DNA from: Pseudomonadaceae bacterium
GTDB taxonomy: Bacteria; Pseudomonadota; Gammaproteobacteria; Pseudomonadales; Azotimanducaceae
Reading direction: 5' to 3'
Assembly: GCA_024743435.1 (NCBI GenBank)
Contig: JANSWO010000006.1
Location: 124,001-188,000 of the forward strand
Length of the DNA stretch: 64,000 nucleotides
Notes under the pieces: model-generated
Databases searched by the model: none
What the model saw: only the letters and a program-made list of their open reading frames with translations
What the model was told of the DNA's origin: nothing
Translations under genes and position numbers: made by a program
Shown: positions 1 through 64,000 of the stretch, in pieces
Layout of the letters: each line of letters starts with the position of its first letter
Numbering within the stretch: the first letter of the stretch is position 1

Positions 1-2
1 AC

Positions 3-371
3 CCGGGCCGCTTGTTTCTGCTGATGCAGCTAACCCGCATTGTCATTCTGGCGGCTTTGTACACTCAGCCGCCGTTGTGGCTCTTCTACGTGCTGATGGT
101 GGCCTGGGGGCTGAATATGGGCGTCACCACTACTATGGTGCGATCGACCGTGCAGGAACTGGCGCCACCACCGCAGCGTGCGCAGATTCTGGCTTTGCTA
201 CTGCTCAGCTTTATGGTGAGTTCGGCGATCAGCTCGCCGCTGCTTGGCAACGTCATCGCGTTCGCGACGCCGCTCGCGGCGCTCCTGCCCGGGATCGCCT
301 TTTCGGTGATCATCTTCGTCGTCGGCCTGACGATGACGGGCCTGTGGAATCATCGATCCGATCGCGTCTGA
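3..371 (+). CDS. MFS transporter, C-terminal fragment (cut by window edge)
   Basis: The reading frame is open from the first full codon and ends at 371, so only the C-terminal ~122 residues of a larger protein are present. The fragment is very hydrophobic, with about three to four membrane segments. It carries an R-x-x-V-Q-x-x-A-P-x-x-x-R-A-Q loop typical of the MFS cytoplasmic loop in drug or siderophore exporters. It would sit in the inner membrane as a proton-driven exporter; the substrate cannot be read from this part. It converges on the hydrolase gene ending at 391, only 19 bp away, with no clear terminator hairpin between them. I am confident of the superfamily, not of the specificity. 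Confidence 0.7.
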   Translation, partial: PGRLFLLMQLTRIVILAALYTQPPLWLFYVLMVAWGLNMGVTTTMVRSTVQELAPPPQRAQILALLLLSFMVSSAISSPLLGNVIAFATPLAALLPGIAFSVIIFVVGLTMTGLWNHRSDRV

Positions 372-390
372 TTCCCAGGGCGGCTGCTGG

Positions 391-1257
391 CTACCACCCG
401 TTCAAATAGTCGGCAACGACCTGCGGCGCCTCCATGACAATGAAGTGGCTGAGATCCGGCCGATAGTCATCCGTGCCGTCTTTGAAGCGCGCCGCGAGTC
501 CTGGAGAAGTCGGCGATAGCGAGAAATCCATGACATCCTCGCGCGGGCCTTCCCGACGTTTCGCTCGCAATACGGTAACGGGTGCCTGCACCAGCTCAAC
601 TCGATCGTAGATATTGACCATGGCTGAGCCGGTGTAAATGCTGGCTTCAACGAGCGGCGGGCAAGCAAGTTCCACATCACCATCGGCGGTAGGTAGCACG
701 CCCCAGCGACAGTAGTCGTCCAGCGCTTCGGGCAACCAGCGGCTGAACGGCTCCCGGTTCGCGAAGCGATCGCGCATTTCCTGCCAGTTCGAAAAACGAG
801 CGCGGCGCTTGGAGGTGGGATGATCCGAGGGGGCAAGCGATGGCATCTCAACTTCGTATAGTTCTGGATCTAGGATGACCGGATCCACGAGCAACAGCCG
901 ATGAAACCGTTCCGGCCGCGCCGCGGCAGCCTGCACGACGCAATGCCCACCCATCGAGTGGCCAGCGGCAATCACGTCCGTCAGATCGAGATGATCAATC
1001 AGATCGATAACATCCTGGCCAAAGCTGGCCCAACCGTAGGGCGGGGTGCGCGCTGAACGACCATGGCCACGCATATCCAACGCAATAATGCGCCTGGTGC
1101 CGTTTACACGCGCAATCACCTGATCCCACACCCGCGCGTGAAAACCGGTGGCGTGCACAAGCAACAACACGCGGCCAGGCGCATCGGCATTCCACTCAAA
1201 GTAGGAAAGCGTGGTGCTTTGGCTGGTGAATCGGTGTTCGATGGGCTGCGAGGACAT
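391..1257 (-). CDS. alpha/beta hydrolase
   Basis: This 288-residue alpha/beta-hydrolase-fold protein has a nucleophile elbow G-H-S-M-G-G-H with Ser101. An H-A-T-G oxyanion segment lies at about residues 35-38, and a C-terminal L-S-H-F places the catalytic His near 271. No signal peptide is seen, so it is probably cytoplasmic. The frame stays open upstream to 1329, but I chose the ATG at 1257 because similarity to the family begins there and the longer form would run into the idi start. The gene is divergent from idi. The family includes esterases, lactonases and haloperoxidase-like enzymes, and the substrate is unknown. An isoprenoid-related role is only suggested by the neighbours. Confidence 0.85.
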   Translation of the reverse strand: MSSQPIEHRFTSQSTTLSYFEWNADAPGRVLLLVHATGFHARVWDQVIARVNGTRRIIALDMRGHGRSARTPPYGWASFGQDVIDLIDHLDLTDVIAAGHSMGGHCVVQAAAARPERFHRLLLVDPVILDPELYEVEMPSLAPSDHPTSKRRARFSNWQEMRDRFANREPFSRWLPEALDDYCRWGVLPTADGDVELACPPLVEASIYTGSAMVNIYDRVELVQAPVTVLRAKRREGPREDVMDFSLSPTSPGLAARFKDGTDDYRPDLSHFIVMEAPQVVADYLNGW

Positions 1258-1314
1258 GGACGCTACAACTACCAGGTAGAAACGGGAGGCGAAGTCTAGC
1301 AATTTGCGACTGGC

Positions 1315-1926
1315 GTGCCGCTGCCCCAAACTAAGGCTTACTTCAATTCACGGACCCGCCAACTGGTGAACGTCTGCAGCCAGCATCCCATTGTCTCCAA
1401 CGACGAAGAACCCCTGGTCCTCGTCGATGCCCAGGACAGAGAAATCGGCTACCTGGACAAAGCCAGTTGCCACGATGGTCCCGGCGTACTGCACCGCGCG
1501 TTTTCGCTCTTTGTGTTCGACAGCAACAACCGGCTACTGCTGCAGCAGCGCGCCGCTGAGAAACGCCTTTGGGGCGGGTTCTGGTCCAACAGCTGCTGCT
1601 CACACCCACGGCAGGGCGAGGCGATGGCAGATGCCGTCAACCGTCGACTCGAGCAGGAGCTTGGGATCGCTGGCGACTTGAGCTTTGCCTACAAGTTCGA
1701 ATATCAAGCGAGCTTTGGCGAGGCCGGCTCGGAACACGAGCTATGCTGGGTATATGTGGGACGAAGTGATGAACAACCGGCATTCAATCCAAACGAAATC
1801 GAGCAGGTGCGATGGCTGGGCCGCGCAGAGCTCGATGCTGAACTCAAGAACAACCCGGAGGCGTTCACGCCCTGGTTCAAACTTGAATGGGCCGAGCTTG
1901 CCAGACGCTCACTTCTGCCTGACTGA
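1315..1926 (+). CDS. idi: isopentenyl-diphosphate delta-isomerase, type 1
   Basis: This Nudix-fold enzyme interconverts IPP and DMAPP in the cytoplasm. The catalytic Cys motif S-N-S-C-C-S-H-P is present; Cys95 aligns with E. coli Cys67. The metal-binding pair S-E-H-E-L-C (Glu140 and Glu142) matches the E. coli E-x-E arrangement, and R-R-L-E-Q-E-L-G is the Nudix-box remnant. With the GTG at 1315 it has 203 residues, slightly longer than E. coli Idi (182). An internal GTG at 1366 would give a protein nearer the usual length, and neither start has a strong ribosome-binding site. The neighbours are a membrane glycosyltransferase and an HMG-CoA synthase, so a mevalonate-linked isoprenoid role is likely. 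Confidence 0.92.
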   Translation: MPLPQTKAYFNSRTRQLVNVCSQHPIVSNDEEPLVLVDAQDREIGYLDKASCHDGPGVLHRAFSLFVFDSNNRLLLQQRAAEKRLWGGFWSNSCCSHPRQGEAMADAVNRRLEQELGIAGDLSFAYKFEYQASFGEAGSEHELCWVYVGRSDEQPAFNPNEIEQVRWLGRAELDAELKNNPEAFTPWFKLEWAELARRSLLPD

Positions 1927-2016
1927 CACTCGCCCTGTCGCTGCAGGTAGTGACGAGGCGCCGACATTCCCGCCGCGCGCGTCCCACTCGATGCCGGGTC
2001 AGAGGCCTTGACGCTT

Positions 2017-3054
2017 GTGCTGGCATTGACGGTTCTGGCCATCGCGATCGCGCTGATGGCTGTATCGATTGTGCCTGCCAGCAGCAGACTCACGAGCAGC
2101 ACCGACGCAAGCCCCGATAGCAAGGTCACGGCCCTGCTCGTGCAAACCGAGGCTTGCACGCTTGAAACTACCCTCAGGCGTCTGACGGAACAAACCCCAG
2201 TCAGCGAGATCCTCGTCGTTGGCGACACGCCTCTGCCCGAGTGGGCACTGGCGAGCGATAACATCCACTTGCTGCACGGAACAACCGCACCAACCGGATG
2301 GAGCGCGCGCCGCTGGCGTCAACAACAGGCATTGCGCCAGGCCAGCGGCACCTGGTTGCTTTTAATCGACAGCGATATCGAATTAGTGCCAGGTACCGTG
2401 TCGGCTGCAATCGATGAATGTCGGCGCAACGAACTGGATTTCTTAAGCCTCACGCCCGCACCTGCCGGTCACCCCAACAAACTCAACAACAGCGCTGGGC
2501 TGATGCTGCTGCTGACGCGTTTTGGTCAGCTCCTGCGTCGCCCCTTCGACAGATCGCGCGAGCTGACAACAGCTACCCTCCTCATTCGGGCGGAGACGCT
2601 AGCGGCTCTGTCTGGCGTCGAACGAGTCGCCGCAAAAGCAACCGACGACCGGGCGCTCGCCAGAGCATTGCACGCTCAAGGCGTCAACGGCGACACGCGC
2701 TGGAGCCATTGCGCGCGGCGCCACCATCCTGTGAATACTTCGAATCGGTGGCCAGAACTGCGCGCCCCCGCAGCGCTCGCCGGGGTGCTCCTGGGGCTGC
2801 TGATAGCCGCTGCTGTTTGGCTGATTTGGGCCTTTGAACCTCGCTCCCTGGAAGGCATCGCCGGAATCGCGACAATTGCTGCGCTGACAAGCGCCCACTT
2901 TTGGCCTCTGAGCTATTACAATCAGCACCCGATCGCCCTGCCACTGCAACCTCTGCTGTTGTTTCTGGTGCTGGCCAGCAACGGGTTTCGCTGGCTTTCT
3001 GAGCGATTCGGGCGCGGCCACACGGCCGCTCTGCCAACAGGAGTCGAGTCATGA
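2017..3054 (+). CDS. membrane glycosyltransferase, family 2 (GT-A)
   Basis: The protein has an N-terminal hydrophobic segment, a GT-A domain and a membrane-embedded C-terminus. The GT-A domain shows a D-S-D metal/nucleotide-sugar motif in L-L-L-I-D-S-D-I-E-L. About three C-terminal helices follow, from roughly residue 250. The layout resembles bactoprenol- or hopanoid/carotenoid-associated GT2 enzymes, but the acceptor is not determined. I prefer the GTG at 2017, because AGAGG at 2001-2005 is then well spaced; a TTG at 2008 is the alternative. The stop overlaps the next gene's start by 4 nt (ATGA), so translation is probably coupled to the HMG-CoA synthase. The location next to idi suggests glycosylation of an isoprenoid product. 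Confidence 0.7.
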   Translation: MLALTVLAIAIALMAVSIVPASSRLTSSTDASPDSKVTALLVQTEACTLETTLRRLTEQTPVSEILVVGDTPLPEWALASDNIHLLHGTTAPTGWSARRWRQQQALRQASGTWLLLIDSDIELVPGTVSAAIDECRRNELDFLSLTPAPAGHPNKLNNSAGLMLLLTRFGQLLRRPFDRSRELTTATLLIRAETLAALSGVERVAAKATDDRALARALHAQGVNGDTRWSHCARRHHPVNTSNRWPELRAPAALAGVLLGLLIAAAVWLIWAFEPRSLEGIAGIATIAALTSAHFWPLSYYNQHPIALPLQPLLLFLVLASNGFRWLSERFGRGHTAALPTGVES

Positions 3055-4538
3055 GTGGGCCGGATATCGGCATTAGCGCGCTGGCAACCTACCTGCCGCC
3101 CTTCCGGGTCAGGCTGCGGGACTGGTGCAACTGGACCGGAGACAGCTGGAACAAAGTAGCGGCTGTTGTCGGCTCCAGCTTCCGCATGCGCGCTGACGAT
3201 GAAAACGCCTACACCATGGCCGCAACCGCGGTTCTACGCCTGATTGAAAACAACAACATCGATCCGAGCCGCATCGGCATGCTCGCGCTTGGCACCGAAT
3301 CCAGCACAGACAACTCCGCCGGCGCTGTCATCGTCAAAGGCATGCTGAATCGGGAGCTGAGCCGCCGTGGCCTGGCACCCATCAGCCGCGCCTGTGAAGT
3401 ACCAGAATTCAAGCACGCCTGTCTGGGCGGCGTGTACGCGATGAAAGCCGCTGCTCGCTATCTGGCCTGGGATGGCCGGGAACGCCTGGCGATTGTCGTG
3501 TGTTCCGACATCGCCGAATACGAGCGTGGCACAAGCGGTGAAGTCACCCAGGGTGCGGGCGCCGTTGCCATGCTGGTTGAACGTGACCCCCAACTGCTCG
3601 GGTTCGAAATGGAGCTATCCGGCAGCGCTTCCGACTATCGGGGTCCGGATTTCCGCAAGCCGTTCAGCCGTTTCGTCGGTCAAGAGCTCAGCACGAACGC
3701 GCAGCCAAGAGATTTTCCTGTCTTCAACGGCAAATACTCGACCACCTGTTACGTCGATGAAGTGCTCGCCGCCATGGGCGACATGTTCGGGAAGCTGAAA
3801 TCAGCACCCAGCTCGTTCATGCGGGAACTGAAAGCAGTATTCCTGCATCGCCCCTACCACCGGATGGCAGAAACCGGGCTGGTCATGAGCCTGCTCTACG
3901 CTTTTGCGCTGGGCGACGATTCAGACCAGGCCATGCTCGATGAGATCGCCCGCTTGGCAGATGTCGACGGCCGGGCGCTCGCCGCAGAGCTAACTGCGGC
4001 GCCCAGTGTCTACCACCTGGTGGAGTCCGAGCGCACCAACGAGGACGTCTTTCCGCTCGCGATGAAGGCCGCCCGCGAACTGCGCAGCCACGAACCATTT
4101 CAGACCAACGTCAACAACCAGCTACGCCTCGGTGGCTCCGAGATGGCTGAGATCGGCAATCTGTACACTGCATCACTACCAGCCTGGCTCGCCGCCGGTT
4201 TCGAACAGGCAGATCGCGAAGGCCTGGACTTGACGGGTGAACGGATCCTGACCATCGGCTATGGCAGTGGCGACGCCGCCGAGATCATTCCCATGCGAGT
4301 TATGCCTCGCTGGCGTGAAAGCGCCCAGCGATTGCGTTTTTCTGATGCGTTCGCCGGTGGCATCGATCTCGACCAGGCCGGCTACGAAGCGCTGCATGAT
4401 CGCGGCGAATCCGGCGCGGTGGCGCAGTTGCCTGCAGGTCGCTTTCGCATCAGCCGCGTCGGTGATCGAAGCGGCCACATCGATGATTCCGGCATAGAGT
4501 ACTACGACTTTGTGGCAGGCGAGACCAGATCGAGCTAG
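3051..4538 (+). CDS. hydroxymethylglutaryl-CoA synthase family protein
   Basis: This thiolase-fold enzyme is predicted to condense acetyl-CoA with acetoacetyl-CoA to HMG-CoA, the first committed mevalonate step. All three catalytic residues of the family are visible: Glu83 in L-G-T-E-S-S, Cys124 in K-H-A-C-L-G-G, and His266 in F-L-H-R-P-Y. The late motif G-N-L-Y-T-A-S-L and the I-G-Y-G-S-G-D-A-A-E segment also match HMG-CoA synthases. At 495 residues it is about 100 longer than typical bacterial MvaS, the extra sequence lying mostly after residue 400. It is translationally coupled to the glycosyltransferase. HMG-CoA reductase and mevalonate kinases are not in the window. A beta-branching PksG-type role is less likely because no polyketide genes are present. 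Confidence 0.85.
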   Translation: MSGPDIGISALATYLPPFRVRLRDWCNWTGDSWNKVAAVVGSSFRMRADDENAYTMAATAVLRLIENNNIDPSRIGMLALGTESSTDNSAGAVIVKGMLNRELSRRGLAPISRACEVPEFKHACLGGVYAMKAAARYLAWDGRERLAIVVCSDIAEYERGTSGEVTQGAGAVAMLVERDPQLLGFEMELSGSASDYRGPDFRKPFSRFVGQELSTNAQPRDFPVFNGKYSTTCYVDEVLAAMGDMFGKLKSAPSSFMRELKAVFLHRPYHRMAETGLVMSLLYAFALGDDSDQAMLDEIARLADVDGRALAAELTAAPSVYHLVESERTNEDVFPLAMKAARELRSHEPFQTNVNNQLRLGGSEMAEIGNLYTASLPAWLAAGFEQADREGLDLTGERILTIGYGSGDAAEIIPMRVMPRWRESAQRLRFSDAFAGGIDLDQAGYEALHDRGESGAVAQLPAGRFRISRVGDRSGHIDDSGIEYYDFVAGETRSS

Positions 4539-4541
4539 GTT

Positions 4542-4588
4542 GAAGCCTGTTCACGGCGTTTGATCGCGATTGGGAACAATCAGGCTTC
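4542..4588. terminator. possible hairpin downstream of HMG-CoA synthase
   Basis: Inverted arms gaagcctg (4542-4549) and caggcttc (4581-4588) flank a loop that also contains gttc and gaac. They sit directly after the stop codon at 4538. There is no T-run after the stem, so it is at best a weak or factor-assisted terminator. Confidence 0.35.
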
Positions 4589-4612
4589 CTCGCCTTAGCC
4601 CTCTAAAAGCCT

Positions 4613-4640
4613 TCCCCTTGCCCTTGCCCTTCGCCTTCGC
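4613..4640. repeat. short pyrimidine-rich CCTTGC/CCTTCG microrepeat
   Basis: A run of six-base units alternating CCTTGC and CCTTCG occupies the non-coding gap between the HMG-CoA synthase and the VWA lipoprotein. It gives a basic, low-complexity translation on the minus strand that I do not regard as a gene. Confidence 0.5.
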
Positions 4641-4686
4641 GCCCCGCGCCCGACTCGGCCGCGTTTTGCGCGCTCCGCTCGCTCGG

Positions 4687-4753
4687 CACGTCCAGAGCAA
4701 CCCTGAAAAGAATCGAAACTGATTAACCCCATTTTGCTTTCTCCGGCGTTTAC
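4687..4753. repeat. 67-bp direct repeat, copy 1
   Basis: A 67-bp unit beginning cacgtccagagcaaccctg is repeated at 4778-4844 with a single mismatch (gattaa here, ggttaa in the second copy). The period is 91 bp. The whole 396-bp gap 4539-4934 holds no convincing gene; it contains the hairpin, the microrepeat and these two copies. Confidence 0.85.
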
Positions 4754-4777
4754 AACATAAGCCGCTTGCTTGCTCTC

Positions 4778-4844
4778 CACGTCCAGAGCAACCCTGAAAA
4801 GAATCGAAACTGGTTAACCCCATTTTGCTTTCTCCGGCGTTTAC
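4778..4844. repeat. 67-bp direct repeat, copy 2
   Basis: This is the second copy of the unit at 4687-4753. It ends 90 bp before the start of the VWA lipoprotein, so part of the repeat may lie in that gene's promoter or leader. Confidence 0.85.
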
Positions 4845-4934
4845 TAAATAACGCCGTCTGAAAGAGCCTCTCTTCGCTCCTAAGTCGGACACTGATAACG
4901 GCCCCGCAAACGGCCACTCGTCCAGGAGACAGTC

Positions 4935-6770
4935 ATGTCTGGTATCACCACATCCCACAGCCGCCTTATGCCAACCAAGCAACAACGAAAGGCGCCGGTT
5001 TTCGCAGTTTCCGCACTCGCGCTCTGCATCTCGCTAAGCGCATGCACCACGCCCGACGCAACGTCAGATACGAAGCCCACAGGCAGTAAACCGCTCGAGA
5101 TCGTAACGACCAATGGCGATGTGGGAACGAGCCAAGACCGTGCTCGCGAAGATCTGAGCTCCGTGGAAGAGGTCATCGTGACCGCAAGCAAGCAAAACCA
5201 ACCCGCGCCAGGACGCCCCGAGAGCGAATATGCTGATCAGTCGTTGCACGGCATCGCCAAAATCGCTCGCATGCAATCTGGCGCCGAGGCGCACTGGATT
5301 CGCCCACCGATTGCCCCCCATCCGGGTTTCCAACCGCGACCTCAAGACAACGAGCGCTATCCTGGATTCGACGAGAACCCGGTCAAGCTGGTGAGTGAAG
5401 TTCCCGTATCGACCTTCTCGATCGATGTCGACAGCGCCTCGTACGCAAACGTTCGACGAATGCTGAACGCGGGTCAGATGCCCAACGCAGAAGCCGTACG
5501 AATCGAAGAGCTGATCAACTACTTCAGCTACGGCTATCAGCAACCCAAAGCGAGTGACAACGCCTTCACCGTTGCGACGGAGATAGGCCCCAGCCCCTGG
5601 CATCCCGAGCGCAAACTGCTGCATATCGGCATTCAGGGCGTCGATATCGATCGCAGCGAACTGCCCCCGAGCAACCTGGTGTTTCTGATCGATGTGTCTG
5701 GTTCCATGCAATCAGCAAACAAGCTTGCGCTTCTGAAGCCGGCAATGAAAATGCTGGTCCGCCAGCTGAGAGAACAGGACAGCATTGCCATCGCGGTCTA
5801 TGCGGGTGCTGCCGGCACAGTGCTCGAACCAACAGCAGGCAATGAGAAAGCCAAGATCATGGCCGCTATCGATAACTTGCGCGCCGGCGGCTCTACCAAC
5901 GGTGCTGCTGGCATCGAACTAGCCTACGATCTCGCTCGCAGTGCCAACAAAGAGGGCGGCATCAATCGTGTGCTATTGGCCACTGATGGCGACTTCAACG
6001 TCGGCACGGTGAGTGTCGATGCGCTGAAGGCTTTGGTCGAGAAAGAGCGCAAAAGCGGTGTGTCGCTGTCGGTACTCGGGTTCGGCGGTGGCAACTACAA
6101 CGACGCGATCATGCAGGAGCTGGCGCAGAACGGGAACGGCAACGCCGCGTACATCGACACGCTAAATGAGGCGCGCAAGGTGCTCGTCGAGGAGATGTCG
6201 TCAACCCTGAAGACAATCGCCAAAGACGTGAAAATCCAGGTCGAGTTCAATCCCGCCACCGTTAGCGAGTATCGGTTGATCGGATACGAGACACGGCACC
6301 TCGAGCGCGAAGACTTCAACAACGACAAAGTCGATGCGGGCGAAATCGGCGCCGGTCACAGCGTGACGGCCCTGTACGAGGTAACCCTAGCCGGCAGCCA
6401 AGGGTCCATCGACCCGCTGCGCTACGCTCGAACGGCACCGCAGAACGAGCGCAGTTCCTCTGCGGATGAGCTCGCCTTCGTTCGCCTTCGCTACAAAGCG
6501 CCGGGCGGCGACACCAGCAGCCTGCAGGAATTCGCGATCAGCAAGGCAGATGTCGCTGATGACCTCGCCAAGCTATCAGCCGCTTACCGATTCTCGGCAG
6601 CTGTCGCGGGTTTTGGCCAGCTACTGCGGGGTAGTAAGTACACCCAGGACTTCGACTTCGATGATGTGGCGAGCCTTGCTCAGAGCGCAAAATCGGATGA
6701 CAGCTTTGGCTATCGCAGCGAGTTCGTTAACCTAGTGCGCACCGCCGCATTGCTCGGCGACGTCAACTGA
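4935..6770 (+). CDS. VWA-domain lipoprotein, YfbK/DUF3520-like
   Basis: The 611-residue protein starts at an ATG 7 nt after AGGAG. A signal peptide ends in a lipobox L-S-A-C with Cys37. Residues 78-87 (E-E-V-I-V-T-A-S-K-Q) look exactly like a TonB box. A YfbK-type N-terminal domain follows (V-S-T-F-S-I-D-V-D-S-A-S-Y), then a von Willebrand A domain with MIDAS motif D-V-S-G-S-M near residue 254, and a DUF3520-like C-terminus. It is probably tethered to the envelope and binds metal and a partner protein. It is followed at 64 bp by an ECF sigma factor and its partner, so the three genes likely form one operon. The function of the family is unknown. Confidence 0.85.
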   Translation: MSGITTSHSRLMPTKQQRKAPVFAVSALALCISLSACTTPDATSDTKPTGSKPLEIVTTNGDVGTSQDRAREDLSSVEEVIVTASKQNQPAPGRPESEYADQSLHGIAKIARMQSGAEAHWIRPPIAPHPGFQPRPQDNERYPGFDENPVKLVSEVPVSTFSIDVDSASYANVRRMLNAGQMPNAEAVRIEELINYFSYGYQQPKASDNAFTVATEIGPSPWHPERKLLHIGIQGVDIDRSELPPSNLVFLIDVSGSMQSANKLALLKPAMKMLVRQLREQDSIAIAVYAGAAGTVLEPTAGNEKAKIMAAIDNLRAGGSTNGAAGIELAYDLARSANKEGGINRVLLATDGDFNVGTVSVDALKALVEKERKSGVSLSVLGFGGGNYNDAIMQELAQNGNGNAAYIDTLNEARKVLVEEMSSTLKTIAKDVKIQVEFNPATVSEYRLIGYETRHLEREDFNNDKVDAGEIGAGHSVTALYEVTLAGSQGSIDPLRYARTAPQNERSSSADELAFVRLRYKAPGGDTSSLQEFAISKADVADDLAKLSAAYRFSAAVAGFGQLLRGSKYTQDFDFDDVASLAQSAKSDDSFGYRSEFVNLVRTAALLGDVN

Positions 6771-6814
6771 AGAACTCGCCATAGATCAGCGCGCACCCAC
6801 TGCTGGCCCGAGCG

Positions 6815-6838
6815 CCACCCCGGATCAAGCCGGGGTGG
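6815..6838. promoter_or_regulatory. perfect hairpin overlapping the sigma-factor start codon
   Basis: Arms ccaccccgg (6815-6823) and ccggggtgg (6830-6838) with a 6-nt loop are perfectly complementary. The 3' arm contains the GTG start at 6835. In mRNA the stem would bury the start codon, which could restrain translation or act as an attenuator. A related ccgg-atcaag-ccgg palindrome is common as an intergenic repeat in bacteria, so a repeat origin is possible. Confidence 0.6.
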
Positions 6839-7425
6839 CCTCACTCAACAACGAGCCAGATGATGACTCGCTGATGGTGGCCTACGGCAATGGCGACGAG
6901 GAAGCATTCGCCCAGCTCTACGAGCGACACAAAGACGCAACCTGGCGCTACGCGCGACGGCAATTGAATGAGGCTGCTGCCGCAGACTGCCAACAGGCGA
7001 TCTGGCTGAAGCTGATCGAGCAGCGCACGGGCTATGAGCCACAAGGTCGATTTCGATCCTTTCTGTTCTCCCTGGCGCACAACGCAATCATGGATGAACA
7101 CCGACGCGTCGCTAAGCAACAGGCGCGTATCGGCGATACCGAACCGGAAGCATGGGTCGACGAATCCGCCGCTCAGCCGGACCTCGACAGGCTAAGCCGA
7201 TACCGCAGGCTCCAGATGGCGATAAAACGGCTGCCAAGCGCTCAGCGCGACGCGGTCATGCTCAAGGCAGAGAGCGGGCTGAGCCTCGGCCAGATTGCCG
7301 AGGTCACAGGCAGCAACGTCGAAGCGATCAAAAGCCGCCTCCGCTACGCCCTCGGCAAGCTACGGGCTGAAGTGGATGGCAAACAATCGCGTCGCAGCGG
7401 CGCCGCGGAGCAGGCAAATGACTGA
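6835..7425 (+). CDS. ECF RNA polymerase sigma factor
   Basis: The 196-residue protein has a sigma-2 region containing A-F-A-Q-L-Y-E-R-H and F-R-S-F-L-F-S-L-A-H-N-A. A sigma-4 helix-turn-helix lies at about residues 132-180 (L-P-S-A-Q-R-D-A-V, then G-Q-I-A-E-V-T-G-S-N-V-E-A-I-K-S-R-L). The GTG at 6835 is preferred because the conserved D-D-S-L-M-V-A-Y segment precedes the next in-frame ATG at 6874. The gene overlaps the following one by 8 nt, and that product is the obvious anti-sigma candidate. It would direct RNA polymerase to an envelope-type regulon. The start codon lies in a perfect hairpin. Confidence 0.9.
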   Translation: MASLNNEPDDDSLMVAYGNGDEEAFAQLYERHKDATWRYARRQLNEAAAADCQQAIWLKLIEQRTGYEPQGRFRSFLFSLAHNAIMDEHRRVAKQQARIGDTEPEAWVDESAAQPDLDRLSRYRRLQMAIKRLPSAQRDAVMLKAESGLSLGQIAEVTGSNVEAIKSRLRYALGKLRAEVDGKQSRRSGAAEQAND

Positions 7426-8563
7426 CGAGACTGACGAGACAGACAAGACAATCGGCACCGGGCGCAACGGTGGTAAGGGAAGCACCGGCAGCTCAGATGA
7501 GGCTTGGTTCGATGATCTCTACTCTGAAGCGAACCAGGAGCGCTCCCCCGCCGAGGTCGATGCGCGAATCTTGCAAGCGGCAGCATCAAGAAGCCGTCGG
7601 CGCTGGCCGATGTTGGCCACCGCCGCCGTTTTGGTCGTGGCCGCTGGAATCGTATTCAACGTACCGGACTCGATGCTGACGCCACCATCCCAAAGCGAAC
7701 TCGCGACGACAGCGACGCCGACTAGAGACAGCGCCGACGCGATGGCTGAGCAACGAGTTCAAGACTCCGAGCCAGCCAGCACCGGTTCTGCGGCGGGCGA
7801 GACCCGAGCGCCGGCTATCGAACGAGCGATCTCTGGCAAAAGCGCGAGCGATGACCAAGAGCTTCGCGATGCCGAAGCGTACGCGAGTCAGTTTCAGCAA
7901 AACCTCCGGATGTCCGCACCCACACCAGCACCAGAGCCCGCGACAGCTAACACGGTCGAGGATGCCGCCGGTGCCCCGCCTCGAGATCGAGAAGCAATCG
8001 ATCGCGCGCGAGCATCAACGCAGATAGCCGACAGCGCACCCGCTTCAGCATCGTTTGAACAACCCAAGCTGGAAGCCACTCAGCCCGCAGGTGGAAACGC
8101 CGTGGCTGATAGCGCTGCGGCCGATACACCTGACGCTGCCGAGAGCGCTGCTGTCACTGAGGTCTTCGCGCCGAGGCTGGAAAAAGCTGCCGAACTGGAA
8201 GCTCAGCTGGAGGTCGACAGTTCAGCCTCGGAAACCGCCCAGCCGCCTGCGCCCAGCGAGGACTCGGCAATCGACGAGATCATTGTCACTGCCCAAAAAC
8301 GGTCGTTAGCGTCTTTTTCAGGTCGCGGTTGCCCCACCGTCGAGTTGTACATCGACTCTGACGCGACGCTTTCGCTGGAACTTCGCCAATGCAGCAACGG
8401 CCGTTGGACGCTCGACCCCGAACGCAAGTACTGCAAACGCTATCTCAACGTCAGTCCCAGCGAACTGCTCATCGAAGGTAACAATCTGCGCTGGGCTGGA
8501 GGCGAGGACATCCGTTGTGAGCGTGGTCGATTCAACCAGCCAGAAGCGAGCGCAGCGGAGTAA
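7418..8563 (+). CDS. membrane-anchored putative anti-sigma partner, Ala/Glu/Ser-rich
   Basis: The ATG at 7418 follows GGAG at 7-nt spacing and overlaps the sigma gene by 8 nt. A short acidic cytoplasmic N-terminus (residues 1-60) leads into one membrane helix (about 62-81). A roughly 200-residue low-complexity Ala/Pro/Glu/Ser linker follows, then a compact C-terminal region with four cysteines (305, 325, 339, 367). Residues 286-295 (D-E-I-I-V-T-A-Q-K-R) are a near-consensus TonB box, echoing the one in the VWA lipoprotein two genes upstream. No ZAS anti-sigma zinc motif is visible, so the anti-sigma role is inferred from position and topology only. I do not recognise the C-terminal domain. 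Confidence 0.7.
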   Translation: MTDETDETDKTIGTGRNGGKGSTGSSDEAWFDDLYSEANQERSPAEVDARILQAAASRSRRRWPMLATAAVLVVAAGIVFNVPDSMLTPPSQSELATTATPTRDSADAMAEQRVQDSEPASTGSAAGETRAPAIERAISGKSASDDQELRDAEAYASQFQQNLRMSAPTPAPEPATANTVEDAAGAPPRDREAIDRARASTQIADSAPASASFEQPKLEATQPAGGNAVADSAAADTPDAAESAAVTEVFAPRLEKAAELEAQLEVDSSASETAQPPAPSEDSAIDEIIVTAQKRSLASFSGRGCPTVELYIDSDATLSLELRQCSNGRWTLDPERKYCKRYLNVSPSELLIEGNNLRWAGGEDIRCERGRFNQPEASAAE

Positions 8564-8564
8564 G

Positions 8565-9446
8565 TCAAAACAGCTCGAGCAGGATGATGACGCCTGCAAT
8601 GATCAAGCCGACACCCAAGATCTCCCTTCGGCTGACACGCTCCCGAAACAGCCAAAGAGAGGTAACCACCGCGAAGATGAGTTCCACTTGCCCTACCGCG
8701 CGAACCCGCGCCGCATTCTCCATCGCCATTGCGGTGAACCAGCCAACAGACGCGACCATCCCGACAAGCCCGACCAACAGCCCTGCGCGATAGCGCTTCA
8801 GTACCGCGCTCAGCTCTCCGCGCCAAGCGATGTAAGCACCCATGACGAGCGTCTGGACGGTCAGCGCCAGACACAGAGTCAGCGCCGCGCGCATCACAAC
8901 CGAACCACTTTCCAGGGCCAGCGATCCACCGCGATAGCCAATGGCGGCAAACGCGAACCCAAGGCCAGAGACAAGCCCCAACAGCGCGCCACGGTCCAGC
9001 ACAAGCAATGCCTTCAGTCCGCCACGTTCACTCAGCAGCAGCACACCCGCAAAACTGATCAGAATCCCGATCAACATAGCCGCCGTGAACGCGTCACCGA
9101 GAATGAGCATTCCAGCTAACGCTGTCTGCATCACCTCGGTCTTCGAATACGCTGTGGCAACCCCAAAACTGCGTAATTCAAACGCTCGAACTAGCGCGAC
9201 GGTACCGACGATCTGACCGAGCGCGCCAACGCTCGCATACAGAGCAAAGCTCGGCGTCATCATTGGCACCGATTCCGTTTGCGAGAGCGCCAACAAATAC
9301 AGATAGGCGAACGGCAGCGCGTACAGGAAGCGAAGATAGCTGGATGAGTCCGGTCCTAGCGACGCCGTGAGCTTCTTCTGCAGGATGGACCGCAGGTTCT
9401 GGCCAAACGCCGCTGCCAGCGTGATAAGAACCCAGCTCGGCAACAT
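8565..9446 (-). CDS. EamA/DMT-family transporter
   Basis: The 294-residue protein has about ten hydrophobic helices arranged as two EamA-like halves, typical of drug/metabolite transporters. The second half shows the usual G-Q-V-E-L-I-F-A-V-V-T-S-L-W-L-F-R-E-R signature. I start it at the ATG at 9446, one base after the stop of the upstream phosphodiesterase gene, so the two are probably co-translated. A longer reading to 9521 would overlap that gene and add a non-family N-terminus. It is an inner-membrane transporter; the substrate is unknown. The pairing with a glycerophosphodiesterase could mean uptake of a hydrolysis product, but that is speculative. Confidence 0.82.
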   Translation of the reverse strand: MLPSWVLITLAAAFGQNLRSILQKKLTASLGPDSSSYLRFLYALPFAYLYLLALSQTESVPMMTPSFALYASVGALGQIVGTVALVRAFELRSFGVATAYSKTEVMQTALAGMLILGDAFTAAMLIGILISFAGVLLLSERGGLKALLVLDRGALLGLVSGLGFAFAAIGYRGGSLALESGSVVMRAALTLCLALTVQTLVMGAYIAWRGELSAVLKRYRAGLLVGLVGMVASVGWFTAMAMENAARVRAVGQVELIFAVVTSLWLFRERVSRREILGVGLIIAGVIILLELF

Positions 9447-9447
9447 G

Positions 9448-10707
9448 TCAGCGGCGTCGCAGGCGTGACAGGAACTCGCGAGCCTGACCGGGTTGATCCG
9501 TAAACACGCCATCCACGCCAAGCTTGTTCAGGTGCAGCAGCAGCTGAGAGAAGCTGCGACGTTCTCCGTCGATCTCGAGAGCGAACTCAGGCTCTTCCCG
9601 CGCGGTGTAGGCGTGTACTTCCAGCCCGTGGCAGTGAGCGCGACGAACGAGCCCCTGATCCAGTCCGCGCAGCGACGGGCCAATGCCAGATGCATAACTC
9701 GAGACGAACGCGAGCGCCGCACTGGTGGTCAGGTTGCCGTCAGCAAGTGCAGGTGCGAAGGCCTGACCCTCGGCGGTCGCGAGGTCCGCTGGCAGTCGGT
9801 CAGGCCGCCCAAGCAGCTGCACCAGCGGCAGGTTCAGCTTGGCCGCGGGCATGATCTCCCGGTCCAGCCGCAACAACGACGTCGGCTCGAACGACTGCAC
9901 CACCAATCGTTGTGGATTCGCAAAGTCGAGCCGTACAAGCGTGTCGATCAGCAGCTGAGATGGATCGATAGCAATCGGCTGCCCAGACATGAGCCGACCT
10001 GTACGACGATAGTGCGTGGGATGTTTGAGTTCCGGATAGATGCCGACACGACGACCCTCACGCTCAGATTGGCGCACCAACTCAACGACCTGCTCAAACG
10101 TCGGAATTCGATAGCGATCATCGAAGCGAACATTGCCAGTCCGAATACCGGGCAATCGCTCCCGAGCCCACAAGCTCGCCACCTCCTCGGCCGTGAAGTC
10201 TTCAACGAACCAGCCGCCGACCAGTTTGTCATCCAGTGTCTTCACTGTCAGGCGATCACGAAACTCCTCTCGCTCGGCGACGTCAGTGGTGGCCTCCTCG
10301 ACGACAGGCTCATCGCCCAGAAGCACGATCTCTCCCGCTTCTGTCAGCTGCACAACCGCGAGCATCGGTTCGTGTCTGGCCACCAACACGCCGTCGCCCG
10401 TGGACACCAGATCCGGCTCGATGAAACTCGCGCCACCGCTGATCGCGAGCTGATACGCGCCCAACGTGTGTTCCGGGCGCTGGCCGCTGGCGCCGCGGTG
10501 GCCAATCACCCGCATGGGCTCGGCCAACGGCTGTGACAGGAGCAAGTCTGATTCAGCTCGCGCGCAACGCTCCGCAGCCAACGCGGGTTGTTGGGCAATA
10601 ACACTTGAAAGCAGGCCACAAGACACCAAATACTGAGCCAGGCGACGCAGATGTGTCGTTCGGCTGCGGGCGCCGGAAATCCCGCAACTCACTTTTTCAG
10701 AGGCCAT
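9448..10707 (-). CDS. glpQ: glycerophosphodiester phosphodiesterase, periplasmic type
   Basis: This GDPD-family enzyme is expected to hydrolyse glycerophosphodiesters to glycerol-3-phosphate and an alcohol. The catalytic G-H-R-G-A-S-G with His70, the E-P-D metal pair (Glu97, Asp99) and R-H-E-P with His112 are all present, followed by K-H-P-T and G-V-F-T-D-Q. A signal peptide with R-R then a hydrophobic core ends in A-L-A near residue 45, so it is probably exported. At 419 residues it is longer than E. coli GlpQ (358). The ATG at 10707 lies only 3 bp from the divergent htpX ATG, so each gene's promoter must overlap the other's coding region, or this start is wrong. Confidence 0.85.
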   Translation of the reverse strand: MASEKVSCGISGARSRTTHLRRLAQYLVSCGLLSSVIAQQPALAAERCARAESDLLLSQPLAEPMRVIGHRGASGQRPEHTLGAYQLAISGGASFIEPDLVSTGDGVLVARHEPMLAVVQLTEAGEIVLLGDEPVVEEATTDVAEREEFRDRLTVKTLDDKLVGGWFVEDFTAEEVASLWARERLPGIRTGNVRFDDRYRIPTFEQVVELVRQSEREGRRVGIYPELKHPTHYRRTGRLMSGQPIAIDPSQLLIDTLVRLDFANPQRLVVQSFEPTSLLRLDREIMPAAKLNLPLVQLLGRPDRLPADLATAEGQAFAPALADGNLTTSAALAFVSSYASGIGPSLRGLDQGLVRRAHCHGLEVHAYTAREEPEFALEIDGERRSFSQLLLHLNKLGVDGVFTDQPGQAREFLSRLRRR

Positions 10708-10710
10708 GCC

Positions 10711-11598
10711 ATGCTCCGTATCGCGCTGTTAATCGGTACCAACATCGCTATCTTACTCGTCGCCAGCATCGTGATGAGTATCTTCGGTCTCGACGACGAA
10801 CTCCGAAGCGCCACCGGCTTCAACGTAACCGCCAACCTGATCTTCGCCGGCGTCTTCGGCATGACCGGCGCGTTCATCAGCCTGCTCATCTCAAAATGGA
10901 TGGCCAAGCGCTCAATGGGCGTTCACGTCATTGAACAGCCCTCAAACAACGTCGAACAGTGGCTCGTCCAGACCGTCGAGCGGCAGGCTCGAGAAGCTGA
11001 TATCGGCATGCCGGAAGTCGGCATTTTCGAATCCGCCCAGCCTAACGCCTTCGCCACCGGTGCAAACAAGAACAATGCCCTGGTTGCCGTGAGCACCGGC
11101 CTGCTCGATGCGATGTCCAAAGACGAGGTGGGAGCGGTACTCGGCCACGAGATCGGCCACGTAGCGAATGGCGACATGATCACACTCACCTTGATCCAGG
11201 GCGTGATGAACACGTTCGTGATCTTCCTGGCCCGGCTGATCGGTTTCTTTGTGGACAAGGTCATCCTGAAGAATGAGCGTGGCTTCGGCATCGGCTACTT
11301 TGTGACCTACATGGCCGCGCAGGTTGTGTTGGGCATCCTCGCCAGCACCGTCGTCATGTGGTTTTCGCGATACCGGGAATTCCGCGCGGACGAAGCCGGT
11401 GCAAGGCTTGCCAATCGAAGCTCCATGATCCGGGCGCTGGAGCGCCTCAAGAGCTTCCAGCAGATGCCCGATGAAATGCCGGAAACCATGGCTGCTTTCG
11501 GCATCTCGTCCGGCTTGCGCGGCGGTCTCAAGAACCTGTTTTCCTCGCACCCGCCCCTCGATGACCGCATCGCTGCACTGCAGCGCATGGACGGGTGA
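10711..11598 (+). CDS. htpX: membrane metalloprotease HtpX
   Basis: The 295-residue inner-membrane zinc protease works alongside FtsH in quality control of membrane proteins. Two N-terminal helices are followed by the zinc motif H-E-I-G-H (His146, Glu147, His150). The downstream Y-R-E-F-R-A-D-E-A-G segment supplies the third ligand. Two further hydrophobic segments lie at about residues 160-180 and 195-215, as in E. coli HtpX (293 residues). The ATG at 10711 follows AGAGG at suitable spacing. The gene ends in a 4-nt GTGA overlap with a small membrane-protein gene, so the two are probably an operon. Confidence 0.93.
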   Translation: MLRIALLIGTNIAILLVASIVMSIFGLDDELRSATGFNVTANLIFAGVFGMTGAFISLLISKWMAKRSMGVHVIEQPSNNVEQWLVQTVERQAREADIGMPEVGIFESAQPNAFATGANKNNALVAVSTGLLDAMSKDEVGAVLGHEIGHVANGDMITLTLIQGVMNTFVIFLARLIGFFVDKVILKNERGFGIGYFVTYMAAQVVLGILASTVVMWFSRYREFRADEAGARLANRSSMIRALERLKSFQQMPDEMPETMAAFGISSGLRGGLKNLFSSHPPLDDRIAALQRMDG

Positions 11599-12230
11599 GC
11601 CAAGCGGAGGATCATACGGAAGCCGCGCCGCCGGATACATCGGGTGGTTTGAATTTCGCGACGGTACAGCTGACTTTTCTCAGCATCGTTGTGGCGCTCA
11701 TCCTGGAAAACGCCCTGGGTGAGCTGAGTGTTCGGGACATGTTGTGGCAGCCCGGCACCGAAGCGCTTGTCCTGTGGTTGCAGGTGTTAACGGTAGGCTT
11801 TGCGACCATCGCAACCTGGGCAGGTTTTGCCATCTCGCTGAGCTTCGGCCGGCCGGCCACCAGCAGCGACTTTGTGCTACCTGTGCTTCTACTGGTTTGT
11901 TTGTATAGCGCGGGTACAACCTTCTTCCCCGTACCGGTTCAATACTGGATGCTCGCGCTCGCCGCCGCCTCTTCGGTGGCTGGCTGCATGCTGTGGAAAG
12001 ACATCCGCTTCGCACAGCTTGGTGGTTTCATCGGCCCGCGCAACGCGTTTCGCAGCCAGCTTGCCCTCGTCGCGCTGTATCTGAGCGGGGCGCTGGTAAT
12101 GACTATCGGATGGAACGCCGCCCTGCCATGGCTCGTCGTCGGCGTCGGTATTGAAGCAATCGGTCTGTACTCGGCGCTCTCCGCCTGGAACAACCGGCGC
12201 TTGCCTGGCGCGGAGGCAGAACAGGCTTAA
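11595..12230 (+). CDS. conserved-looking membrane protein of unknown function
   Basis: The 211-residue protein begins at a GTG that overlaps the htpX stop by 4 nt. After a short polar N-terminus it shows about six hydrophobic segments (roughly residues 25-42, 58-80, 90-110, 115-133, 150-170 and 173-192) and a charged C-terminus. No motif that I recognise is present. Translational coupling to htpX suggests an inner-membrane role related to membrane protein turnover, but this is inference from position. It converges with the MATE pump gene, the two overlapping by 4 bp. Confidence 0.65.
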   Translation: MSQAEDHTEAAPPDTSGGLNFATVQLTFLSIVVALILENALGELSVRDMLWQPGTEALVLWLQVLTVGFATIATWAGFAISLSFGRPATSSDFVLPVLLLVCLYSAGTTFFPVPVQYWMLALAAASSVAGCMLWKDIRFAQLGGFIGPRNAFRSQLALVALYLSGALVMTIGWNAALPWLVVGVGIEAIGLYSALSAWNNRRLPGAEAEQA

Positions 12231-13675
12231 CCCGCCGACAACGCCTGGATTCGCGTCGGCCGCACCGACAACCAGCGCAGCCTCGCAACCAGCAGTACCG
12301 CTGCCGCCGCTAGGCCCAGCGTGAGCCCGGTCCAGAACCCATCCAGTCCGATGGGCGTTACAGAAAGCAAACCAAGACCAAGAACCGCCCCTATCGGCAG
12401 CGCGATGAACCAGTACGCCGTCAGCGCAATCAACATCGAGACAAACGTGTCTTTAAAACCGCGCAGCGAGCCAATCGCCGCAACCTGGAGGCTATCGACT
12501 AGCTGGAATGCGGCGACAAAGATGAGAATTCGCGCGCCGAGCGCCAGAACGTCTGGATCGAGTGTGTATAACGACGCGATCGCATAGCGCCCAAAGAACA
12601 CCCCAATGCCCATGATCGCAGCGATGAACAGCGCCAGAGCGCAGGCAACGAAGGCCGAACGTCTCGCACCAGCATAGTCACCAGCCCCAACGTTAAAGCC
12701 TACTCGGATGGACGCAGCCATGCCGATCGCCATAGGCACCATGAAGGTTACACCGCCGAAATTGCTGGCGATCTGGTGCGCGGCTACCGCGCCCACACCC
12801 AACGAGCCAACCAATAGCGTAAAGACGCTGAATATCGAAATCTCGGCAAACAGAGACGCCCCGATAGGCGCACCGAGACGGATCAAGCGCTTGAGCGTCG
12901 GCCAATGTGGCCACGAAAAGCTCGCAAAAATGCCCAAACCGGACAAGCGTTTGGCACGCACCACCACCCACAACATCGCGAAAAACTCACCGGTCATCAC
13001 AATCGCGCTCGACCAGCCGCAGCCGGCACCTCCGAGTGCAGGCACTCCGAGGCTATCGTTGCCGTAGATCAGCAGATAATTCAGCGGCACCTTCAACGCC
13101 AACGCCGCCAATGCGATAACCATTGCGGGCACCGTCCAGGACAGACCATCGCAAAGGTTGCGTAACGTGAAGTAGCCGAGCAGTGGCAACACGCCGAAGC
13201 ACAGTGCGTTGAGGTAGCTCACGGCAATTGGAATACCGACCGGGTCCACGTCAAACCAGTGGTAGAGAGGCTCAACGTTGAGGAGAAGGACGATCATGAC
13301 GAGACCAAAAAACACCGCAAGCCAGAGCGCCTGGCGCACGTTGCCAGCGATCTCGTCGCGACGGCCGGCACCATCGAGCTGAGAAACTGTCGGCGACAGC
13401 GCCATGATGATTCCCGACATGGCCAGCAGCATCGCCCAGAAAAAGCTGCCGCCGAGCGCAATACCCGCCAGGTCTGCAGGTGACTCTCGCCCTGCCATCA
13501 TCGCATCGGCAACAGACATGCCCATCTGCGTCATCTGCGTAAGCACAATTGGTCCGGCGAGCCGTAACAGGCGATCAAGTTCAACCCACACGCTCACCGG
13601 GCCTGAAGCGGCGGCCTTCGCGCCTGCTGGCTCTACAGCGGGCTCTACAGCAGAAGAGGTGTCAGGGGCAGACAT
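12227..13675 (-). CDS. MATE family multidrug/Na+ antiporter, NorM-like
   Basis: The 482-residue protein has twelve hydrophobic helices in two homologous halves, the MATE layout. Typical NorM features include L-A-G-P-I-V-L-T-Q in helix 1, M-A-G near residue 60, and A-A-H-Q-I-A in the second half. It probably exports cationic drugs or metabolites in exchange for Na+ or H+. I take the ATG at 13675, because the upstream GTG at 13721-13723 has no ribosome-binding site and adds residues unlike the family. The first 40 residues are a Pro/Ala-rich tail. It converges with the htpX-linked membrane gene and is divergent from rubrerythrin. Confidence 0.88.
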   Translation of the reverse strand: MSAPDTSSAVEPAVEPAGAKAAASGPVSVWVELDRLLRLAGPIVLTQMTQMGMSVADAMMAGRESPADLAGIALGGSFFWAMLLAMSGIIMALSPTVSQLDGAGRRDEIAGNVRQALWLAVFFGLVMIVLLLNVEPLYHWFDVDPVGIPIAVSYLNALCFGVLPLLGYFTLRNLCDGLSWTVPAMVIALAALALKVPLNYLLIYGNDSLGVPALGGAGCGWSSAIVMTGEFFAMLWVVVRAKRLSGLGIFASFSWPHWPTLKRLIRLGAPIGASLFAEISIFSVFTLLVGSLGVGAVAAHQIASNFGGVTFMVPMAIGMAASIRVGFNVGAGDYAGARRSAFVACALALFIAAIMGIGVFFGRYAIASLYTLDPDVLALGARILIFVAAFQLVDSLQVAAIGSLRGFKDTFVSMLIALTAYWFIALPIGAVLGLGLLSVTPIGLDGFWTGLTLGLAAAAVLLVARLRWLSVRPTRIQALSAG

Positions 13676-13790
13676 GAGGGCGGGTGTCCGGAGAAATCCG
13701 GGAGGGCTCGAAGTGACGGGCACGCATTGTAACGATGCAAAATCAGGCGACCAGCGAAATTTTGATCGAGCAAATCCAAGGTAAGCTTTA

Positions 13791-13806
13791 CCGTCATAGC
13801 TGACGG
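13791..13806. promoter_or_regulatory. short palindrome in the MATE/rubrerythrin divergent region
   Basis: A perfect inverted repeat ccgtca-tagc-tgacgg lies about 50 bp upstream of the predicted rubrerythrin -10 box. It could be an operator for the divergent pair. No regulator can be assigned from the sequence alone. Confidence 0.35.
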
Positions 13807-13854
13807 CTATCGAAGCGATTCAAAGTTTCGAATGTTCCCAAGCTCGCGTGGCCG

Positions 13855-13860
13855 TATAAT
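13855..13860 (+). promoter_or_regulatory. candidate -10 box for rubrerythrin
   Basis: A perfect TATAAT stands 50 bp before the rubrerythrin ATG. The region about 17 bp upstream (near 13832-13837) only poorly resembles TTGACA, which would fit a promoter needing an activator. OxyR, encoded 3.6 kb away, is a plausible but unproven candidate. Confidence 0.5.
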
Positions 13861-13910
13861 CTCCCTGCAGTTAACCGCACATCCATGATATTTCCGAGGA
13901 GAACTCCCCG

Positions 13911-14327
13911 ATGGATCTAGCTTCAAGCAACACGTTGCAGAACTTAAAGGACGCCTTTGCTGGCGAATCCCAGGCAAACCGACGCTATCTGTACTTCGCA
14001 GCGAAAGCTGACGTTGAAGGTGAAAACGACGTAGCCGCTGTATTCCGCTCCACGGCGGAAGGCGAAACCGGTCACGCACATGGCCACCTTGAGTACATGG
14101 AAGCCGTCGGCGACCCAGCTACCGGCCTGCCGATCGGCAACACGTCCGACAACCTGAAAGCAGCGATCGCTGGCGAGACCCACGAGTACACCGATATGTA
14201 CCCCGGTATGGCCAAGACCGCTCGCGACGAAGGCTTCGATGAGATTGCCGACTGGTTTGAGACGCTGGCCAAAGCCGAGCGCTCACACGCCAACCGTTTC
14301 CAGAAAGCGCTGGACGCAATGGCATAA
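13911..14327 (+). CDS. rubrerythrin-like diiron protein without rubredoxin domain
   Basis: The 138-residue protein is a single ferritin-like four-helix bundle. Diiron ligands are recognisable: Glu19 in A-G-E-S, Glu52 and His55 in G-E-T-G-H, Glu89 in A-G-E-T, and Glu123 with His126 in K-A-E-R-S-H. The C-terminal rubredoxin domain of classical rubrerythrin (about 190 residues) is absent, so electrons must come from another protein. A strong GAGGAG lies 9 nt before the ATG. The role is probably peroxide reduction in the cytoplasm. A clear terminator follows, then a CCG-domain Fe-S protein and DUF3501. These three genes recur together in proteobacteria. Confidence 0.9.
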
Positions 14328-14361
14328 GCCTCGCCCTGCATGCGCCGAATGGCGCAGCAAC

Positions 14362-14388
14362 AAAAGGGCCGCTTCTGCGGCCTTTTTT
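14362..14388 (+). terminator. rho-independent terminator after rubrerythrin
   Basis: A ggccgc-ttct-gcggcc stem is flanked by aaaa before and a run of six T after. It lies 35 bp past the rubrerythrin stop. A smaller gcgcc-gaat-ggcgc stem precedes it at 14342-14355. Rubrerythrin can therefore be transcribed separately from the Fe-S gene downstream. Confidence 0.9.
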
Positions 14389-14433
14389 GTTTTACCCAAG
14401 CCTATCGAACACACGACTATCCAGGATATCCAG

Positions 14434-15765
14434 ATGGCAGGACCAACTAGCCGAGAAGGCTCGCTCGAAGCACCCAAGCGCCTACCAATCGAATGGCAGA
14501 CCGACGCGTACTACGACAAAGAAGAGCTATATACGGAACTTGAGCGGGTCTACGACATCTGCCACGGCTGTCGACGCTGCGTGTCGCTGTGTGAATCCTT
14601 TCCTACCCTGTTCGATCTGGTGGACGAGTCCGACACATTCGAAGTCGATGGCGTTGATAAGAACGATTACATGAAGGTGGTTGATCAGTGCTTCCTGTGC
14701 GACCTGTGTGCCGAAACCAAGTGCCCGTACCTGCCTCCGCACGAATGGGCCGTCGACTTCCCGCACCTGATGCTTCGCGCCAAAGCACACAAGTTTAAAG
14801 AGAGCGGAGCTAAGTGGCGTGACCGACTGATCACAAGCACGGACCCGGTGTTCAGCACCCTGTCAGTGCCGGGGATAGCGCAGACGGCAAACGCGGCTGC
14901 TGGCAACGACACCTTGCGCAAGCTCGGCGATTCAGTTGTCGGTATGCACGCAAAAGCGCCGCTACCCAAGTTTCACAGCAAAACGCTGAGCAAGCGCGTG
15001 CCGCAACATTTGTCGGGTAATGCATCTGCGTGCGACAGGACAACGGGTAAAGTCGCGATCTACGTGACCTGCTATGGCAATCACAACGAACCTGAGGCCG
15101 TTGAGGACATGATCGCCGTTCTCCAGCACAACGGTATCGCCGTTCGCATCCTAAGCGACGCGAAATGCTGTGGAATGCCAAAGCTTGAGCTCGGCGACAT
15201 GAAGCAAGTCGCCAAACAGAAGGATGCAAACCTTCCGGTCTTCATGGATGCGATCCGCGACGGTTACGACATCATCGCGCCGATTCCGTCCTGCGTACTC
15301 ATGTACAAGCAGGAATTGCCCCTCATGTTTCCAGACGATGAGGATGTCGCCACAGTCCAGAAAAGCTTCTTCGATCCCTTCGAATACCTGTCGATTCGAC
15401 GCAAGGCCGGCCTGATTTCGGAAGACTTCAAACAAGGCCTGGGCAAGGTTGCCTACCACGCGGCGTGCCATCAGAGGGTGCAGAGCTTCGGTCAGAAAAC
15501 CCGGGAGTTTCTGGCCTCAATCCCTGACACAGACGTCACAATCATTGAGCGATGCTCTGGTCACGATGGCACCTACGCCGTGAAGTCAGAAACCTATGAC
15601 AACGCGATGAAGATCGCACGGCCGGTAGTGCGCCGGGTGAAAGAAGTGGAGCCGGATCATTTCGGCAGCGATTGTCCAATGGCCGGTCGGCTCATCGAGC
15701 ATGGCATGGAGGATGGCACTGCCAGCCACCCGCTAACCATGCTGAGAAAAGCTTACGGAGTGTAA
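14434..15765 (+). CDS. CCG-domain (heterodisulfide reductase/GlpC-like) Fe-S protein
   Basis: The 443-residue protein has two N-terminal 4Fe-4S motifs. The first uses Cys43, 46, 49 and 53 (C-H-G-C-R-R-C), the second Cys86, 89, 92 and 97 (C-F-L-C-D-L-C). The C-terminal half carries CCG-type motifs: V-T-C-Y-G-N, A-K-C-C-G-M, H-A-A-C-H-Q and E-R-C-S-G-H-D-G. Such proteins pass electrons between quinones or flavoproteins and a partner. I start at the ATG at 14434, after the rubrerythrin terminator, since the longer frame runs through that terminator. The stop abuts the DUF3501 gene. It may be the electron donor to the rubredoxin-less rubrerythrin, an inference from synteny. Confidence 0.88.
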   Translation: MAGPTSREGSLEAPKRLPIEWQTDAYYDKEELYTELERVYDICHGCRRCVSLCESFPTLFDLVDESDTFEVDGVDKNDYMKVVDQCFLCDLCAETKCPYLPPHEWAVDFPHLMLRAKAHKFKESGAKWRDRLITSTDPVFSTLSVPGIAQTANAAAGNDTLRKLGDSVVGMHAKAPLPKFHSKTLSKRVPQHLSGNASACDRTTGKVAIYVTCYGNHNEPEAVEDMIAVLQHNGIAVRILSDAKCCGMPKLELGDMKQVAKQKDANLPVFMDAIRDGYDIIAPIPSCVLMYKQELPLMFPDDEDVATVQKSFFDPFEYLSIRRKAGLISEDFKQGLGKVAYHAACHQRVQSFGQKTREFLASIPDTDVTIIERCSGHDGTYAVKSETYDNAMKIARPVVRRVKEVEPDHFGSDCPMAGRLIEHGMEDGTASHPLTMLRKAYGV

Positions 15766-15767
15766 TG

Positions 15768-16346
15768 ATGAACAAACTCAGCCGAGACCAATTATTCAGT
15801 CTCGAACAATACGCCACCGAACGCGCAGCATTTCGCGCACAGGTGATCGAACACAAGAAACCACGTCGAGTGCAGCTCGGTGAACATCTGGTCATCCTGT
15901 TCGAGGACAGATTGACGATGCAGTACCAGATTCAGGAGATGCTGCGGATTGAACGGATCTTCGAGCCTGCTGCTATCGAGGAGGAGCTGGAGGCTTACAA
16001 CCCACTCATTCCAGATGGCGCCAACCTGAAGGCAACGATGCAGATCGAGTACGGCGACGTCGACGAACGCCGTGACGCTCTGGCAAAGCTCATCGGCATC
16101 GAGCATAAAATCTGGGTTGAGGGTGGCGGAGAGCGAAGCTACGCCATCGCGAACGAAGATCTTGAACGATCGACTGATGAGAAAACCTCAGCCGTACACT
16201 TCCTGCGCTTCGAATTGGGAGATGCGTTGATCAGCGCATTGTGCGATGGCGGCGAAATCAAAGTCGGTAGCGACCACCCGGCAATGAGCATCGAGAAAAC
16301 ACTCGATGAGGCGAGCACGCGGGCCCTGGCGGCGGATGTTCGTTAA
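15768..16346 (+). CDS. DUF3501 family protein
   Basis: The 192-residue soluble protein carries the family's L-F-E-D-R-L-T-M-Q-Y-Q-I-Q-E-M-L-R core at about residues 41-57 and a long charged body. No catalytic motif is evident. The ATG at 15768 is 7 nt from CGGAG; an adjoining ATG at 15765 overlaps the preceding stop. DUF3501 genes are repeatedly found directly after a rubrerythrin and this type of Fe-S protein, so it probably works with them in peroxide or redox metabolism. The biochemical role is unknown. A nested hairpin immediately follows the stop. Confidence 0.85.
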   Translation: MNKLSRDQLFSLEQYATERAAFRAQVIEHKKPRRVQLGEHLVILFEDRLTMQYQIQEMLRIERIFEPAAIEEELEAYNPLIPDGANLKATMQIEYGDVDERRDALAKLIGIEHKIWVEGGGERSYAIANEDLERSTDEKTSAVHFLRFELGDALISALCDGGEIKVGSDHPAMSIEKTLDEASTRALAADVR

Positions 16347-16391
16347 CGTCGATCATAGGGCGATCGCATTGCGATCGCCCTCCGATCGACG
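16347..16391. repeat. nested hairpin after DUF3501
   Basis: Outer arms cgtcgat and atcgacg enclose a very strong inner palindrome at 16358-16380. The inner palindrome has arms gggcgatcgca and tgcgatcgccc with a 1-nt centre. It sits at the stop codon of the DUF3501 gene and lacks a T-run, so it looks more like the head of the repeat array that follows than a classical terminator. Confidence 0.75.
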
Positions 16392-16474
16392 AGACTAAAC
16401 GCCCGCGAGAGCGGCAGCGTAATATTCAAAGCCTACGCAGTAGGCGCCTGAATAATACGCGAGAGTGTCCTACG
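16384..16474. repeat. structured intergenic repeat, copy 1
   Basis: A roughly 91-bp unit opens with gatcgacgag and contains a hairpin whose top stem is gcctac-gca-gtaggc, inside cgtaatattca and tgaataatacg arms. A second copy follows at 16488-16579. It fills the convergent gap between DUF3501 and oxyR. It is not protein-coding, and both copies contain stops in several frames. Confidence 0.85.
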
Positions 16475-16494
16475 TCGATCGCACCGCGATCGAC
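16474..16494. repeat. palindrome between the two repeat units
   Basis: A perfect gtcgatcgc-acc-gcgatcgac inverted repeat (9-bp arms) joins copy 1 to copy 2. It resembles the hairpin at 16358-16380, so each unit appears to carry a GATCGC-rich hairpin followed by the longer stem. Confidence 0.75.
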
Positions 16495-16579
16495 GAGAAT
16501 CAACCCCCGCGAGAGCGGCAGCGTAATATTCAAAGCCCACGTAGTGGGCGCCTGAATAATGCGCGAGAGCGTCCTAACG
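16488..16579. repeat. structured intergenic repeat, copy 2
   Basis: This is the second unit. Its top stem reads gcccac-gta-gtgggc, so the T-A pair of copy 1 has become C-G through changes in both arms. The rest of the unit is nearly identical. The compensated change indicates that base pairing is what is maintained. Confidence 0.85.
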
Positions 16580-16622
16580 TGATCGCAACGCAACCGAAGC
16601 GATCTCCTGACGCTCTGCCACC

Positions 16623-17513
16623 CTATCCATCCGCCAGCTTCAGCCCAGCGAGCAGCTCAGCCATATCCTCCATCAGCGCTCCGCGAGTAGAGCTGGCTCG
16701 CCAGCACAACCCAATTCGCCGATGCGGTACGTCCGAACCCTTAAACGGCAGGTAACGAACGGTGCCTTTGGCCGCCGGCACGGCCAGTTTCGGCATGAGT
16801 GTGACGCCCGCATCCGCTGCAACCATTTGCCTTAGCGTCTCGAGCGATGTGGCCCGGAAATTTGTGTTTTCCACGGCGTTACGGGAATTGCAGACATCCA
16901 GCGCCTGATCGCGCAGGCAGTGGCCATCTTCAAGCAACAGGACTTCTTCTGAGTCGAGATCCGAGAGCGCTGCCGTCTTGCGATTGGCCTTGCACCTTAG
17001 TTTGCTGAGCGCGAGATAAAATGGCTCTTTGTAGATCTCACGCTCAATGAGTTGCTCCTCGCCGAGTGGCAACGCCAGCACAACCGCGTCCAACTCGCCG
17101 GTTTTCAACTGGGCACTGATGACGGCGGTCTGAGCCTCCGTTAACGATATCGACAGGTTCGGGAAACGTTTACGAATCGGCCCAAGAATCTTCGGCAGCA
17201 GGTACGGGGCAACTGTCGGAATAATGCCGAGCCGGAACTCGCCGCCAAACGGGTCGCGAAATTCATCCGCGATGCGCTCTAAATCGCTGACGCTGCGCAG
17301 CACCGTTTGAGCTTGGGCGACAATTGCATTGCCAACCGGTGTCAGCATGACCTTCCGGTTCGTTCGCTCGATGAGTACAACACCCAGCGTTTCTTCAAGC
17401 TTTTTGATCTGTGTCGAGAGCGTCGGTTGACTGACGAAGCAGGCGTCTGCCGCGCGACCAAAATGACCGTGCTCGGCAACGGCAACCAGGTATCGCAGAT
17501 CGCGCAAATTCAC
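16623..17513 (-). CDS. oxyR: hydrogen-peroxide sensor OxyR (LysR family)
   Basis: The 296-residue LysR regulator has its N-terminal winged helix at residues 1-60 (F-V-S-Q-P-T-L-S-T-Q-I-K-K-L-E). In the sensor domain the motif G-H-C-L-R-D-Q-A-L-D-V-C puts cysteines at 199 and 208, exactly the E. coli numbers. Oxidation to a disulfide should therefore activate it. The usual recG neighbour is missing. Here oxyR converges on the rubrerythrin, Fe-S and DUF3501 genes, which makes those genes plausible targets. A divergent region of 114 bp separates it from the M28-like gene. The start ATG at 17513 gives the canonical M-N-L-R-D-L-R-Y-L. Confidence 0.95.
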   Translation of the reverse strand: MNLRDLRYLVAVAEHGHFGRAADACFVSQPTLSTQIKKLEETLGVVLIERTNRKVMLTPVGNAIVAQAQTVLRSVSDLERIADEFRDPFGGEFRLGIIPTVAPYLLPKILGPIRKRFPNLSISLTEAQTAVISAQLKTGELDAVVLALPLGEEQLIEREIYKEPFYLALSKLRCKANRKTAALSDLDSEEVLLLEDGHCLRDQALDVCNSRNAVENTNFRATSLETLRQMVAADAGVTLMPKLAVPAAKGTVRYLPFKGSDVPHRRIGLCWRASSTRGALMEDMAELLAGLKLADG

Positions 17514-17627
17514 CGCTCAAACATCCTTACGCAGCTTAACAATTCATCGTGCAAACCAGCGTCACTTGAGGGGCTGGGATAATCACCGTGGTAGAGTCCA
17601 AGACTACACCGTCCACTACATTGCGGC

Positions 17628-18893
17628 ATGCCCAACCGACGCCAGTTCACTCAAATTGCGACCACAACGCTAGCTGCCACCACAGCCGCGATACCGGTTG
17701 TTTCGCTAACCGCATGTACACCCCGCGAGAGCCAGTCGGCTGTCGCCACCATCACGAGCGATTTCATGAAGAATCTCGAAGGCGATATCAAAGCCTGGGA
17801 CGCTATCGCGAATCACCGTACCGGCACCGATGGCGACGATGAAACCGGCACCTGGCTCCAGGCGGAAGCGACGGCACTTGGGTTCGTGGCAAAACAAACC
17901 CACTTCGAGCTAAATCGCATAGAACCACAGCTGGCACAGCTCACCATTGGCGAGACCACGATCACTGGCTCGCCGCTCTTCGATTGCACCTACACCGGTG
18001 CCGAAGGCGTGAGTGGCGTGCTCGGCCGCGACATCGCCGTGCTGCCGTTTCAGCCATTCGACGGGCATCCACAGACCAGGTCGCTGCAAGCTGCCAGACG
18101 AAGCGAGCGCTACAAGGCAATCATCGCCCTGGCTTCGGCAGATATCGTTGCCCCGGGGCTGGCGGTGATGAACGCCGAGGATTTTCGCGCACCGGTCGGC
18201 CCGCCCGTTCTGCAGGTTGCCAGCGAGCATAGCGAGCTTCTGCGCGCCGCGACCGAGCGTTCGGCAAGGGCCACACTCATAGCCCAGATTACGCAGGTAC
18301 CGGATCGGGCGAGCAACGTTCAAGTACACGTGCCGGGCAGCAATCCCAATCTCGCGCCGCTGGTGATCATGACGCCGCGAAGCGCCTGGTTTACCTGCAC
18401 GGCGGAGCGTGCAGGCGGGATCGCGGTTTGGCTGGCCGCGCTCCGCGCTTTCGCCAGAAAGCCGCCAAAAAGGCCGGTAATTCTCTGGGCAAACAGCGGT
18501 CATGAGCTTTCTCATCTGGGGCTCGACGATGCGCTGCATGCAAGCCCCACACTTGCCCGCAACGCCCATGCCTGGGTGCACTTAGGTGCAAATTTTGCGG
18601 CAGCTGTCGGCGAAGTACGCCTGCAGGCATCGTCAGCTGAGCTCATGGACCAGCTCGTTGAGAAATTCGCAAGACATGGCGCGCAGGTGGATCAACAGGG
18701 TGAGCCGTTGAGCCGGCCATTGGGCGAAGCTCGAAACATCTTCGACTCCGGCGGACGCTTTATCTCCATTCTTGGCAGTAACCGTCTGTTCCATCATCCC
18801 CAGGATCGGTGGCCGGATAGCGTCGATCTGCCAAAGACCCGCGCGATCGCGATTGCCCTACTGGCTGCTATCGATGAACTCGCCAATGCCTGA
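17628..18893 (+). CDS. M28-like peptidase homologue, exported lipoprotein, possibly inactive
   Basis: The 421-residue protein begins with a Tat-like R-R-Q-F-T motif and a hydrophobic stretch ending in L-T-A-C, giving a lipid-modified Cys30. The body resembles M28 aminopeptidases. S-G-H-E-L-S-H-L-G lies where G-E-E-x-G-L is expected, and F-H-H-P-Q-D-R-W near the end matches the terminal metal His segment. The first metal His-x-Asp segment has become S-A-W-F-T-C, so at least one metal ligand is lost. It is therefore either a degenerate enzyme or uses different ligands. Its last bases overlap the pseudouridine synthase start, implying co-transcription. No ribosome-binding site precedes the ATG. 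Confidence 0.65.
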   Translation: MPNRRQFTQIATTTLAATTAAIPVVSLTACTPRESQSAVATITSDFMKNLEGDIKAWDAIANHRTGTDGDDETGTWLQAEATALGFVAKQTHFELNRIEPQLAQLTIGETTITGSPLFDCTYTGAEGVSGVLGRDIAVLPFQPFDGHPQTRSLQAARRSERYKAIIALASADIVAPGLAVMNAEDFRAPVGPPVLQVASEHSELLRAATERSARATLIAQITQVPDRASNVQVHVPGSNPNLAPLVIMTPRSAWFTCTAERAGGIAVWLAALRAFARKPPKRPVILWANSGHELSHLGLDDALHASPTLARNAHAWVHLGANFAAAVGEVRLQASSAELMDQLVEKFARHGAQVDQQGEPLSRPLGEARNIFDSGGRFISILGSNRLFHHPQDRWPDSVDLPKTRAIAIALLAAIDELANA

Positions 18894-19563
18894 TCGTGAA
18901 CTTGAGATCCTCAGCGAAACCGACGATCTGTGGGTACTGAATAAACCATCAGGCATATCGCTACTTGCCGATCGAAGCGGCGCTGGTTGCCTGTGGGATC
19001 AGGTAAAGGCGCAGCTCGGCAAAGCGTATCTGGTTCACCGCCTGGATAAGGGCACATCCGGCGTGTTGCTGATCGCCAAAACCCAGGCTTGCCAAAGCAA
19101 TCTCACGCGAGCATTTCAGGCACGCCTGATCGGCAAACACTACGTGGCATCTGTCGTTGGGGACTGGAGTGCCCGCAGCACGCGCATCATCGATCTGCCC
19201 CTTCGCAAAGGCCGTAAGAGTCGCTACCGAGTGGCGGGTGAGAGGGAAAACATCAAGCTGCGAGGCAGCACATATGAAGTATCACCCGGCCAGCCGGACG
19301 GTAAGGTGAGCACTACTCGCGTTCGCAGGCTTAAGCAGTTACCCGAGCGAACACTCGTGAGCGCTAAGCCAACGACAGGCCGCACTCACCAGCTGCGCGT
19401 ACATCTTGCCTGGGTAGGTTATCCAATCGTGGGTGACCACTTGTACGGAAAACCAGACGATCCCAGACAGCGCGCCAGTCGGCTGGCGCTGCATTGTCAC
19501 AAATTGGTGTTACCGACTTCAGACACCTTTGTCGCCCCACTTGCTGACGACTTTCCGACCTAA
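18874..19563 (+). CDS. RluA-family pseudouridine synthase
   Basis: The 229-residue enzyme isomerises uridine to pseudouridine in RNA. The RluA signature V-H-R-L-D-K-G-T-S-G contains catalytic Asp58, and T-G-R-T-H-Q-L-R-V-H-L is the second conserved motif. There is no S4 domain, so it resembles the short TruC/RluA/YqcB branch rather than RluB/E/F or RluD; whether tRNA or rRNA is the target is unclear. The ATG at 18874 overlaps the M28-like gene by 20 nt, and another ATG at 18886 overlaps by 8 nt. It converges with the LRAT-like gene, the two coding regions overlapping by about 45 bp. Confidence 0.88.
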   Translation: MNSPMPDRELEILSETDDLWVLNKPSGISLLADRSGAGCLWDQVKAQLGKAYLVHRLDKGTSGVLLIAKTQACQSNLTRAFQARLIGKHYVASVVGDWSARSTRIIDLPLRKGRKSRYRVAGERENIKLRGSTYEVSPGQPDGKVSTTRVRRLKQLPERTLVSAKPTTGRTHQLRVHLAWVGYPIVGDHLYGKPDDPRQRASRLALHCHKLVLPTSDTFVAPLADDFPT

Positions 19564-19950
19564 AGCGTAGCCAGCCGCAGCCACCGCTGGGTGTCGGGTG
19601 AGCGCAAATGCCATAGCCGCAACGCCTGCGCCAGCGAGCCAGCTACGGACCTGTGGGCTGTGGGAGTTGCCACTGCTCACCCGATGCACCGTGTGTTCAC
19701 AATTGTTCGTGAGAAGGTTGTAGCGCGCAGCGCTCAAGTTGCTCGCACCTGCCAGTGCGCGCTCGCGACTGCGTCGAGACAAACGCTCGACCCGTAGTCG
19801 TTGGCCATTGCGGAACTCTTCTTCCGTACAGATGTGTTCGCCGCGGAGCGGGGTGTTGTGCAGAACGCGGCCGTCGCCAAGGGCGATGCCCTTGTGCATA
19901 ACGAGACCCTTGCGTCGGCTGACTATGTCACCGGGTAGATATCGGCTCAC
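19519..19950 (-). CDS. LRAT-like (permuted papain) domain protein
   Basis: The 143-residue protein begins at a GTG with GGAG eight nt upstream. It has the LRAT/H-REV107 arrangement. The early histidines His19 (V-M-H-K-G-I-A) and His31 (V-L-H-N-T-P) precede the defining N-N-C-E-H-T-V box with catalytic Cys84. A hydrophobic C-terminal segment (about residues 105-130) could anchor it to a membrane. LRAT-fold enzymes transfer acyl groups through a Cys thioester or act as peptidases; the substrate here is unknown. The 338-bp gap upstream (19951-20288) contains only inverted repeats and no gene that I can support. Confidence 0.75.
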   Translation of the reverse strand: MSRYLPGDIVSRRKGLVMHKGIALGDGRVLHNTPLRGEHICTEEEFRNGQRLRVERLSRRSRERALAGASNLSAARYNLLTNNCEHTVHRVSSGNSHSPQVRSWLAGAGVAAMAFALTRHPAVAAAGYALGRKVVSKWGDKGV

Positions 19951-20077
19951 TTCTATATCTCCAAATCAGCCAAGTGGGATCACATTGCCACAGAATACCG
20001 GGGCGCGGCGAAAGCAGCACACGCACTTCGGAGAAACAATTCAAGAAACAGGCCAGAACAGGCCGAGCGAACCAGAA

Positions 20078-20109
20078 ATTCGAGTCGCTCCACGCAGAAC
20101 GACTCGAAT
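20078..20109. repeat. inverted repeat in the 19951-20288 gap
   Basis: Arms attcgagtcg (20078-20087) and cgactcgaat (20100-20109) are perfectly complementary around a 12-nt loop. A second repeat, gcagttgg and ccaactgc, is at 20244-20268 just after the cytochrome gene and could end its transcript, though no T-run follows. Otherwise this gap shows nothing recognisable. Confidence 0.6.
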
Positions 20110-20288
20110 CGCAAAAGTATCTATATATTTCAATTGCTTAGAATAAGCCGACGGGGCAATGGTCGTGCTGGAGAAATGGCTACATCGCTACTTGTCGGAC
20201 GCTGGAACCAGAGTGGCTTGAGTAAAATCACGAAGCTTGGGCCGCAGTTGGCGAGATTGGCCAACTGCCACCGCCGGTTCAATTTCGC

Positions 20289-20672
20289 TCAGCCCTCGCT
20301 CTCGTCTGATGCCTTCGGTAGGGAATCGAGCATGTAATCAAGGCTCGCGGCGAGCTCCTCATTACTGCATTGATTGCACAGGCCTTTCGCCGGCATTCCG
20401 GGTGGCATGCCTTCGACAACATGCTTCATCAGCACATCCATACCCTGTGCGATGCGTGGTGCCCAGGCCTCAACGTCTCCCAGTTTGGGCGCTCCAGCCA
20501 CCCCAGCTGCGTGGCAGCTAAAACAGAACTTGTTATAGATGCCTTCACCGTCTGGCGCTGTGCTGACCGGTGGTGCGGTCAGCGCGGCGTTCGAGCTGGC
20601 CGGATCGGTTGAGGAAGAATCGCCGCAGCCGGCGATCAACAGCGCCAGACTCATCAAAATCAGTATTCGCAA
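20289..20672 (-). CDS. cytochrome c5-like lipoprotein
   Basis: A short signal peptide ends in a lipobox I-A-G-C (Cys16), followed by a Ser/Ala linker and a c-type cytochrome. Haem attachment is C-F-S-C-H (Cys50, Cys53, His54). The axial Met is in G-M-P-P-G-M, and C-N-Q-C near the end is the disulfide pair seen in c5 cytochromes. I place the start at a TTG (20672) with AAAGG upstream, because this gives a normal signal peptide. An ATG at 20744 or the full frame to 20840 would add an unusually long N-terminus. It is probably an envelope-anchored electron carrier. Confidence 0.8.
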   Translation of the reverse strand: MRILILMSLALLIAGCGDSSSTDPASSNAALTAPPVSTAPDGEGIYNKFCFSCHAAGVAGAPKLGDVEAWAPRIAQGMDVLMKHVVEGMPPGMPAKGLCNQCSNEELAASLDYMLDSLPKASDESEG

Positions 20673-20820
20673 GGTTTTGCCTTTGTTTTCTATGCCGGAC
20701 TCACGTCGGGCAGTAATGGTTGCTCCGAATGCCTTGGGTCGCATCGCGCGCCCCTCCGCCAGCTTTCCTTGCACAGCTTTGAAAGCGAAATTGAAGGTCG
20801 AGCCTGCCGTCGGCTCAGCC

Positions 20821-21606
20821 TCAATCCACGCCCAAGTCAAAATCGTCGCTATCTTGCCACGCAGGGAACGAATCTCGAAATCTTTCTACCCGCTCAGTAT
20901 CGATGTCTACAGTGAACACACCGTCAGCGTCACCCGCCCGCAGAAGCTCGCCACCGTCAGGCCCAAAAGCAGCCGCTCCACCGCTATACGCGATCCCTGC
21001 GCCGTCGGTGCCGATGACATTCAGGCCAATACTGAAAGCGAGGTTCTCGATGGCGCGTGCTCGCAACAGCGTGTCCCACGCGCCTTGACGGGCAGCCGGC
21101 CAGTTAGCAACTCCCAGCAGTAGATCGTAGTCGCAACGATTACGCAGCCATACAGGGAAACGCAGGTCATAACAAACAAAAGGCAGGATTCTCAAGCCGC
21201 GATAATTGATGACCACGCGTTCAGCACCAGCGGCGTAATGCTCATGTTCACCGGCCATACGAAACCGATGCCGCTTGTCGTAGTGAGTAACGTTGCCATC
21301 GGGTTGCACCCAGACGAAACGATTGACCGGCTGCGCGGCTGCTTGCGGCTGCAGCGCCAGGCTGCCGCAGATAACCAGGCCCAATTCCGCTGCTCGCTGG
21401 CGCAGCCAGGTCATCGTCTCTCCATCCCAGGCTTCCGCCTGGTCACTCGAGGCCATCGTGAAACCCGTGGCGAACATCTCCGGCAAGACCACCACGTCGC
21501 AGTGCTCGGGCAGCTGCTCGAAGTAGGCATCGAAATGCGCTCGGTTGGCCACCGGATCATGCCAGTGAGTAGAAGTCTGAATAAGGCTGAAGGCTACAGT
21601 TGGCAC
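20821..21606 (-). CDS. nitrilase-superfamily omega-amidase, YafV/Nit2-like
   Basis: The 261-residue carbon-nitrogen hydrolase has the full catalytic set: Glu43 (L-P-E-M-F), Lys111 (Y-D-K-R-H) and Cys145 (F-V-C-Y-D-L-R-F). The length and these motifs fit the omega-amidase branch, which hydrolyses alpha-ketoglutaramate or alpha-ketosuccinamate to the keto acid and ammonia. The start is a GTG that overlaps the upstream aminotransferase gene by 13 nt. That coupling fits the glutamine transaminase/omega-amidase pathway, in which the second enzyme removes the first one's product. It is a cytoplasmic enzyme. Confidence 0.9.
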   Translation of the reverse strand: MPTVAFSLIQTSTHWHDPVANRAHFDAYFEQLPEHCDVVVLPEMFATGFTMASSDQAEAWDGETMTWLRQRAAELGLVICGSLALQPQAAAQPVNRFVWVQPDGNVTHYDKRHRFRMAGEHEHYAAGAERVVINYRGLRILPFVCYDLRFPVWLRNRCDYDLLLGVANWPAARQGAWDTLLRARAIENLAFSIGLNVIGTDGAGIAYSGGAAAFGPDGGELLRAGDADGVFTVDIDTERVERFRDSFPAWQDSDDFDLGVD

Positions 21607-22808
21607 AACAATCGCCCGGCGCGATCCAGGGTCTCATCGTCTTTGGCAAAACAGAAACGCAGGCGAGTGAGTTCCGAGGGCTGCGGATCAGCGTAGAAGG
21701 GTGACAGTGGGATCGACGCGAAACCCGCCTCATACGTCCACTTCCGCGCAAGCTCCCAGTCGTTATGCAAGCCAAAAGCTGTGTAGTCCAGCAACTGAAA
21801 GTAGGTGCCCTGCGTCGGCACCCAGTTGAACTTCGAACCGGCAATCGTCGCTAGAAAACGGTCCCGCTTGGCCTGATAAAACGCGCTTAGCTGCTCATCG
21901 TATTCCGGTTGAGCCGTCAGAAAATCCGCGAGCCCAAGTTGGCTGGGTGTGTGCGAGGTGAACGTTACGTATTGATGAATCTTCCGCAGGAGCGCCGTAA
22001 GGTGAGCCGGTGCCACGCAGTAGCCGATCTTCCAGCCGGTAGTGTGATAAGTCTTACCAAAGGAGGAGACCGTGAAACTGCGTCCATAAAGATCGTCTCG
22101 CGCTGTCATGCTGATATGACTGCGGCCATCGAACGCCATGTGTTCGTATACCTCGTCAGCGACGATCGCCAGACCGTATTTGTCCGCCAACCGAGCCAGC
22201 GCGTTGATGTCTTCTGAATCAAAAACCATACCCGTTGGGTTGTTGGGCGAGTTAGTAACGATTGCCCGCGTTGCGCCGGTAACCGCAGCGGCCACCTGAT
22301 CCCAGTCCACGCGATAGCAACCCGAATCGATGACCATCGGCACATGCACGGGTACCCCGCCAGCTAGCCGGATGACCGGCGCGTAGCTGTCGTACGCTGG
22401 ATCGAGAAGCAACACCTCGTCTTTCGGTTGCACTAAGGCCGTCAGGCTGCAGAACAATGCTTCGGTGGCCCCCGAGGTGATTGTTACCTCCGTATCCGGA
22501 CACACGTCACGGCCATACAGCCGCGCTACTTTGTTGGCTACAGCTTCCCGAAGCGACGCAACACCAATCATCGGCGCGTACTGATTGCCGCCGTTACGCA
22601 AATGGTGATTCACCCGCTCGAGCAGCTCGGTAGGCCCGTCAAAGTCCGGGAAGCCCTGAGACAGATTCAAGGCACCCTGTTCCGCGGCGAGTGCGGACAT
22701 TTGGGTGAATATGGTGACGCCGACGTCGGCCAGCTTATCCCGGATACCCAAAGCCGGCGTCGAAGCGAGTGCGGGCGGGCTGGTTTCATTTGGTTGTGCA
22801 GTCGACAT
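21594..22808 (-). CDS. PLP aminotransferase, YbdL/glutamine transaminase K type
   Basis: The 404-residue class I/II fold-type I aminotransferase shows N-P-T-G around Asn190, Asp218 and Tyr221 in A-D-E-V-Y, and the PLP lysine Lys252 in S-F-G-K-T-Y. The motif N-L-S-Q-G-F-P-D-F is typical of the branch that accepts methionine or glutamine. Paired with the omega-amidase it could re-aminate methionine-derived keto acid using glutamine. I chose the ATG at 22808; in-frame ATG 22820 and TTG 22841 are alternatives. It diverges from the ArsR-methyltransferase and ahcY genes and may share their operator, giving a methionine-cycle neighbourhood. Confidence 0.88.
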   Translation of the reverse strand: MSTAQPNETSPPALASTPALGIRDKLADVGVTIFTQMSALAAEQGALNLSQGFPDFDGPTELLERVNHHLRNGGNQYAPMIGVASLREAVANKVARLYGRDVCPDTEVTITSGATEALFCSLTALVQPKDEVLLLDPAYDSYAPVIRLAGGVPVHVPMVIDSGCYRVDWDQVAAAVTGATRAIVTNSPNNPTGMVFDSEDINALARLADKYGLAIVADEVYEHMAFDGRSHISMTARDDLYGRSFTVSSFGKTYHTTGWKIGYCVAPAHLTALLRKIHQYVTFTSHTPSQLGLADFLTAQPEYDEQLSAFYQAKRDRFLATIAGSKFNWVPTQGTYFQLLDYTAFGLHNDWELARKWTYEAGFASIPLSPFYADPQPSELTRLRFCFAKDDETLDRAGRLLCQL

Positions 22809-22943
22809 CGATATAACCATCGTAGTTGGCGGCGTTCTCAAGCAGCTGCAAGACGCCGTTTTGCCTGATTCGAGACAGTATCGCGCAGAAATGGGTCAGG
22901 CCAGAACTCGCGGCCTTTACCCACCCGGAGCCAGCGATAACAT

Positions 22944-22959
22944 CATCAAAATATTTTGA
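22944..22959. promoter_or_regulatory. 16-bp perfect palindrome, probable ArsR-type operator
   Basis: ATCAAAATATTTTGAT is a perfect palindrome in an AT-rich patch of an otherwise GC-rich divergent region. It lies 74 bp before the regulator ATG and 135 bp from the aminotransferase start. ArsR/SmtB proteins bind dyads of this kind, and the SAH-responsive SahR regulators described in proteobacteria control ahcY and methionine genes through such sites. Control of both divergent units is inferred. Confidence 0.6.
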
Positions 22960-23033
22960 TATTGCTGACGAAGGCCGTAGACTGCGCCGCTGCCCCATTT
23001 GATATACGCACAGGCAACCCCTTCAAGCGCCCC

Positions 23034-24038
23034 ATGGCCGAAGCACTTAATCATTCTGACGGCAGGCTCGGCGACATGCCGGCTCTGCTGGATGCCGGCA
23101 CTGGCGTCGTCGCCCTCAGCCGAGCCATGGGTGACCCGCTGCGCGCAACGGTTATGCGCCTGCTGGCGCGCGACTCCTTTAACGTGAGAGAAATGTGCGA
23201 GATTCTGAACGTCGCTCAGAGCGCACTAAGCCATCACCTGAAGCTGCTTGCCAACGCCGGTCTGGTCGAAAAGCACCGAGAAGCTAACAGCACCTTCTAT
23301 CGACGCGCAGACGAAACAACCAACGCATCGGTCCGATCGGCAATCTGTTCTCTGCTGGCCTCGCTCGACAGCGAACCGTTGCCCGCTGGCTGTGTTGCGG
23401 GCATCAAACATGTTGCCGCCCAGCGCAGACGGCGAAGCCAGGAATTCTTCAGCGCGGAGGCAGACGCGCTAGCCAACCAGCAAGCACAGATCTGCAACAG
23501 CAACGTCTATGCCCCGTTGCTTGACTCACTGTCACAGGAGTTAACCAGGACTAAGGCAAGCGCGCTCGAGATCGGCCCGGGTGACGGCAGCGTGCTACAG
23601 GGGCTTTGCGCCAGGTTCGAGCAGGTACTCGCCATCGACAGCGTCGATTCCATGCTTGGCAGCGCCTATGAACTCGCGACCCACGCTGACAACCTCACGG
23701 TCGTCAATCAGACCTGGGAAACACTCAAGGGCCGCAAACGCTTCGATCTGATAACCGCCGCGATGGTGCTACACCACATCGCGCAACCCGACGCGTTCTT
23801 CGAACAGGCTCACCGGCTGCTCAGCGATGATGGAGTGCTACTGATCGCAGACCTGGACAGCCACGATCAGGACTGGGTGGTCGAAACCTGCGGCGATCAT
23901 TGGCTCGGCTTTCACGCCGACCAACTCGATGCGTGGGCAGAGGAACACCACCTCTCACTCGAGCGCGATTTCTATCTGGCCCAAAGAAACGGCTTTCGAG
24001 TACATGCACGGGCGTATCGAGCGCAAAGCACGAGCTAA
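23034..24038 (+). CDS. ArsR-family regulator fused to a SAM-dependent methyltransferase domain
   Basis: The 334-residue fusion has an N-terminal winged helix (residues 25-95) with recognition helix N-V-A-Q-S-A-L-S-H-H-L-K. The C-terminal methyltransferase has motif I A-L-E-I-G-P-G-D-G (about 177-185), an acidic loop L-A-I-D-S, and D-L-I-T-A-A-M-V-L-H-H. The protein probably senses SAM or SAH and represses transcription; whether methyl transfer occurs is unknown. The ATG at 23034 is chosen because a longer frame begins inside the operator palindrome. It is 51 bp upstream of ahcY on the same strand. This matches the SahR-type control of the SAM cycle. Metal ligands of classical ArsR proteins are not evident. 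Confidence 0.85.
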   Translation: MAEALNHSDGRLGDMPALLDAGTGVVALSRAMGDPLRATVMRLLARDSFNVREMCEILNVAQSALSHHLKLLANAGLVEKHREANSTFYRRADETTNASVRSAICSLLASLDSEPLPAGCVAGIKHVAAQRRRRSQEFFSAEADALANQQAQICNSNVYAPLLDSLSQELTRTKASALEIGPGDGSVLQGLCARFEQVLAIDSVDSMLGSAYELATHADNLTVVNQTWETLKGRKRFDLITAAMVLHHIAQPDAFFEQAHRLLSDDGVLLIADLDSHDQDWVVETCGDHWLGFHADQLDAWAEEHHLSLERDFYLAQRNGFRVHARAYRAQSTS

Positions 24039-24089
24039 TTCTTCCAACGACAACACAACAGACAACTGCAACCAAGGAATCACACAGAC

Positions 24090-25451
24090 ATGACTGACTA
24101 CAAAGTCGCTGACATCACACTCGCAGACTTCGGGCGCAAGGAAATCGCACTTGCGGAAGCTGAAATGCCCGCGCTCATGGCACTACGCGACCGGTATCGC
24201 AAGGAGCAGCCGCTCGCCGGCGCGAAGATCATCGGCTGCATTCACATGACGATCCAAACTGCTGTGTTGATCGAAACCCTCATGGATCTAGGCGCAGAAG
24301 TGCGCTGGTCCAGCTGCAACATATTCTCGACGCAAGACCACGCCGCTGCCGCGATGGCTGCGGCCGGCATTCCGGTTTTCGCCTGGAAAGGCGAGACGGA
24401 GGAAGAGTACGAATGGTGCATCGAGCAGACGATTCTCTCCGACGGCAAGCCCTGGGATGCCAACCTGTTGCTCGATGACGGCGGCGACCTGACGCAAATC
24501 ATCCACAACAAATACCCCGCCATGCTGGACAGTATTCACGGCATCAGCGAGGAAACGACGACCGGCGTGCATCGCTTATACGAAATGATTCGCGACGGTG
24601 AATTGAAGGTACCTGCCATCAACGTCAACGATTCAGTGACCAAGTCGAAGAACGACAATCGCTATGGTTGCCGCCATTCGCTGAACGATGCGATCAAGCG
24701 GGCTACCGATATGCTGATGTCTGGCAAGCGTGCGCTGGTCATTGGCTACGGTGACGTCGGCAAAGGCTCCGCCCAGAGCCTGCGCCAGGAAGGCATGATC
24801 GTCCGCGTGGCCGAGATTGACCCTATCTGCGCCATGCAGGCATGCATGGACGGCTATGAGCTCGTATCACCCTATGTGAACGGCAACAACACCGGCAAAG
24901 TCGAGGATATCGACACTCGCTTGCTCGGCGAGACGGACCTCATCGTCACCACCACCGGTAATGTCAACGTATGCGACTCCGCCATGCTGAGCACCGTTAA
25001 GAATGGCGCCGTGGTCTGCAACATCGGTCACTTCGATAATGAGATCGATACTGCGTTCATGCGCGAAAACTGGCGCTGGGACACCGTCAAAGATCAGGTG
25101 CACCAGGTCTTTCGTAGCGATGACAAACGCGACTACATCATCCTGTTGTCCGAGGGTCGCCTGGTGAATCTTGGCAATGCGATGGGCCACCCCTCACGCG
25201 TGATGGATGGCTCGTTTGCCAATCAGGTGCTTGCCCAAATGCATCTGTTCGAACAGCGCTGGGCTGACCAACCTGAGAACCAGCGCGCACCGATCAGCGT
25301 CGAAGTACTGCCCAAGAAGCTCGACGAAGAGGTCGCTGAGCTCATGGTTGCCGGTTTTGGTGGTGTTGTGACACGCCTGACCAAAGCCCAGGCCGACTAC
25401 ATCGGTGTGGAAACCGAAGGCCCGTACAAGGCAGACGCGTACAAATATTAA
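24090..25451 (+). CDS. ahcY: adenosylhomocysteinase
   Basis: The 453-residue NAD-dependent enzyme splits S-adenosylhomocysteine into adenosine and homocysteine, relieving product inhibition of methyltransferases. Substrate-domain motifs include [11 protein letters not shown], and the NAD fold shows [10 protein letters not shown]. The C-terminus ends in the family signature P-Y-K-A-D-A-Y-K-Y. The ATG follows AAGGA at a slightly long spacing. The short 51-bp leader is too small for a SAH riboswitch, so control probably rests with the upstream regulator. A composite repeat begins 3 bp after the stop. The usual metF neighbour is not present. Confidence 0.97.
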
Positions 25452-25453
25452 CA

Positions 25454-25585
25454 GAGGGGCTTTTCTTGTCGCTCGCAGAGCGAGCGGCAAGAAAGCTCCC
25501 AGACTCAAACCCCAGGAGAAGCGCAGACGATTGTCACCGATCGCAAAGCGATCGGAGCAATCTGTCGAGAGCGCCCCTCTACTAC
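25454..25585 (+). repeat. hairpin-bearing repeat element, copy A
   Basis: The element is bounded by GAGGGGC (25454-25460) and GCCCCTC (25573-25579). Inside are three hairpins: cttgtcgctcgc-aga-gcgagcggcaag; a ctcc/ggag stem with a loop containing agactcaaacccc; and gattg..cgatcgc-aaa-gcgatcg..caatc. It starts 3 bp after ahcY. Related copies are at 25765-25895 and, reversed, at 37392-37515 and about 37513-37602. Confidence 0.85.
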
Positions 25586-25700
25586 CCCACCCGAACCCCG
25601 GCGTGAACCGTCGCTTAGGAGATCGCCGCACTTCGGCGTTCGGCCGGGCTCTCGGCAGCTCGCAAGCGAGCGCCTGCCGCTAACAGATCGCGAGGCGTTC
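25586..25700 (+). repeat. linker module shared with the 37.2-37.4 kb locus
   Basis: This stretch contains gtcgcttaggagatcgccgc and a ctctcggcagctcgcaagcg hairpin followed by gcctgccgctaac. The reverse complement of 37222-37391 carries the same segments in the same order with few differences. Together with copy A it forms a composite unit of about 240 bp. No gene is present. Confidence 0.8.
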
Positions 25701-25764
25701 GGTCGAGTTCGCGGTGACGGGGCTGAAAGGCGGACTCCGCCGCTCAGTACACCCCACCCAGCAC

Positions 25765-25895
25765 AGGGGCTTTTCTATTGAAGCTCGCTCTGCGAGCGTC
25801 AATGAAAAGCTCCCAGACTCAAACCCCGGGAGCAGCGCAGACGATTTTCTCCGTCGCGCAGCGACCAAGAAAATCTGTCGAGAGCGCCCTTCTAC
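25765..25895 (+). repeat. hairpin-bearing repeat element, copy B
   Basis: The frame is the same as copy A (ggggcttttct..aaagctcccagactcaaacccc..cgcagacgatt..aatctgtcgagagcgccc). The stems are different: attga-agctcgc-tct-gcgagcg-tcaat replaces the first hairpin, and gattttct..agaaaatc replaces the third. It ends 29 bp before the stop of the convergent PPOX gene. Confidence 0.85.
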
Positions 25896-25924
25896 CTCAC
25901 CCCAACGCTAGCCGTTGGAGTACC

Positions 25925-26398
25925 TCAGTACACCCCACCCAACTTCGAGTGATCCCAGCTCAGCGTCTCTCTCGGCACAAACTTCAGCACCACGCGCTTA
26001 GGCGCGGTCTTTAGCATCGCGCCATGATTCGCCTCAGCGGAGTCAGCGCTGGCCTCCTGCCCCTTGGTATTGATATTGATGAGGGCATCTTCCACCGCCG
26101 CCTCGTCATCGATGACATGACAATCCGCATACACCACAACACCTCGAAGCTCGCTGTACTCCTCGCCTGATTCGACCAGTAGCGTCGCCCTGGGATCACG
26201 CTTGAAGTTCATCACTTTCTGGCTCTTTCTGAACGTGGTGCAGATATAGGCACCGTCCCCGTCCATGTAAAACCACATCGGCATCGGGTGTGGAAAACCA
26301 TTGCGGCCATTGGAGACGATCGTGAGCGTCTTTTGCTCCACCATGTAGGCGCGCAATTCGTCGTCGGTGAACATGATGGCTTCGCGGCGGCTGGGCAT
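25925..26398 (-). CDS. PPOX-class (pyridoxamine oxidase-fold) flavin/F420-binding protein
   Basis: The 157-residue split-barrel protein has the segments I-V-S-N-G-R-N-G-F-P-H-P-M-P-M-W and R-D-P-R-A-T-L-L-V-E-S-G. The tail S-W-D-H-S-K-L-G-G-V-Y is typical of TIGR03618-like PPOX proteins. These bind FMN or F420 and act as small oxidoreductases; the substrate is unknown. The ATG at 26398 has AAAGGA about 12 nt upstream, and an alternative ATG is at 26374. It lies between the repeat cluster at its 3' end and divergent tesB. It probably acts in the cytoplasm. Confidence 0.82.
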   Translation of the reverse strand: MPSRREAIMFTDDELRAYMVEQKTLTIVSNGRNGFPHPMPMWFYMDGDGAYICTTFRKSQKVMNFKRDPRATLLVESGEEYSELRGVVVYADCHVIDDEAAVEDALININTKGQEASADSAEANHGAMLKTAPKRVVLKFVPRETLSWDHSKLGGVY

Positions 26399-26484
26399 GA
26401 CTGATTGAATCCTTTCGGTATGAACTAACCTCTATACAATACGCGCCCCTTAGATCGACTCAAGCCAAGACCCGAACCGAGCCA

Positions 26485-27351
26485 ATGGAACAGTCACTAC
26501 AAGACCTCATCAATCTTCTCGATCTGGAAGAGATCGAGAAAAACCACTACCGAGGGCTTAGCCCGAGCGAGGGCTGGCAACGCGTGTACGGCGGCCAGGT
26601 GATCGGCCAGGCGTTAGTCGCAGCCTCACGCACGGTGGATGCAGACCGCCTCGCGCACAGCCTGCATGGCTACTTCATCCGCGCCGGCGACACCGAGATT
26701 CCTATTTTGTATCGCGTGAACCGCATCCGCGACGGCGCCAGCTTCACAACGAGGGAAGTTCAAGCCATTCAGAAAGGGCGCTCTATCTTCTCCATGCTGA
26801 TCTCCTTCCAGGTCCAAGAGGAGGGTCTTACTCATCAGATTGAGATGCCAGATGTGCCGGCTCCAGAAGACCTGAAGACCGAAGATGAGCTCAGGATGGA
26901 TATCATCGACCAGGTACCGGAGGAGTTTCGTAGCCACTTCACTCGCAACCGGCCGATCGAAGTTCGACCGATTGACCCGGGCGACATCCTGAATCCTGAA
27001 GTTCGGCAGCCGATGCAGATGTGCTGGATGAAAGCCCGAGAGCCGCTTCCTGACGACCAACGCATCAACCAGTGCGTGCTCGCTTATCTGTCCGATTGGT
27101 CGCTGCTGGATACGTGCCTCATGCCGCACGCGGTTAGCTACATGGCCGACGATATGCAGGTCGCGAGTCTGGATCACGCCATGTGGTTCCACCGCCCTTT
27201 CAAGGCCGATGAATGGTTGCTGTACGTCATGGATAGCCCGGCATCGTCAGGGTCTCGTGGCCTCAATCGAGGCCTTATCTACGACCGAAATGGCGTGCTG
27301 GTCGCCTCCGCAACCCAGGAAGGCCTGATCCGCCGTCACGCCTCAAAATAG
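26485..27351 (+). CDS. tesB: acyl-CoA thioesterase II
   Basis: The 288-residue double-hotdog enzyme hydrolyses medium- and long-chain acyl-CoA. The TesB active-site elements are present: A-Y-L-S-D-W near residue 196-201 (catalytic Asp), S-L-D-H-A-M-W-F-H-R-P-F, and A-S-A-T-Q-E-G-L-I-R near the C-terminus (Gln). The length equals that of E. coli TesB (286). An AT-rich tatacaat at 26434-26441 could be a -10 box, though no convincing -35 is visible. It stands alone between the divergent PPOX gene and the moxR-like gene. Confidence 0.95.
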   Translation: MEQSLQDLINLLDLEEIEKNHYRGLSPSEGWQRVYGGQVIGQALVAASRTVDADRLAHSLHGYFIRAGDTEIPILYRVNRIRDGASFTTREVQAIQKGRSIFSMLISFQVQEEGLTHQIEMPDVPAPEDLKTEDELRMDIIDQVPEEFRSHFTRNRPIEVRPIDPGDILNPEVRQPMQMCWMKAREPLPDDQRINQCVLAYLSDWSLLDTCLMPHAVSYMADDMQVASLDHAMWFHRPFKADEWLLYVMDSPASSGSRGLNRGLIYDRNGVLVASATQEGLIRRHASK

Positions 27352-27485
27352 GCGGAATGCCATACGCTTTCGCCATCCCGTCCAAGGGTGCTGCTTGTAA
27401 GTCAAGTGTGTGACAGGCTCATGCGGGGTAGTCGCGAGCCGCTCAGACAGCGATAATAGGCGGTTTGACCCAACGGAATTCCGTC

Positions 27486-28466
27486 ATGCCCGAATCGAGC
27501 CCTACGGCGCCTACAGCCATAACGCCGGAAGCTGAGCAGCTCACCGCTTCCGTAAAGGCACTGCAGGATGCGTTCGAAGAGCACCGCTACATCTGCAGCG
27601 ACCAGATAGCGACAGCCGTATATCTGGCCTACCACCTGCACAAGCCCATTCTGATCGAAGGCCCGCCGGGCGTTGGTAAGACCGAACTGGCAAAAACCAC
27701 GGCTGACATGTTCAACCTCGATCTGATCCGCCTGCAGTGCTACGAAGGCCTGGATGAGTCCAAGGCCATCTACGAATGGAAGTACGGCAAACAGTTGCTG
27801 TACACCCAGGTGTTGAAAGAAACGCTGGAAGACGTCCTGCAGGGAGCTACCGGCTTTGCAGAATCCGTCGGCCGCCTGCACGAGTTTGGCGACATATTCT
27901 TCTCAGAAGACTTTCTCGAGCCGCGGCCGCTGCTGAAGGCGCTGAAAGCGGAGGACGGCTGCGTTCTGCTCATTGATGAGGTGGACAAGTCCGATCACGA
28001 ATTCGAATCGTTGCTGCTCGAGATGCTGTCCGACTTCCAGGTATCGATCCCGGAAATCGGCACCGTTAAGGCCGTGCGCGAGCCGCCGCTGGTCTTTCTA
28101 ACGAGTAACAACACGCGAGAGATTTCGGACGCATTGAAGCGCCGATGCCTGCACCTCTACATTCCGTTCCCAGAGCCTGATCTGGAGCAGCGAATCATCG
28201 AGGCACGCGTGCCCGAGATTCCGCCAGAGCTGCGCAAGCACCTGGTCGGCTTCATTCAAGAGCTACGCAGCATGGATCTGAAGAAGATCCCTGCGATCTC
28301 CGAAACCATAGACTGGGCACGCACCCTGGTACTACTACACGCGGATTCACTGGATCCCGATCTCGTCCGCTCGACCCTCAACGTCATCCTCAAGTTCCAG
28401 GAAGACATTGACAGCATCGACAACGAGATTCCGGCTCTGACTAGCCGAGCTGCATCGCGCCGCTGA
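27486..28466 (+). CDS. MoxR-family AAA+ ATPase
   Basis: The 326-residue AAA+ protein has Walker A G-P-P-G-V-G-K-T (59-66), Walker B L-L-I-D-E-V-D-K with Asp164 and Glu165, and sensor S-N-N-T-R-E. Proteins of this branch (CoxD-like) act with VWA-domain partners as chaperones that mature or load metal into a target enzyme. The partner gene follows after 3 bp, so the pair is one operon. No CO dehydrogenase or other obvious client is adjacent. I choose the ATG at 27486 over a TTG at 27465. Confidence 0.92.
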   Translation: MPESSPTAPTAITPEAEQLTASVKALQDAFEEHRYICSDQIATAVYLAYHLHKPILIEGPPGVGKTELAKTTADMFNLDLIRLQCYEGLDESKAIYEWKYGKQLLYTQVLKETLEDVLQGATGFAESVGRLHEFGDIFFSEDFLEPRPLLKALKAEDGCVLLIDEVDKSDHEFESLLLEMLSDFQVSIPEIGTVKAVREPPLVFLTSNNTREISDALKRRCLHLYIPFPEPDLEQRIIEARVPEIPPELRKHLVGFIQELRSMDLKKIPAISETIDWARTLVLLHADSLDPDLVRSTLNVILKFQEDIDSIDNEIPALTSRAASRR

Positions 28467-28469
28467 TTC

Positions 28470-29960
28470 ATGGATCGCACCCTCGGCAACTTTATCCGCG
28501 CGCTTCGAAACAACGACGTGCGCATCTCAACCGCAGAAACGCTCGATGCGTTCTCGGCGGTTGAGCTTGTGGGTTATCGCGACCGCGCAATGCTCAAGCG
28601 GTCGTTGTCGCTGGTGTTGCCAAAGACCGAAGACGAAAAGGCAGCGTTCGACGTTTGCTTCGAACAGTTCTTCGCCGCCGAAGATTTGAAGCCAGAAGCC
28701 GGCGACAGCGGTGGCGAGAACGGCGAAGCTGACCCTAACGCAGCTGATGGCGGCGAGAGCGGCGAAGGCGGCGGCAATCCTGATGAGAGTCAGGCAGAAG
28801 GCGGCGAGCGCAGCGGCAAAGCCAAGAAGTCGAAAAAGCCGAGTTTCGGTGAGCCCGAAGAAGAAGAGGATCTGGGGCCAGGGCCCATGTCCGAGGTGCA
28901 ATCGGAGTTAGGCAAATTGTTAATGGGTGGCTCCCAGGTGGAGCTATCAGCCGCCATGGCGGAAGCTGGCAACGCGGCCGGCGTCGAAGAGATTCAGATC
29001 TTCACGCAGAAAGGCCTGTACACCCGCAACATCATGGAGGCGATGGGCCTTACGGACCTCAATGGCGAGATTCTGTCCGGTGCTCGCAGCCCTGAGGTCC
29101 CCACCCGAAGACTCTCCCAGGAACTCAAAAAACGACGAGAGTGGCTGCGCGAGAACGTTCGTGACTACGTGGAGCGCCAGTTCCTGCTGCATGCGGACGT
29201 TTCCGGCAAGCGTCTACGCGAGGAGCTGCTGCGCAAAGTTAAGCTGTCCAATATCGAACATCGCAGTCATCGCCTGATCCGCGACATCATCTACCGCATG
29301 GCGAAAAAGCTCATCACCATGCATTCGCGGCGCAAGAAGATATACAAGCGCGGTCAGCTCAACATCTCGCGAACACTACGCCACAACATGGCGTACGACG
29401 GCGCCATCTTTAACCTGCACTGGAAGTCCATCAAGGTAGATCGGCCGAAGGTGTTCGCGATTTGCGATGTTTCCGGCAGCGTGGCCAACTACTCCCGCTT
29501 CATGCTCATGTTTCTGTACTCCCTCGAAGAGGTCATGCCGAAGGTTCGCTCATTCGCCTTTTCATCCGACTTGGCCGAAGTGACAGACCTGTTCGATCGA
29601 AACAACCTGGAAGACGCGATCTCAAAAACGCTCAGAGACTACGCGGGTGGCTCAACCGACTACGGCCAGGCGTTCGTCGATTTCAAGAAGCTATGCCTCG
29701 ATGACGTCGATAACCGTTCGACCATCATCATTCTGGGTGACGCGCGCAACAACTATGGCGAAGCGCGCGCCGAGATTCTCAAAGAGCTGTACGACCGATC
29801 CAAGCGTGTGATCTGGCTGAACCCGGAACCGCGTAGCACGTGGACGGTGGGCGATGCCGAGATGGGCAAGTACCGCGCATATTGCCATCAGGTCGAAGAG
29901 TGTAATTCGCTCATGCATTTGGAGCGGGTAGTCGGTAACCTGCTCAAAACGGTGGCATAG
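28470..29960 (+). CDS. CoxE-like VWA-domain protein, partner of MoxR ATPase
   Basis: The 496-residue protein has an N-terminal CoxE region. An acidic Gly/Glu/Ser-rich stretch (about residues 75-140) follows, then a helical region rich in Arg and Lys. The C-terminal VWA domain has MIDAS motif C-D-V-S-G-S-V and a later A-G-G-S-T-D-Y. There is no signal peptide, so it is cytoplasmic. It follows the AAA+ gene by 3 bp. By analogy with other MoxR/VWA pairs it should bind the client while the ATPase remodels it. The client is unknown; the Opp operon follows but is not an obvious target. Confidence 0.88.
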   Translation: MDRTLGNFIRALRNNDVRISTAETLDAFSAVELVGYRDRAMLKRSLSLVLPKTEDEKAAFDVCFEQFFAAEDLKPEAGDSGGENGEADPNAADGGESGEGGGNPDESQAEGGERSGKAKKSKKPSFGEPEEEEDLGPGPMSEVQSELGKLLMGGSQVELSAAMAEAGNAAGVEEIQIFTQKGLYTRNIMEAMGLTDLNGEILSGARSPEVPTRRLSQELKKRREWLRENVRDYVERQFLLHADVSGKRLREELLRKVKLSNIEHRSHRLIRDIIYRMAKKLITMHSRRKKIYKRGQLNISRTLRHNMAYDGAIFNLHWKSIKVDRPKVFAICDVSGSVANYSRFMLMFLYSLEEVMPKVRSFAFSSDLAEVTDLFDRNNLEDAISKTLRDYAGGSTDYGQAFVDFKKLCLDDVDNRSTIIILGDARNNYGEARAEILKELYDRSKRVIWLNPEPRSTWTVGDAEMGKYRAYCHQVEECNSLMHLERVVGNLLKTVA

Positions 29961-30071
29961 CCGCCCCCTACCGGGGATGCGCTATGGTGAGGATCGGCCA
30001 CCCGCTGAGCCTCAATAACAACAACCGAAGCGCCGGTCACATTCGGCGCGTGAAAAGCAGGCTAAGAACAC

Positions 30072-31754
30072 ATGGACACGGCATCCGGTTCCAGCAGCGT
30101 CCTGAGACAACTAGGGCTCTACGCCTTACTGACCATCGTCGGCATCGCCCTGCTCATGTGGGCTATGTCCTGGATTGCCTCGGTCACCGGATCCGCCGAG
30201 CGAACCCAAACCGCGATCGACCCCGAAACCCGCAGCGCCAGCTTCCTGCTTGGCGATGAGCCACCTCAACTGGACAGCTCGAAAGCAACCGATGCTTTGT
30301 CCGGCATGGTGCTCGGTCACGTTATGGAAGGCCTGCTCGCCTACAACGAGAACAACCAGCTCACCGCAGGCGTCGCGGAGCGTTGGGACATTCGTGAGCG
30401 CGGAGCTACGTTCTGGCTCAGGCGGGATGCCAAATGGAGCAACGGCGAACCGATCACCGCACACGACTTCGTCTACTCATGGCGACTTGCGGTCGACCCG
30501 GCCAACTCGTCTCAGTACGCCTTCCTGCTGTATGCGGTCAAAAACGGTGAGGCGATCACCCAGGGCAAAATGCCACTCGAATCGCTTGGCGTTACAGCGA
30601 TCGACGACTACACACTGGAGGTGGAATTCGAGAACTCAACCGCCTACTTCGGCAAGCTCGTCGCGTTTTCAACCTACTACCCGATCAACGAGAAGTTTCA
30701 CAAATCAGTGAAGGACCGCTTCGGCGCTGACGCCGATACGCTGCTCTACAGCGGCCCCTACATGATTGAAAACTGGGTGCACGGCGCATCACTCAAAATG
30801 GTGCGCAACCCACACTACTGGAATCCTGGCCGGGGCGGTCTGGACATCATCGACTTCCCCTATATCACCTCAGATCCGAACGCCCGCCTGAACCTGTTCA
30901 AGGACGGCAAGATTGCGATCGCCGGCCTGTCGGCGGAGAACCTCGGCGAGGCTATTGATCGGCGCTGGCAGATGAACGCTTTTGCCGAGGGCGTGGTCTT
31001 CTATATCGAGTTCAACCACCGACCCGGCCGCGTCACTGGCAACCGGCATCTCCGTCGCGCGATGCAACTGGTGAACGATCCGGCGGAGCTGGTATACAAA
31101 GTAACCAAATTACCGGGCTATCTGCCCGGCAAGTCGCTATTCCCGGTCTGGGTTCAGGGCGTCAACGGCTTCTTCCGCCAGGAGTATCCTGCACCGGAGG
31201 CGCCGGTGAATATCGAGCAAGCCCGCTGGCATCTCGAACAGGCAAAACAGGAACTGGGTTTGGATGAGATTCCACCGCTCATACTCCTGACCGGCGACAA
31301 TCCACTATCGACACTGCAGTCCGAGTACTACCAGGATCGGTTCAAACGAACCCTCGGGCTGGATGTACGCATCGACAAACAGATCTTCAAACAGCGCCTG
31401 GAGAAAATGACCGCGGGCGAGTTCGACATGGTCATGGCGGGTTGGGGACCAGACTTCGATGATCCACTGACCTTCGGCGATCTTTTCGCCAGCTGGAACG
31501 AGCAGAATCGAGGCAAATACGCATCCAGTGAACTCGACGCCCAGGTGCGCATCGCTCAACGCAGCGTCGACACTCAAGAGCGCATGGACGCCTTCGGCGA
31601 AATTCAGCGAATACTCTTCGAAGACGCCGTCATTCTGCCTGGTTACGAGCGCGGCATCGTCTACGTCGTGGACGAACGTCTGGAAGGCGTGGTTCGTCGC
31701 GCCGTTGGGCCGGACCCGGACTACACCTTCGCGCGCATCAGGGAAGGATCATGA
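30072..31754 (+). CDS. oppA: peptide ABC transporter substrate-binding protein, membrane-anchored
   Basis: This 560-residue family 5 solute-binding protein contains L-L-G-D-E-P-P-Q-L-D near the mature start, W-S-N-G-E-P-I-T-A-H-D-F and G-W-G-P-D-F-D-D-P. It should bind oligopeptides in the periplasm for OppBCDF. No lipobox or clear cleavage site is visible. Instead a helix at residues 14-40 (L-Y-A-L-L-T-I-V-G-I-A-L-L-M-W) looks like a retained anchor. This is the first gene of a same-strand oppABCDF operon with short spacers. Murein-peptide or general oligopeptide specificity cannot be told apart. Confidence 0.92.
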   Translation: MDTASGSSSVLRQLGLYALLTIVGIALLMWAMSWIASVTGSAERTQTAIDPETRSASFLLGDEPPQLDSSKATDALSGMVLGHVMEGLLAYNENNQLTAGVAERWDIRERGATFWLRRDAKWSNGEPITAHDFVYSWRLAVDPANSSQYAFLLYAVKNGEAITQGKMPLESLGVTAIDDYTLEVEFENSTAYFGKLVAFSTYYPINEKFHKSVKDRFGADADTLLYSGPYMIENWVHGASLKMVRNPHYWNPGRGGLDIIDFPYITSDPNARLNLFKDGKIAIAGLSAENLGEAIDRRWQMNAFAEGVVFYIEFNHRPGRVTGNRHLRRAMQLVNDPAELVYKVTKLPGYLPGKSLFPVWVQGVNGFFRQEYPAPEAPVNIEQARWHLEQAKQELGLDEIPPLILLTGDNPLSTLQSEYYQDRFKRTLGLDVRIDKQIFKQRLEKMTAGEFDMVMAGWGPDFDDPLTFGDLFASWNEQNRGKYASSELDAQVRIAQRSVDTQERMDAFGEIQRILFEDAVILPGYERGIVYVVDERLEGVVRRAVGPDPDYTFARIREGS

Positions 31755-31819
31755 AAGACGCCATCCGCATACTGTCGGCTGACGCCATATCTGCCTTACC
31801 CACTAAAGGGGACGTCTGA
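31751..31819 (+). CDS. possible 22-residue spacer peptide between oppA and oppB
   Basis: An ATG overlaps the oppA stop (ATGA) and reads M-K-D-A-I-R-I-L-S-A-D-A-I to a TGA that ends 3 bp before oppB. It could keep ribosomes coupled across the 67-bp spacer. No similarity is recognised, and it may be chance. Confidence 0.2.
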   Translation: MKDAIRILSADAISALPTKGDV

Positions 31820-31821
31820 GT

Positions 31822-32754
31822 ATGTGGCGATACGCTTTCAAGCGCTTGATACAAGGCATCATCACCGTCTGGTTCATCGCGACGGCTACGTTCGTCGCGA
31901 TGCAAATGGCGCCGGGCGACCCTCTCTCCGGCGAGAAAGCGCTCTCCGAAGAGATACGCGCGAATCTTGAGGCCAAGTACGGGCTGGACAAACACCCTGT
32001 GCAGCAATACTTCATTTACATGGGCAATCTGCTGAAGGGCGATCTCGGCATCTCCTATACCCAGCAGAACCGCCAGGTAAACGACATCATCGCCGAGCAT
32101 TTCCCCGTCTCGGCAATCCTGGGGGTGCTCGCGATCGTTTTCGCAGCCCTGGGCGGCATATTGCTCGGTGCACTGACGGCGCTGTTCCGCAACAAAGCGC
32201 CTGACGTGATCATCATGTTTCTGGTTATTCTCGGCATATCCGTGCCGTCCTTCGTCGTGGCCGCCATCGCACAGCTCAGCCTTGTGAACATAAACGATCT
32301 GCTCGGATTCTCCCTGCTGCCCGTTGCCGGCTGGGGCACGGTGCAACACATGCTGATACCGGCGCTGGTTCTGGGCCTGTCGACCATGGCTTTTCTGACT
32401 CGCTTGATGCGCTCGTCCATGCTCGAAATCATCAACGCTGACTACGTGCGCACAGCTCGCTCAAAAGGGCTGCCGGAATCCCGCATCTTCTCGCGGCACA
32501 TGCTTCGCAATGCCATCCTGCCGGTCGTCACCGTGCTTGGCCCTGCAATCGCCGGCATCACGACAGGCGGTTTCGTTGTCGAATTGGTATTTGCGATTCC
32601 CGGTCTCGGCCGGTACTTCGTACAAGCCGTCCAGCAGCTGGACTATACCGTCATCATGGGTACGACGGTCTTTTACGGCGCGTTCCTGGTGCTGATGGTG
32701 ATCATCGTCGACCTGCTGTACGGCTGGGTCGATCCACGAGTGAGGTTGGACTAG
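31822..32754 (+). CDS. oppB: oligopeptide ABC transporter permease OppB
   Basis: The 310-residue inner-membrane permease has six hydrophobic helices. The N-terminal signature W-R-Y-A-F-K-R-L and the EAA-type cytoplasmic loop Y-V-R-T-A-R-S-K-G-L are those of OppB/DppB. P-G-L-G-R-Y-F near the end is also conserved. AAGGGG lies about 10 nt before the ATG. Only 3 bp separate it from oppC. The length is that of E. coli OppB (306). Confidence 0.94.
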   Translation: MWRYAFKRLIQGIITVWFIATATFVAMQMAPGDPLSGEKALSEEIRANLEAKYGLDKHPVQQYFIYMGNLLKGDLGISYTQQNRQVNDIIAEHFPVSAILGVLAIVFAALGGILLGALTALFRNKAPDVIIMFLVILGISVPSFVVAAIAQLSLVNINDLLGFSLLPVAGWGTVQHMLIPALVLGLSTMAFLTRLMRSSMLEIINADYVRTARSKGLPESRIFSRHMLRNAILPVVTVLGPAIAGITTGGFVVELVFAIPGLGRYFVQAVQQLDYTVIMGTTVFYGAFLVLMVIIVDLLYGWVDPRVRLD

Positions 32755-32757
32755 GCC

Positions 32758-34131
32758 ATGGCAGAGACAAAGCTCACACCACAGGATTTCGCGCCGCTGC
32801 ACAGCGAGCGCGAAGTGCAATCTCTTTCAAGGCCTTCTCTGTCCTACTGGCAGGACGCCTGGATTCGGCTCAAGGCCAACCGGCGAGCCCTGATCAGCCT
32901 GTACATCGTCATTTTCCTGCTGGCATTCACGGTGGTCGGCCCATGGTTCTGGACTATCGATCCGTCGACGATCGACCCTGACCAGATCAGTCAGCCACCC
33001 GGCGCGAATCGCGAGGTAGTGGTGACAGCGCCCTATGAACCGTGGTCCATCGACAGCATCGTCGTCCCGGCCAGCGGAATGGCGCTCGTCGGCGAACCGA
33101 CAACTCAGAGCATCCGTATGGCCTGGGCACCTATGCCGGGTGCATTCGGCTATCGCGTCTATCGAAATCACTTCCCCGTTGAACCAGGCAAAGCACTTGG
33201 TTTACCGCTGGTGAACATTCTGAATCCGGATGAAACGTGGTTCGAAGATCGGCTGAATCTAAAGGCCCAGGACTATTACTACGCAGTGGTTGCCACCGAT
33301 GCGACCGGCAACCGGATAAGCGACCCCGTCTCCGTAGACGTTCTGCCCGAGCGTGTCATCACCGCAGAAGAAGCCATTCGTCGCGGCATCGCGAGCGCTG
33401 AGGAACCGCCGGCAATTGGCACGCCGCTGAAAATGAAGCTGCATCCGCTAGGCACCGATTATCTGGGGCGGGACATGCTCTCGCGTCTCATGCATGGCGC
33501 TCGGGTCTCTCTATTCATCGGAATCTTCGCACCCTTCGCCTACGTCATTCTCGGCATTGCCTACGGCGCTATCGCCGGCTTCCTGGGTGGGATCATCGAT
33601 CAGTTCATGATGCGGTTCGCCGATTTTGTCGTCGCGCTACCGTTCCTGCTCTTCATGATTGTCTTCAAACTGGCCTTTTCCGTTGGCGCCGGTGAGTCCG
33701 GAATATTCGCCATGCTGATCGCAATGATCGTGCTGCTGTGGCCGGGTACTGCCCGGCTGGTACGCGGCCAGATTCTTCAGATCCGAGAAGAGGGTTACGT
33801 CAGCGCCGCCAAACTCATGGGGGCGAACACAAACTATCTGGTGTTGCGCCACATGATTCCGAACACCATGGGCGTGATCCTGGTGACGCTGACCTTTGCT
33901 GTGCCGTCGGCTATTTTCACTGAGGCATTTCTATCATTCATCGGCATGGGTGTAGCGCCACCGACGCCGTCCTGGGGCAGCATGTGCAACGAAGGCATAA
34001 AAACCATGCTGACAACGCCGCACGAACTGCTCTTCCCCGCTGCGCTGATCAGCATCACGGTGTTGGTGTTCAACCTGCTTGGCGATGGCCTGCGTGATGC
34101 GCTGGATGCGCGCATGCGGAGCCGGGAGTAA
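32758..34131 (+). CDS. oppC: oligopeptide ABC transporter permease OppC with fibronectin-III-like insertion
   Basis: The 457-residue permease is about 150 residues longer than E. coli OppC (302). The OppC N-terminal helix is at residues 44-66. The core resumes at H-P-L-G-T-D-Y-L-G-R-D-M (229-240) and includes the EAA loop Y-V-S-A-A-K-L-M-G-A. Between them, about residues 85-225 are inserted on the periplasmic side. Residues 116-197 read like one fibronectin type III domain: S-I-R-M-A-W-A-P, G-Y-R-V-Y-R-N, Y-Y-Y-A-V-V-A-T-D and G-N-R-I-S-D-P. This domain could contact OppA or peptides. It is the third gene of the operon. Confidence 0.92.
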   Translation: MAETKLTPQDFAPLHSEREVQSLSRPSLSYWQDAWIRLKANRRALISLYIVIFLLAFTVVGPWFWTIDPSTIDPDQISQPPGANREVVVTAPYEPWSIDSIVVPASGMALVGEPTTQSIRMAWAPMPGAFGYRVYRNHFPVEPGKALGLPLVNILNPDETWFEDRLNLKAQDYYYAVVATDATGNRISDPVSVDVLPERVITAEEAIRRGIASAEEPPAIGTPLKMKLHPLGTDYLGRDMLSRLMHGARVSLFIGIFAPFAYVILGIAYGAIAGFLGGIIDQFMMRFADFVVALPFLLFMIVFKLAFSVGAGESGIFAMLIAMIVLLWPGTARLVRGQILQIREEGYVSAAKLMGANTNYLVLRHMIPNTMGVILVTLTFAVPSAIFTEAFLSFIGMGVAPPTPSWGSMCNEGIKTMLTTPHELLFPAALISITVLVFNLLGDGLRDALDARMRSRE

Positions 34132-34135
34132 GCCA

Positions 34136-34207
34136 GTGACAGACAGAACACAAACGACAAGCGAGTCCGCCGCGACCCGCAGGACCAATAGCGAGGTCGC
34201 CTCATGA
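34136..34207 (+). CDS. possible 23-residue spacer peptide between oppC and oppD
   Basis: A GTG 4 bp after the oppC stop opens a short Thr/Ser/Arg-rich frame. Its TGA overlaps the oppD ATG (ATGA). As with the oppA-oppB spacer, this may maintain translational coupling or be chance. No ribosome-binding site is convincing. Confidence 0.15.
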   Translation: MTDRTQTTSESAATRRTNSEVAS

Positions 34208-35232
34208 GCCGGCTGATGGAAGTTTCGGACCTTGCGGTCGAATTCGACACCTACGGCGGTATCGTGCAGGCCGTACGAGGCGTGACCTTCGGCGTCGACA
34301 AAGGCAAGACGCTGGCGATTGTCGGCGAGTCCGGCTGTGGCAAATCCGTCACCGTCCAGAGCGTGATGGGCCTGATACCCATGCCGCCGGGCAGAATCAC
34401 GTCAGGTACTGCCCTGCTCGACGGCGTGGACATCATCGGCCAGAAGACCATCGACGGCGAAGATATCCGCGGCTCACGTATCGGCATGATCTTCCAGGAT
34501 CCCATGACATCGCTGAACCCAACGATGACCATCGGTGATCAGATCGCTGAGACACTGCTCGTGCACCGGAATCAAAGCAAAGCCGAAGCCCGCAAGCGGG
34601 CGATCGAAATGCTCGCGCTCGTTAAGATTCCCGAGCCAGACAAACGCGCCAATCAATATCCGTTTGAATTTTCGGGCGGTATGTTGCAACGAGCAATGAT
34701 CGCCATGGCCATTGCCTGCGAGCCTGAGTTGCTCATTGCCGACGAGCCGACCACCGCGCTGGACGTCACGATTCAAGCGCAGATTCTGGACCTGCTGGGC
34801 GAGCTTCAACGCAAGACGGGCATGGCGATCATTCTGATCACTCACGACCTGGGCGTGGTTGCTCGCATGGCCGACGACGTGTGCGTGATGTACGCGGGCC
34901 AGATCATCGAACGCGGCAGTGTCGATGACGTCTTCTATCGTGCTGCGCACCCCTACACATTGGGCTTGCGCGCCGCCATGCCGACAAACGACCCAGAGGG
35001 CGATTCGGTACTTCGGCCCATCGAGGGCAGCCCACCAGATCTGTTCGCGCCGCCTGCGGGCTGCGGTTACTGCGCCCGTTGCCCCAATGCCATGGCGATC
35101 TGCGAAACCTCTGTGCCGCCACGCTTCGAAATCGGTAACGAACACTACAGTCGCTGCTGGCAGCAACATCCGGACGCGCCCGGCGCCGTCGACGGCCTCT
35201 TCGTTCCGGCGAAAACCGGAGTGCAAGCATGA
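34204..35232 (+). CDS. oppD: oligopeptide ABC transporter ATP-binding protein OppD
   Basis: The 342-residue ABC ATPase has Walker A G-E-S-G-C-G-K-S (41-48), signature F-S-G-G-M-L-Q-R and Walker [13 protein letters not shown]. The OppD/DppD C-terminal extension carries the cysteine cluster [14 protein letters not shown]. It sits on the cytoplasmic face and pairs with OppF. It overlaps oppF by 4 nt. Confidence 0.95.
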
Positions 35233-36203
35233 GCGAACAACGCAAGCGCCTGCTAGAAACCGAACAGCTCACCAAACACTTCGACATCGGTCGCGGACAG
35301 GTGGTGCACGCAGTAGACAACATGACCCTGCATGTCGACGAGCGTGAGATTGTCGGCCTGGTCGGCGAGTCAGGCTCCGGCAAATCCACCTTCGGAAAAA
35401 CGATTCTCGGCTTACACGACAAGACGTCGGGCCAGGTGAAGCTACGCGGCGAGACGACCCCACAGAAGTACTCGCCCGCGGACTTCCAACGCTACGCCCG
35501 CTCGATGCAGATGATCTTCCAGGATCCGTACTCGTCCCTGAATCCGCGCATGACGGTGGGCGAGATCATAGGCGAAGGCCTGCGCCTGCATAGCGACTTG
35601 AAACCCTCGGACGTCCGTGAGCGAACCGGCGAGTGGCTGCGCAAGGTCGGCCTGCATCCGGATCATATGTCCCGCTATCCGCACGAGTTCTCCGGTGGTC
35701 AGCGTCAACGCATTGGCGTTGCCCGCGCGCTGATCATGGAGCCGGAGTTCGTCGTTTGCGATGAGCCTATCTCCGCGTTAGATGTATCGGTTCAGGCTCA
35801 GGTGGTGAACCTTCTCTATGAGCTGAAAGACTCGATGGGGCTGACGCTTCTGTTCATTGCGCATGATCTGTCCATGGTTCGCTATGTCAGCGACCGAATG
35901 GCAGTGATGTATCTGGGCTCACTGGTAGAGGTTGGGCCTGCGAACGAGGTCTTTTTCAACCCGAAACACCCGTACACCGAAGTGCTTGTCGGCTCGAACC
36001 CCGAGCCAGATCCAAAGAGCGAGCGCGAACGCGCATCCACCGCCATATCCGGTGAGATTCCATCGCCTGTAAACGTACCGCCTGGCTGCCGCTTCGCAGA
36101 CCGCTGCCCGAAGGTGATGGATAACTGTCGCACGGAGACGCCGCAGCTGATAGAGCTTAGAGAGGTGGAGAAGCGGGAAGTCGCTTGCCACCTGTACGAC
36201 TGA
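35229..36203 (+). CDS. oppF: oligopeptide ABC transporter ATP-binding protein OppF
   Basis: The 324-residue ABC ATPase has Walker A G-E-S-G-S-G-K-S (46-53), signature F-S-G-G-Q-R-Q-R and Walker B V-V-C-D-E-P-I-S-A-L-D. The C-terminal P-P-G-C-R-F-A-D-R-C-P-K motif is present. It forms a heterodimer with OppD to energise peptide import and is the last gene of the operon. It converges with the Nudix hydrolase gene 28 bp away; no terminator with a T-run is visible there. Confidence 0.95.
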   Translation: MSEQRKRLLETEQLTKHFDIGRGQVVHAVDNMTLHVDEREIVGLVGESGSGKSTFGKTILGLHDKTSGQVKLRGETTPQKYSPADFQRYARSMQMIFQDPYSSLNPRMTVGEIIGEGLRLHSDLKPSDVRERTGEWLRKVGLHPDHMSRYPHEFSGGQRQRIGVARALIMEPEFVVCDEPISALDVSVQAQVVNLLYELKDSMGLTLLFIAHDLSMVRYVSDRMAVMYLGSLVEVGPANEVFFNPKHPYTEVLVGSNPEPDPKSERERASTAISGEIPSPVNVPPGCRFADRCPKVMDNCRTETPQLIELREVEKREVACHLYD

Positions 36204-36231
36204 CAGCGGTTGGCGGTGACTGGAAGGGCAG

Positions 36232-36783
36232 TTAGGACAGCCACTTCCGGGCCATTCGCAGAACCGACTCTTCATCGGTATAGCTCTCAAGCCCCGCTAT
36301 CGGCACCCACGCCAGGTCATTGGATTCGTCGCTAACCACATAGTCTTCACTGGCCGCGGGCCGGATCAGAAAGCGAACATCAAAGTGATAGTGCGCTGGA
36401 TCGTTCTTGCGAGCAGGAATCTCATGGACGTCCAGATCAAAAATCTCAGGGCTGCCCAGAACCGCTGTGAAACCCGATTCCTCCTCAGCCTCCCGGAGAG
36501 CGACTTCCGACGGCCAGGGATGACCATCGCTGTGGCCACCGAGCTGCAGCCAGCGTTCGAGCTTTCGATGGTGGGTCATCAGAATCTTTTCGCCCGCGGT
36601 ATTGACCAACCAGGCCGAACCGGTGATGTGACCGACCCAGCAGTCGCGCTCAAAACAACGCGGCGCACTCAGCAGCAGCTGCTGAAACCGGCTGACCGTC
36701 GCGGCCTCGCCTGGATATCGCTCGCCATAGCGGACCAGTTCGCTGAGGAAGGCGCGTCGGGCTTTGTTATGCTCACTCGTCAA
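36232..36783 (-). CDS. Nudix hydrolase
   Basis: The 183-residue protein contains a Nudix box, G-G-H-S-D-G-H-P followed by the R-E-A-E-E-E-S-G catalytic core, at about residues 82-104. The glutamates needed for metal binding are intact. A helical N-terminal extension of about 50 residues precedes the fold. It probably hydrolyses a nucleoside diphosphate derivative; the substrate cannot be predicted. It is divergent from the small ABM-domain gene (37 bp between starts). Confidence 0.85.
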   Translation of the reverse strand: MTSEHNKARRAFLSELVRYGERYPGEAATVSRFQQLLLSAPRCFERDCWVGHITGSAWLVNTAGEKILMTHHRKLERWLQLGGHSDGHPWPSEVALREAEEESGFTAVLGSPEIFDLDVHEIPARKNDPAHYHFDVRFLIRPAASEDYVVSDESNDLAWVPIAGLESYTDEESVLRMARKWLS

Positions 36784-36820
36784 ACTTATCTACACCAGCA
36801 ACTCTCAGGGGAGACAAACC

Positions 36821-37105
36821 ATGATCGCAATAATCGCAAAACTCAATGTGGCCGCGGGCAAAGAAGCAGAATTTGAAGCCGCATTCGGCGAACTCATCGA
36901 TGCTGTGCGCGCGAACGAGCCGGGTAACGAGTTGTACACGCTGTGCAAGGACGAGGACGGCGGTTACTCCGTCATGGAGCTGTACAAAGATGAAGAAGCG
37001 CTAGCGGCTCACGGCAAGAGCGATCACTTTCGGGCATCCGGTGCCAAGCTCGGTGGAGTGATGGCTGGCGCGCCGGAGATTATCCGCATGAGTGTGGTGA
37101 AGTAG
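36821..37105 (+). CDS. antibiotic biosynthesis monooxygenase (ABM)-domain protein
   Basis: The 94-residue dimeric alpha/beta-barrel type protein begins at an ATG preceded by GGGGAG at good spacing. It shows the ABM pattern: I-A-I-I-A-K-L-N-V near the start, the E-P-G-N-E-L-Y-T-L loop, and H-F-R-A-S-G after a Y-K-D-E-E-A-L-A-A-H helix. Relatives act as small quinol monooxygenases or handle autoinducers and haem; the substrate here is unknown. The repeat cluster at 37106-37604 follows directly. Confidence 0.88.
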   Translation: MIAIIAKLNVAAGKEAEFEAAFGELIDAVRANEPGNELYTLCKDEDGGYSVMELYKDEEALAAHGKSDHFRASGAKLGGVMAGAPEIIRMSVVK

Positions 37106-37221
37106 TAGAGGTTAGATCGCCGCGCTGCTTTAGCTGCTGCGCAGCTAATTTGCTCGCGATGACGGGATTGGGTGCGGCGCAGGGAGGTGAACCAAACTGC
37201 GTCATTGCGAACTCGACCGAA
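37106..37221. other. non-coding start of the second repeat cluster
   Basis: No gene is supported in 37106-37604. This first part holds a gctgctt-tagctgctgcgcagct imperfect hairpin and no recognisable copy of the main elements. The remainder is made of the tandem 50-bp units and the hairpin-bearing elements. Confidence 0.5.
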
Positions 37222-37271
37222 CGCCTCGCGTTCGGTTAGCGGCAGGCGCTCGCTTGCGAGCTGCCGAGAGC
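37222..37271 (-). repeat. 50-bp tandem unit, copy 1
   Basis: The unit runs from cgcctcgcgttcgg to ctgccgagagc and contains a ggca..gctcgc-tt-gcgagc-tgcc hairpin. The second copy is at 37281-37330 with a single mismatch in the shared sequence. A related single copy is at about 25650-25700 in the opposite orientation. Confidence 0.85.
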
Positions 37272-37280
37272 AAAACCGAT

Positions 37281-37330
37281 CGCCTCGCGTTCGGTTAGCG
37301 GTAGGCGCTCGCTTGCGAGCTGCCGAGAGC
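37281..37330 (-). repeat. 50-bp tandem unit, copy 2
   Basis: This is the second copy, with ggtagg where copy 1 has ggcagg. The period is 59 bp. It is followed by gcggcgatctcctaagcgac, also present in reverse complement at 25612-25631. Confidence 0.85.
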
Positions 37331-37391
37331 AGGAGCGAAGCGCCGTGCGGCGATCTCCTAAGCGACAGTTCACGCCGAGGTTCAGAGGGGG

Positions 37392-37515
37392 TAGTAGAGG
37401 GGCGCTTTCGACAGATTTTCTTGGTCGCTGCGCGACGGAGAAAATCGTCTGCCGCTACTACCGAGGTTTGAATCTGGGAGCTTTTTTGCTCGCAAAGCGA
37501 GCCAAAAGAGCCCCT
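37392..37515 (-). repeat. hairpin-bearing repeat element, copy C (reverse orientation)
   Basis: Read on the minus strand, this copy has the frame of copies A and B. It begins ggggctctttt and has stem ggctcgc-ttt-gcgagc, then agattcaaacctc and the cagacgattttct..agaaaatctgtcg hairpin. It ends at cgcccctctactac. The third hairpin is identical to that of copy B. Confidence 0.85.
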
Positions 37516-37602
37516 GAACAATCGTCTGCCGCTACTACCGAGGTTTGAGTCTGGGAGCTTTTTGTTGCTGCTCGCTCCGCGAGCGACAACAAAAAGCTCC
37601 CT
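37513..37602 (-). repeat. partial hairpin element, copy D, next to cobT
   Basis: This partial copy retains the first hairpin and the agactcaaacctc segment but is truncated before the third hairpin. Its hairpin at 37557-37598 has arms agctttttgttg and caacaaaaagct plus an inner gctcgc/gcgagc stem. The A and T tracts make it a plausible terminator for cobT, whose stop is at 37605-37607. Confidence 0.75.
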
Positions 37603-37604
37603 TA

Positions 37605-39416
37605 CTAACTTTCTTCGAAAAGGGCGGCGAGCTGCTCAGTCATGGCGCCACCCAACTGCTCCGCATCGGTAATGGTCACGGCACGCGAGTAGTGATGCGT
37701 CACATCATGGCCAATACCAATCGCGATCAGCTCAACGGGCGAGCGATTCTCAATGACATCGATGGCGTATTTAAGGTGCTGCTCGAGATAGTTACTGGGA
37801 TTCACCAGCAACGTTGAGTTATCAACGGGCAGACCATCCGAGATCACCATCATGACCCGGCGCTGCTCAGGCCGAACAACAAGCCGGTTGTGCGCCCAAA
37901 TGAGCGCCTCGCCATCGATATTCTCTTTCAGCAACTCCTCGCGCATCATCAGCCCGAGATTGCGACGGCTACGCGACCAGGTGTCGTCAGCGGCCTTGTA
38001 GATGATATGTCGAAGATCGTTCAAGCGGCCGGGGTTGGCCGGCTTGCCCTCGGCAATCCATTGCTCTCGAGACTCACCACCGCGCCAGGCCTTGGTGGTA
38101 AAGCCAAGAATCTCCACCCGCACGCTACAACGCTCGAGTGTCCGGCCGAGGATGTCCGCGCACATCGCGGCAATCGTAATAGAACGTCCGCGCATCGACC
38201 CGGAGGAGTCGATCAAAATCGAGACCACCGTGTCCCGAAATTTGGTCTCCTTCTCCATCTTGAACGCTAGCGGATGCGTGGGATTGATAACGACCTGGCT
38301 AAGCCGGGCGGTATCCAGCATGCCCTCGTCTAAATCAAATTCCCAAGTACGATTCTGCTTCGCCATCAGGCGACGCTGGAGCCGGTTGGCAAGTTTCGAG
38401 GTGGCATGTTGAATGGCCACAAGCTGTTGATCAAGCAGCGCTCGCAGGCGAATCAACTCATCGCTTTCACACAACTCTTCTGCGCGCACAATCTCATCGA
38501 AGGCCTCGGAAAACGCGACATAGTCATGCTCGACGTTTATGCGGCCCATCTCATCCTGAATAAGCGGCGAGTTTTCATCCGGATCCGCTTCTGCTCCGGC
38601 ATCGCTCAGATCCTGGTCGATGTCCATCTCAACTAAGGTGGACTCGCCATCAACGCCCTCCTCGGACTCGGCGCTGTCGTCCATGTTGACGTCTTCAGGC
38701 AGAAACTCGCTATCGGCTTCCTGGCCTTCATTCACCGACTCAGACTCATTGTCTGAGTTATCGCCTTCCGGCGGCTCATCGAGTTCAGATTCGAAGCCGA
38801 GCTCAACCAGTATCGATCGTACTGCCGCAGCAAAATCCTGCTGATTGAGCAGGTCGTCTTTCAGAGATTCGAGATTATCGCCGGCTTTCTCCAGCACAAA
38901 CTCGCGCCAGAATTGAACGACATGCTCAGCAGATGGTGGCAATTCCCGGCCCGTCATGAACTGGCGCGCCATCAAGCCAACAGCAACAGAGAGCGGCGCT
39001 TCGGTGCGATTGGTGATGTTGTCGAATGCTGCCTGCTGACATTGACGCTCCAGGCTGGCGTCGAGGTTTTGCGCCACACCCTCCATGCGCAGCGATCCGA
39101 TGGCGCTTACCCGCGCATCTTCCAGCCACTGAAACATCTCAAGCGCCGCCCCACCTTCACGAGGCGCGTTCTGCGAGTGAACACGAGCGTCGTGATAGCG
39201 CAGGCGGAGCGCGAACTCATCGCCGGCGCCGCGTGCAGCATTCAGTTCTTCATCGCTTGCGCCGAGCGCAGGCGTAGGCACGCGCAGGCGATTACCCCGC
39301 AGCGATGGCGGCCCCTGGCCAAACGTTACTTCAAGCTCGTCGTTCTCAGCGATCGCCCGGATAGTGGCGGTGGTCGCACGCTTGTAGAGTTCGAGCGGAT
39401 GATCCGCTTCGTTCAC
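37605..39416 (-). CDS. cobT: CobT-like cobaltochelatase subunit (VWA domain)
   Basis: The 603-residue protein has an N-terminal CobT region and a strongly acidic Glu/Asp/Ser-rich linker at about residues 215-300. The C-terminal VWA domain has MIDAS motif D-S-S-G-S-M near residue 410. With CobS it forms the AAA+/VWA motor that helps CobN insert cobalt during aerobic cobalamin synthesis. It overlaps cobS by 4 nt. No cobN or other cobalamin gene lies in the window, so the client may be elsewhere or different. The 3' end abuts the repeat hairpin. Confidence 0.87.
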
Positions 39417-40429
39417 CCGGCGTCTCCCGCAGCAACACCCTGCAGCTGGATTCCAGCTGTCGCATCACCCAGATCTTCGCCGAGGCAGCGTTGGTAGTAC
39501 TCGGCCACAATCGGCCGTTCCATCTCATCGCACTTGTTGAGGAACGTGAGCCGAAACGCAAAACCAACATCACCGAAGATGTGTGCGTTCTCCGCCCAGG
39601 TCAAAACCGTTCGCGGCGACATAACCACCGAGACATCGCCGTTGATGAAACCCTTTCGCGTGAGGTCTGCAACGCTGACCATATTCGACAGCTTGCGCTG
39701 GCCTTCGGCGCCTTCATAGCCAGCCACCTTGCCCGCGACGATCTCGACTTCGGCGTCGTGCTCAAGGTAGTTGAGGGTGGCGACGATGCTCCAGCGGTCC
39801 ATCTGGCCCTGGTTGATCTGTTGAGTGCCATGGTAGAGGCCGGTGGTATCACCGAGACCAACCGTGTTGGTCGTGGCGAACAGACGGAAACCCGCATGGG
39901 GTTCGATAACCCGGCTCTGATCGAGCAGCGTGAGCTTACCTTCAACCTCGAGCACGCGCTGGATCACAAACATGACATCCGGACGGCCCGCATCGTACTC
40001 ATCGAACACCAGTGCGACGGGGTGCTGCAGCGCCCACGGAAGGATGCCCTCTTTGAACGAGGTGACCTGCTGACCATCTTCGAGAACGATCGCGTCTTTG
40101 CCGATCAAATCGATACGGCTGATATGACTGTCGAGATTGACGCGAATACACGGCCAGTTAAGCCGCGCCGCGACTTGCTCGATATGGGTGGACTTTCCGG
40201 TACCGTGGTAGCCCTGCACCATGACACGCCGGTTGTGCATGAAGCCAGCCAGAATCGCGAGGGTTGTGTCACGGTCAAAACGATAGGCGCTGTCTAACGT
40301 AGGCACGTAAGGCGTCGGGCGAGAGAAAGCCGGCACATCCAGGTCCTGATCGATGCCAAATACATCGCGAACACTAACGGTGGTATCTGGCGTCATTGAT
40401 GGCGACAGCCCGGACTCTTCGATATTCAT
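39413..40429 (-). CDS. cobS: CobS-like cobaltochelatase subunit (AAA+ ATPase)
   Basis: The 338-residue AAA+ ATPase has Walker [10 protein letters not shown] (73-81), and [10 protein letters not shown] is the Walker B region. The N-terminal [10 protein letters not shown] segment is typical of CobS. An AGAAGG lies 8 nt before the ATG. It is the first gene of the cobST pair. A 222-bp gap separates it from the upstream holA on the same strand. I looked there for a B12 box and saw none. Confidence 0.9.
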
Positions 40430-40607
40430 GTCTAGCCTTCTGGTTTACTACTTACGCAAGTTCTTCATCGAGGCAAAGCCTTCAGGTTCGGCCGCATTGG
40501 CTCCGCTGCAACTTCACTTCGGCTTTTATTCACCCTTAAATCGCCTTTCACCCAGCACCGGTTATGCCGCTACTTGCGGCACCGACCCGAGCAAAGGACA
40601 CGATACT

Positions 40608-40655
40608 ATGAAGCAGCGTTCCGGCTTTGTGAAGGAAGCGACCGGCGGCGGCTAG
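40608..40655 (+). CDS. candidate 15-residue ORF in the holA-cobS gap
   Basis: ATG with AAGGA 10 nt upstream opens M-K-Q-R-S-G-F-V-K-E-A-T-G-G-G. Its TAG overlaps the holA stop on the other strand. A gccgc-tact-tgcggc-like stem lies just upstream. The ribosome-binding site is better than expected for a random frame, but nothing else supports it. The rest of the gap 40430-40651 shows no gene. Confidence 0.2.
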   Translation: MKQRSGFVKEATGGG

Positions 40656-41671
40656 AGGCCCTGCTCGAAGAGCTCAAAACGCTGCAGATCCGCGCGGCTC
40701 TGACCCAGTCCCGGCGTCGTCCGTAAACCGCTCGCACCCAGCAGTAAACGCTCCAGAGATACCCAGGCTTCACCGTCGAGATCGCCCTTGCTTTGCTGGT
40801 CAAGCAGTGCGCATTCCGCCAGCAGGCGATCGAGCCCGGCCTGTCCTACGCGACGCACGAACGGCTCCATAACTCTGCGGCGGGTCTGCGTCATTCGGCT
40901 CAGATTGCCGGCGCTGCGCAGCTGGTAGGCAAATGAGGCGGCGATGCCGAAGGTCGTGGCGCCTTCTTCGCGCAAGGACTTGAGCATGCGCGGTACCCGT
41001 TCGACATCACGCGCAAAAACGGCATCCAGTAGCTTGAATGTGTCGTAGTGAGTCGCATCCTCTACGGCGCCTTGCGCGGCAGCGAGATCGATCATGTTTG
41101 AACCCGCCAGCAACGCCACTCGCTGCAACGCCTGGTCTGCGGCGAGCAGGTTGCCTTCTGCACGCTCAACCAGATAGTCGAACGCTTCGGTGTCGAGCTC
41201 CAGCGAGTACCGGCGCGTCCGTTCTCGCAGCCAACGCGGAAACTCCGCGATGGACATCGGAAACAGGGAGATCGCCACGCCAGCTGCGTCTACGGCTTTG
41301 TACCAGGCGGTTTTGGTCTGCTTGTAATCAAGCGCGTCACAACGCAACAACAGTAGGATGTCGGGACTTGGCGCGGCGCAGTAATCGCGCAGAAAAGCGC
41401 CACCGTCGCGACCAATGTGCTTGGCACTGAGGCGCACGTCGAGAATCCGCTGGCTCGCAAACAGCGATGTATTACTCGCCTCCGCGTGCAGCGAAGACCA
41501 ATCGAAATTCGCCTCCGTGAAAATCGTCTCTCGCTCACTGAAGCCGGCCGCTTGCGCGGCGTTACAGACCGCATCGCCCGCCTCTTCGACCAGTAGCGTC
41601 TCCTCGCCAGCAATGAAGTAGATCGGTGCGATGCCACGGCTAAGGCTGGCATCGAGTTCCTGCAATCTCAT
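40652..41671 (-). CDS. holA: DNA polymerase III delta subunit
   Basis: The 339-residue clamp-loader subunit opens the beta clamp with the gamma complex. The N-terminal P-I-Y-F-I-A-G-E-E-T-L-L and the C-terminal G-A-T-T-F-G-I-A-A-S-F-A-Y-Q-L segments match HolA. The length is that of E. coli HolA (343). Its ATG overlaps the lptE stop by one base. The lptE-holA order is widely conserved in gammaproteobacteria; the usual nadD gene does not follow here. Confidence 0.92.
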   Translation of the reverse strand: MRLQELDASLSRGIAPIYFIAGEETLLVEEAGDAVCNAAQAAGFSERETIFTEANFDWSSLHAEASNTSLFASQRILDVRLSAKHIGRDGGAFLRDYCAAPSPDILLLLRCDALDYKQTKTAWYKAVDAAGVAISLFPMSIAEFPRWLRERTRRYSLELDTEAFDYLVERAEGNLLAADQALQRVALLAGSNMIDLAAAQGAVEDATHYDTFKLLDAVFARDVERVPRMLKSLREEGATTFGIAASFAYQLRSAGNLSRMTQTRRRVMEPFVRRVGQAGLDRLLAECALLDQQSKGDLDGEAWVSLERLLLGASGLRTTPGLGQSRADLQRFELFEQGL

Positions 41672-42210
41672 CAGCTGGTCTCAGCCGCAGCGCCCTCTGC
41701 GGTTGCCTGCTCGGTGACCCGGTTCAACGAACGCATAATCTGTTCTATGAGGTCTCGCCGCATCTCCCGTTCCAGCAGAGCCTGCTCTTCACTGCTGCCA
41801 ACAATATTGTCCCGATCCAGACGGAACGAGCGCTCCGCCCGAGCCTGACTCCTGCCCAACAGCGGCCCGTCCTCGCTTGAGATTCGGTAGGCCACCAGCG
41901 ACGTGAGTTCGTATTCCGCCACTCGCGCCTGTCCGGATACAGACGCACTGCGCCGGGAGACGCTTTCATCCAGAATTTCGATTGTCACATCAGCTGGCTC
42001 ACCGGCCGCAACCAGCTCAACACCCGATTGACGTAACGCGGCCTCGAGGTCTCTGGTGATATCGACTCGATCGGCGCTCAAAACCGTCGCCGTCGCAACG
42101 TTCGCGGCCAGATCCCAACCGCGCAGGTGAAAGCCACATCCGGCCAGCAGCACGATTACCAGTGTTGCCGCGGCTGCCCGCGCGGTGAATTGTGAAGCTC
42201 GATGGGTCAT
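41671..42210 (-). CDS. lptE: LPS assembly lipoprotein LptE
   Basis: The 179-residue outer-membrane lipoprotein has lipobox L-L-A-G-C with Cys25, followed directly by G-F-H-L-R-G, the LptE signature. It forms the plug of the LptD channel that delivers lipopolysaccharide to the surface. The Glu/Ala-rich tail is variable in the family. It lies 13 bp after lnt. leuS, which often sits upstream of lptE, is not here. Confidence 0.92.
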   Translation of the reverse strand: MTHRASQFTARAAAATLVIVLLAGCGFHLRGWDLAANVATATVLSADRVDITRDLEAALRQSGVELVAAGEPADVTIEILDESVSRRSASVSGQARVAEYELTSLVAYRISSEDGPLLGRSQARAERSFRLDRDNIVGSSEEQALLEREMRRDLIEQIMRSLNRVTEQATAEGAAAETS

Positions 42211-42223
42211 GTGTGATCTCTAC

Positions 42224-43723
42224 CTATGAAGCCGAGGCACGGCTGCCTCGACGCCAGCGAGTATAGGTGCCTGCCGAAAGCCCCGCGAGTGCCAGCAGCA
42301 CCCAGGGCTGGCTACCCCACCGACCAAAGGGGGTTTGCCCCGTCATCACCGCGTACTCGGCGCGAACCACACCGGCCTCAAACTGTGGCATCTGGGCGAC
42401 AATCGAACCATCCGGAGCCACGACCGCCGTCATGCCGTTATTGGTTGCCCGCAGCAGATAACGGCCGAGCTCCACAGCTCGCATTCGCGCCATCTGCAAG
42501 TGTTGGGCGGGGCCTGCCGACGCGCCAAACCACGTGTCGTTAGACACTGTGACCAGCACGTCCACGTCCGCCTGTCTCGCCATGTCAGCGACCAGATCCG
42601 GGTACGCGATCTCATAGCAGATCGGTGCGATCGCCCGATGTTCGCCGATGCGAAGTGCCGGCTGTCCATCCGGGCCTTCGCTCATCCGAGACATGGGCAA
42701 ATCAAAGAACTCAATCAAACCGCGCAACAGCGACTGCAACGGTACGTACTCACCAAACGGCACGAGGCGCTGCTTGAGGTATCGACCGGACGCATCACCA
42801 GCGGCTGCCACCGTGTTGTGGAAAATGTAGCCATCCTTGCTGTCTTCGACCATGGGGATGCCGAACAGGACGGATGTGCCATGCTCCGCGCTGCGTCGGT
42901 TGAGTTCCTTAAAAATCGGTTCCGCTTCGAACAGGTAGTACGTCACCGCCGCTTCCGGCCAGATGATGAGATCCGCATCCCAATGCGCATCGGACAAATC
43001 GAGGTGCCTGCGCAGGATTCTGTTTCGATTGCCTCTCTGCCATTTGCTGGCCTGATCGATATTGCCCTGCACAAGTGCCACCTCGAAGGCGGCCCCTGCG
43101 TGGGTGTGCGTGAACGCCGACGCCACGAGCACGAGTACGGCAACCGCCGCCAGCTGAACGCCGGACAACAACCGCTTGTCCGAGCGCACCAGGCAGCAGA
43201 GCAACGCAGCAACGAACGCCATGACGCTACCCACCAGCAGCACGCCACCGATGGGTGCAAGGGCCGCGAGCGGTGTTGCAAGCTGGGTGTAGCCAGCAAA
43301 CAGCCAGGGGAATCCGGTGAGTACCCACGTCTGCAGCCACTCCCCGGCTAGCCAGGCCAGCGCGAATATCCACGCGTTGATAAGCAACGAGCGCTGTCGA
43401 GCAAAAAAGAAAAGAGCGCCGTGAATGAGCGTAAACAGTGCAATGAAAGCAACGAACAGCGCCACCATAAACAGCGCAAGCGCCGGCGATGCGCCCCCAT
43501 GGTCATGGATGCTCACGTAGATCCAGCTAACGCCTAACGCGTATTTGCCGATGCCGAACGCGTAGCTTGCCCACAACGCCATGCGCATCGGTTGCGAGTG
43601 TAAGAGGTAGAACCACAGCGCCATTGCCGCGAGGGTTGCGGGCCAGAAATCAAAGGGTGCAAAACCCAGGGAATAAAGGCCCCCGGCTACAACGGCTGCG
43701 ATCAGACTAAAACGCAACGACAT
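42224..43723 (-). CDS. lnt: apolipoprotein N-acyltransferase
   Basis: The 499-residue membrane protein has about eight hydrophobic helices and a periplasmic nitrilase domain. The catalytic triad is visible as Glu in I-I-W-P-E-A-A, Lys in L-K-Q-R-L-V-P-F-G-E-Y, and Cys in P-I-C-Y-E-I. It adds the third acyl chain to lipoproteins, and several lipoproteins are encoded in this window. The usual corC gene precedes it by 26 bp. The length is close to E. coli Lnt (512). Confidence 0.95.
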   Translation of the reverse strand: MSLRFSLIAAVVAGGLYSLGFAPFDFWPATLAAMALWFYLLHSQPMRMALWASYAFGIGKYALGVSWIYVSIHDHGGASPALALFMVALFVAFIALFTLIHGALFFFARQRSLLINAWIFALAWLAGEWLQTWVLTGFPWLFAGYTQLATPLAALAPIGGVLLVGSVMAFVAALLCCLVRSDKRLLSGVQLAAVAVLVLVASAFTHTHAGAAFEVALVQGNIDQASKWQRGNRNRILRRHLDLSDAHWDADLIIWPEAAVTYYLFEAEPIFKELNRRSAEHGTSVLFGIPMVEDSKDGYIFHNTVAAAGDASGRYLKQRLVPFGEYVPLQSLLRGLIEFFDLPMSRMSEGPDGQPALRIGEHRAIAPICYEIAYPDLVADMARQADVDVLVTVSNDTWFGASAGPAQHLQMARMRAVELGRYLLRATNNGMTAVVAPDGSIVAQMPQFEAGVVRAEYAVMTGQTPFGRWGSQPWVLLALAGLSAGTYTRWRRGSRASAS

Positions 43724-43749
43724 GGGCCGGCCGGATAGCTCGCTAGCGA

Positions 43750-44595
43750 TCAGCTGACGTCCAGACGTGTGGCCCGCAATAGCGTCAGCCGACGACTGTC
43801 TGCACCGAGCACTTCGAACAAGAAACCAGCAAATTTGGTGGTCTCACTACGCTTAGGCAGGCGCCCAAAACTGTGCAACACAAGCCCGCCAATCGTGTCG
43901 AACTCATCATCCGAGAGTTCCAGCTCGAAGTACTCATTGAAGTCTTCAATGGGTGTTGCGGCCTTAACGGTGTAGTCCGCGCCGCCTAGATGCTTGATGA
44001 AGCTTTCGTCATCGATATCGTGCTCATCTTCAATCTCACCAACGATCTGCTCCAGCACATCCTCGATGGTCACAGCACCAGCGATGTGCCCGTACTCATC
44101 GACAACCACGGCCATGTGATTACGGGTCGAGCGGAATTCCTGCAGAAGCACGTTGAGACGCTTGCTCTCCGGAACCACTGTCGCTGGCCGGATGTAGTCT
44201 TTGATATCAAGGCTGTCCCGCTCCCGATCGGAGGCAAGGATCAAAGGCAGCATGTCTTTGGCGTGCAAGATGCCTTTGATGTCATCGAGGTCTTCGCCGA
44301 TAACCGGATAACGGGAATGCTGGCACTCCAGAACCGTGCCCAGAATGTCTTCTAACGAATCCGACGACCCCAGGTGCGCCAATTCTGTCCGCGGGATCAT
44401 GACGTCGCGCACCTGCATGTCCGACACCTGCAGAGCGCCAAACATGATGTTCAGGGCATCACTGTCAAAGAGGTCACGCGCAGCAGCATCGCGCAACGTA
44501 TCCTTAAGCTCCGCCAGATCACCCGGCTCATTGACGAAGGCGTCTTTGAGTTTGCCGAGGAGCGATCTCGGCTCGTTGCGCGCCGCATCAGCCAT
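43750..44595 (-). CDS. corC: CBS-domain transporter-associated protein CorC/YbeX
   Basis: The 281-residue protein has paired CBS domains (about residues 60-180) with D-V-M-I-P-R-T-E-L and [19 protein letters not shown]-terminal CorC_HlyC domain ([12 protein letters not shown]) follows. It is linked to magnesium efflux and membrane homeostasis. I start at the ATG at 44595, which overlaps ybeY by 8 nt; the longer frame to 44733 is antisense-like and inside ybeY. It lies between ybeY and lnt as in E. coli. Confidence 0.93.
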
Positions 44596-45121
44596 TGCTG
44601 CATGCCTCGTGATTTTGGGCGTCCGCCTCAGCTCGAGGCGACCATTGGTACGGATCGGGCAATCCGAGTTCAGCGAGCACTTGTACCTCGAGCTCCTCCA
44701 TTTGCTTCGCCTCTTCATCCGTCTGGTGATCAAAGCCGAGCAGATGAAGACAACCGTGCACGGTTAGATGAGCCAGGTGTGCAGCCATCGCTTTGCCCTG
44801 CTCGGCCGCCTCACGACAGACAACGGGCGCGCAAACGACAATGTCGCCCACATGACGACAACCCGGGATCTCGACCTCACTGGCAAAGCTGAGAACGTTC
44901 GTTGCGTAGTCGCGCTGTCGATAGGCCAGGTTCAGCTCCCGGGCTTCTGTCTCGTCGACAATTCGCAGACAAAGGCTGAGACCGGACTCGTCCGGATTGC
45001 TTCCCGCTGCGCTGAGAGCGGCTCGCAGCCAGGGCTCAAACTGCACCGGCGTCGGTAGCCCCGGCACCGAGGAGTCGACAAAGACATCAATCGCCACGAC
45101 GCAGCCGCGCGCGACTCTCAT
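44588..45121 (-). CDS. ybeY: endoribonuclease YbeY
   Basis: The 178-residue metallo-endoribonuclease acts in 16S rRNA maturation and ribosome quality control. The zinc motif [11 protein letters not shown] supplies His122, His126 and His132. N-V-L-S-F-A is also typical. The ATG at 45121 follows GAGGG and overlaps phoH by 35 nt; a GTG at 45097 would overlap by 11 nt but lacks a ribosome-binding site. It is co-transcribed with phoH and corC. Confidence 0.94.
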
Positions 45122-46112
45122 CGCCCTCAATCTGGGCAGCGTAGGCATCAACCACCTTCTGAACCAGCGGGTGTCGAACCACATCTTTGCTGTTGAAGTG
45201 GGTGAAGCTGATTCCGTCGATGCCGCGCAGTACTTTCACGCCATCCACCAGGCCAGATCGCTGGCCATGCGGGAGATCGATCTGAGTGATATCGCCGGTG
45301 ATCACTGCGGTGGAGCCGAAACCGATGCGGGTCAGAAACATCTTCATCTGAGCGATGGTTGTATTCTGACTCTCATCGAGAATGATGAAGGCATTGTTCA
45401 AGGTTCGACCGCGCATATAGGCAAGCGGCGCGACTTCTATGACATTGCGCTCGATGCACTTGTTTACACGCTCAACGCCCATCATCTCGTACATCGCGTC
45501 GTATAGCGGCCGCAGATACGGGTCAATTTTCTGGGCAAGATCGCCGGGCAGAAAACCGAGTTTCTCCCCGGCTTCCACAGCGGGGCGTACCAACAAGATG
45601 CGGGCGACACGGCCCATCTCCAAGGCTTCAACCGCACAGGCAACAGCCAGATAAGTCTTGCCGGTGCCAGCCGGACCGATGCCGAAGTTAATGTCGTGCT
45701 TGCGCACCGCATCGACATAGCCTTTCTGATTGGCACCGCGCGGTTTGACCGTTTTGCGACGCGCACGAATAACCGCGCCAGCTTCTTCATCTTCACTGGC
45801 CGGCACTTCGCCCAGCAGCGATTCGACACCGGACTCCTGCAGGAACAGATGCACGGTATCTAAACTGAGATCGTCTTCGTTCAGCGTTTCGCGATAGAGC
45901 TGGTGCAGCACAGCGCTGGCAGCCTCAACACGGGGCTCAGGGCCACTCAAGTGAAACTGGTTGCCACGGCTACGCATACGAACGCCGAAGCGTTGCTCCA
46001 ACAGCTTGAGGTTCTGATCGACGGGCCCACACAGTACCGCCAGGCGGCGGCTGTCATTAGGTTCGAGGCTGATGGAGGTGGTGAAAGGCACCACCTGGGG
46101 TTGTTCGTTCAA
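45087..46112 (-). CDS. PhoH-like ATPase YbeZ
   Basis: The 341-residue protein has an N-terminal KH-like region and a PhoH ATPase domain with Walker A G-P-A-G-T-G-K-T (146-153) and F-I-I-L-D-E-S-Q-N as Walker B. It is thought to work with YbeY in RNA handling. It lies 52 bp after miaB on the same strand. Residues 105-130 are a charged linker with R-A-R-R-K-T. Confidence 0.93.
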
Positions 46113-46164
46113 GACGTGTCCACGTCATGGGATAGTCGCAAGGATATCCCTGCCACAGACCCTG

Positions 46165-47505
46165 TCAAACAACCTTTTGTGACGAAGCGGCCGCCAGTTC
46201 CCCGCGCAGCGAGTTCGGCAGCGCTTCGCTGATCACAACATCTGCAAATCCACCGATAAGTGACGGGTCGCCGCGGAAGTTAACCACGCGATTGTTCTCC
46301 GTGCGGCCCGCGAGCACACCGGGGTCTTTCTTCGAATAGCCGGTCACGAGAAGACGCTGCTCGGTGCCGACCATTGCCTGGGCAATGGCTGTGGCCTGGG
46401 CGCGAATCTGATCCTGCAGAATCGCCAGACGGTGTTTCTTGATTTGACTGTCTGCATCATCTGGCAGCGACGCGGCCGGCGTTCCTGGACGAGCGCTGTA
46501 AATGAAGCTGAAGGAGATATCGAAGTTGAGTTCGCGAATCAGTGACATCGTCTGCTCAAAGTCCGCGTCCGACTCACCCGGGAAGCCGATGATGAAATCG
46601 GAGCTGAGCGCGATGTTCGGCCGCACTTCGCGTAGCCGGCGAATCTTGGATTTGTATTCGAGAATCGTGTGCCCACGCTTCATCATGGCGAGCACCCGAT
46701 CTGAGCCCGATTGCACGGGCAGATGCAGATGGTCTGCCAGCTCGGGAATGTCGGCAAAAGCCTGAATCAGATTGTCCGTGAACTCCACCGGATGAGACGT
46801 CGTGAAGCGAATCCGATCGATGCCATCGATCTCCGCCACGTAGTACAGAAGCTCAGCAAGGTCCGCCGTATCACCGTCAATATCGCCCTGATAGGCATTG
46901 ACGTTCTGGCCCAGCAGATTCACCTCTCGCACGCCCTGGTCGGCCAGCCCGCGAATTTCGGTCAGCACATCTTCAACCGGCCGCGAAATCTCCTCGCCAC
47001 GGGTGTAAGGCACCACGCAGAAGCTGCAGTACTTGCTACAGCCTTCCATGATGGAGACAAAGGCCGTTGGCCCTTCTGCATTGGCTTTCGGCAGGTGATC
47101 AAACTTCTCTATCTCAGGGAACGAGATGTCAACCACCGGGGCGCGCTGCTGGCGCGCCTGAGTCAGCAGCGCCGGCAGACGATGCAGGGTTTGAGGCCCG
47201 AACACGACATCCACGTAAGGCGCGCGCTTGGCGATAGCGGCCCCCTCCTGGCTGGCGACGCAGCCACCAACGCCGATGAGCAGGTTCGGATTGGCCGTTT
47301 TCAGCTTGCGCCAGCGACCCAGCTGGTCAAATACTTTCTCCTGCGCTTTCTCGCGAATGGAGCAGGTATTAAGAAGCAGTACGTCGGCCTCCGAAGCCTC
47401 CTGCGTTGGATGAATATCAGCCTCCTCCCTCAGCGCATCGAGCATCCTGGAGGAGTCGTACTCATTCATCTGGCAGCCGTGAGTTTTTATGAATACCTTG
47501 GCCAT
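46165..47505 (-). CDS. miaB: tRNA-2-methylthio-N6-dimethylallyladenosine synthase
   Basis: The 446-residue radical-SAM methylthiotransferase modifies A37 of tRNAs after MiaA. Cysteines for both clusters are in place: Cys11, Cys48 and Cys82 in the UPF0004 domain, and Cys156, Cys160 and Cys163 (G-C-S-K-Y-C-S-F-C) in the radical domain. A TRAM domain ends the protein. I start at the ATG at 47505, which begins [11 protein letters not shown]; the longer frame to 47643 adds non-family sequence. It is divergent from DUF1820. Confidence 0.96.
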
Positions 47506-47564
47506 TAGGCACACTACTCTATTAGACAGGTTGGACAGAAAGATGGCGGCTCGAAACGGGCGCG

Positions 47565-47576
47565 GGAGTATACTCC
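47565..47576. promoter_or_regulatory. perfect 12-bp palindrome between miaB and DUF1820
   Basis: GGAGTATACTCC is self-complementary and lies 60 bp upstream of miaB in the 216-bp divergent region. It could be an operator acting on either gene. No matching regulator gene is nearby. Confidence 0.35.
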
Positions 47577-47721
47577 ACCGCAGCTTGTGGAGAAGAGCCG
47601 TTTGGTCACGGTGAAGTCGCCACCTTGAAATCCCGCCAGGCATCCCTACATCCCCCGCATCGGCCTACGCAGCCAAAGCGATTCGCATTACTTGCAATAC
47701 TCGCATTAGAAGAGAAACGAC

Positions 47722-48057
47722 ATGAGCCAGGAAAAAGATCCCATCTATCGAGTCCTGTTCGTGAACCAGGGCCAGGTATACGAGGTGTACGCGAGCAGCA
47801 TCTACAGTTCGGAGCTACATGGGTTCGTTGAGATTGAGGACTATCAGTTCGGCAATCGAACCCAAGTGGTCATTGATCCGTCCGAGGAAAAGCTGCGCGG
47901 CGAGTTCGAGGGCGTCAAACGCTCCTTTGTTCCCATGCACTCGATTGTGCGAATCGACGAGGTCGACAAGCAGGGCGTGCCGAAAATCTCAGCGGCGGAC
48001 GGCAGCAATGTCACCGCGTTCCCAATGCCTATGCCGAAGGCGACCCCGCCCGGCTAA
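47722..48057 (+). CDS. DUF1820 family protein
   Basis: The 111-residue soluble protein has the family segments Y-R-V-L-F-V-N-Q-G-Q-V-Y-E-V-Y-A and G-F-V-E-I-E-D-Y-Q-F. A conserved P-S-E-E-K-L-R-x-E-F-E-G-V-K-R-S-F-V-P stretch follows. The function is unknown. Genes of this family occur beside miaB in many gammaproteobacteria, as here. A purine-rich agaagagaaa precedes the ATG. Confidence 0.88.
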   Translation: MSQEKDPIYRVLFVNQGQVYEVYASSIYSSELHGFVEIEDYQFGNRTQVVIDPSEEKLRGEFEGVKRSFVPMHSIVRIDEVDKQGVPKISAADGSNVTAFPMPMPKATPPG

Positions 48058-48131
48058 CGTCGGAAGCAGCCTCTCTCTGCGCTATGCGGAGCCTCGTGTA
48101 AACTGCGCCTTTTCCCATTCTGGAGGGCGCT

Positions 48132-49343
48132 ATGCCGACCACAGCAATCATCGGTGCTGGCCACGCTGCCGGCCAACTGGCTGCCAGCCTGCGTCAAGAA
48201 GGCTACGAGGGCGACATCGTCATCTATGGCGATGAGCTGCACATCCCCTACCAACGCCCGCCGCTATCCAAAGCCTATCTCGCCGGCGAGCTGGGGTTAG
48301 AGAAGGTCTATCTGCGGCCGGCCAAATTCTACGAAGACAAAAACATCACGCTACGTATCGGTGAAACCGTCACTGCGATCGATCCGGCGACCAAAACGAT
48401 TACCAGCGACGAAGGCAGCACGCTGCAGTACGACGATCTTGTGCTCGCCACCGGCGGCCGACCCAGAAAGCTACCAATTGAGGGAGCCGACCTGGGGGGA
48501 ATTCACTACCTGCGCAGCATCTCGGATGTCGACGGGATTCGCGCTGAACTCGCTCCCGGACGCAACCTGGTGATCGTCGGCGGCGGCTATATCGGCCTTG
48601 AGGTCGCCTCCATCGGCATCAAGACCGGCGCAACCGTTCACGTATTGGAGATGGAATCGCGCATTCTGCAACGCGTCACGACACCTCAGATGAGCGAGTT
48701 TTACGATCAGTTGCACAGCGGTCGTGGCGTCCAAGTTCACACGGACACTCGAGCCAGCGCATTCATGGGCGACGGCAAGGTGAGTCATGTTGTCACGGCC
48801 GACGGCACCGAGCTCGATGCAGACCTCGTGGTCGTGGGGATTGGCATCATTCCGAACAGCGAATTGGCTGAAGCGGCTGGCCTTGAATGCGATAACGGCA
48901 TTGTGGTGGATGATCATTGCCGAACCGAAGATCCACATATCTACGCGATCGGCGACGTCTCGAATCACCCAAACCCGCTACTCAACCGCCGGCTACGCCT
49001 GGAATCCGTGCCAAACGCGATGGAACAGGCGCGGGTGGTCGCCAGCAACATCGTGGGCAAAGACAAGGTCTATGCCGCCATCCCATGGTTCTGGTCAGAT
49101 CAATACGAGCTCAAGCTTCAGATGGTGGGCTTCTCTTCGGACGGCGAGGAGCAGATCACCCGCGGGAATCCCGCAGACAACCAGTTCATCACGTTCTATA
49201 TGAAGGACGGAAAGGTCGTCGCAGCCGATGCCATCAATGATCCGAAGTCTTTCATGGCCGCGAAAAACCTGGTTGGCAAAGCAATAGACGCAGCTGCGCT
49301 TGCGGATCCTGCTGTTGAGCTGAAGTCCCTCATGACCCGATAG
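48132..49343 (+). CDS. FAD-dependent ferredoxin/rubredoxin reductase
   Basis: The 403-residue flavoprotein has an N-terminal FAD fold (I-I-G-A-G-H-A-A), R-P-P-L-S-K, and an NAD fold (I-V-G-G-G-Y-I-G-L-E). A C-terminal reductase domain resembles putidaredoxin reductase. It probably passes electrons from NAD(P)H to a small ferredoxin for a cytochrome P450, dioxygenase or hydroxylase. No ferredoxin or oxygenase gene is adjacent. It follows DUF1820 by 74 bp and may be in the same transcript. Confidence 0.9.
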   Translation: MPTTAIIGAGHAAGQLAASLRQEGYEGDIVIYGDELHIPYQRPPLSKAYLAGELGLEKVYLRPAKFYEDKNITLRIGETVTAIDPATKTITSDEGSTLQYDDLVLATGGRPRKLPIEGADLGGIHYLRSISDVDGIRAELAPGRNLVIVGGGYIGLEVASIGIKTGATVHVLEMESRILQRVTTPQMSEFYDQLHSGRGVQVHTDTRASAFMGDGKVSHVVTADGTELDADLVVVGIGIIPNSELAEAAGLECDNGIVVDDHCRTEDPHIYAIGDVSNHPNPLLNRRLRLESVPNAMEQARVVASNIVGKDKVYAAIPWFWSDQYELKLQMVGFSSDGEEQITRGNPADNQFITFYMKDGKVVAADAINDPKSFMAAKNLVGKAIDAAALADPAVELKSLMTR

Positions 49344-49418
49344 CGGGCAGCGCCCACTTGCAGCGCGGGCCAATGACAGGGATAACCACATGACGCACTA
49401 GGTAAGAGGGGAGCGTTC

Positions 49419-49949
49419 ATGTCAGGTAGAAAGGTTATCGGCGTGCTGGTCGCGGCACTCGCCATGTTTTTGGTCGGAGCCCTGTATTGGGGCGTAAACC
49501 CGGCCCCCTATGAAAGCTGGAACGCTGTGGCGGACGACAAACTCGCCCAGCAACAGCTGTCGCAAATGATGCCCAATGACGGCGTCTACTTCGTTCCCGG
49601 CTTCCGCGAGGAATCGGGCGCGGCGCTACTGGAAGACGGCGCGCTCTTCCAGGTTTACGTTGACCACACGCCGGTCGCTCCGAGCGACCCGGCTATCTTC
49701 GCGTGGGGTTTCCTGGTGAACCTGGCCACTGCCGCGCTGTTGGTGATGGTGCTTGAACCGGGTGCCAGCGTAGGCCGCAGCATGCTGCGAGGTTTGCTCC
49801 TCGGCCTGCTGGCAGTGGTAACGGTCGATCTGACGAACATGGTGTGGTGGCAGGTGCCATTTTCCTGGCAACTGCATTTATCGGTTTACACGTTGCTGCT
49901 CTTCGTCATCGGTTCTGCGGTCCTTGCGCCCTTCCTGAAACCGAAATAG
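49419..49949 (+). CDS. membrane protein of unknown function
   Basis: The 176-residue protein shows four hydrophobic segments at about residues 5-25, 93-112, 122-145 and 152-172. A periplasmic loop (about 26-92) contains M-M-P-N-D-G-V-Y-F-V-P-G-F. I do not recognise a family. It follows the ferredoxin reductase by 75 bp on the same strand and converges with map. Confidence 0.6.
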   Translation: MSGRKVIGVLVAALAMFLVGALYWGVNPAPYESWNAVADDKLAQQQLSQMMPNDGVYFVPGFREESGAALLEDGALFQVYVDHTPVAPSDPAIFAWGFLVNLATAALLVMVLEPGASVGRSMLRGLLLGLLAVVTVDLTNMVWWQVPFSWQLHLSVYTLLLFVIGSAVLAPFLKPK

Positions 49950-49976
49950 AAAGCGTACCCGCAGCGACCGCGCCGC

Positions 49977-50729
49977 TCAGGCACCCGCCGCCGTAAGAAT
50001 CAGCGGCGGCTGCCCGTCGCGAATAACAAACGTGTGCTCAAACTGGGCTACCAGGGTGCCGTGGGGTACGGTGAGCGTCCAGCCGTCGTCCTCCTCGTTC
50101 ACCCAGCGCGCGCCGGTCGCAAAGAAAGGCTCCAGCGTCATCACCAGACCCGCCTGCAGTCGACGTCGCTCCTTCGGGTTATCGATGGGCACGTAGGACG
50201 GCGCTTCATGCAGAGTGCGCCCCAGGCCGTGGCTGCCGAGGTTCTCGACGATACTGAAGCCCTCGCCCCGAGCTACCTGGCTCACCGTCCGGCCAATGTC
50301 GTTTAGCGAGCTTCCTGCGCGCATGCCATCGGCCGCCGAATAGACAGCGCGCTGTACCGCAGCAATGAGGCGATTCTGCTCGTCGCCGCCCTCGCCGACC
50401 ATGAAGCTCTCGCCCATGTCCGCGACAAATCCGTCCAATGATGCGGATACGTCAATGTTGACCATATCGCCAGATGCGAGCACCCGTTCACCTGGAATTC
50501 CGTGGGCCGCCTCTTCGTTGACGCTAATGCAGGTGGCGCCTGGAAAGTCATAGAACAGTTGCGGCGCAGACAGCGCGCCTCGCTTGGCGAGTACCGCTGC
50601 TCCGATTCGATCGAGCTCAGCCGTACTGATACCCGGTCGCGCTTCCTCTTTCATGGCATCGAATGCCGCTCGCACAGCACGCCCCGCGGCGCTCAGACCA
50701 TCGAGCTCTGCGTCATTCGCCACAATCAT
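49977..50729 (-). CDS. map: type I methionine aminopeptidase
   Basis: The 250-residue metalloenzyme removes the initiator methionine. All five metal ligands are present: Asp93, Asp104, His167, Glu200 and Glu231, plus substrate His76. The short length is that of proteobacterial Map-I, without an N-terminal zinc extension. The gene overlaps the Tag-like gene by 4 nt and is not next to rpsB, the common location, so it may be a second Map copy in this genome. Confidence 0.93.
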   Translation of the reverse strand: MIVANDAELDGLSAAGRAVRAAFDAMKEEARPGISTAELDRIGAAVLAKRGALSAPQLFYDFPGATCISVNEEAAHGIPGERVLASGDMVNIDVSASLDGFVADMGESFMVGEGGDEQNRLIAAVQRAVYSAADGMRAGSSLNDIGRTVSQVARGEGFSIVENLGSHGLGRTLHEAPSYVPIDNPKERRRLQAGLVMTLEPFFATGARWVNEEDDGWTLTVPHGTLVAQFEHTFVIRDGQPPLILTAAGA

Positions 50730-51403
50730 GAGTCGACGCTCATCGCGAGAACACGCGAGATCTCGGTGTTGCTACGGCCGCTCTCCTCGCGCCATTGGGC
50801 AAAGGCTGCCCTCAGCTTGGCCAGATCGCGTTGTGCTGTTGGCTCCTTGTCCACCACGCCGGCGCTGACGAGCGCGGCGACCACATCTCTTGACAGAATT
50901 GGTGAATCCCAACCCATGAAACGCAGAAAATAGCGTCCGGTTTGGCCACCCAATCGATCGCCCCGCTTCTTCAGCAGCGTCCAAAGCCCAACGAAATCAT
51001 CCGCCGGCCAGGAGGCCAGAAACGAGCCGAAGTTTTTGTGTTCGTCGCGGATGGACAAAATGAACTGCGCGTTTCGACGGACAGACTCAATCTTTCTGGC
51101 GTGCCGGACAATGCTTGCGTCCTGGCATAATTCTTCCAGACGCTCATCGGACATATAGGCACATTCGGAAACGTCAAAACCTGCAAACGCGGCCTCAAAT
51201 CCTGGCCACTTCTGCTCAATGATTCGCCAAACGAAGCCTGAGCGAAATACACAGGCAGCCATCTCCGCCAGATATCGATCGTCGGTGCGTGCCTTAAGCT
51301 TTGCTGTCGAGACAGGGCGAGAGATCAGCTCTTCTATTGCTGCGAGGCCACCCTTGCGCAGAGCCGCTTGCTCGATAATAGTCTCAAAGGCAGGTAACGA
51401 CAT
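50726..51403 (-). CDS. Tag-like DNA-3-methyladenine glycosylase I family protein
   Basis: The 225-residue protein matches the Tag core: F-R-S-G-F-V-W-R-I-I-E-Q-K-W-P-G-F, A-R-K-I-E-S-V-R-R-N-A-Q-F-I, and G-R-Y-F-L-R-F-M-G-W-D. It lacks the usual Tag N-terminus with its C-x-W start and zinc cysteine, so it belongs to a divergent branch. It probably excises alkylated bases, though activity is uncertain. The start ATG at 51403 overlaps, on the opposite strand, the start of the CULT-domain gene (shared CATG). It is coupled to map downstream. Confidence 0.78.
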   Translation of the reverse strand: MSLPAFETIIEQAALRKGGLAAIEELISRPVSTAKLKARTDDRYLAEMAACVFRSGFVWRIIEQKWPGFEAAFAGFDVSECAYMSDERLEELCQDASIVRHARKIESVRRNAQFILSIRDEHKNFGSFLASWPADDFVGLWTLLKKRGDRLGGQTGRYFLRFMGWDSPILSRDVVAALVSAGVVDKEPTAQRDLAKLRAAFAQWREESGRSNTEISRVLAMSVDS

Positions 51404-51842
51404 GAAGACACCGATAGCAATCCGAAAGCCAGCACACGTGTGCGGCATGGCCGGCGAGACTGGGACAGATACTCGCCCCGGTCAAGCGCTCGACCCCGCT
51501 CTGGCAGATCTGATTGACCCGGCTCGCCCGAAGCCTGACGAGTATCTGGTTTGTGCGCACTGCAAAACCAGCATCAGCCATACAGACTACGCCACGCTGA
51601 CAAACGGCAGCTTCGAGCACTACTGCACAAACCCGCACGGGTTTGATTTTCATATCGGCTGCTACCGCAGGGCGCCTGGCTGCGCTATCAGTGGCGAGCC
51701 CACTCACGCAGACAGTTGGTTCCCGGGATTCATGTGGCAGCTGGCCAGCTGCAGCAATTGCACAACTCATCTCGGTTGGCTGTTCGAGCGCCCGGACGAG
51801 CATTTCTACGGGCTCATCCTGGATCGAATCGAAGAGTCCTGA
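51402..51842 (+). CDS. cereblon-type CULT-domain protein
   Basis: The 146-residue protein is nearly all one CULT domain. Zinc cysteines are Cys51 and Cys54 (C-A-H-C) and Cys117 and Cys120 (C-S-N-C). The three cage tryptophans are Trp106 (D-S-W-F), Trp112 (F-M-W-Q) and Trp126 (H-L-G-W). In eukaryotic cereblon this pocket binds thalidomide and cyclic imide degrons, and bacterial single-domain homologues bind the same ligands. The natural role in bacteria is unknown. The ATG at 51402 has AGG upstream and overlaps the start of the divergent Tag-like gene. Confidence 0.88.
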   Translation: MKTPIAIRKPAHVCGMAGETGTDTRPGQALDPALADLIDPARPKPDEYLVCAHCKTSISHTDYATLTNGSFEHYCTNPHGFDFHIGCYRRAPGCAISGEPTHADSWFPGFMWQLASCSNCTTHLGWLFERPDEHFYGLILDRIEES

Positions 51843-51918
51843 AACCGCGTCAATAGCGCCTGCCGGGCAGGCTGCTGACCTTCACGGAGCAATCAATTGC
51901 CTGTGCTAGCATCGCTCG

Positions 51919-52440
51919 ATGAGCGAACCAAAGCAGCCGGCCACCGATAGCGCAGCGAACTTCACGACGATCATCATCGAGAAGGAATACCTGCATTTTG
52001 GCGCCGCCCATTTCACCGTCTTCAGCCGTGACAATCGAGAAGACCTGCACGGCCACAACTTCTATATCGCCTGCGAGGTGGACGCCAGAATCTTCGAGGA
52101 TGGCCTGGCCTTCGACTACAACGACATAAAAAAGGTGCTCGCCCAGTTGTGCGAGAAACTCGACGAAAAAGTTTTGATGGCGTCGGAATCGCCATACCTT
52201 TCGTTCGACGAGCGCGATGGCTATGTCTGGGTTGGCTTCGCCGACGAGCAGATACCGTTCCTGCCGCGGGATGTCTTGCTGCTGCCTATTCGCAACGTTA
52301 CTGTCGAAGAACTCGCTCGCTGGTTCCTCGCGCAAACACTGGCCGAGTTTGACGCGACAGCGGCTGGCGTCACTGCCTTGCGCATGCGAGCATCGAGTGG
52401 CCCGGGCCAGTGGGCACAAGCCAATTGGGAGGCAAAGTGA
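51919..52440 (+). CDS. 6-pyruvoyltetrahydropterin synthase-family protein, PTPS-III-like
   Basis: The 173-residue T-fold protein keeps the three zinc histidines: His31 (A-A-H-F), His44 and His46 (H-G-H-N-F). The catalytic Cys of QueD/PTPS, normally four residues before H-G-H, is replaced: the sequence is R-E-D-L-H-G-H with Glu41. The D-H pair is also changed to D-E. A Glu in place of the Cys is the reported hallmark of PTPS-III enzymes, which can replace dihydroneopterin aldolase (FolB) in folate synthesis. It overlaps the next SDR gene by 4 nt. Queuosine synthesis is less likely given the missing Cys. Confidence 0.72.
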   Translation: MSEPKQPATDSAANFTTIIIEKEYLHFGAAHFTVFSRDNREDLHGHNFYIACEVDARIFEDGLAFDYNDIKKVLAQLCEKLDEKVLMASESPYLSFDERDGYVWVGFADEQIPFLPRDVLLLPIRNVTVEELARWFLAQTLAEFDATAAGVTALRMRASSGPGQWAQANWEAK

Positions 52441-53132
52441 AGCTACTGATCGTCACCGGTGCCAGTTCGGGCATCGGCCTGCATTGTGCCGAGACATTTC
52501 TCGATGCCGGTTACTCCGTCACCAACCTGTCCCGGCGACGATGCCCGATCGACGCCGTTGCGCAAATCAACTGTGACCTGTCGGCACCTGGCTTCACCGA
52601 TCAAATTTCCGCTCAACTCGTTCCTGCGATGCAGGAAGCTGATGAGATCGTTTTGCTGCACAACGCATCGCGTCTGGATAACGACTCCTCCGTTGAGACA
52701 CCCAGCAATACGCTTCGAGAAATTCTCGAGGTAAACCTCGTCGCGCCAAACAGCCTCAACTACCTCGTCATTCCCTATATGAAACCCGGCTCAAGCATAT
52801 TGTTTGTCGGCTCGACGCTGGCAGAAAAGGCAGTGCCCGGCAGCTTTACCTACGTCACAACGAAACACGCGCAAGTCGGCATGATGCGTTCCCTGACTCA
52901 GGATCTGGTGGGGCGAGGCATACACACCGCCTGTATTTGCCCGGGCTTCACCGATACAGAAATGCTGCGCAAGCATGTAGGCCCGGAGAATCTGGAATTC
53001 GTCGCCAACCTGTCTGCGTTCAAACGTTTGATCGAGCCGGACGAGATTGCTAGCACCCTGCATTTTGCGGCCAGATCGCCGGTGCTTAACGGCTCCGTCA
53101 TACACGCCAACCTCGGCCAGGTGGAAGCCTGA
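52437..53132 (+). CDS. short-chain dehydrogenase/reductase coupled to the PTPS-like gene
   Basis: The 231-residue Rossmann-fold enzyme begins at a GTG with GGGAGG at ideal spacing, overlapping the previous stop. T-G-A-S-S-G-I-G is the NADP-binding loop, and Y-V-T-T-K with an upstream Ser gives the catalytic set. The shape and the pterin-gene partner suggest a sepiapterin- or dihydropteridine-type reductase, similar in role to FolM, but substrate assignment is inference. It is 67 bp upstream of the queuosine precursor transporter. Confidence 0.8.
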   Translation: MKLLIVTGASSGIGLHCAETFLDAGYSVTNLSRRRCPIDAVAQINCDLSAPGFTDQISAQLVPAMQEADEIVLLHNASRLDNDSSVETPSNTLREILEVNLVAPNSLNYLVIPYMKPGSSILFVGSTLAEKAVPGSFTYVTTKHAQVGMMRSLTQDLVGRGIHTACICPGFTDTEMLRKHVGPENLEFVANLSAFKRLIEPDEIASTLHFAARSPVLNGSVIHANLGQVEA

Positions 53133-53199
53133 CTGATACCACCTTGATCCGTCGAGGCGCCACGCCTTGCGACCCTAACGACCAATCTCACGGCCAGCC

Positions 53200-54021
53200 A
53201 TGAACCCACCTGTTGATCCGCGCCTGTTCGAACGCCGACGCGTTCGCGTCCTCTTGCTGCTCTCGGGCATCTTCCTGGGGACGCTCGGAGTACTGAATAT
53301 CCTGGGCATCAGCCGGTTCGTGGACTTATCGTTCGACGTCTTCGGCTTGTCCATACCCATGGTTGTGGCTGTCGGTGTGCTGCCCTACCCGATCACGTTT
53401 CTGTGTACGGACCTACTCAGCGAGTTGTATGGGCGCAAGCGCGCAAACGACATTGTCTGGGTCGGGCTTATCCTTAATCTGTGGATTGTCTTTCTGCTCT
53501 GGATCGGCGGCGCATTGCCCGGTTTTGAAGGCGTCGATCCCGCAACCGGGGTCTTGCTCACGGATGCCGCCGGGCGTGAGCCGGTTTTCTTCGAGATACG
53601 GGCGCTCGCCTTCGGCGCGGTTACCGCATCAATGCTGGCTTACATGACCGCCCAGTTCTGCGACGTTCATCTGTTTCACTTCTGGAAGCGGCTGACGCGG
53701 GGCAAACACCTGTGGTTACGCAACAATGCATCGACGATGGTGAGTCAGATTGTCGACACAACCGCCGTAATTCTGATCACACACTTCTGGGCGAAGGCGC
53801 TACCGATCAATCCAGATGCTGACTTATGGCCACAGCTGTTTACGTTCATCGCTTCCGGCTACGCGTTCAAACTCATCGTTGCCTTGCTGGACACCGGGCC
53901 TCTGTATTTCCTGGTTCACCGGTTGCGGCGATACCTCGGCATAAAAGACCATGAGGAACTGGACGAAGCGATGATGCCCGTCCCGCACATGCCCGATGAC
54001 AATGGCAAGGAAGCGGCCTGA
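53200..54021 (+). CDS. queuosine precursor transporter, YhhQ family
   Basis: The 273-residue membrane protein has about six helices and the Vut_1/YhhQ motifs: Y-P-I-T-F-L-C-T-D-L-L-S-E-L-Y-G and N-N-A-S-T-M-V-S-Q-I-V-D-T. These transporters salvage preQ0/preQ1. An unusual inserted loop at about 103-130 contains D-P-A-T-G-V-L-L-T-D. It follows the PTPS-like and SDR genes on the same strand, but since the PTPS-like protein lacks the QueD Cys, the shared pathway may be only apparent. Confidence 0.88.
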   Translation: MNPPVDPRLFERRRVRVLLLLSGIFLGTLGVLNILGISRFVDLSFDVFGLSIPMVVAVGVLPYPITFLCTDLLSELYGRKRANDIVWVGLILNLWIVFLLWIGGALPGFEGVDPATGVLLTDAAGREPVFFEIRALAFGAVTASMLAYMTAQFCDVHLFHFWKRLTRGKHLWLRNNASTMVSQIVDTTAVILITHFWAKALPINPDADLWPQLFTFIASGYAFKLIVALLDTGPLYFLVHRLRRYLGIKDHEELDEAMMPVPHMPDDNGKEAA

Positions 54022-54042
54022 CGAGCTGTTCGCCAGCCAGAA

Positions 54043-54957
54043 TCAGGCCGCGATCAGGGTATCGGCGATCAGCGCGACGGAGCGTTCGATCTGCTCGAGG
54101 GGCAAACCCTGAACTCTCGGTCGTGTGACAATCAAATGGGTCATGCCCAACGTTTCTCGGTAGCGCGCGACCTGGTCCGATACGAATGCCGGATCCCCGA
54201 CCAGTGCCCAGTCATCGACCTCTATGGTTTCTTCCTGGCGTGGGAACTTTGCGTCGACCAACCCACGTCGAACCGCCTCAACCTCATTGCGGTTCGTGCT
54301 CACGAACACGGATCGCATCACAGGCACACCCACCAGCTCTCCGGCTGACGTGCCAGAATCCCGAATGGATTGGTAATTGGCCGCAAGCACCGACAGCGGC
54401 TCCATTGGTGACGCCAGATACGGAAGGTTGAGAGCCGCCACCTGCGCAAGCGCTTTAGGACCAAAGGCGGCAACCCACAATTCTGGATGAGGTCGCTGCA
54501 CCGGTAACGGGTGAATCTCTATCGCATCTTTGTCAGCGTCTACCTCGATCGCCTCACCGGCCCAGGCACGCAGCATGAGGTTCAGATTGTCGGTGAAGAT
54601 CTGCCGCTTCTGACGACTGTCGACTCCGAAAGCTGTGAACATGTTAGCTGCGAAGCCTCGACCCAAACCAAGAATCACGCGGCCGTTGCAGAGCTGATCC
54701 AGCACAGCAACCTGTTCTGCCGCGGCGATAGGATGCCGCACCGGCAGCAGGTAGGAAGTCGTGCCCAGGCGAATGGTAGACGTTGCCGATGCAACCGCCG
54801 CCAGCAACATCAAAGGCTCAGGCAAAGCACCGGCAGAGAAGTGATTCTCAGGCAGAAAGAACGATTCAAAGCCCAGTTGCTCGGCGCGATGCGCCTGACT
54901 GCTGAGCGAGGCAGCGCTCAGATCACGCATCTCCCACGGAGTTATCCCTATGTGCAC
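54043..54957 (-). CDS. luciferase-like flavin-dependent oxidoreductase (LLM class)
   Basis: The 304-residue TIM-barrel enzyme has the LLM landmarks: A-E-Q-L-G-F-E-S-F-F-L-P-E-N-H, T-T-S-Y-L-L-P-V-R-H-P, and G-R-V-I-L-G-L-G-R-G-F. It likely uses FMN or F420 to oxidise an organic substrate. The substrate is not predictable. It converges with the YhhQ gene, and 74 bp separate its start from the end of the TIR-like gene, so these two minus-strand genes could be co-transcribed. Confidence 0.85.
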   Translation of the reverse strand: MHIGITPWEMRDLSAASLSSQAHRAEQLGFESFFLPENHFSAGALPEPLMLLAAVASATSTIRLGTTSYLLPVRHPIAAAEQVAVLDQLCNGRVILGLGRGFAANMFTAFGVDSRQKRQIFTDNLNLMLRAWAGEAIEVDADKDAIEIHPLPVQRPHPELWVAAFGPKALAQVAALNLPYLASPMEPLSVLAANYQSIRDSGTSAGELVGVPVMRSVFVSTNRNEVEAVRRGLVDAKFPRQEETIEVDDWALVGDPAFVSDQVARYRETLGMTHLIVTRPRVQGLPLEQIERSVALIADTLIAA

Positions 54958-55031
54958 ACGCCCTCCCGATTCGAGCGCCGATTATGCCTGAGCAAGGTTT
55001 GCCCGACGTGAAGACACCGCGGCTGACGTTT

Positions 55032-56234
55032 CTAATCGAGCGCGCCCGGTAGGCAGGCAGCGGTTGGAGCCTCGCCACCGTAGCGCTGCGCAAGCCAGGC
55101 TGTGAGCGCTGATTGCGTTGGCGCCAGGCATAGCCTCACAAGGCTTCCAGCAACATCTGGCTGCCCGGCGGCCTGTTCAATCGCGGCGCGGCACAGCAAC
55201 CGATCCCAACCTGACAGCGTGAGCAGAACATCCATCGCAGCCTCGGTATCAGTTTCCGCCAGCGCCATGCACACACCCGCATCGAATAGGGCTGCCTCAT
55301 TGGCGTCAGTTTCGGCCAGTGGCGACTCGTGAGCCACGATGTTTGGGCTATCTGGCACCACTCCTGCCGTCGGTCCCGTGAGAGGTCGCGTGACAGGCGG
55401 CGTCGACGGTTGTGTAACAAGTGGTGTGGGGCGAAGCACACCGCTCTTAGCCTCATTGCCTGTCTCCGCATCTGATTCTACGTCCGCATGTGATTCCACG
55501 TCCGCATCTGATTCGTAGACTGTGATCGACACCGAATCAAGCTGATTGGGCTGCGTGCCCGGTCGCACAGGAGGCCGGGCAGTCTCGGCTGTTTGCGGAG
55601 CTACGGCCGCTGAGGCGCGGCCATGGTCCACGGCATCCGCAGCTTGCGCCTCCGCGGCCTCGTCGACCAAACGCCGCTCAGATGGCTCTGGAAGCACGCT
55701 AAGCAACAGCGCAAACGCGATGATCAAGCCGACAATCCACGCTAAAACCACTAGCGGACGCGGACCGCTGTCCGGGCTGGCCGCTCCGACACCGGGCGCC
55801 ACTCGTCCCGGGGTATCAGATTCCTGGAAGGTTCGAGTGCGGCGCGACGAGCTGCGTTCGGACTGCATTGAGCTCGGCGAATCGCCAGTTGTCTCCGCCG
55901 AATTCGCTGTCAGCGATCTGGCCAGCTCGGATATCGCCAAATCCGCAGACCGGCCAGGCCAATTCTGCAGGGCGAGAGACTTCCTGGCAGCACAGGGCAT
56001 CTCGCTATGATCGAGCCGAAGCCAAATTAACCTACTGGCACAACTCTTGGCCTGGGTGATCATCCACGGCTCAGCATGCTCGCTGAGAACACCGAGCACG
56101 GGATCGCTGACAGGTTCAAAGGCCTGCGTGTGCAACGCCACAGCAACACCTGCCGATGCGAGTGCCTGCTCCAGCAGGATTACTCGATGTCGATCTTCAT
56201 CGCTGTAAAACAGATCCAGCTCTGCCATTGGCAA
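55032..56234 (-). CDS. TIR-like domain membrane protein
   Basis: The 400-residue protein starts with about 105 residues resembling a TIR domain: L-D-L-F-Y-S-D-E-D-R, then a helix with L-E-Q-A-L-A-S-A-G-V-A-V, and R-L-I-W-L-R-L. A Ser/Arg-rich linker and one membrane helix (about 161-181) follow. The C-terminal half is Pro/Thr/Ser-rich with short D-V-E-S repeats at about 240-255, then a helical end with four cysteines. Neither the NADase Glu nor signalling partners can be identified. It may be an envelope sensor or scaffold rather than a defence effector. I do not recognise the C-terminus. Confidence 0.6.
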   Translation of the reverse strand: MPMAELDLFYSDEDRHRVILLEQALASAGVAVALHTQAFEPVSDPVLGVLSEHAEPWMITQAKSCASRLIWLRLDHSEMPCAARKSLALQNWPGRSADLAISELARSLTANSAETTGDSPSSMQSERSSSRRTRTFQESDTPGRVAPGVGAASPDSGPRPLVVLAWIVGLIIAFALLLSVLPEPSERRLVDEAAEAQAADAVDHGRASAAVAPQTAETARPPVRPGTQPNQLDSVSITVYESDADVESHADVESDAETGNEAKSGVLRPTPLVTQPSTPPVTRPLTGPTAGVVPDSPNIVAHESPLAETDANEAALFDAGVCMALAETDTEAAMDVLLTLSGWDRLLCRAAIEQAAGQPDVAGSLVRLCLAPTQSALTAWLAQRYGGEAPTAACLPGALD

Positions 56235-56316
56235 AAGCTAGCTGATATCGGGGTTTTCGCCAGTTCCTACCTGATGCCTGCCTGGCAACCAGTCAGCGCC
56301 TGTGGAGTGGCCAGCG

Positions 56317-57354
56317 TTAGCCCCCGGCGTTGGGTACGGCCAGCTGGTTCGCCTCAGAGCTGTCCGCATCACCTAGAGCCTCTGGCCCGACATCACTGCC
56401 TGAATTTTCGGGAACCGGCGCTGGCGCCACCATCATCGGGCTATCGATCCGCGGTAGCTGATCGTGCGAGATGCGGGCAATAAGCATGGCGTGCGCCGTC
56501 GCACGAACCGCGAGAGCATGCTGGGCAGCAGCAAACTCCTCGTACAGCGGATCCCTGCGCAACAGGACACAGCGCTGATCGCCACAATCAAACTCGGCAC
56601 GCTGGCCAAAGCGATTACCAGCCGGGCCATACTCGCCAAACTCACCGCTGCGCTGGGGAAGTTGCCAGAACGCCTGCCAGGTAACCGGCAATCCTGGGAT
56701 GTTCGAGTCAACCGCACCTAAGGTGCGCTCAGCACTCTCCACCAGAAGCCCAGCAAAATCCAAATCGCGCAGCGGATCCGTGCACGCGCCTTCCAGAAGT
56801 TCCTCAACGCGGTCCTCATCAACCCGGTAGCCATCGAAGCGATCACCAACATTGAAACGCCACCAACGGGAGGTATAGACCGGAACCACATGGGCGGGCG
56901 AAGTCACTTCCTGAACGAAGTGCACGATGCGCCCGAGTCGGGTCAACATATCGCCATCGGTGCTTGCGGCCTCGAAGCCACGAACAGCCCGTTCGAACTG
57001 CTCGCCAAAGCGAGTTTCAATCAGGCCAAACAGCGCTCTTCCATCACTATCGCCACCGTCGTAGTAACTCCAGCGAAAGCCGCGTTTGAATACGCCACCT
57101 TGAGCTATGCCAACGTTCGCTCGAACCACATAGCGCACCTGCAGCGGCGACAGCGCCTGCTCTTCGCTATCCGCGACACAGCGAGTGAAATGTTTGGCAG
57201 CGAGGAAAGTAAGCTGCTGGTGCACGTCGTCTTCGTAGGCAGAGCACACACCCGCCGAGCCGGCCGCCAGCAAGGCAAGCAGAAGCCGGGCAACGGCGGT
57301 GCCCGCCGCATAGCCCACATTTGACGTCAACTTCCCCTTCATAGCCCAGATCAT
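56317..57354 (-). CDS. exported P1-nuclease/phospholipase C-like zinc protein
   Basis: The 345-residue protein has a signal peptide ending in C-S-A, then Y-E-D-D-V-H-Q-Q-L-T. The central segment G-R-I-V-H-F-V-Q-E-V-T-S-P-A-H with a following D-R-F-D-G-Y-x-x-D matches the metal-binding helices of the S1/P1 nuclease and zinc phospholipase C fold. It is probably periplasmic or secreted and hydrolyses phosphodiesters. The last 45 residues are acidic and disordered. An ATG at 57339 is an alternative start. It lies downstream of folK on the same strand. Confidence 0.68.
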   Translation of the reverse strand: MIWAMKGKLTSNVGYAAGTAVARLLLALLAAGSAGVCSAYEDDVHQQLTFLAAKHFTRCVADSEEQALSPLQVRYVVRANVGIAQGGVFKRGFRWSYYDGGDSDGRALFGLIETRFGEQFERAVRGFEAASTDGDMLTRLGRIVHFVQEVTSPAHVVPVYTSRWWRFNVGDRFDGYRVDEDRVEELLEGACTDPLRDLDFAGLLVESAERTLGAVDSNIPGLPVTWQAFWQLPQRSGEFGEYGPAGNRFGQRAEFDCGDQRCVLLRRDPLYEEFAAAQHALAVRATAHAMLIARISHDQLPRIDSPMMVAPAPVPENSGSDVGPEALGDADSSEANQLAVPNAGG

Positions 57355-57404
57355 ACCTGCTCGCAGCCGCCGTAAGGTCCCGAAAAAACAGACAATCGCG
57401 TCAA

Positions 57405-57917
57405 CTACCCGGGCAAACGGGAGATCACTTCATCGCTTTCCACTTCCGCCGAAAGCTCGGCAATTGTCTTGTCAGTACCAGGCCATACCTGATCAGCTGC
57501 GATCTCCGCGGCTGGCACGAGTACAAATCGTCGACCGAGCGCTCGAGGGTGCGGCAGGATAAGCCGTTTGGTTGCCATCCGCAGGCTTCCGTACAGCAGC
57601 AGATCCAGGTCCAGCAGCCTGGGCGCGTTACGGCCGGCATCTGGATCTCGGCCTCGCTCAAACTCACAGGCTTTGAGCGCATCCAGAAGTGCAAGCGGTG
57701 GTAGTGCATTGGCCGGGAAACTGGCTGCTGCGTTGACGTAGTCATTGACGCCGGGCGGACAATCCACCGGGCTCGTTCGCCAGAGCGAGGAGCGTTTAAC
57801 AGGCTGTCCGGCCAACGCATCGAGAAAAGCGAACGCCTCGCCAATGACACGCGTCGACTCACCGAGATTGGAGCCCAGACCAATCAGCACCTGCGGCGGA
57901 GAGACATCACCTGTCAT
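57405..57917 (-). CDS. folK: 2-amino-4-hydroxy-6-hydroxymethyldihydropteridine pyrophosphokinase
   Basis: The 170-residue enzyme transfers pyrophosphate from ATP to hydroxymethyldihydropterin in folate synthesis. HPPK motifs are clear: G-L-G-S-N-L-G, the R-T-S-P loop, F-E-R-G-R, and R-x-L-D-L-D-L-L-L-Y-G, then H-P-R. I start at the ATG at 57917; a GTG at 57929 is possible. It is not beside folB or panB, the usual neighbours. A PTPS-III-like gene 5 kb away could supply its substrate. Confidence 0.93.
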   Translation of the reverse strand: MTGDVSPPQVLIGLGSNLGESTRVIGEAFAFLDALAGQPVKRSSLWRTSPVDCPPGVNDYVNAAASFPANALPPLALLDALKACEFERGRDPDAGRNAPRLLDLDLLLYGSLRMATKRLILPHPRALGRRFVLVPAAEIAADQVWPGTDKTIAELSAEVESDEVISRLPG

Positions 57918-58089
57918 CAGACGGCCCACCCAGGCACAGATAACGCGCCTGGCAAACCGATTGCCGCATCAGTTGAGCGCCGGTGAGCCATTGGTGCACA
58001 CTTGGGGAAACGATAAACCACTATTTCAGTCCAGGCTGAGATCGAATTATTCCTGGCGCGTGCGCCAGGCTTTGCAACCGAGGGAAGTC

Positions 58090-59175
58090 ATGAAAGCAGC
58101 CGTATTCTACGAGGCCAACAAGCCACTGGAAATTGAAGAGATTTCACACGGTGATCCAGCACCGCGCGAGGTGCTGGTTCGCACTGTCTGCGCGGGCGTT
58201 TGTCACTCGGACCTCCATTTCCAGAACGGCTCCTACCCACACCCGGCGCCCGCAGTGCTCGGACACGAATCTGCCGGCATCGTTGAAGCTGTAGGCAGCG
58301 ACGTCACCTACGTCCAGCCAGGCGATCACGTTATCACCTGTCTGTCAGCATTCTGCGGTCATTGTGAATACTGCCTCACCGGCCATATGTCGCTGTGCCA
58401 GGAGCCTGAGCTACAGCGCAGCCCAGACAAGCCGCCACGGCTCTCCAAGGGTGACACGGCGGTTCATCAGTTCCTCAACCTGTCTTCGTTCGCCGAGTAC
58501 ATGCTCATCCACGAACACGCGCTGGTGAAGGTCAACAAAGAGATGCCGCTCGACCGCGCTGCATTGATCGGCTGCGGCGTCACCACGGGTGTCGGCGCCG
58601 TCATTCATACGGCCAAGGTTGAGCCAGGCTCCACAGTGGCGGTGATTGGCTGTGGCGGCATTGGTCTATCGGCCATTAATGGCGCCGCGATCGCCGGTGC
58701 TGGCCGCATCATTGCTGTCGACATGGTGCCTTCGAAGCTCGAGCTTGCGCGCAAATTCGGCGCAACCGACATCGTAAACGCGGGTGATGGAGATCCGGTC
58801 GGCCAGGTCATGGAAATGACGGGCGGCGGCGTGCACTACTCCTTCGAAGCAATCGGGCTGAAGGCTACCGCCGAGCAGTCATTCAAGATGCTCGCTCGAG
58901 GCGGCACCGCAACCATCATCGGCATGATCCCCGTGGGCACCATGGTCGAGTTGCACGGTCCGGAATTCCTGATGGAACGCAAGATCCAGGGCTCCAACAT
59001 GGGCTCGAACCGGTTCCGTGTGGATATGCCTCGGTTTGTCGATTTCTACCTTCAGGGCAAACTGCACCTGGACGACATGATCTCGCGTCGTATCAAACTT
59101 GAGGACGTCAACGAGGGCATGGAGGCACTGAAGTCTGGCGAAGTCGCGCGCAGCGTGATCATGTTTGATCAGTAG
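58090..59175 (+). CDS. zinc-dependent alcohol dehydrogenase
   Basis: The 361-residue MDR-family dehydrogenase has catalytic zinc ligands Cys38 (C-A-G-V-C-H-S-D) and His59 with Glu60 (G-H-E). The structural zinc lobe uses Cys89, 92, 95 and 103. The NAD fold shows V-I-G-C-G-G-I-G. It resembles the class III-like branch acting on aldehydes or glutathione/mycothiol adducts, but the substrate is unsettled. GAGGGA precedes the ATG at 58090; the frame upstream of that start is not coding. No partner gene is adjacent. Confidence 0.92.
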   Translation: MKAAVFYEANKPLEIEEISHGDPAPREVLVRTVCAGVCHSDLHFQNGSYPHPAPAVLGHESAGIVEAVGSDVTYVQPGDHVITCLSAFCGHCEYCLTGHMSLCQEPELQRSPDKPPRLSKGDTAVHQFLNLSSFAEYMLIHEHALVKVNKEMPLDRAALIGCGVTTGVGAVIHTAKVEPGSTVAVIGCGGIGLSAINGAAIAGAGRIIAVDMVPSKLELARKFGATDIVNAGDGDPVGQVMEMTGGGVHYSFEAIGLKATAEQSFKMLARGGTATIIGMIPVGTMVELHGPEFLMERKIQGSNMGSNRFRVDMPRFVDFYLQGKLHLDDMISRRIKLEDVNEGMEALKSGEVARSVIMFDQ

Positions 59176-59239
59176 CGTTATCCCGCTCCAATCGCGCAGC
59201 GTCTAGTCGCGAGGATTGTCTGCCATTTGCACCTTCCAG

Positions 59240-59263
59240 CGATCCCTGGGCAGCCAGGGATCG
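59240..59263. terminator. strong hairpin between the dehydrogenase and arsC
   Basis: Arms cgatccctgg and ccagggatcg (10 bp, perfect) with loop gcag lie 65 bp after the alcohol dehydrogenase stop. No T-run follows, so rho-independent termination is doubtful. The rest of the 215-bp gap 59176-59390 shows nothing else clear. Confidence 0.4.
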
Positions 59264-59390
59264 ATGTGAAACCGGGAGCGACGTGGCACACGGGTGCATG
59301 CAACACAGCAAAGCCCGTGCGACGTCACGTAATTGACACAACCACTCGCTAGCGTCCGCTGGTCACTATCAGAGCGTGGGCGAACTCACG

Positions 59391-59879
59391 ATGAAACTGC
59401 TGTTTCTGTGTACCCACAACGCGTGCCGTAGCATCGTCGCGGAAGCGGTTACTCGATCGCTCGCAAACAGTGATAGCGGGTTGGAGGTGATATCCGCTGG
59501 TAGCGAGCCCGCGGGATCAATACACCCCAAGACACTAGACGAACTGCACAAGCGCAACTTCGATACCACCTGCCTGCGCAGCCAAAGCGTCGAAGCGCAC
59601 AAACACGCACGGCCAACGATAGTTATTACCGTTTGCGATCGAGCATCCGACAGCTGCCCGCTATGGCTTGGCGACGCGCCAACCGTACACTGGGGCTTAT
59701 CGGACCCGACAGATCCAGCGCTATCCAGCGCAGAAAGCGAAGCTGCCTTTGCGGATCTCTTCGATGTTTTAAAGTTTCGGCTGAGAAGTGTCGTCACCGC
59801 ACATCGGCTTGGCGTCAGCAAAGCCGACATAGTCGATCTCATGCAGGTTCTGGGAAGGGCGAACATTGGGAGTATTTGA
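59391..59879 (+). CDS. arsC: arsenate reductase, low-molecular-weight phosphatase type
   Basis: The 162-residue protein reduces arsenate to arsenite. The P-loop C-T-H-N-A-C-R-S has Cys7 and Arg13. The relay region V-C-D-R-A-S-D-S-C and the H-W-G-L-S-D-P-T loop match the thioredoxin-type ArsC family (pI258-like). I use the ATG at 59391; a GTG at 59376 adds five residues. The 14-nt overlap with the arsenite exporter gene makes a two-gene resistance unit. No arsR repressor lies next to it. Confidence 0.9.
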
Positions 59880-60879
59880 GCGCTATCTCTCCGTTTGGGT
59901 TACCGCAGCGATCATCACCGGTGTAACGCTCGGATCAATTTCACCAACGATCTTTCAGACCGTCGCAAGCCTTGAGATCGCACACGTCAATCTCGTCGTC
60001 GCTGTGCTCATCTGGGTAATGATCTACCCAATGATGGTGCAGATCGATTTCTCGTCGGTTCGCAACGTCGGCAGCCGCCCCAAGGGCCTCATTCTGACCA
60101 TCGTTGTGAACTGGCTAATCAAGCCATTCACTATGGCCGCACTCGGTTGGCTGTTCTTTCGCGTGCTGTTTGCGGATCTGGTCGATCCAGCGACCGCTAC
60201 CCAATACATCGCTGGAATGATTCTGCTCGGAGTCGCGCCCTGCACCGCGATGGTATTCGTGTGGAGCCAGCTCACGAAAGGTGATCCCGCCTATACCCTC
60301 GTGCAGGTCTCGATCAACGACATCATCATGATTTTCGCGTTCGCACCGATTGCGGCATTGCTGCTGGGCATAAGTGACGTCACGGTGCCTTGGCAGACGC
60401 TGGTGCTGAGCGTAGTCCTGTACGTTGCATTGCCGCTGATTGCTGGCGTGCTCACACGTGCGCGATTGGGCGGCAACGTCAATGCATTAGTCAGCAAACT
60501 GAAACCCGTATCCATTATCGGGCTGCTCGCCACCGTTGTTCTGCTCTTCGGTTTTCAGGCTGACAAAATTCTCAATCAACCGCTGGTCATCGTGCTTATC
60601 GCCGTGCCGCTGCTCGTTCAGACCTATGGGATATTCGCACTCGCCTACGGCGCTGCGAAGGCCATGCGCCTGCCGCACAACATCGCCGCGCCAGCTTGCC
60701 TGATTGGTACGTCGAACTTCTTCGAGCTGGCGGTTGCGGTTGCGATCTCCCTTTTCGGCCTGAATTCAGGCGCAGCATTAGCAACCGTCGTGGGTGTGCT
60801 CGTGGAGGTACCCGTCATGCTATCGCTCGTGGCCTTCGCTAACAGAACCCAGCACTGGTTTGCAGCCAGCAAGCCCTAG
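59866..60879 (+). CDS. arsenite efflux transporter, ACR3 family
   Basis: The 337-residue inner-membrane protein has about ten helices and the ACR3 signature around the essential Cys in [12 protein letters not shown]. It exports arsenite, the product of ArsC. Translation starts at a TTG at 59866 with AAGGG upstream, inside arsC. Its stop shares four bases (CTAG) with the stop of the convergent degQ gene. Confidence 0.93.
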
Positions 60880-62237
60880 CGAATGGCGATATAGCCATAT
60901 TGGCCGTTACGGTAGACCCGCAGCAGCAACTGGCTCTTGCTGCGCCGAGCGCCTTCCGCAAGATCCGCAACGTTCTGCACTGCCCGCCGATTCGCCGCGA
61001 CGATCACATCGCCCGCCCGCAAACCGAACCGCCAGGCTGTCGAGATTTCGCTGACCTCAGTGACCAGCACTCCGGCAGCCGCTTCAGGATCAATTTCGCC
61101 GCGAAAATTCTGCAATCGCACTCCGTCGAGCCGCGCATCGATTCGCTCGCCGGTGACGTTGTCGCTTGCCTGCGCATCAACATCAATCCTGAACACCTTG
61201 CGCCGCCCGTTTCGCGTCGTCTCGATCTCGAGCTCGTCGCCAACGAAGATCACCGCTGCTTTGCTTGAGTAATCAGCTCGAGTTTCGATCAGACGATCAT
61301 CGATACGTCTTAGGATATCGCCGGGCTCAATGCCCGCCTTGTCCGCAAGCGATCCAGGCTCAACGTTGACAACGACGACGCCCGCGCTTGCCGCGACAGA
61401 AAATGCTTCCGCCAGCTGGGGATTGAGGTTCTGAACATCGATGCCTAGATAAGCGCGTCGAACCTGCTTGTTCTCGATGAGTTCCAGCATGACCTCGCGC
61501 ACCATGTTGGACGGAATCGCGAAGCCGATACCGACATTGCCGCCAGAAGGCGCAAATATCGCGGTGTTGATACCGATAAGTTCGCCCCGCAGATTAACCA
61601 GCGCACCGCCGGAGTTGCCAGGATTGATCGATGCATCGGTTTGAATAAAGTCCTCGAAGCCCTCAATGCCCAGACCGCTACGCTGAAGCGCGCTGATAAT
61701 GCCGCTGGTTACGGTCTGGTTCAGGCCAAACGGGTTACCGATTGCGACCGAGAAATCGCCGACGCGAAGCCTGGATGAATCGGCAAACGTGATGGCCGAC
61801 AGGTCTTCCGCCTCCACTTGCAACACGGCCAGATCGACCTGAGCGTCGCTGCCAACGAGGCTGGCAGTGAGGCTTCGGCCATCAGACAGAACCACCGTTA
61901 TCTCATCAGCACGGTCTACGACATGATGATTGGTGACGATATAGCCGCGAGCCGCATCCACCACTACCCCTGAGCCGGCACTTTGCGTGCGTCGCACCTG
62001 CCGGCGCTGCCTGGGGACATTGAAGAAGCGCCGAAAGAACGGGTCTTCCAACAGAGGGTTTCTCACTTGCACAGTGGTATAGGTCGCGATGTTAACGACG
62101 CTGGGCGAGGCCCTTTCAATCATGGGTGCAAGCGACGGCAGAGCATCGCCTTCAACGGCGACCGGTAGGGCTGCGCCAGCGCCCAGGGGCAGGAACAACA
62201 TCGTAACCAGTAGAATTTTGCGAGATAGCTGAATCAT
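60876..62237 (-). CDS. degQ: Do-family periplasmic serine protease DegQ/DegP
   Basis: The 453-residue protein begins with a Sec signal peptide, with A-L-P at about residue 22. The trypsin-like domain has His105 (T-N-H-H-V), Asp135 (Q-V-D-L-A) and Ser209 (N-P-G-N-S-G-G). Two PDZ domains follow at about 265-350 and 370-450. It degrades or refolds damaged envelope proteins. DegP and DegQ cannot be separated here; the short LA loop favours DegQ. It ends in a shared CTAG with the convergent arsenite exporter. Confidence 0.94.
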
Positions 62238-62418
62238 GATCAGACGAAACTCCGTGGGCGAGCCCCGACGATCAGATGCGCCTCGGGCTGTGAGCGCTTG
62301 CGCTTATCCGCCGCAATTGCCTAAATGATCGCCAAGTCTACTGCGTACGGGGCGACAGGAAAGCCCCGGCCACGCAGACGATCAATCTGACACACGATCA
62401 TTCATTGGGGAGACGATC

Positions 62419-63261
62419 ATGAGCGGACGGTTAGAGGGCAAGGTTGCCGTTATCACCGGCGGTGCAAGCGGGTTTGGGGCGGCAACTGCGCGGCGATTTG
62501 TCGCTGAAGGCGCAAAAGTTGTGCTGGGAGACCTGCAGGAAGAAGCCGGCGCGGCAATGGCAGCCGAACTCAGCAATAGCGCCGTATTCCAGCGCTGCAA
62601 CGTGACATCTGAAGACGACGTTGCCGCGCTCATCGACAAGGCTGTCAGTCACTTTGGCCGCCTGGACATCATGTTCAACAACGCTGGCGTCGTCGGTGCG
62701 GTAGGACCGATTGCAACCACACCGGCGGACGAGTGGAAGTTGTCTATCGACATCCTGCTGAATGGCGTGTTCTACGGCATCAAACACGCTGCGCGCGTGA
62801 TGGTTCCGCAAGGCTCGGGCAGCATCATAAACACCGCCAGCACAGCCGGCATCTCGGGCGGCCTGGGTCCGCATGCCTACGCCGCAGCAAAACATGCCGT
62901 AATCGGGCTGACAAAAAACACCGCCGCGGAGCTTTGCCACAACGGCATTCGCGTCAACGCGATAGCGCCAACCGGTATGGCAACTGCCATGGTTGCGAAC
63001 ATCTCGACCGGCGACCACACAGACATCGAAAAGACCAAGGCTATTCTTGCCCAGACATCGCCGCTTAAAGGGCGAGCAGGGACCGCAGAGGATGTGGCAA
63101 ACGCTGCCCTGTTCCTGGCGAGCGACGAAGCCGGCTACACCACTGGCCACACCCTCACCACCGACGCCGGACATACCACCGGCGCATCCGACACCCCGCC
63201 ACCGTTCGCCGAATACCAACCCATGATTCGACATGCCGGGACCAGCGGCGTCGACAAGTAA
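62419..63261 (+). CDS. short-chain dehydrogenase/reductase
   Basis: The 280-residue classical SDR has T-G-G-A-S-G-F-G at the cofactor loop, N-N-A-G-V, and catalytic Y-A-A-A-K with an upstream Ser. A Pro/Thr-rich tail of about 25 residues follows the core. GGGGAG lies 7 nt before the ATG. It is followed by a second SDR gene 31 bp later, suggesting a paired oxidation or an operon that continues beyond the window. The substrate is unknown. Confidence 0.88.
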   Translation: MSGRLEGKVAVITGGASGFGAATARRFVAEGAKVVLGDLQEEAGAAMAAELSNSAVFQRCNVTSEDDVAALIDKAVSHFGRLDIMFNNAGVVGAVGPIATTPADEWKLSIDILLNGVFYGIKHAARVMVPQGSGSIINTASTAGISGGLGPHAYAAAKHAVIGLTKNTAAELCHNGIRVNAIAPTGMATAMVANISTGDHTDIEKTKAILAQTSPLKGRAGTAEDVANAALFLASDEAGYTTGHTLTTDAGHTTGASDTPPPFAEYQPMIRHAGTSGVDK

Positions 63262-63292
63262 ACCGAACAACTGACACACAAGAGCGAAAGCA

Positions 63293-64000
63293 ATGGATTT
63301 GAAAGACAAGATCGTCGTCGTAACCGGTGGCGCCGGTGGCATCGGCCGCGCAATGGCTCAGGCATTCGCCAACGAGGGTGCTCGCCATGTCGCCGTCGCT
63401 GATATGAACGAAGCCGGCGCAGCAGAAACGGCAGCCATGATTGGCGGCAGCAGCGCCCAACTCGACGTAAGCGACGAGGCGGCCATCAAGGCGTACATTG
63501 ACAAGGTGGAAGCAGAGATCGGTCCGATTGACCTGTTCTGCTCAAACGCAGGCATTGGTGTTGGTGAGGGTCTGGAGACTCCAAACGATGTCTGGGAAAC
63601 CATCTGGCAGGTCAACACCATGTCGCACATGTATGCCGCCCGGCATCTCGTGCCTAAGATGATCGCGCGCGGCGGCGGCTACCTGCTCAATACGGCATCT
63701 GCCGCGGGCCTTCTCGCGCAGATCGGCTCCATAACCTATTCGGTGACGAAGGCGGCCGCTGTCGCGATGGCTGAATGGATATCGATAACCCACGGCAACG
63801 ACGGCATCAAAGTGTCGGTCTTGTGCCCACAAGCCGTTCGCACCGCTATGACGGCAGGCGGTCCCGGTGTTGCCGGCGTCGACGGCATGATGGAAGCAGA
63901 CGAAGTGGCAAACGTTGTGGTTGAAGGCCTGCGGGATGAGCGATTCCTGATCCTGCCGCACCCTGAAGTTGCTGCCTATGTGGAACGCAAGGGCACAGAC
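63293..64000 (+). CDS. short-chain dehydrogenase/reductase, cut at the right edge
   Basis: Translation from the ATG at 63293 gives M-D-L-K-D-K-I-V-V-V-T-G-G-A-G-G-I-G, the SDR cofactor loop. S-N-A-G-I and catalytic Y-S-V-T-K follow. At least 236 residues are present and no stop appears before the window ends. A GAGCGAAAG purine stretch precedes the start. It is probably co-transcribed with the SDR ending at 63261. Confidence 0.87.
   Translation, partial: MDLKDKIVVVTGGAGGIGRAMAQAFANEGARHVAVADMNEAGAAETAAMIGGSSAQLDVSDEAAIKAYIDKVEAEIGPIDLFCSNAGIGVGEGLETPNDVWETIWQVNTMSHMYAARHLVPKMIARGGGYLLNTASAAGLLAQIGSITYSVTKAAAVAMAEWISITHGNDGIKVSVLCPQAVRTAMTAGGPGVAGVDGMMEADEVANVVVEGLRDERFLILPHPEVAAYVERKGTD

Follow-up and report, generated by a model that had tools for sequence, protein, structure and literature searches.

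A family of palindromic repeats, numbering about 60 to 75 copies in one genome and including the copies found in the window, is built on a recurring unit made up, in order, of a first hairpin (H1), some 20 nt of linker, a second hairpin (H2) and a tail, with the H2 stem conserved as structure and the H2 foot and the linker conserved as sequence. In our reading, the H2 stems change by paired drift under constraint, and the H1 stems have in part been replaced whole. The abundant form is confined to its own genome among those searched, and the architecture may be older than that form. We place about half of our confidence in an interpretation of these repeats as non-autonomous REP/CIR-like palindromic elements recognised by their folded foot, an unusual relative of known repeats, and treat the possibility that they act as RNA at the 3' ends of transcripts as the main, serious rival.

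The window, that is, the whole 64,000-nt stretch analysed (G000:C16:124001-188000), belongs to a genome of 4.15 Mb and holds the repeat at several loci. Copies A and B (25456-25572 and 25766-25885, plus strand) lie 3' of a gene at 24090-25451, which we take from its sequence to be ahcY-like, and their flanks are 92% and 79% alike in a direct-repeat comparison within the window. Copy A opens with an H1 of the GGGGC type (25456-25500), 4 nt past the ahcY-like stop codon at 25449-25451, and continues with the conserved linker (AGACTCAAACCCC.., 25501-25520) and with H2 and its foot (25521-25572), the 5' foot being one base short (GCGCAG); in copy B, H1 occupies 25766-25814 and H2 with its likewise shortened 5' foot 25835-25885. 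On the minus strand, a third locus (37404-37601) carries two H1 hairpins, the first (37553-37601) 3 nt past the stop codon of a gene whose last base is 37605 and the second at 37476-37514, followed by H2 and its foot (37404-37455). The fourth locus is a tandem pair on the plus strand (16347-16574), in which H1 (16347-16391) directly follows the TAA at 16344-16346 that ends an ORF at 15672-16346, and is itself followed by linker and H2 of the first tandem copy (16394-16470), a second H1 of a short type (16473-16495) and linker and H2 of the second (16498-16574). Between these two copies the upper H2 stem passes from GCCTAC/GTAGGC to GCCCAC/GTGGGC, a clean case of a compensated pair.

The stems quoted in the preliminary description are present in the sequence, the copy at 37.57 kb being on the minus strand. 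Of its series of four hairpins in a fixed order, the part that recurs is H1, linker and H2, and an opposite-strand repeat lies between A and B (25648-25680, minus) with the same foot, GCGGCAG[stem]CGAGAGC. This second repeat of the window, which recurs beside the third locus (37239-37271, plus), carries the unit foot on the other strand. At 4677-4851 the window also holds a different direct repeat, two 84-nt copies that are 93% alike. Read on the minus strand, the linker and 3' H1 arm of copies A and B give terminator-like patterns (25833-25809 and 25518-25496), and the region 25300-26500 contains three terminator-like sites versus 1.0 (sd 1.0) in shuffles; the unit may thus also terminate the transcript of a convergent gene.

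BLASTN with the window repeat returned 49 matches in its own genome. A covariance model built from 28 copies (R1) returned 59 and brought to light H2 stems of very different sequence, and a second model, built on 68 aligned copies (R2), returned 77 at E≤0.1, or 72 at E≤0.01 with stricter filters, the counts for both models including the copies used to build them. The copy number is approximate: like copies at contig ends (C7/C12, C4/C12, C13/C14) are possibly one copy counted twice, and several contig ends carry copies, as repeats do. Per-copy analyses used 72 of the 77 R2 matches; the five that were dropped are the four of lowest rank and a partial one at the end of a contig. On inspection by eye, a given H2 type is paired with several H1 types, and arrays of the form H1-linker-H1-linker-H2 are present; the combination of one H2 type with different H1 types and the repetition of H1-linker before a single H2 indicate that modules have been exchanged. 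GANTC stands in the linker of 22 of the 72 copies (for example at 25501-25520 of the window), with all four middle letters represented, where about 4 would be expected from the window rate, these counts being of related and not independent copies. By analogy with CIR repeats, the linker GANTC is a possible methylation site. A second palindromic repeat, AGATTGCC..TCGCAATGACG, stands before or after several units (for instance at loci L037 and L051). Hairpins of smaller size, in whose foot the outer pair is CC/GG (CCGGCAG..CGARAGG), occur at L181 (C12:155500-159600), L141 and L163 and are perhaps a sister family.

The H2 foot, GC-GGCA-G[stem]C-GAGA-GC, is nearly constant while the stem that it carries varies. 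Over 64 distinct rows, GGCA/GAGA is found in 37 and close variants in most of the others; the A and G that immediately precede the stem never vary in the 63 rows with letters there, and the outer pair is GC/GC in 47 rows, CC/GG in 3 and something else or a gap in 14. The exact foot pattern occurs 49 times in the genome, versus 5 for a reversed control, and no excess above 7 was apparent for it in 193 other genomes. A descriptor scan of the unit loci recovered 55 feet with a stable stem, versus 3 in the same DNA reversed, with T excluded at the third loop position, where it occurs once in the 64 rows. In the proposed model, the foot consists of a short helix on the outside, an internal loop of GGCA/GAGA (alternatively, flanks that stay unpaired) and a G-C pair that closes it.

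Folding and covariation both bear on the claim that stems are swapped while pairing is kept. Four folded stretches are more stable than dinucleotide shuffles (z of -8.2, -5.3, -3.7 and -4.5). We aligned 68 copies to the R1 structure model, a procedure which itself favours structure, including partial and poor rows and one row from a relative (G028). Across its 64 distinct rows and 15 pairs, pairing is preserved in 95.2% of cells, against 77.8% in shuffles and only 28.5-47.0% when the partners are slid; both-side changes with pairing kept number 128 cells against 28.9 in shuffles, and pairs with change on both sides 12 against 8.1. A tree-based test resembling R-scape (G-test with APC) was applied to 55 of the 68 rows of this same alignment, with a null of 60 alignments in which the substitutions of each FastTree branch were moved to other columns. 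Out of 2556 column pairs, 4 reached E≤0.05, all of them in the structure and all in H2, and 3 of these exceed every null value. The same test found no significant pairs in a sequence-only alignment of a narrow subfamily (all 28 rows). The proposal that both arms change together is thus borne out in the larger copy set, with no significant pair outside the structure, and for H2 the added copies strengthen it. The wider statement that structure rather than sequence is preserved stands for the H2 stem, by shuffles, slides and tree null alike, and fails for the linker and the H2 foot, which are kept as sequence. A weak linker hairpin seen in single-copy folds is absent from the consensus fold of the alignment. 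The enclosing arms that had been suggested are not copy-specific: in the 10 long-H1 copies covered by the test, no row having matched the short-H1 class, a helix of at least 5 pairs is formed in 8, against 7.1 when tails are shuffled among copies.

Beyond the genome itself, single matches with the unit build were found in three relatives, one of these matches being weak. R1, which was built without G028, matched that relative at E 5.9e-6 (the R2 value of 2.9e-8 being in-sample), and R2 gave one match each in G028, G029 (4.9e-5), G061 (0.0015) and G019 (0.008) in a search of the family that covered 40 other genomes. Inspected by eye, G028, G029 and G061 feature a hairpin in front and a foot with a pairing stem, the latter twice in G029 and G061; the G019 match lacks a unit-like build and was set aside. 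An order-wide R2 search of 193 other genomes gave two matches (3.5e-4 and 0.0047), both likewise rejected by eye for want of the unit build, which shows that chance alone can produce an E-value such as the one for G061, so that it is structure that carries the G061 match. The unit of G028 lies directly behind tRNA-Arg and that of G061 directly behind tRNA-Leu. Together with the one in the genome itself, the units that lie directly behind tRNA genes follow tRNA-Arg(CCT), tRNA-Arg(TCG) and tRNA-Leu(TAA), in three different genomes (L146, L067, L119). BLASTN with copy A found nothing in 57 other relatives, none of them from the same genus. The exact pattern of the AGACGATT subfamily was found in 4 records of unrelated taxa among genome contigs, a search from which records of the own genome were possibly left out, and in none of the viral contigs.

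The interpretation as REP/CIR-like elements starts from what the data show, namely the copy number, the unit, the covariation in H2, the near-invariant foot, the association of one H2 type with different H1 types, and the sense placement of units behind nearby genes. Were these repeats such elements, a protein would recognise a single strand in its folded form by the foot and the linker and not by the letters of the stem, and since such a partner would ignore stem letters, the stems would be free to vary. H2 stems would then drift in pairs, H1 would be replaced whole through palindrome-forming events such as template switching, the common linker would allow modules to recombine into arrays, and copies would persist mainly behind genes. 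Several points count against this interpretation: no cognate mobilising enzyme was found within the Y1 family, the one family searched; a purely selfish repeat leaves the sense orientation described below unexplained, unless insertion is itself oriented; and what was matched in G028, G029 and G061, in two cases behind a tRNA gene, could equally be old functional elements.

Grouping the 72 matches yielded 42 clusters and, by strand, 44 first units, which were compared with genes called by ORF length alone. Where an ORF of at least 150 aa lies within 200 nt in front (23 first units), 22 of the 23 units read in the direction of the ORF; where no such ORF is met until beyond 200 nt (12 first units), the orientations divide into 6 sense and 6 antisense. 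One of these 6 sense units is the window copy at 16347, with the shorter ORF 15672-16346 as its true neighbour. Three more first units, all sense, have an ORF of only 120-149 aa in front, and six have no ORF in the stretch. The start falls within 5 nt of a stop codon (ORF of at least 120 aa) in 9 of the 44 first units, to which the window copy at 16347 adds a tenth, and directly after a T-run in 8; one unit in the genome sits directly behind tRNA-Arg. At 16344-16346 of the window, as at the C6:28437, C11:60626 and C19:226577 loci, the TAA of the preceding ORF abuts H1, as if the left edge of the unit supplied the stop codon.

These repeats might instead be functional RNA elements of transcript 3' ends, in which both hairpins, transcribed behind the gene, fold and the foot of H2 recruits a protein that protects, processes or tags the 3' end; only fold and foot would matter to such a protein, which would leave the stem letters free. 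We judge this unlikely on balance, for all that it draws on the sense orientation within 200 nt of a gene, the proximity to stop codons, the position directly behind a tRNA gene in the genome and in two relatives, and the covariation. It also draws on the mismatches of H2, which on the sense strand comprise 9 G-T versus 2 A-C (p 0.065, not significant), the direction expected for folding of one strand. On the other hand, the first units that directly follow a T-run would lie past the terminator, and orientation is evenly split once more than 200 nt separate the unit from the gene in front. Loops of 3 nt, present in 50 of 56 distinct H1 and 30 of 38 distinct H2 (the latter among 55 descriptor matches), were seen in 4 of 13 local terminators, a small yardstick; H1 mismatches are balanced (9 G-T versus 13 A-C, some of the H1 in this count being poorly delimited), no promoter-like site was found at 25300-26500, and the family forms arrays and is present in many copies in one genome and in almost none of the others searched. 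The choice offered in the preliminary description between a branched RNA and a cruciform DNA is left divided by the same figures, with H2 leaning to one-strand folding, although not significantly, and H1 showing no strand bias. A more specific version, which we regard as rather improbable, would make the family a new class of structured 3'-end RNA, a two-hairpin tag with the linker and a purine-rich internal loop as its sole fixed parts, standing behind about two dozen unrelated genes and a tRNA as well as singly in relatives, and read by a dedicated protein blind to the stem.

How the H1 stems change bears on a third explanation, which holds that there is no selection on structure, that template switching homogenises palindromes and recombination in the linker swaps modules, and that covariation is a by-product. 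We find it doubtful as an account of the whole unit, yet the H1 hairpins lend it some weight. Their arms do differ between copies, as had been noted earlier, but look more like replacements of whole palindromes than stepwise compensation: 23 of 56 distinct H1 are perfect palindromes, some of 25 pairs, and the G-T and A-C mismatches are in balance. The GGGGC/GCTCCC ends of H1 were a selection criterion and hence are no evidence of conservation. Among the 18 distinct H1 of the short type, both partners have changed in 3 pairs, a weak signal that 16 of 500 shuffles also reach. One 20-nt H1 arm, searched in the genome with up to 3 mismatches, matched nothing beyond the two arms of its own palindrome, and an exact search of viral contigs with one H1 arm gave no match; we had considered H1 arms as captured sequence and set the idea aside, one arm being unmatched both in viral contigs and elsewhere in the genome. 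The tandem copies C5:66989 and C5:67118, in which the 5' arm is lost or changed, likewise fit an origin without selection. What such an origin does not account for is H2, whose foot stays near-invariant and asymmetric whatever the stem type and is found again in relatives, whose mismatches lean (not significantly) to G-T, and whose one-base T bulge near the foot is retained in the AGACGATT subfamily, where homogenisation would erase it.

Very improbable, finally, is the idea that the foot of H2 is a mimic of 5S rRNA loop E and binds ribosomal protein L25: the loop E of relatives, whose 5S stands in for that of the genome, absent from the assembly, does resemble the repeat (GGTAG..GAGAGTA versus GGCAG..CGAGAGC, with 4 of 10 5S loci caught by the pattern) and the genome has an L25 gene, but where loop E has its T, the repeat has C in 57 of 64 rows, A in 5 and T just once, in a footless row, while no foot with a pairing stem was seen by eye at the L25 gene and Rfam gave no 5S likeness at 25440-25900.

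To our knowledge, it is mostly by their sequence that repeat families of bacteria are recognised and distinguished. Many stem sequences combined with one foot and one linker in a single genome amount to a natural mutagenesis experiment, and with this family one can ask directly which segments of a folded repeat are read by its partner, and whether palindromes change one base at a time or are exchanged whole.

No Rfam family matched the window at the gathering score, and a permissive search of 25440-25900 gave five weak matches (best E 2.7), none credible; a literature search, for which most subscription papers were out of reach, turned up nothing pointing to this repeat. The CGTC REP, which combines a CGTC tag left unpaired with a stem of 8-9 bp, a loop of 4-5 nt and a CCA-like tail, is not matched: the foot differs, the H2 loops are mostly of 3 nt and not 4-5 nt, and in the short H1, which starts with CGTC or CGTT, these letters are paired. 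As to MITE-type terminal inverted repeats, the ends of long-H1 copies pair with their own tails at roughly the frequency seen when the tails are shuffled. The BOX, RUP and SPRITE repeats of S. pneumoniae are, like the present family, folded and clustered, with SPRITE enriched behind genes; BOX is modular, one module being absent or repeated, and each module is treated as a conserved sequence, the accessible part of that account making no mention of stems exchanged above a fixed foot (PMC3049150).

Closer in build are the CIR repeats of Caulobacter and Brucella, which, according to the portion of the report available, are of about 110 bp, consist of two stem arms and a linker, are intergenic and of unclear mobility, and are described as highly conserved between species (PMC2229807). 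The present unit shares with them the two stem arms joined by a linker and the presence of GANTC; compared by description only, it differs in that its stems vary freely and in that GANTC stands in the linker and not in the terminal loop (PMC2229807). Among the 56 H1 and 38 H2 loops, none contains GANTC.

A RAYT beside the repeat was looked for and not found, the genome having two Y1 genes, neither at a locus with an R2 match. These Y1 transposase genes were considered as owners of the repeat and rejected, since by eye other repeat types lie beside both. They are located at L031 and L032 (C3:20423 and C1:703598) and adjoin another repeat, GGACCTGGCAC..CTGTCCC and TCTGGCACTTTACTCTGACCCC. The likeness to REP/BIME, as far as the available parts of those descriptions go, covers several features: both are high-copy intergenic palindromes near gene 3' ends and clustered, with a conserved tag at the hairpin foot, many loops of 2-3 nt and complementary stem letters that alternate between subfamilies (PMC3733652, PMC8266576). 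The present family departs from them in its foot, GGCA/GAGA as opposed to a GTAG or CGTC tag, and in its build, in which two dissimilar hairpins are joined by a conserved linker and lie in sense to the gene in front (PMC3733652, PMC8266576).
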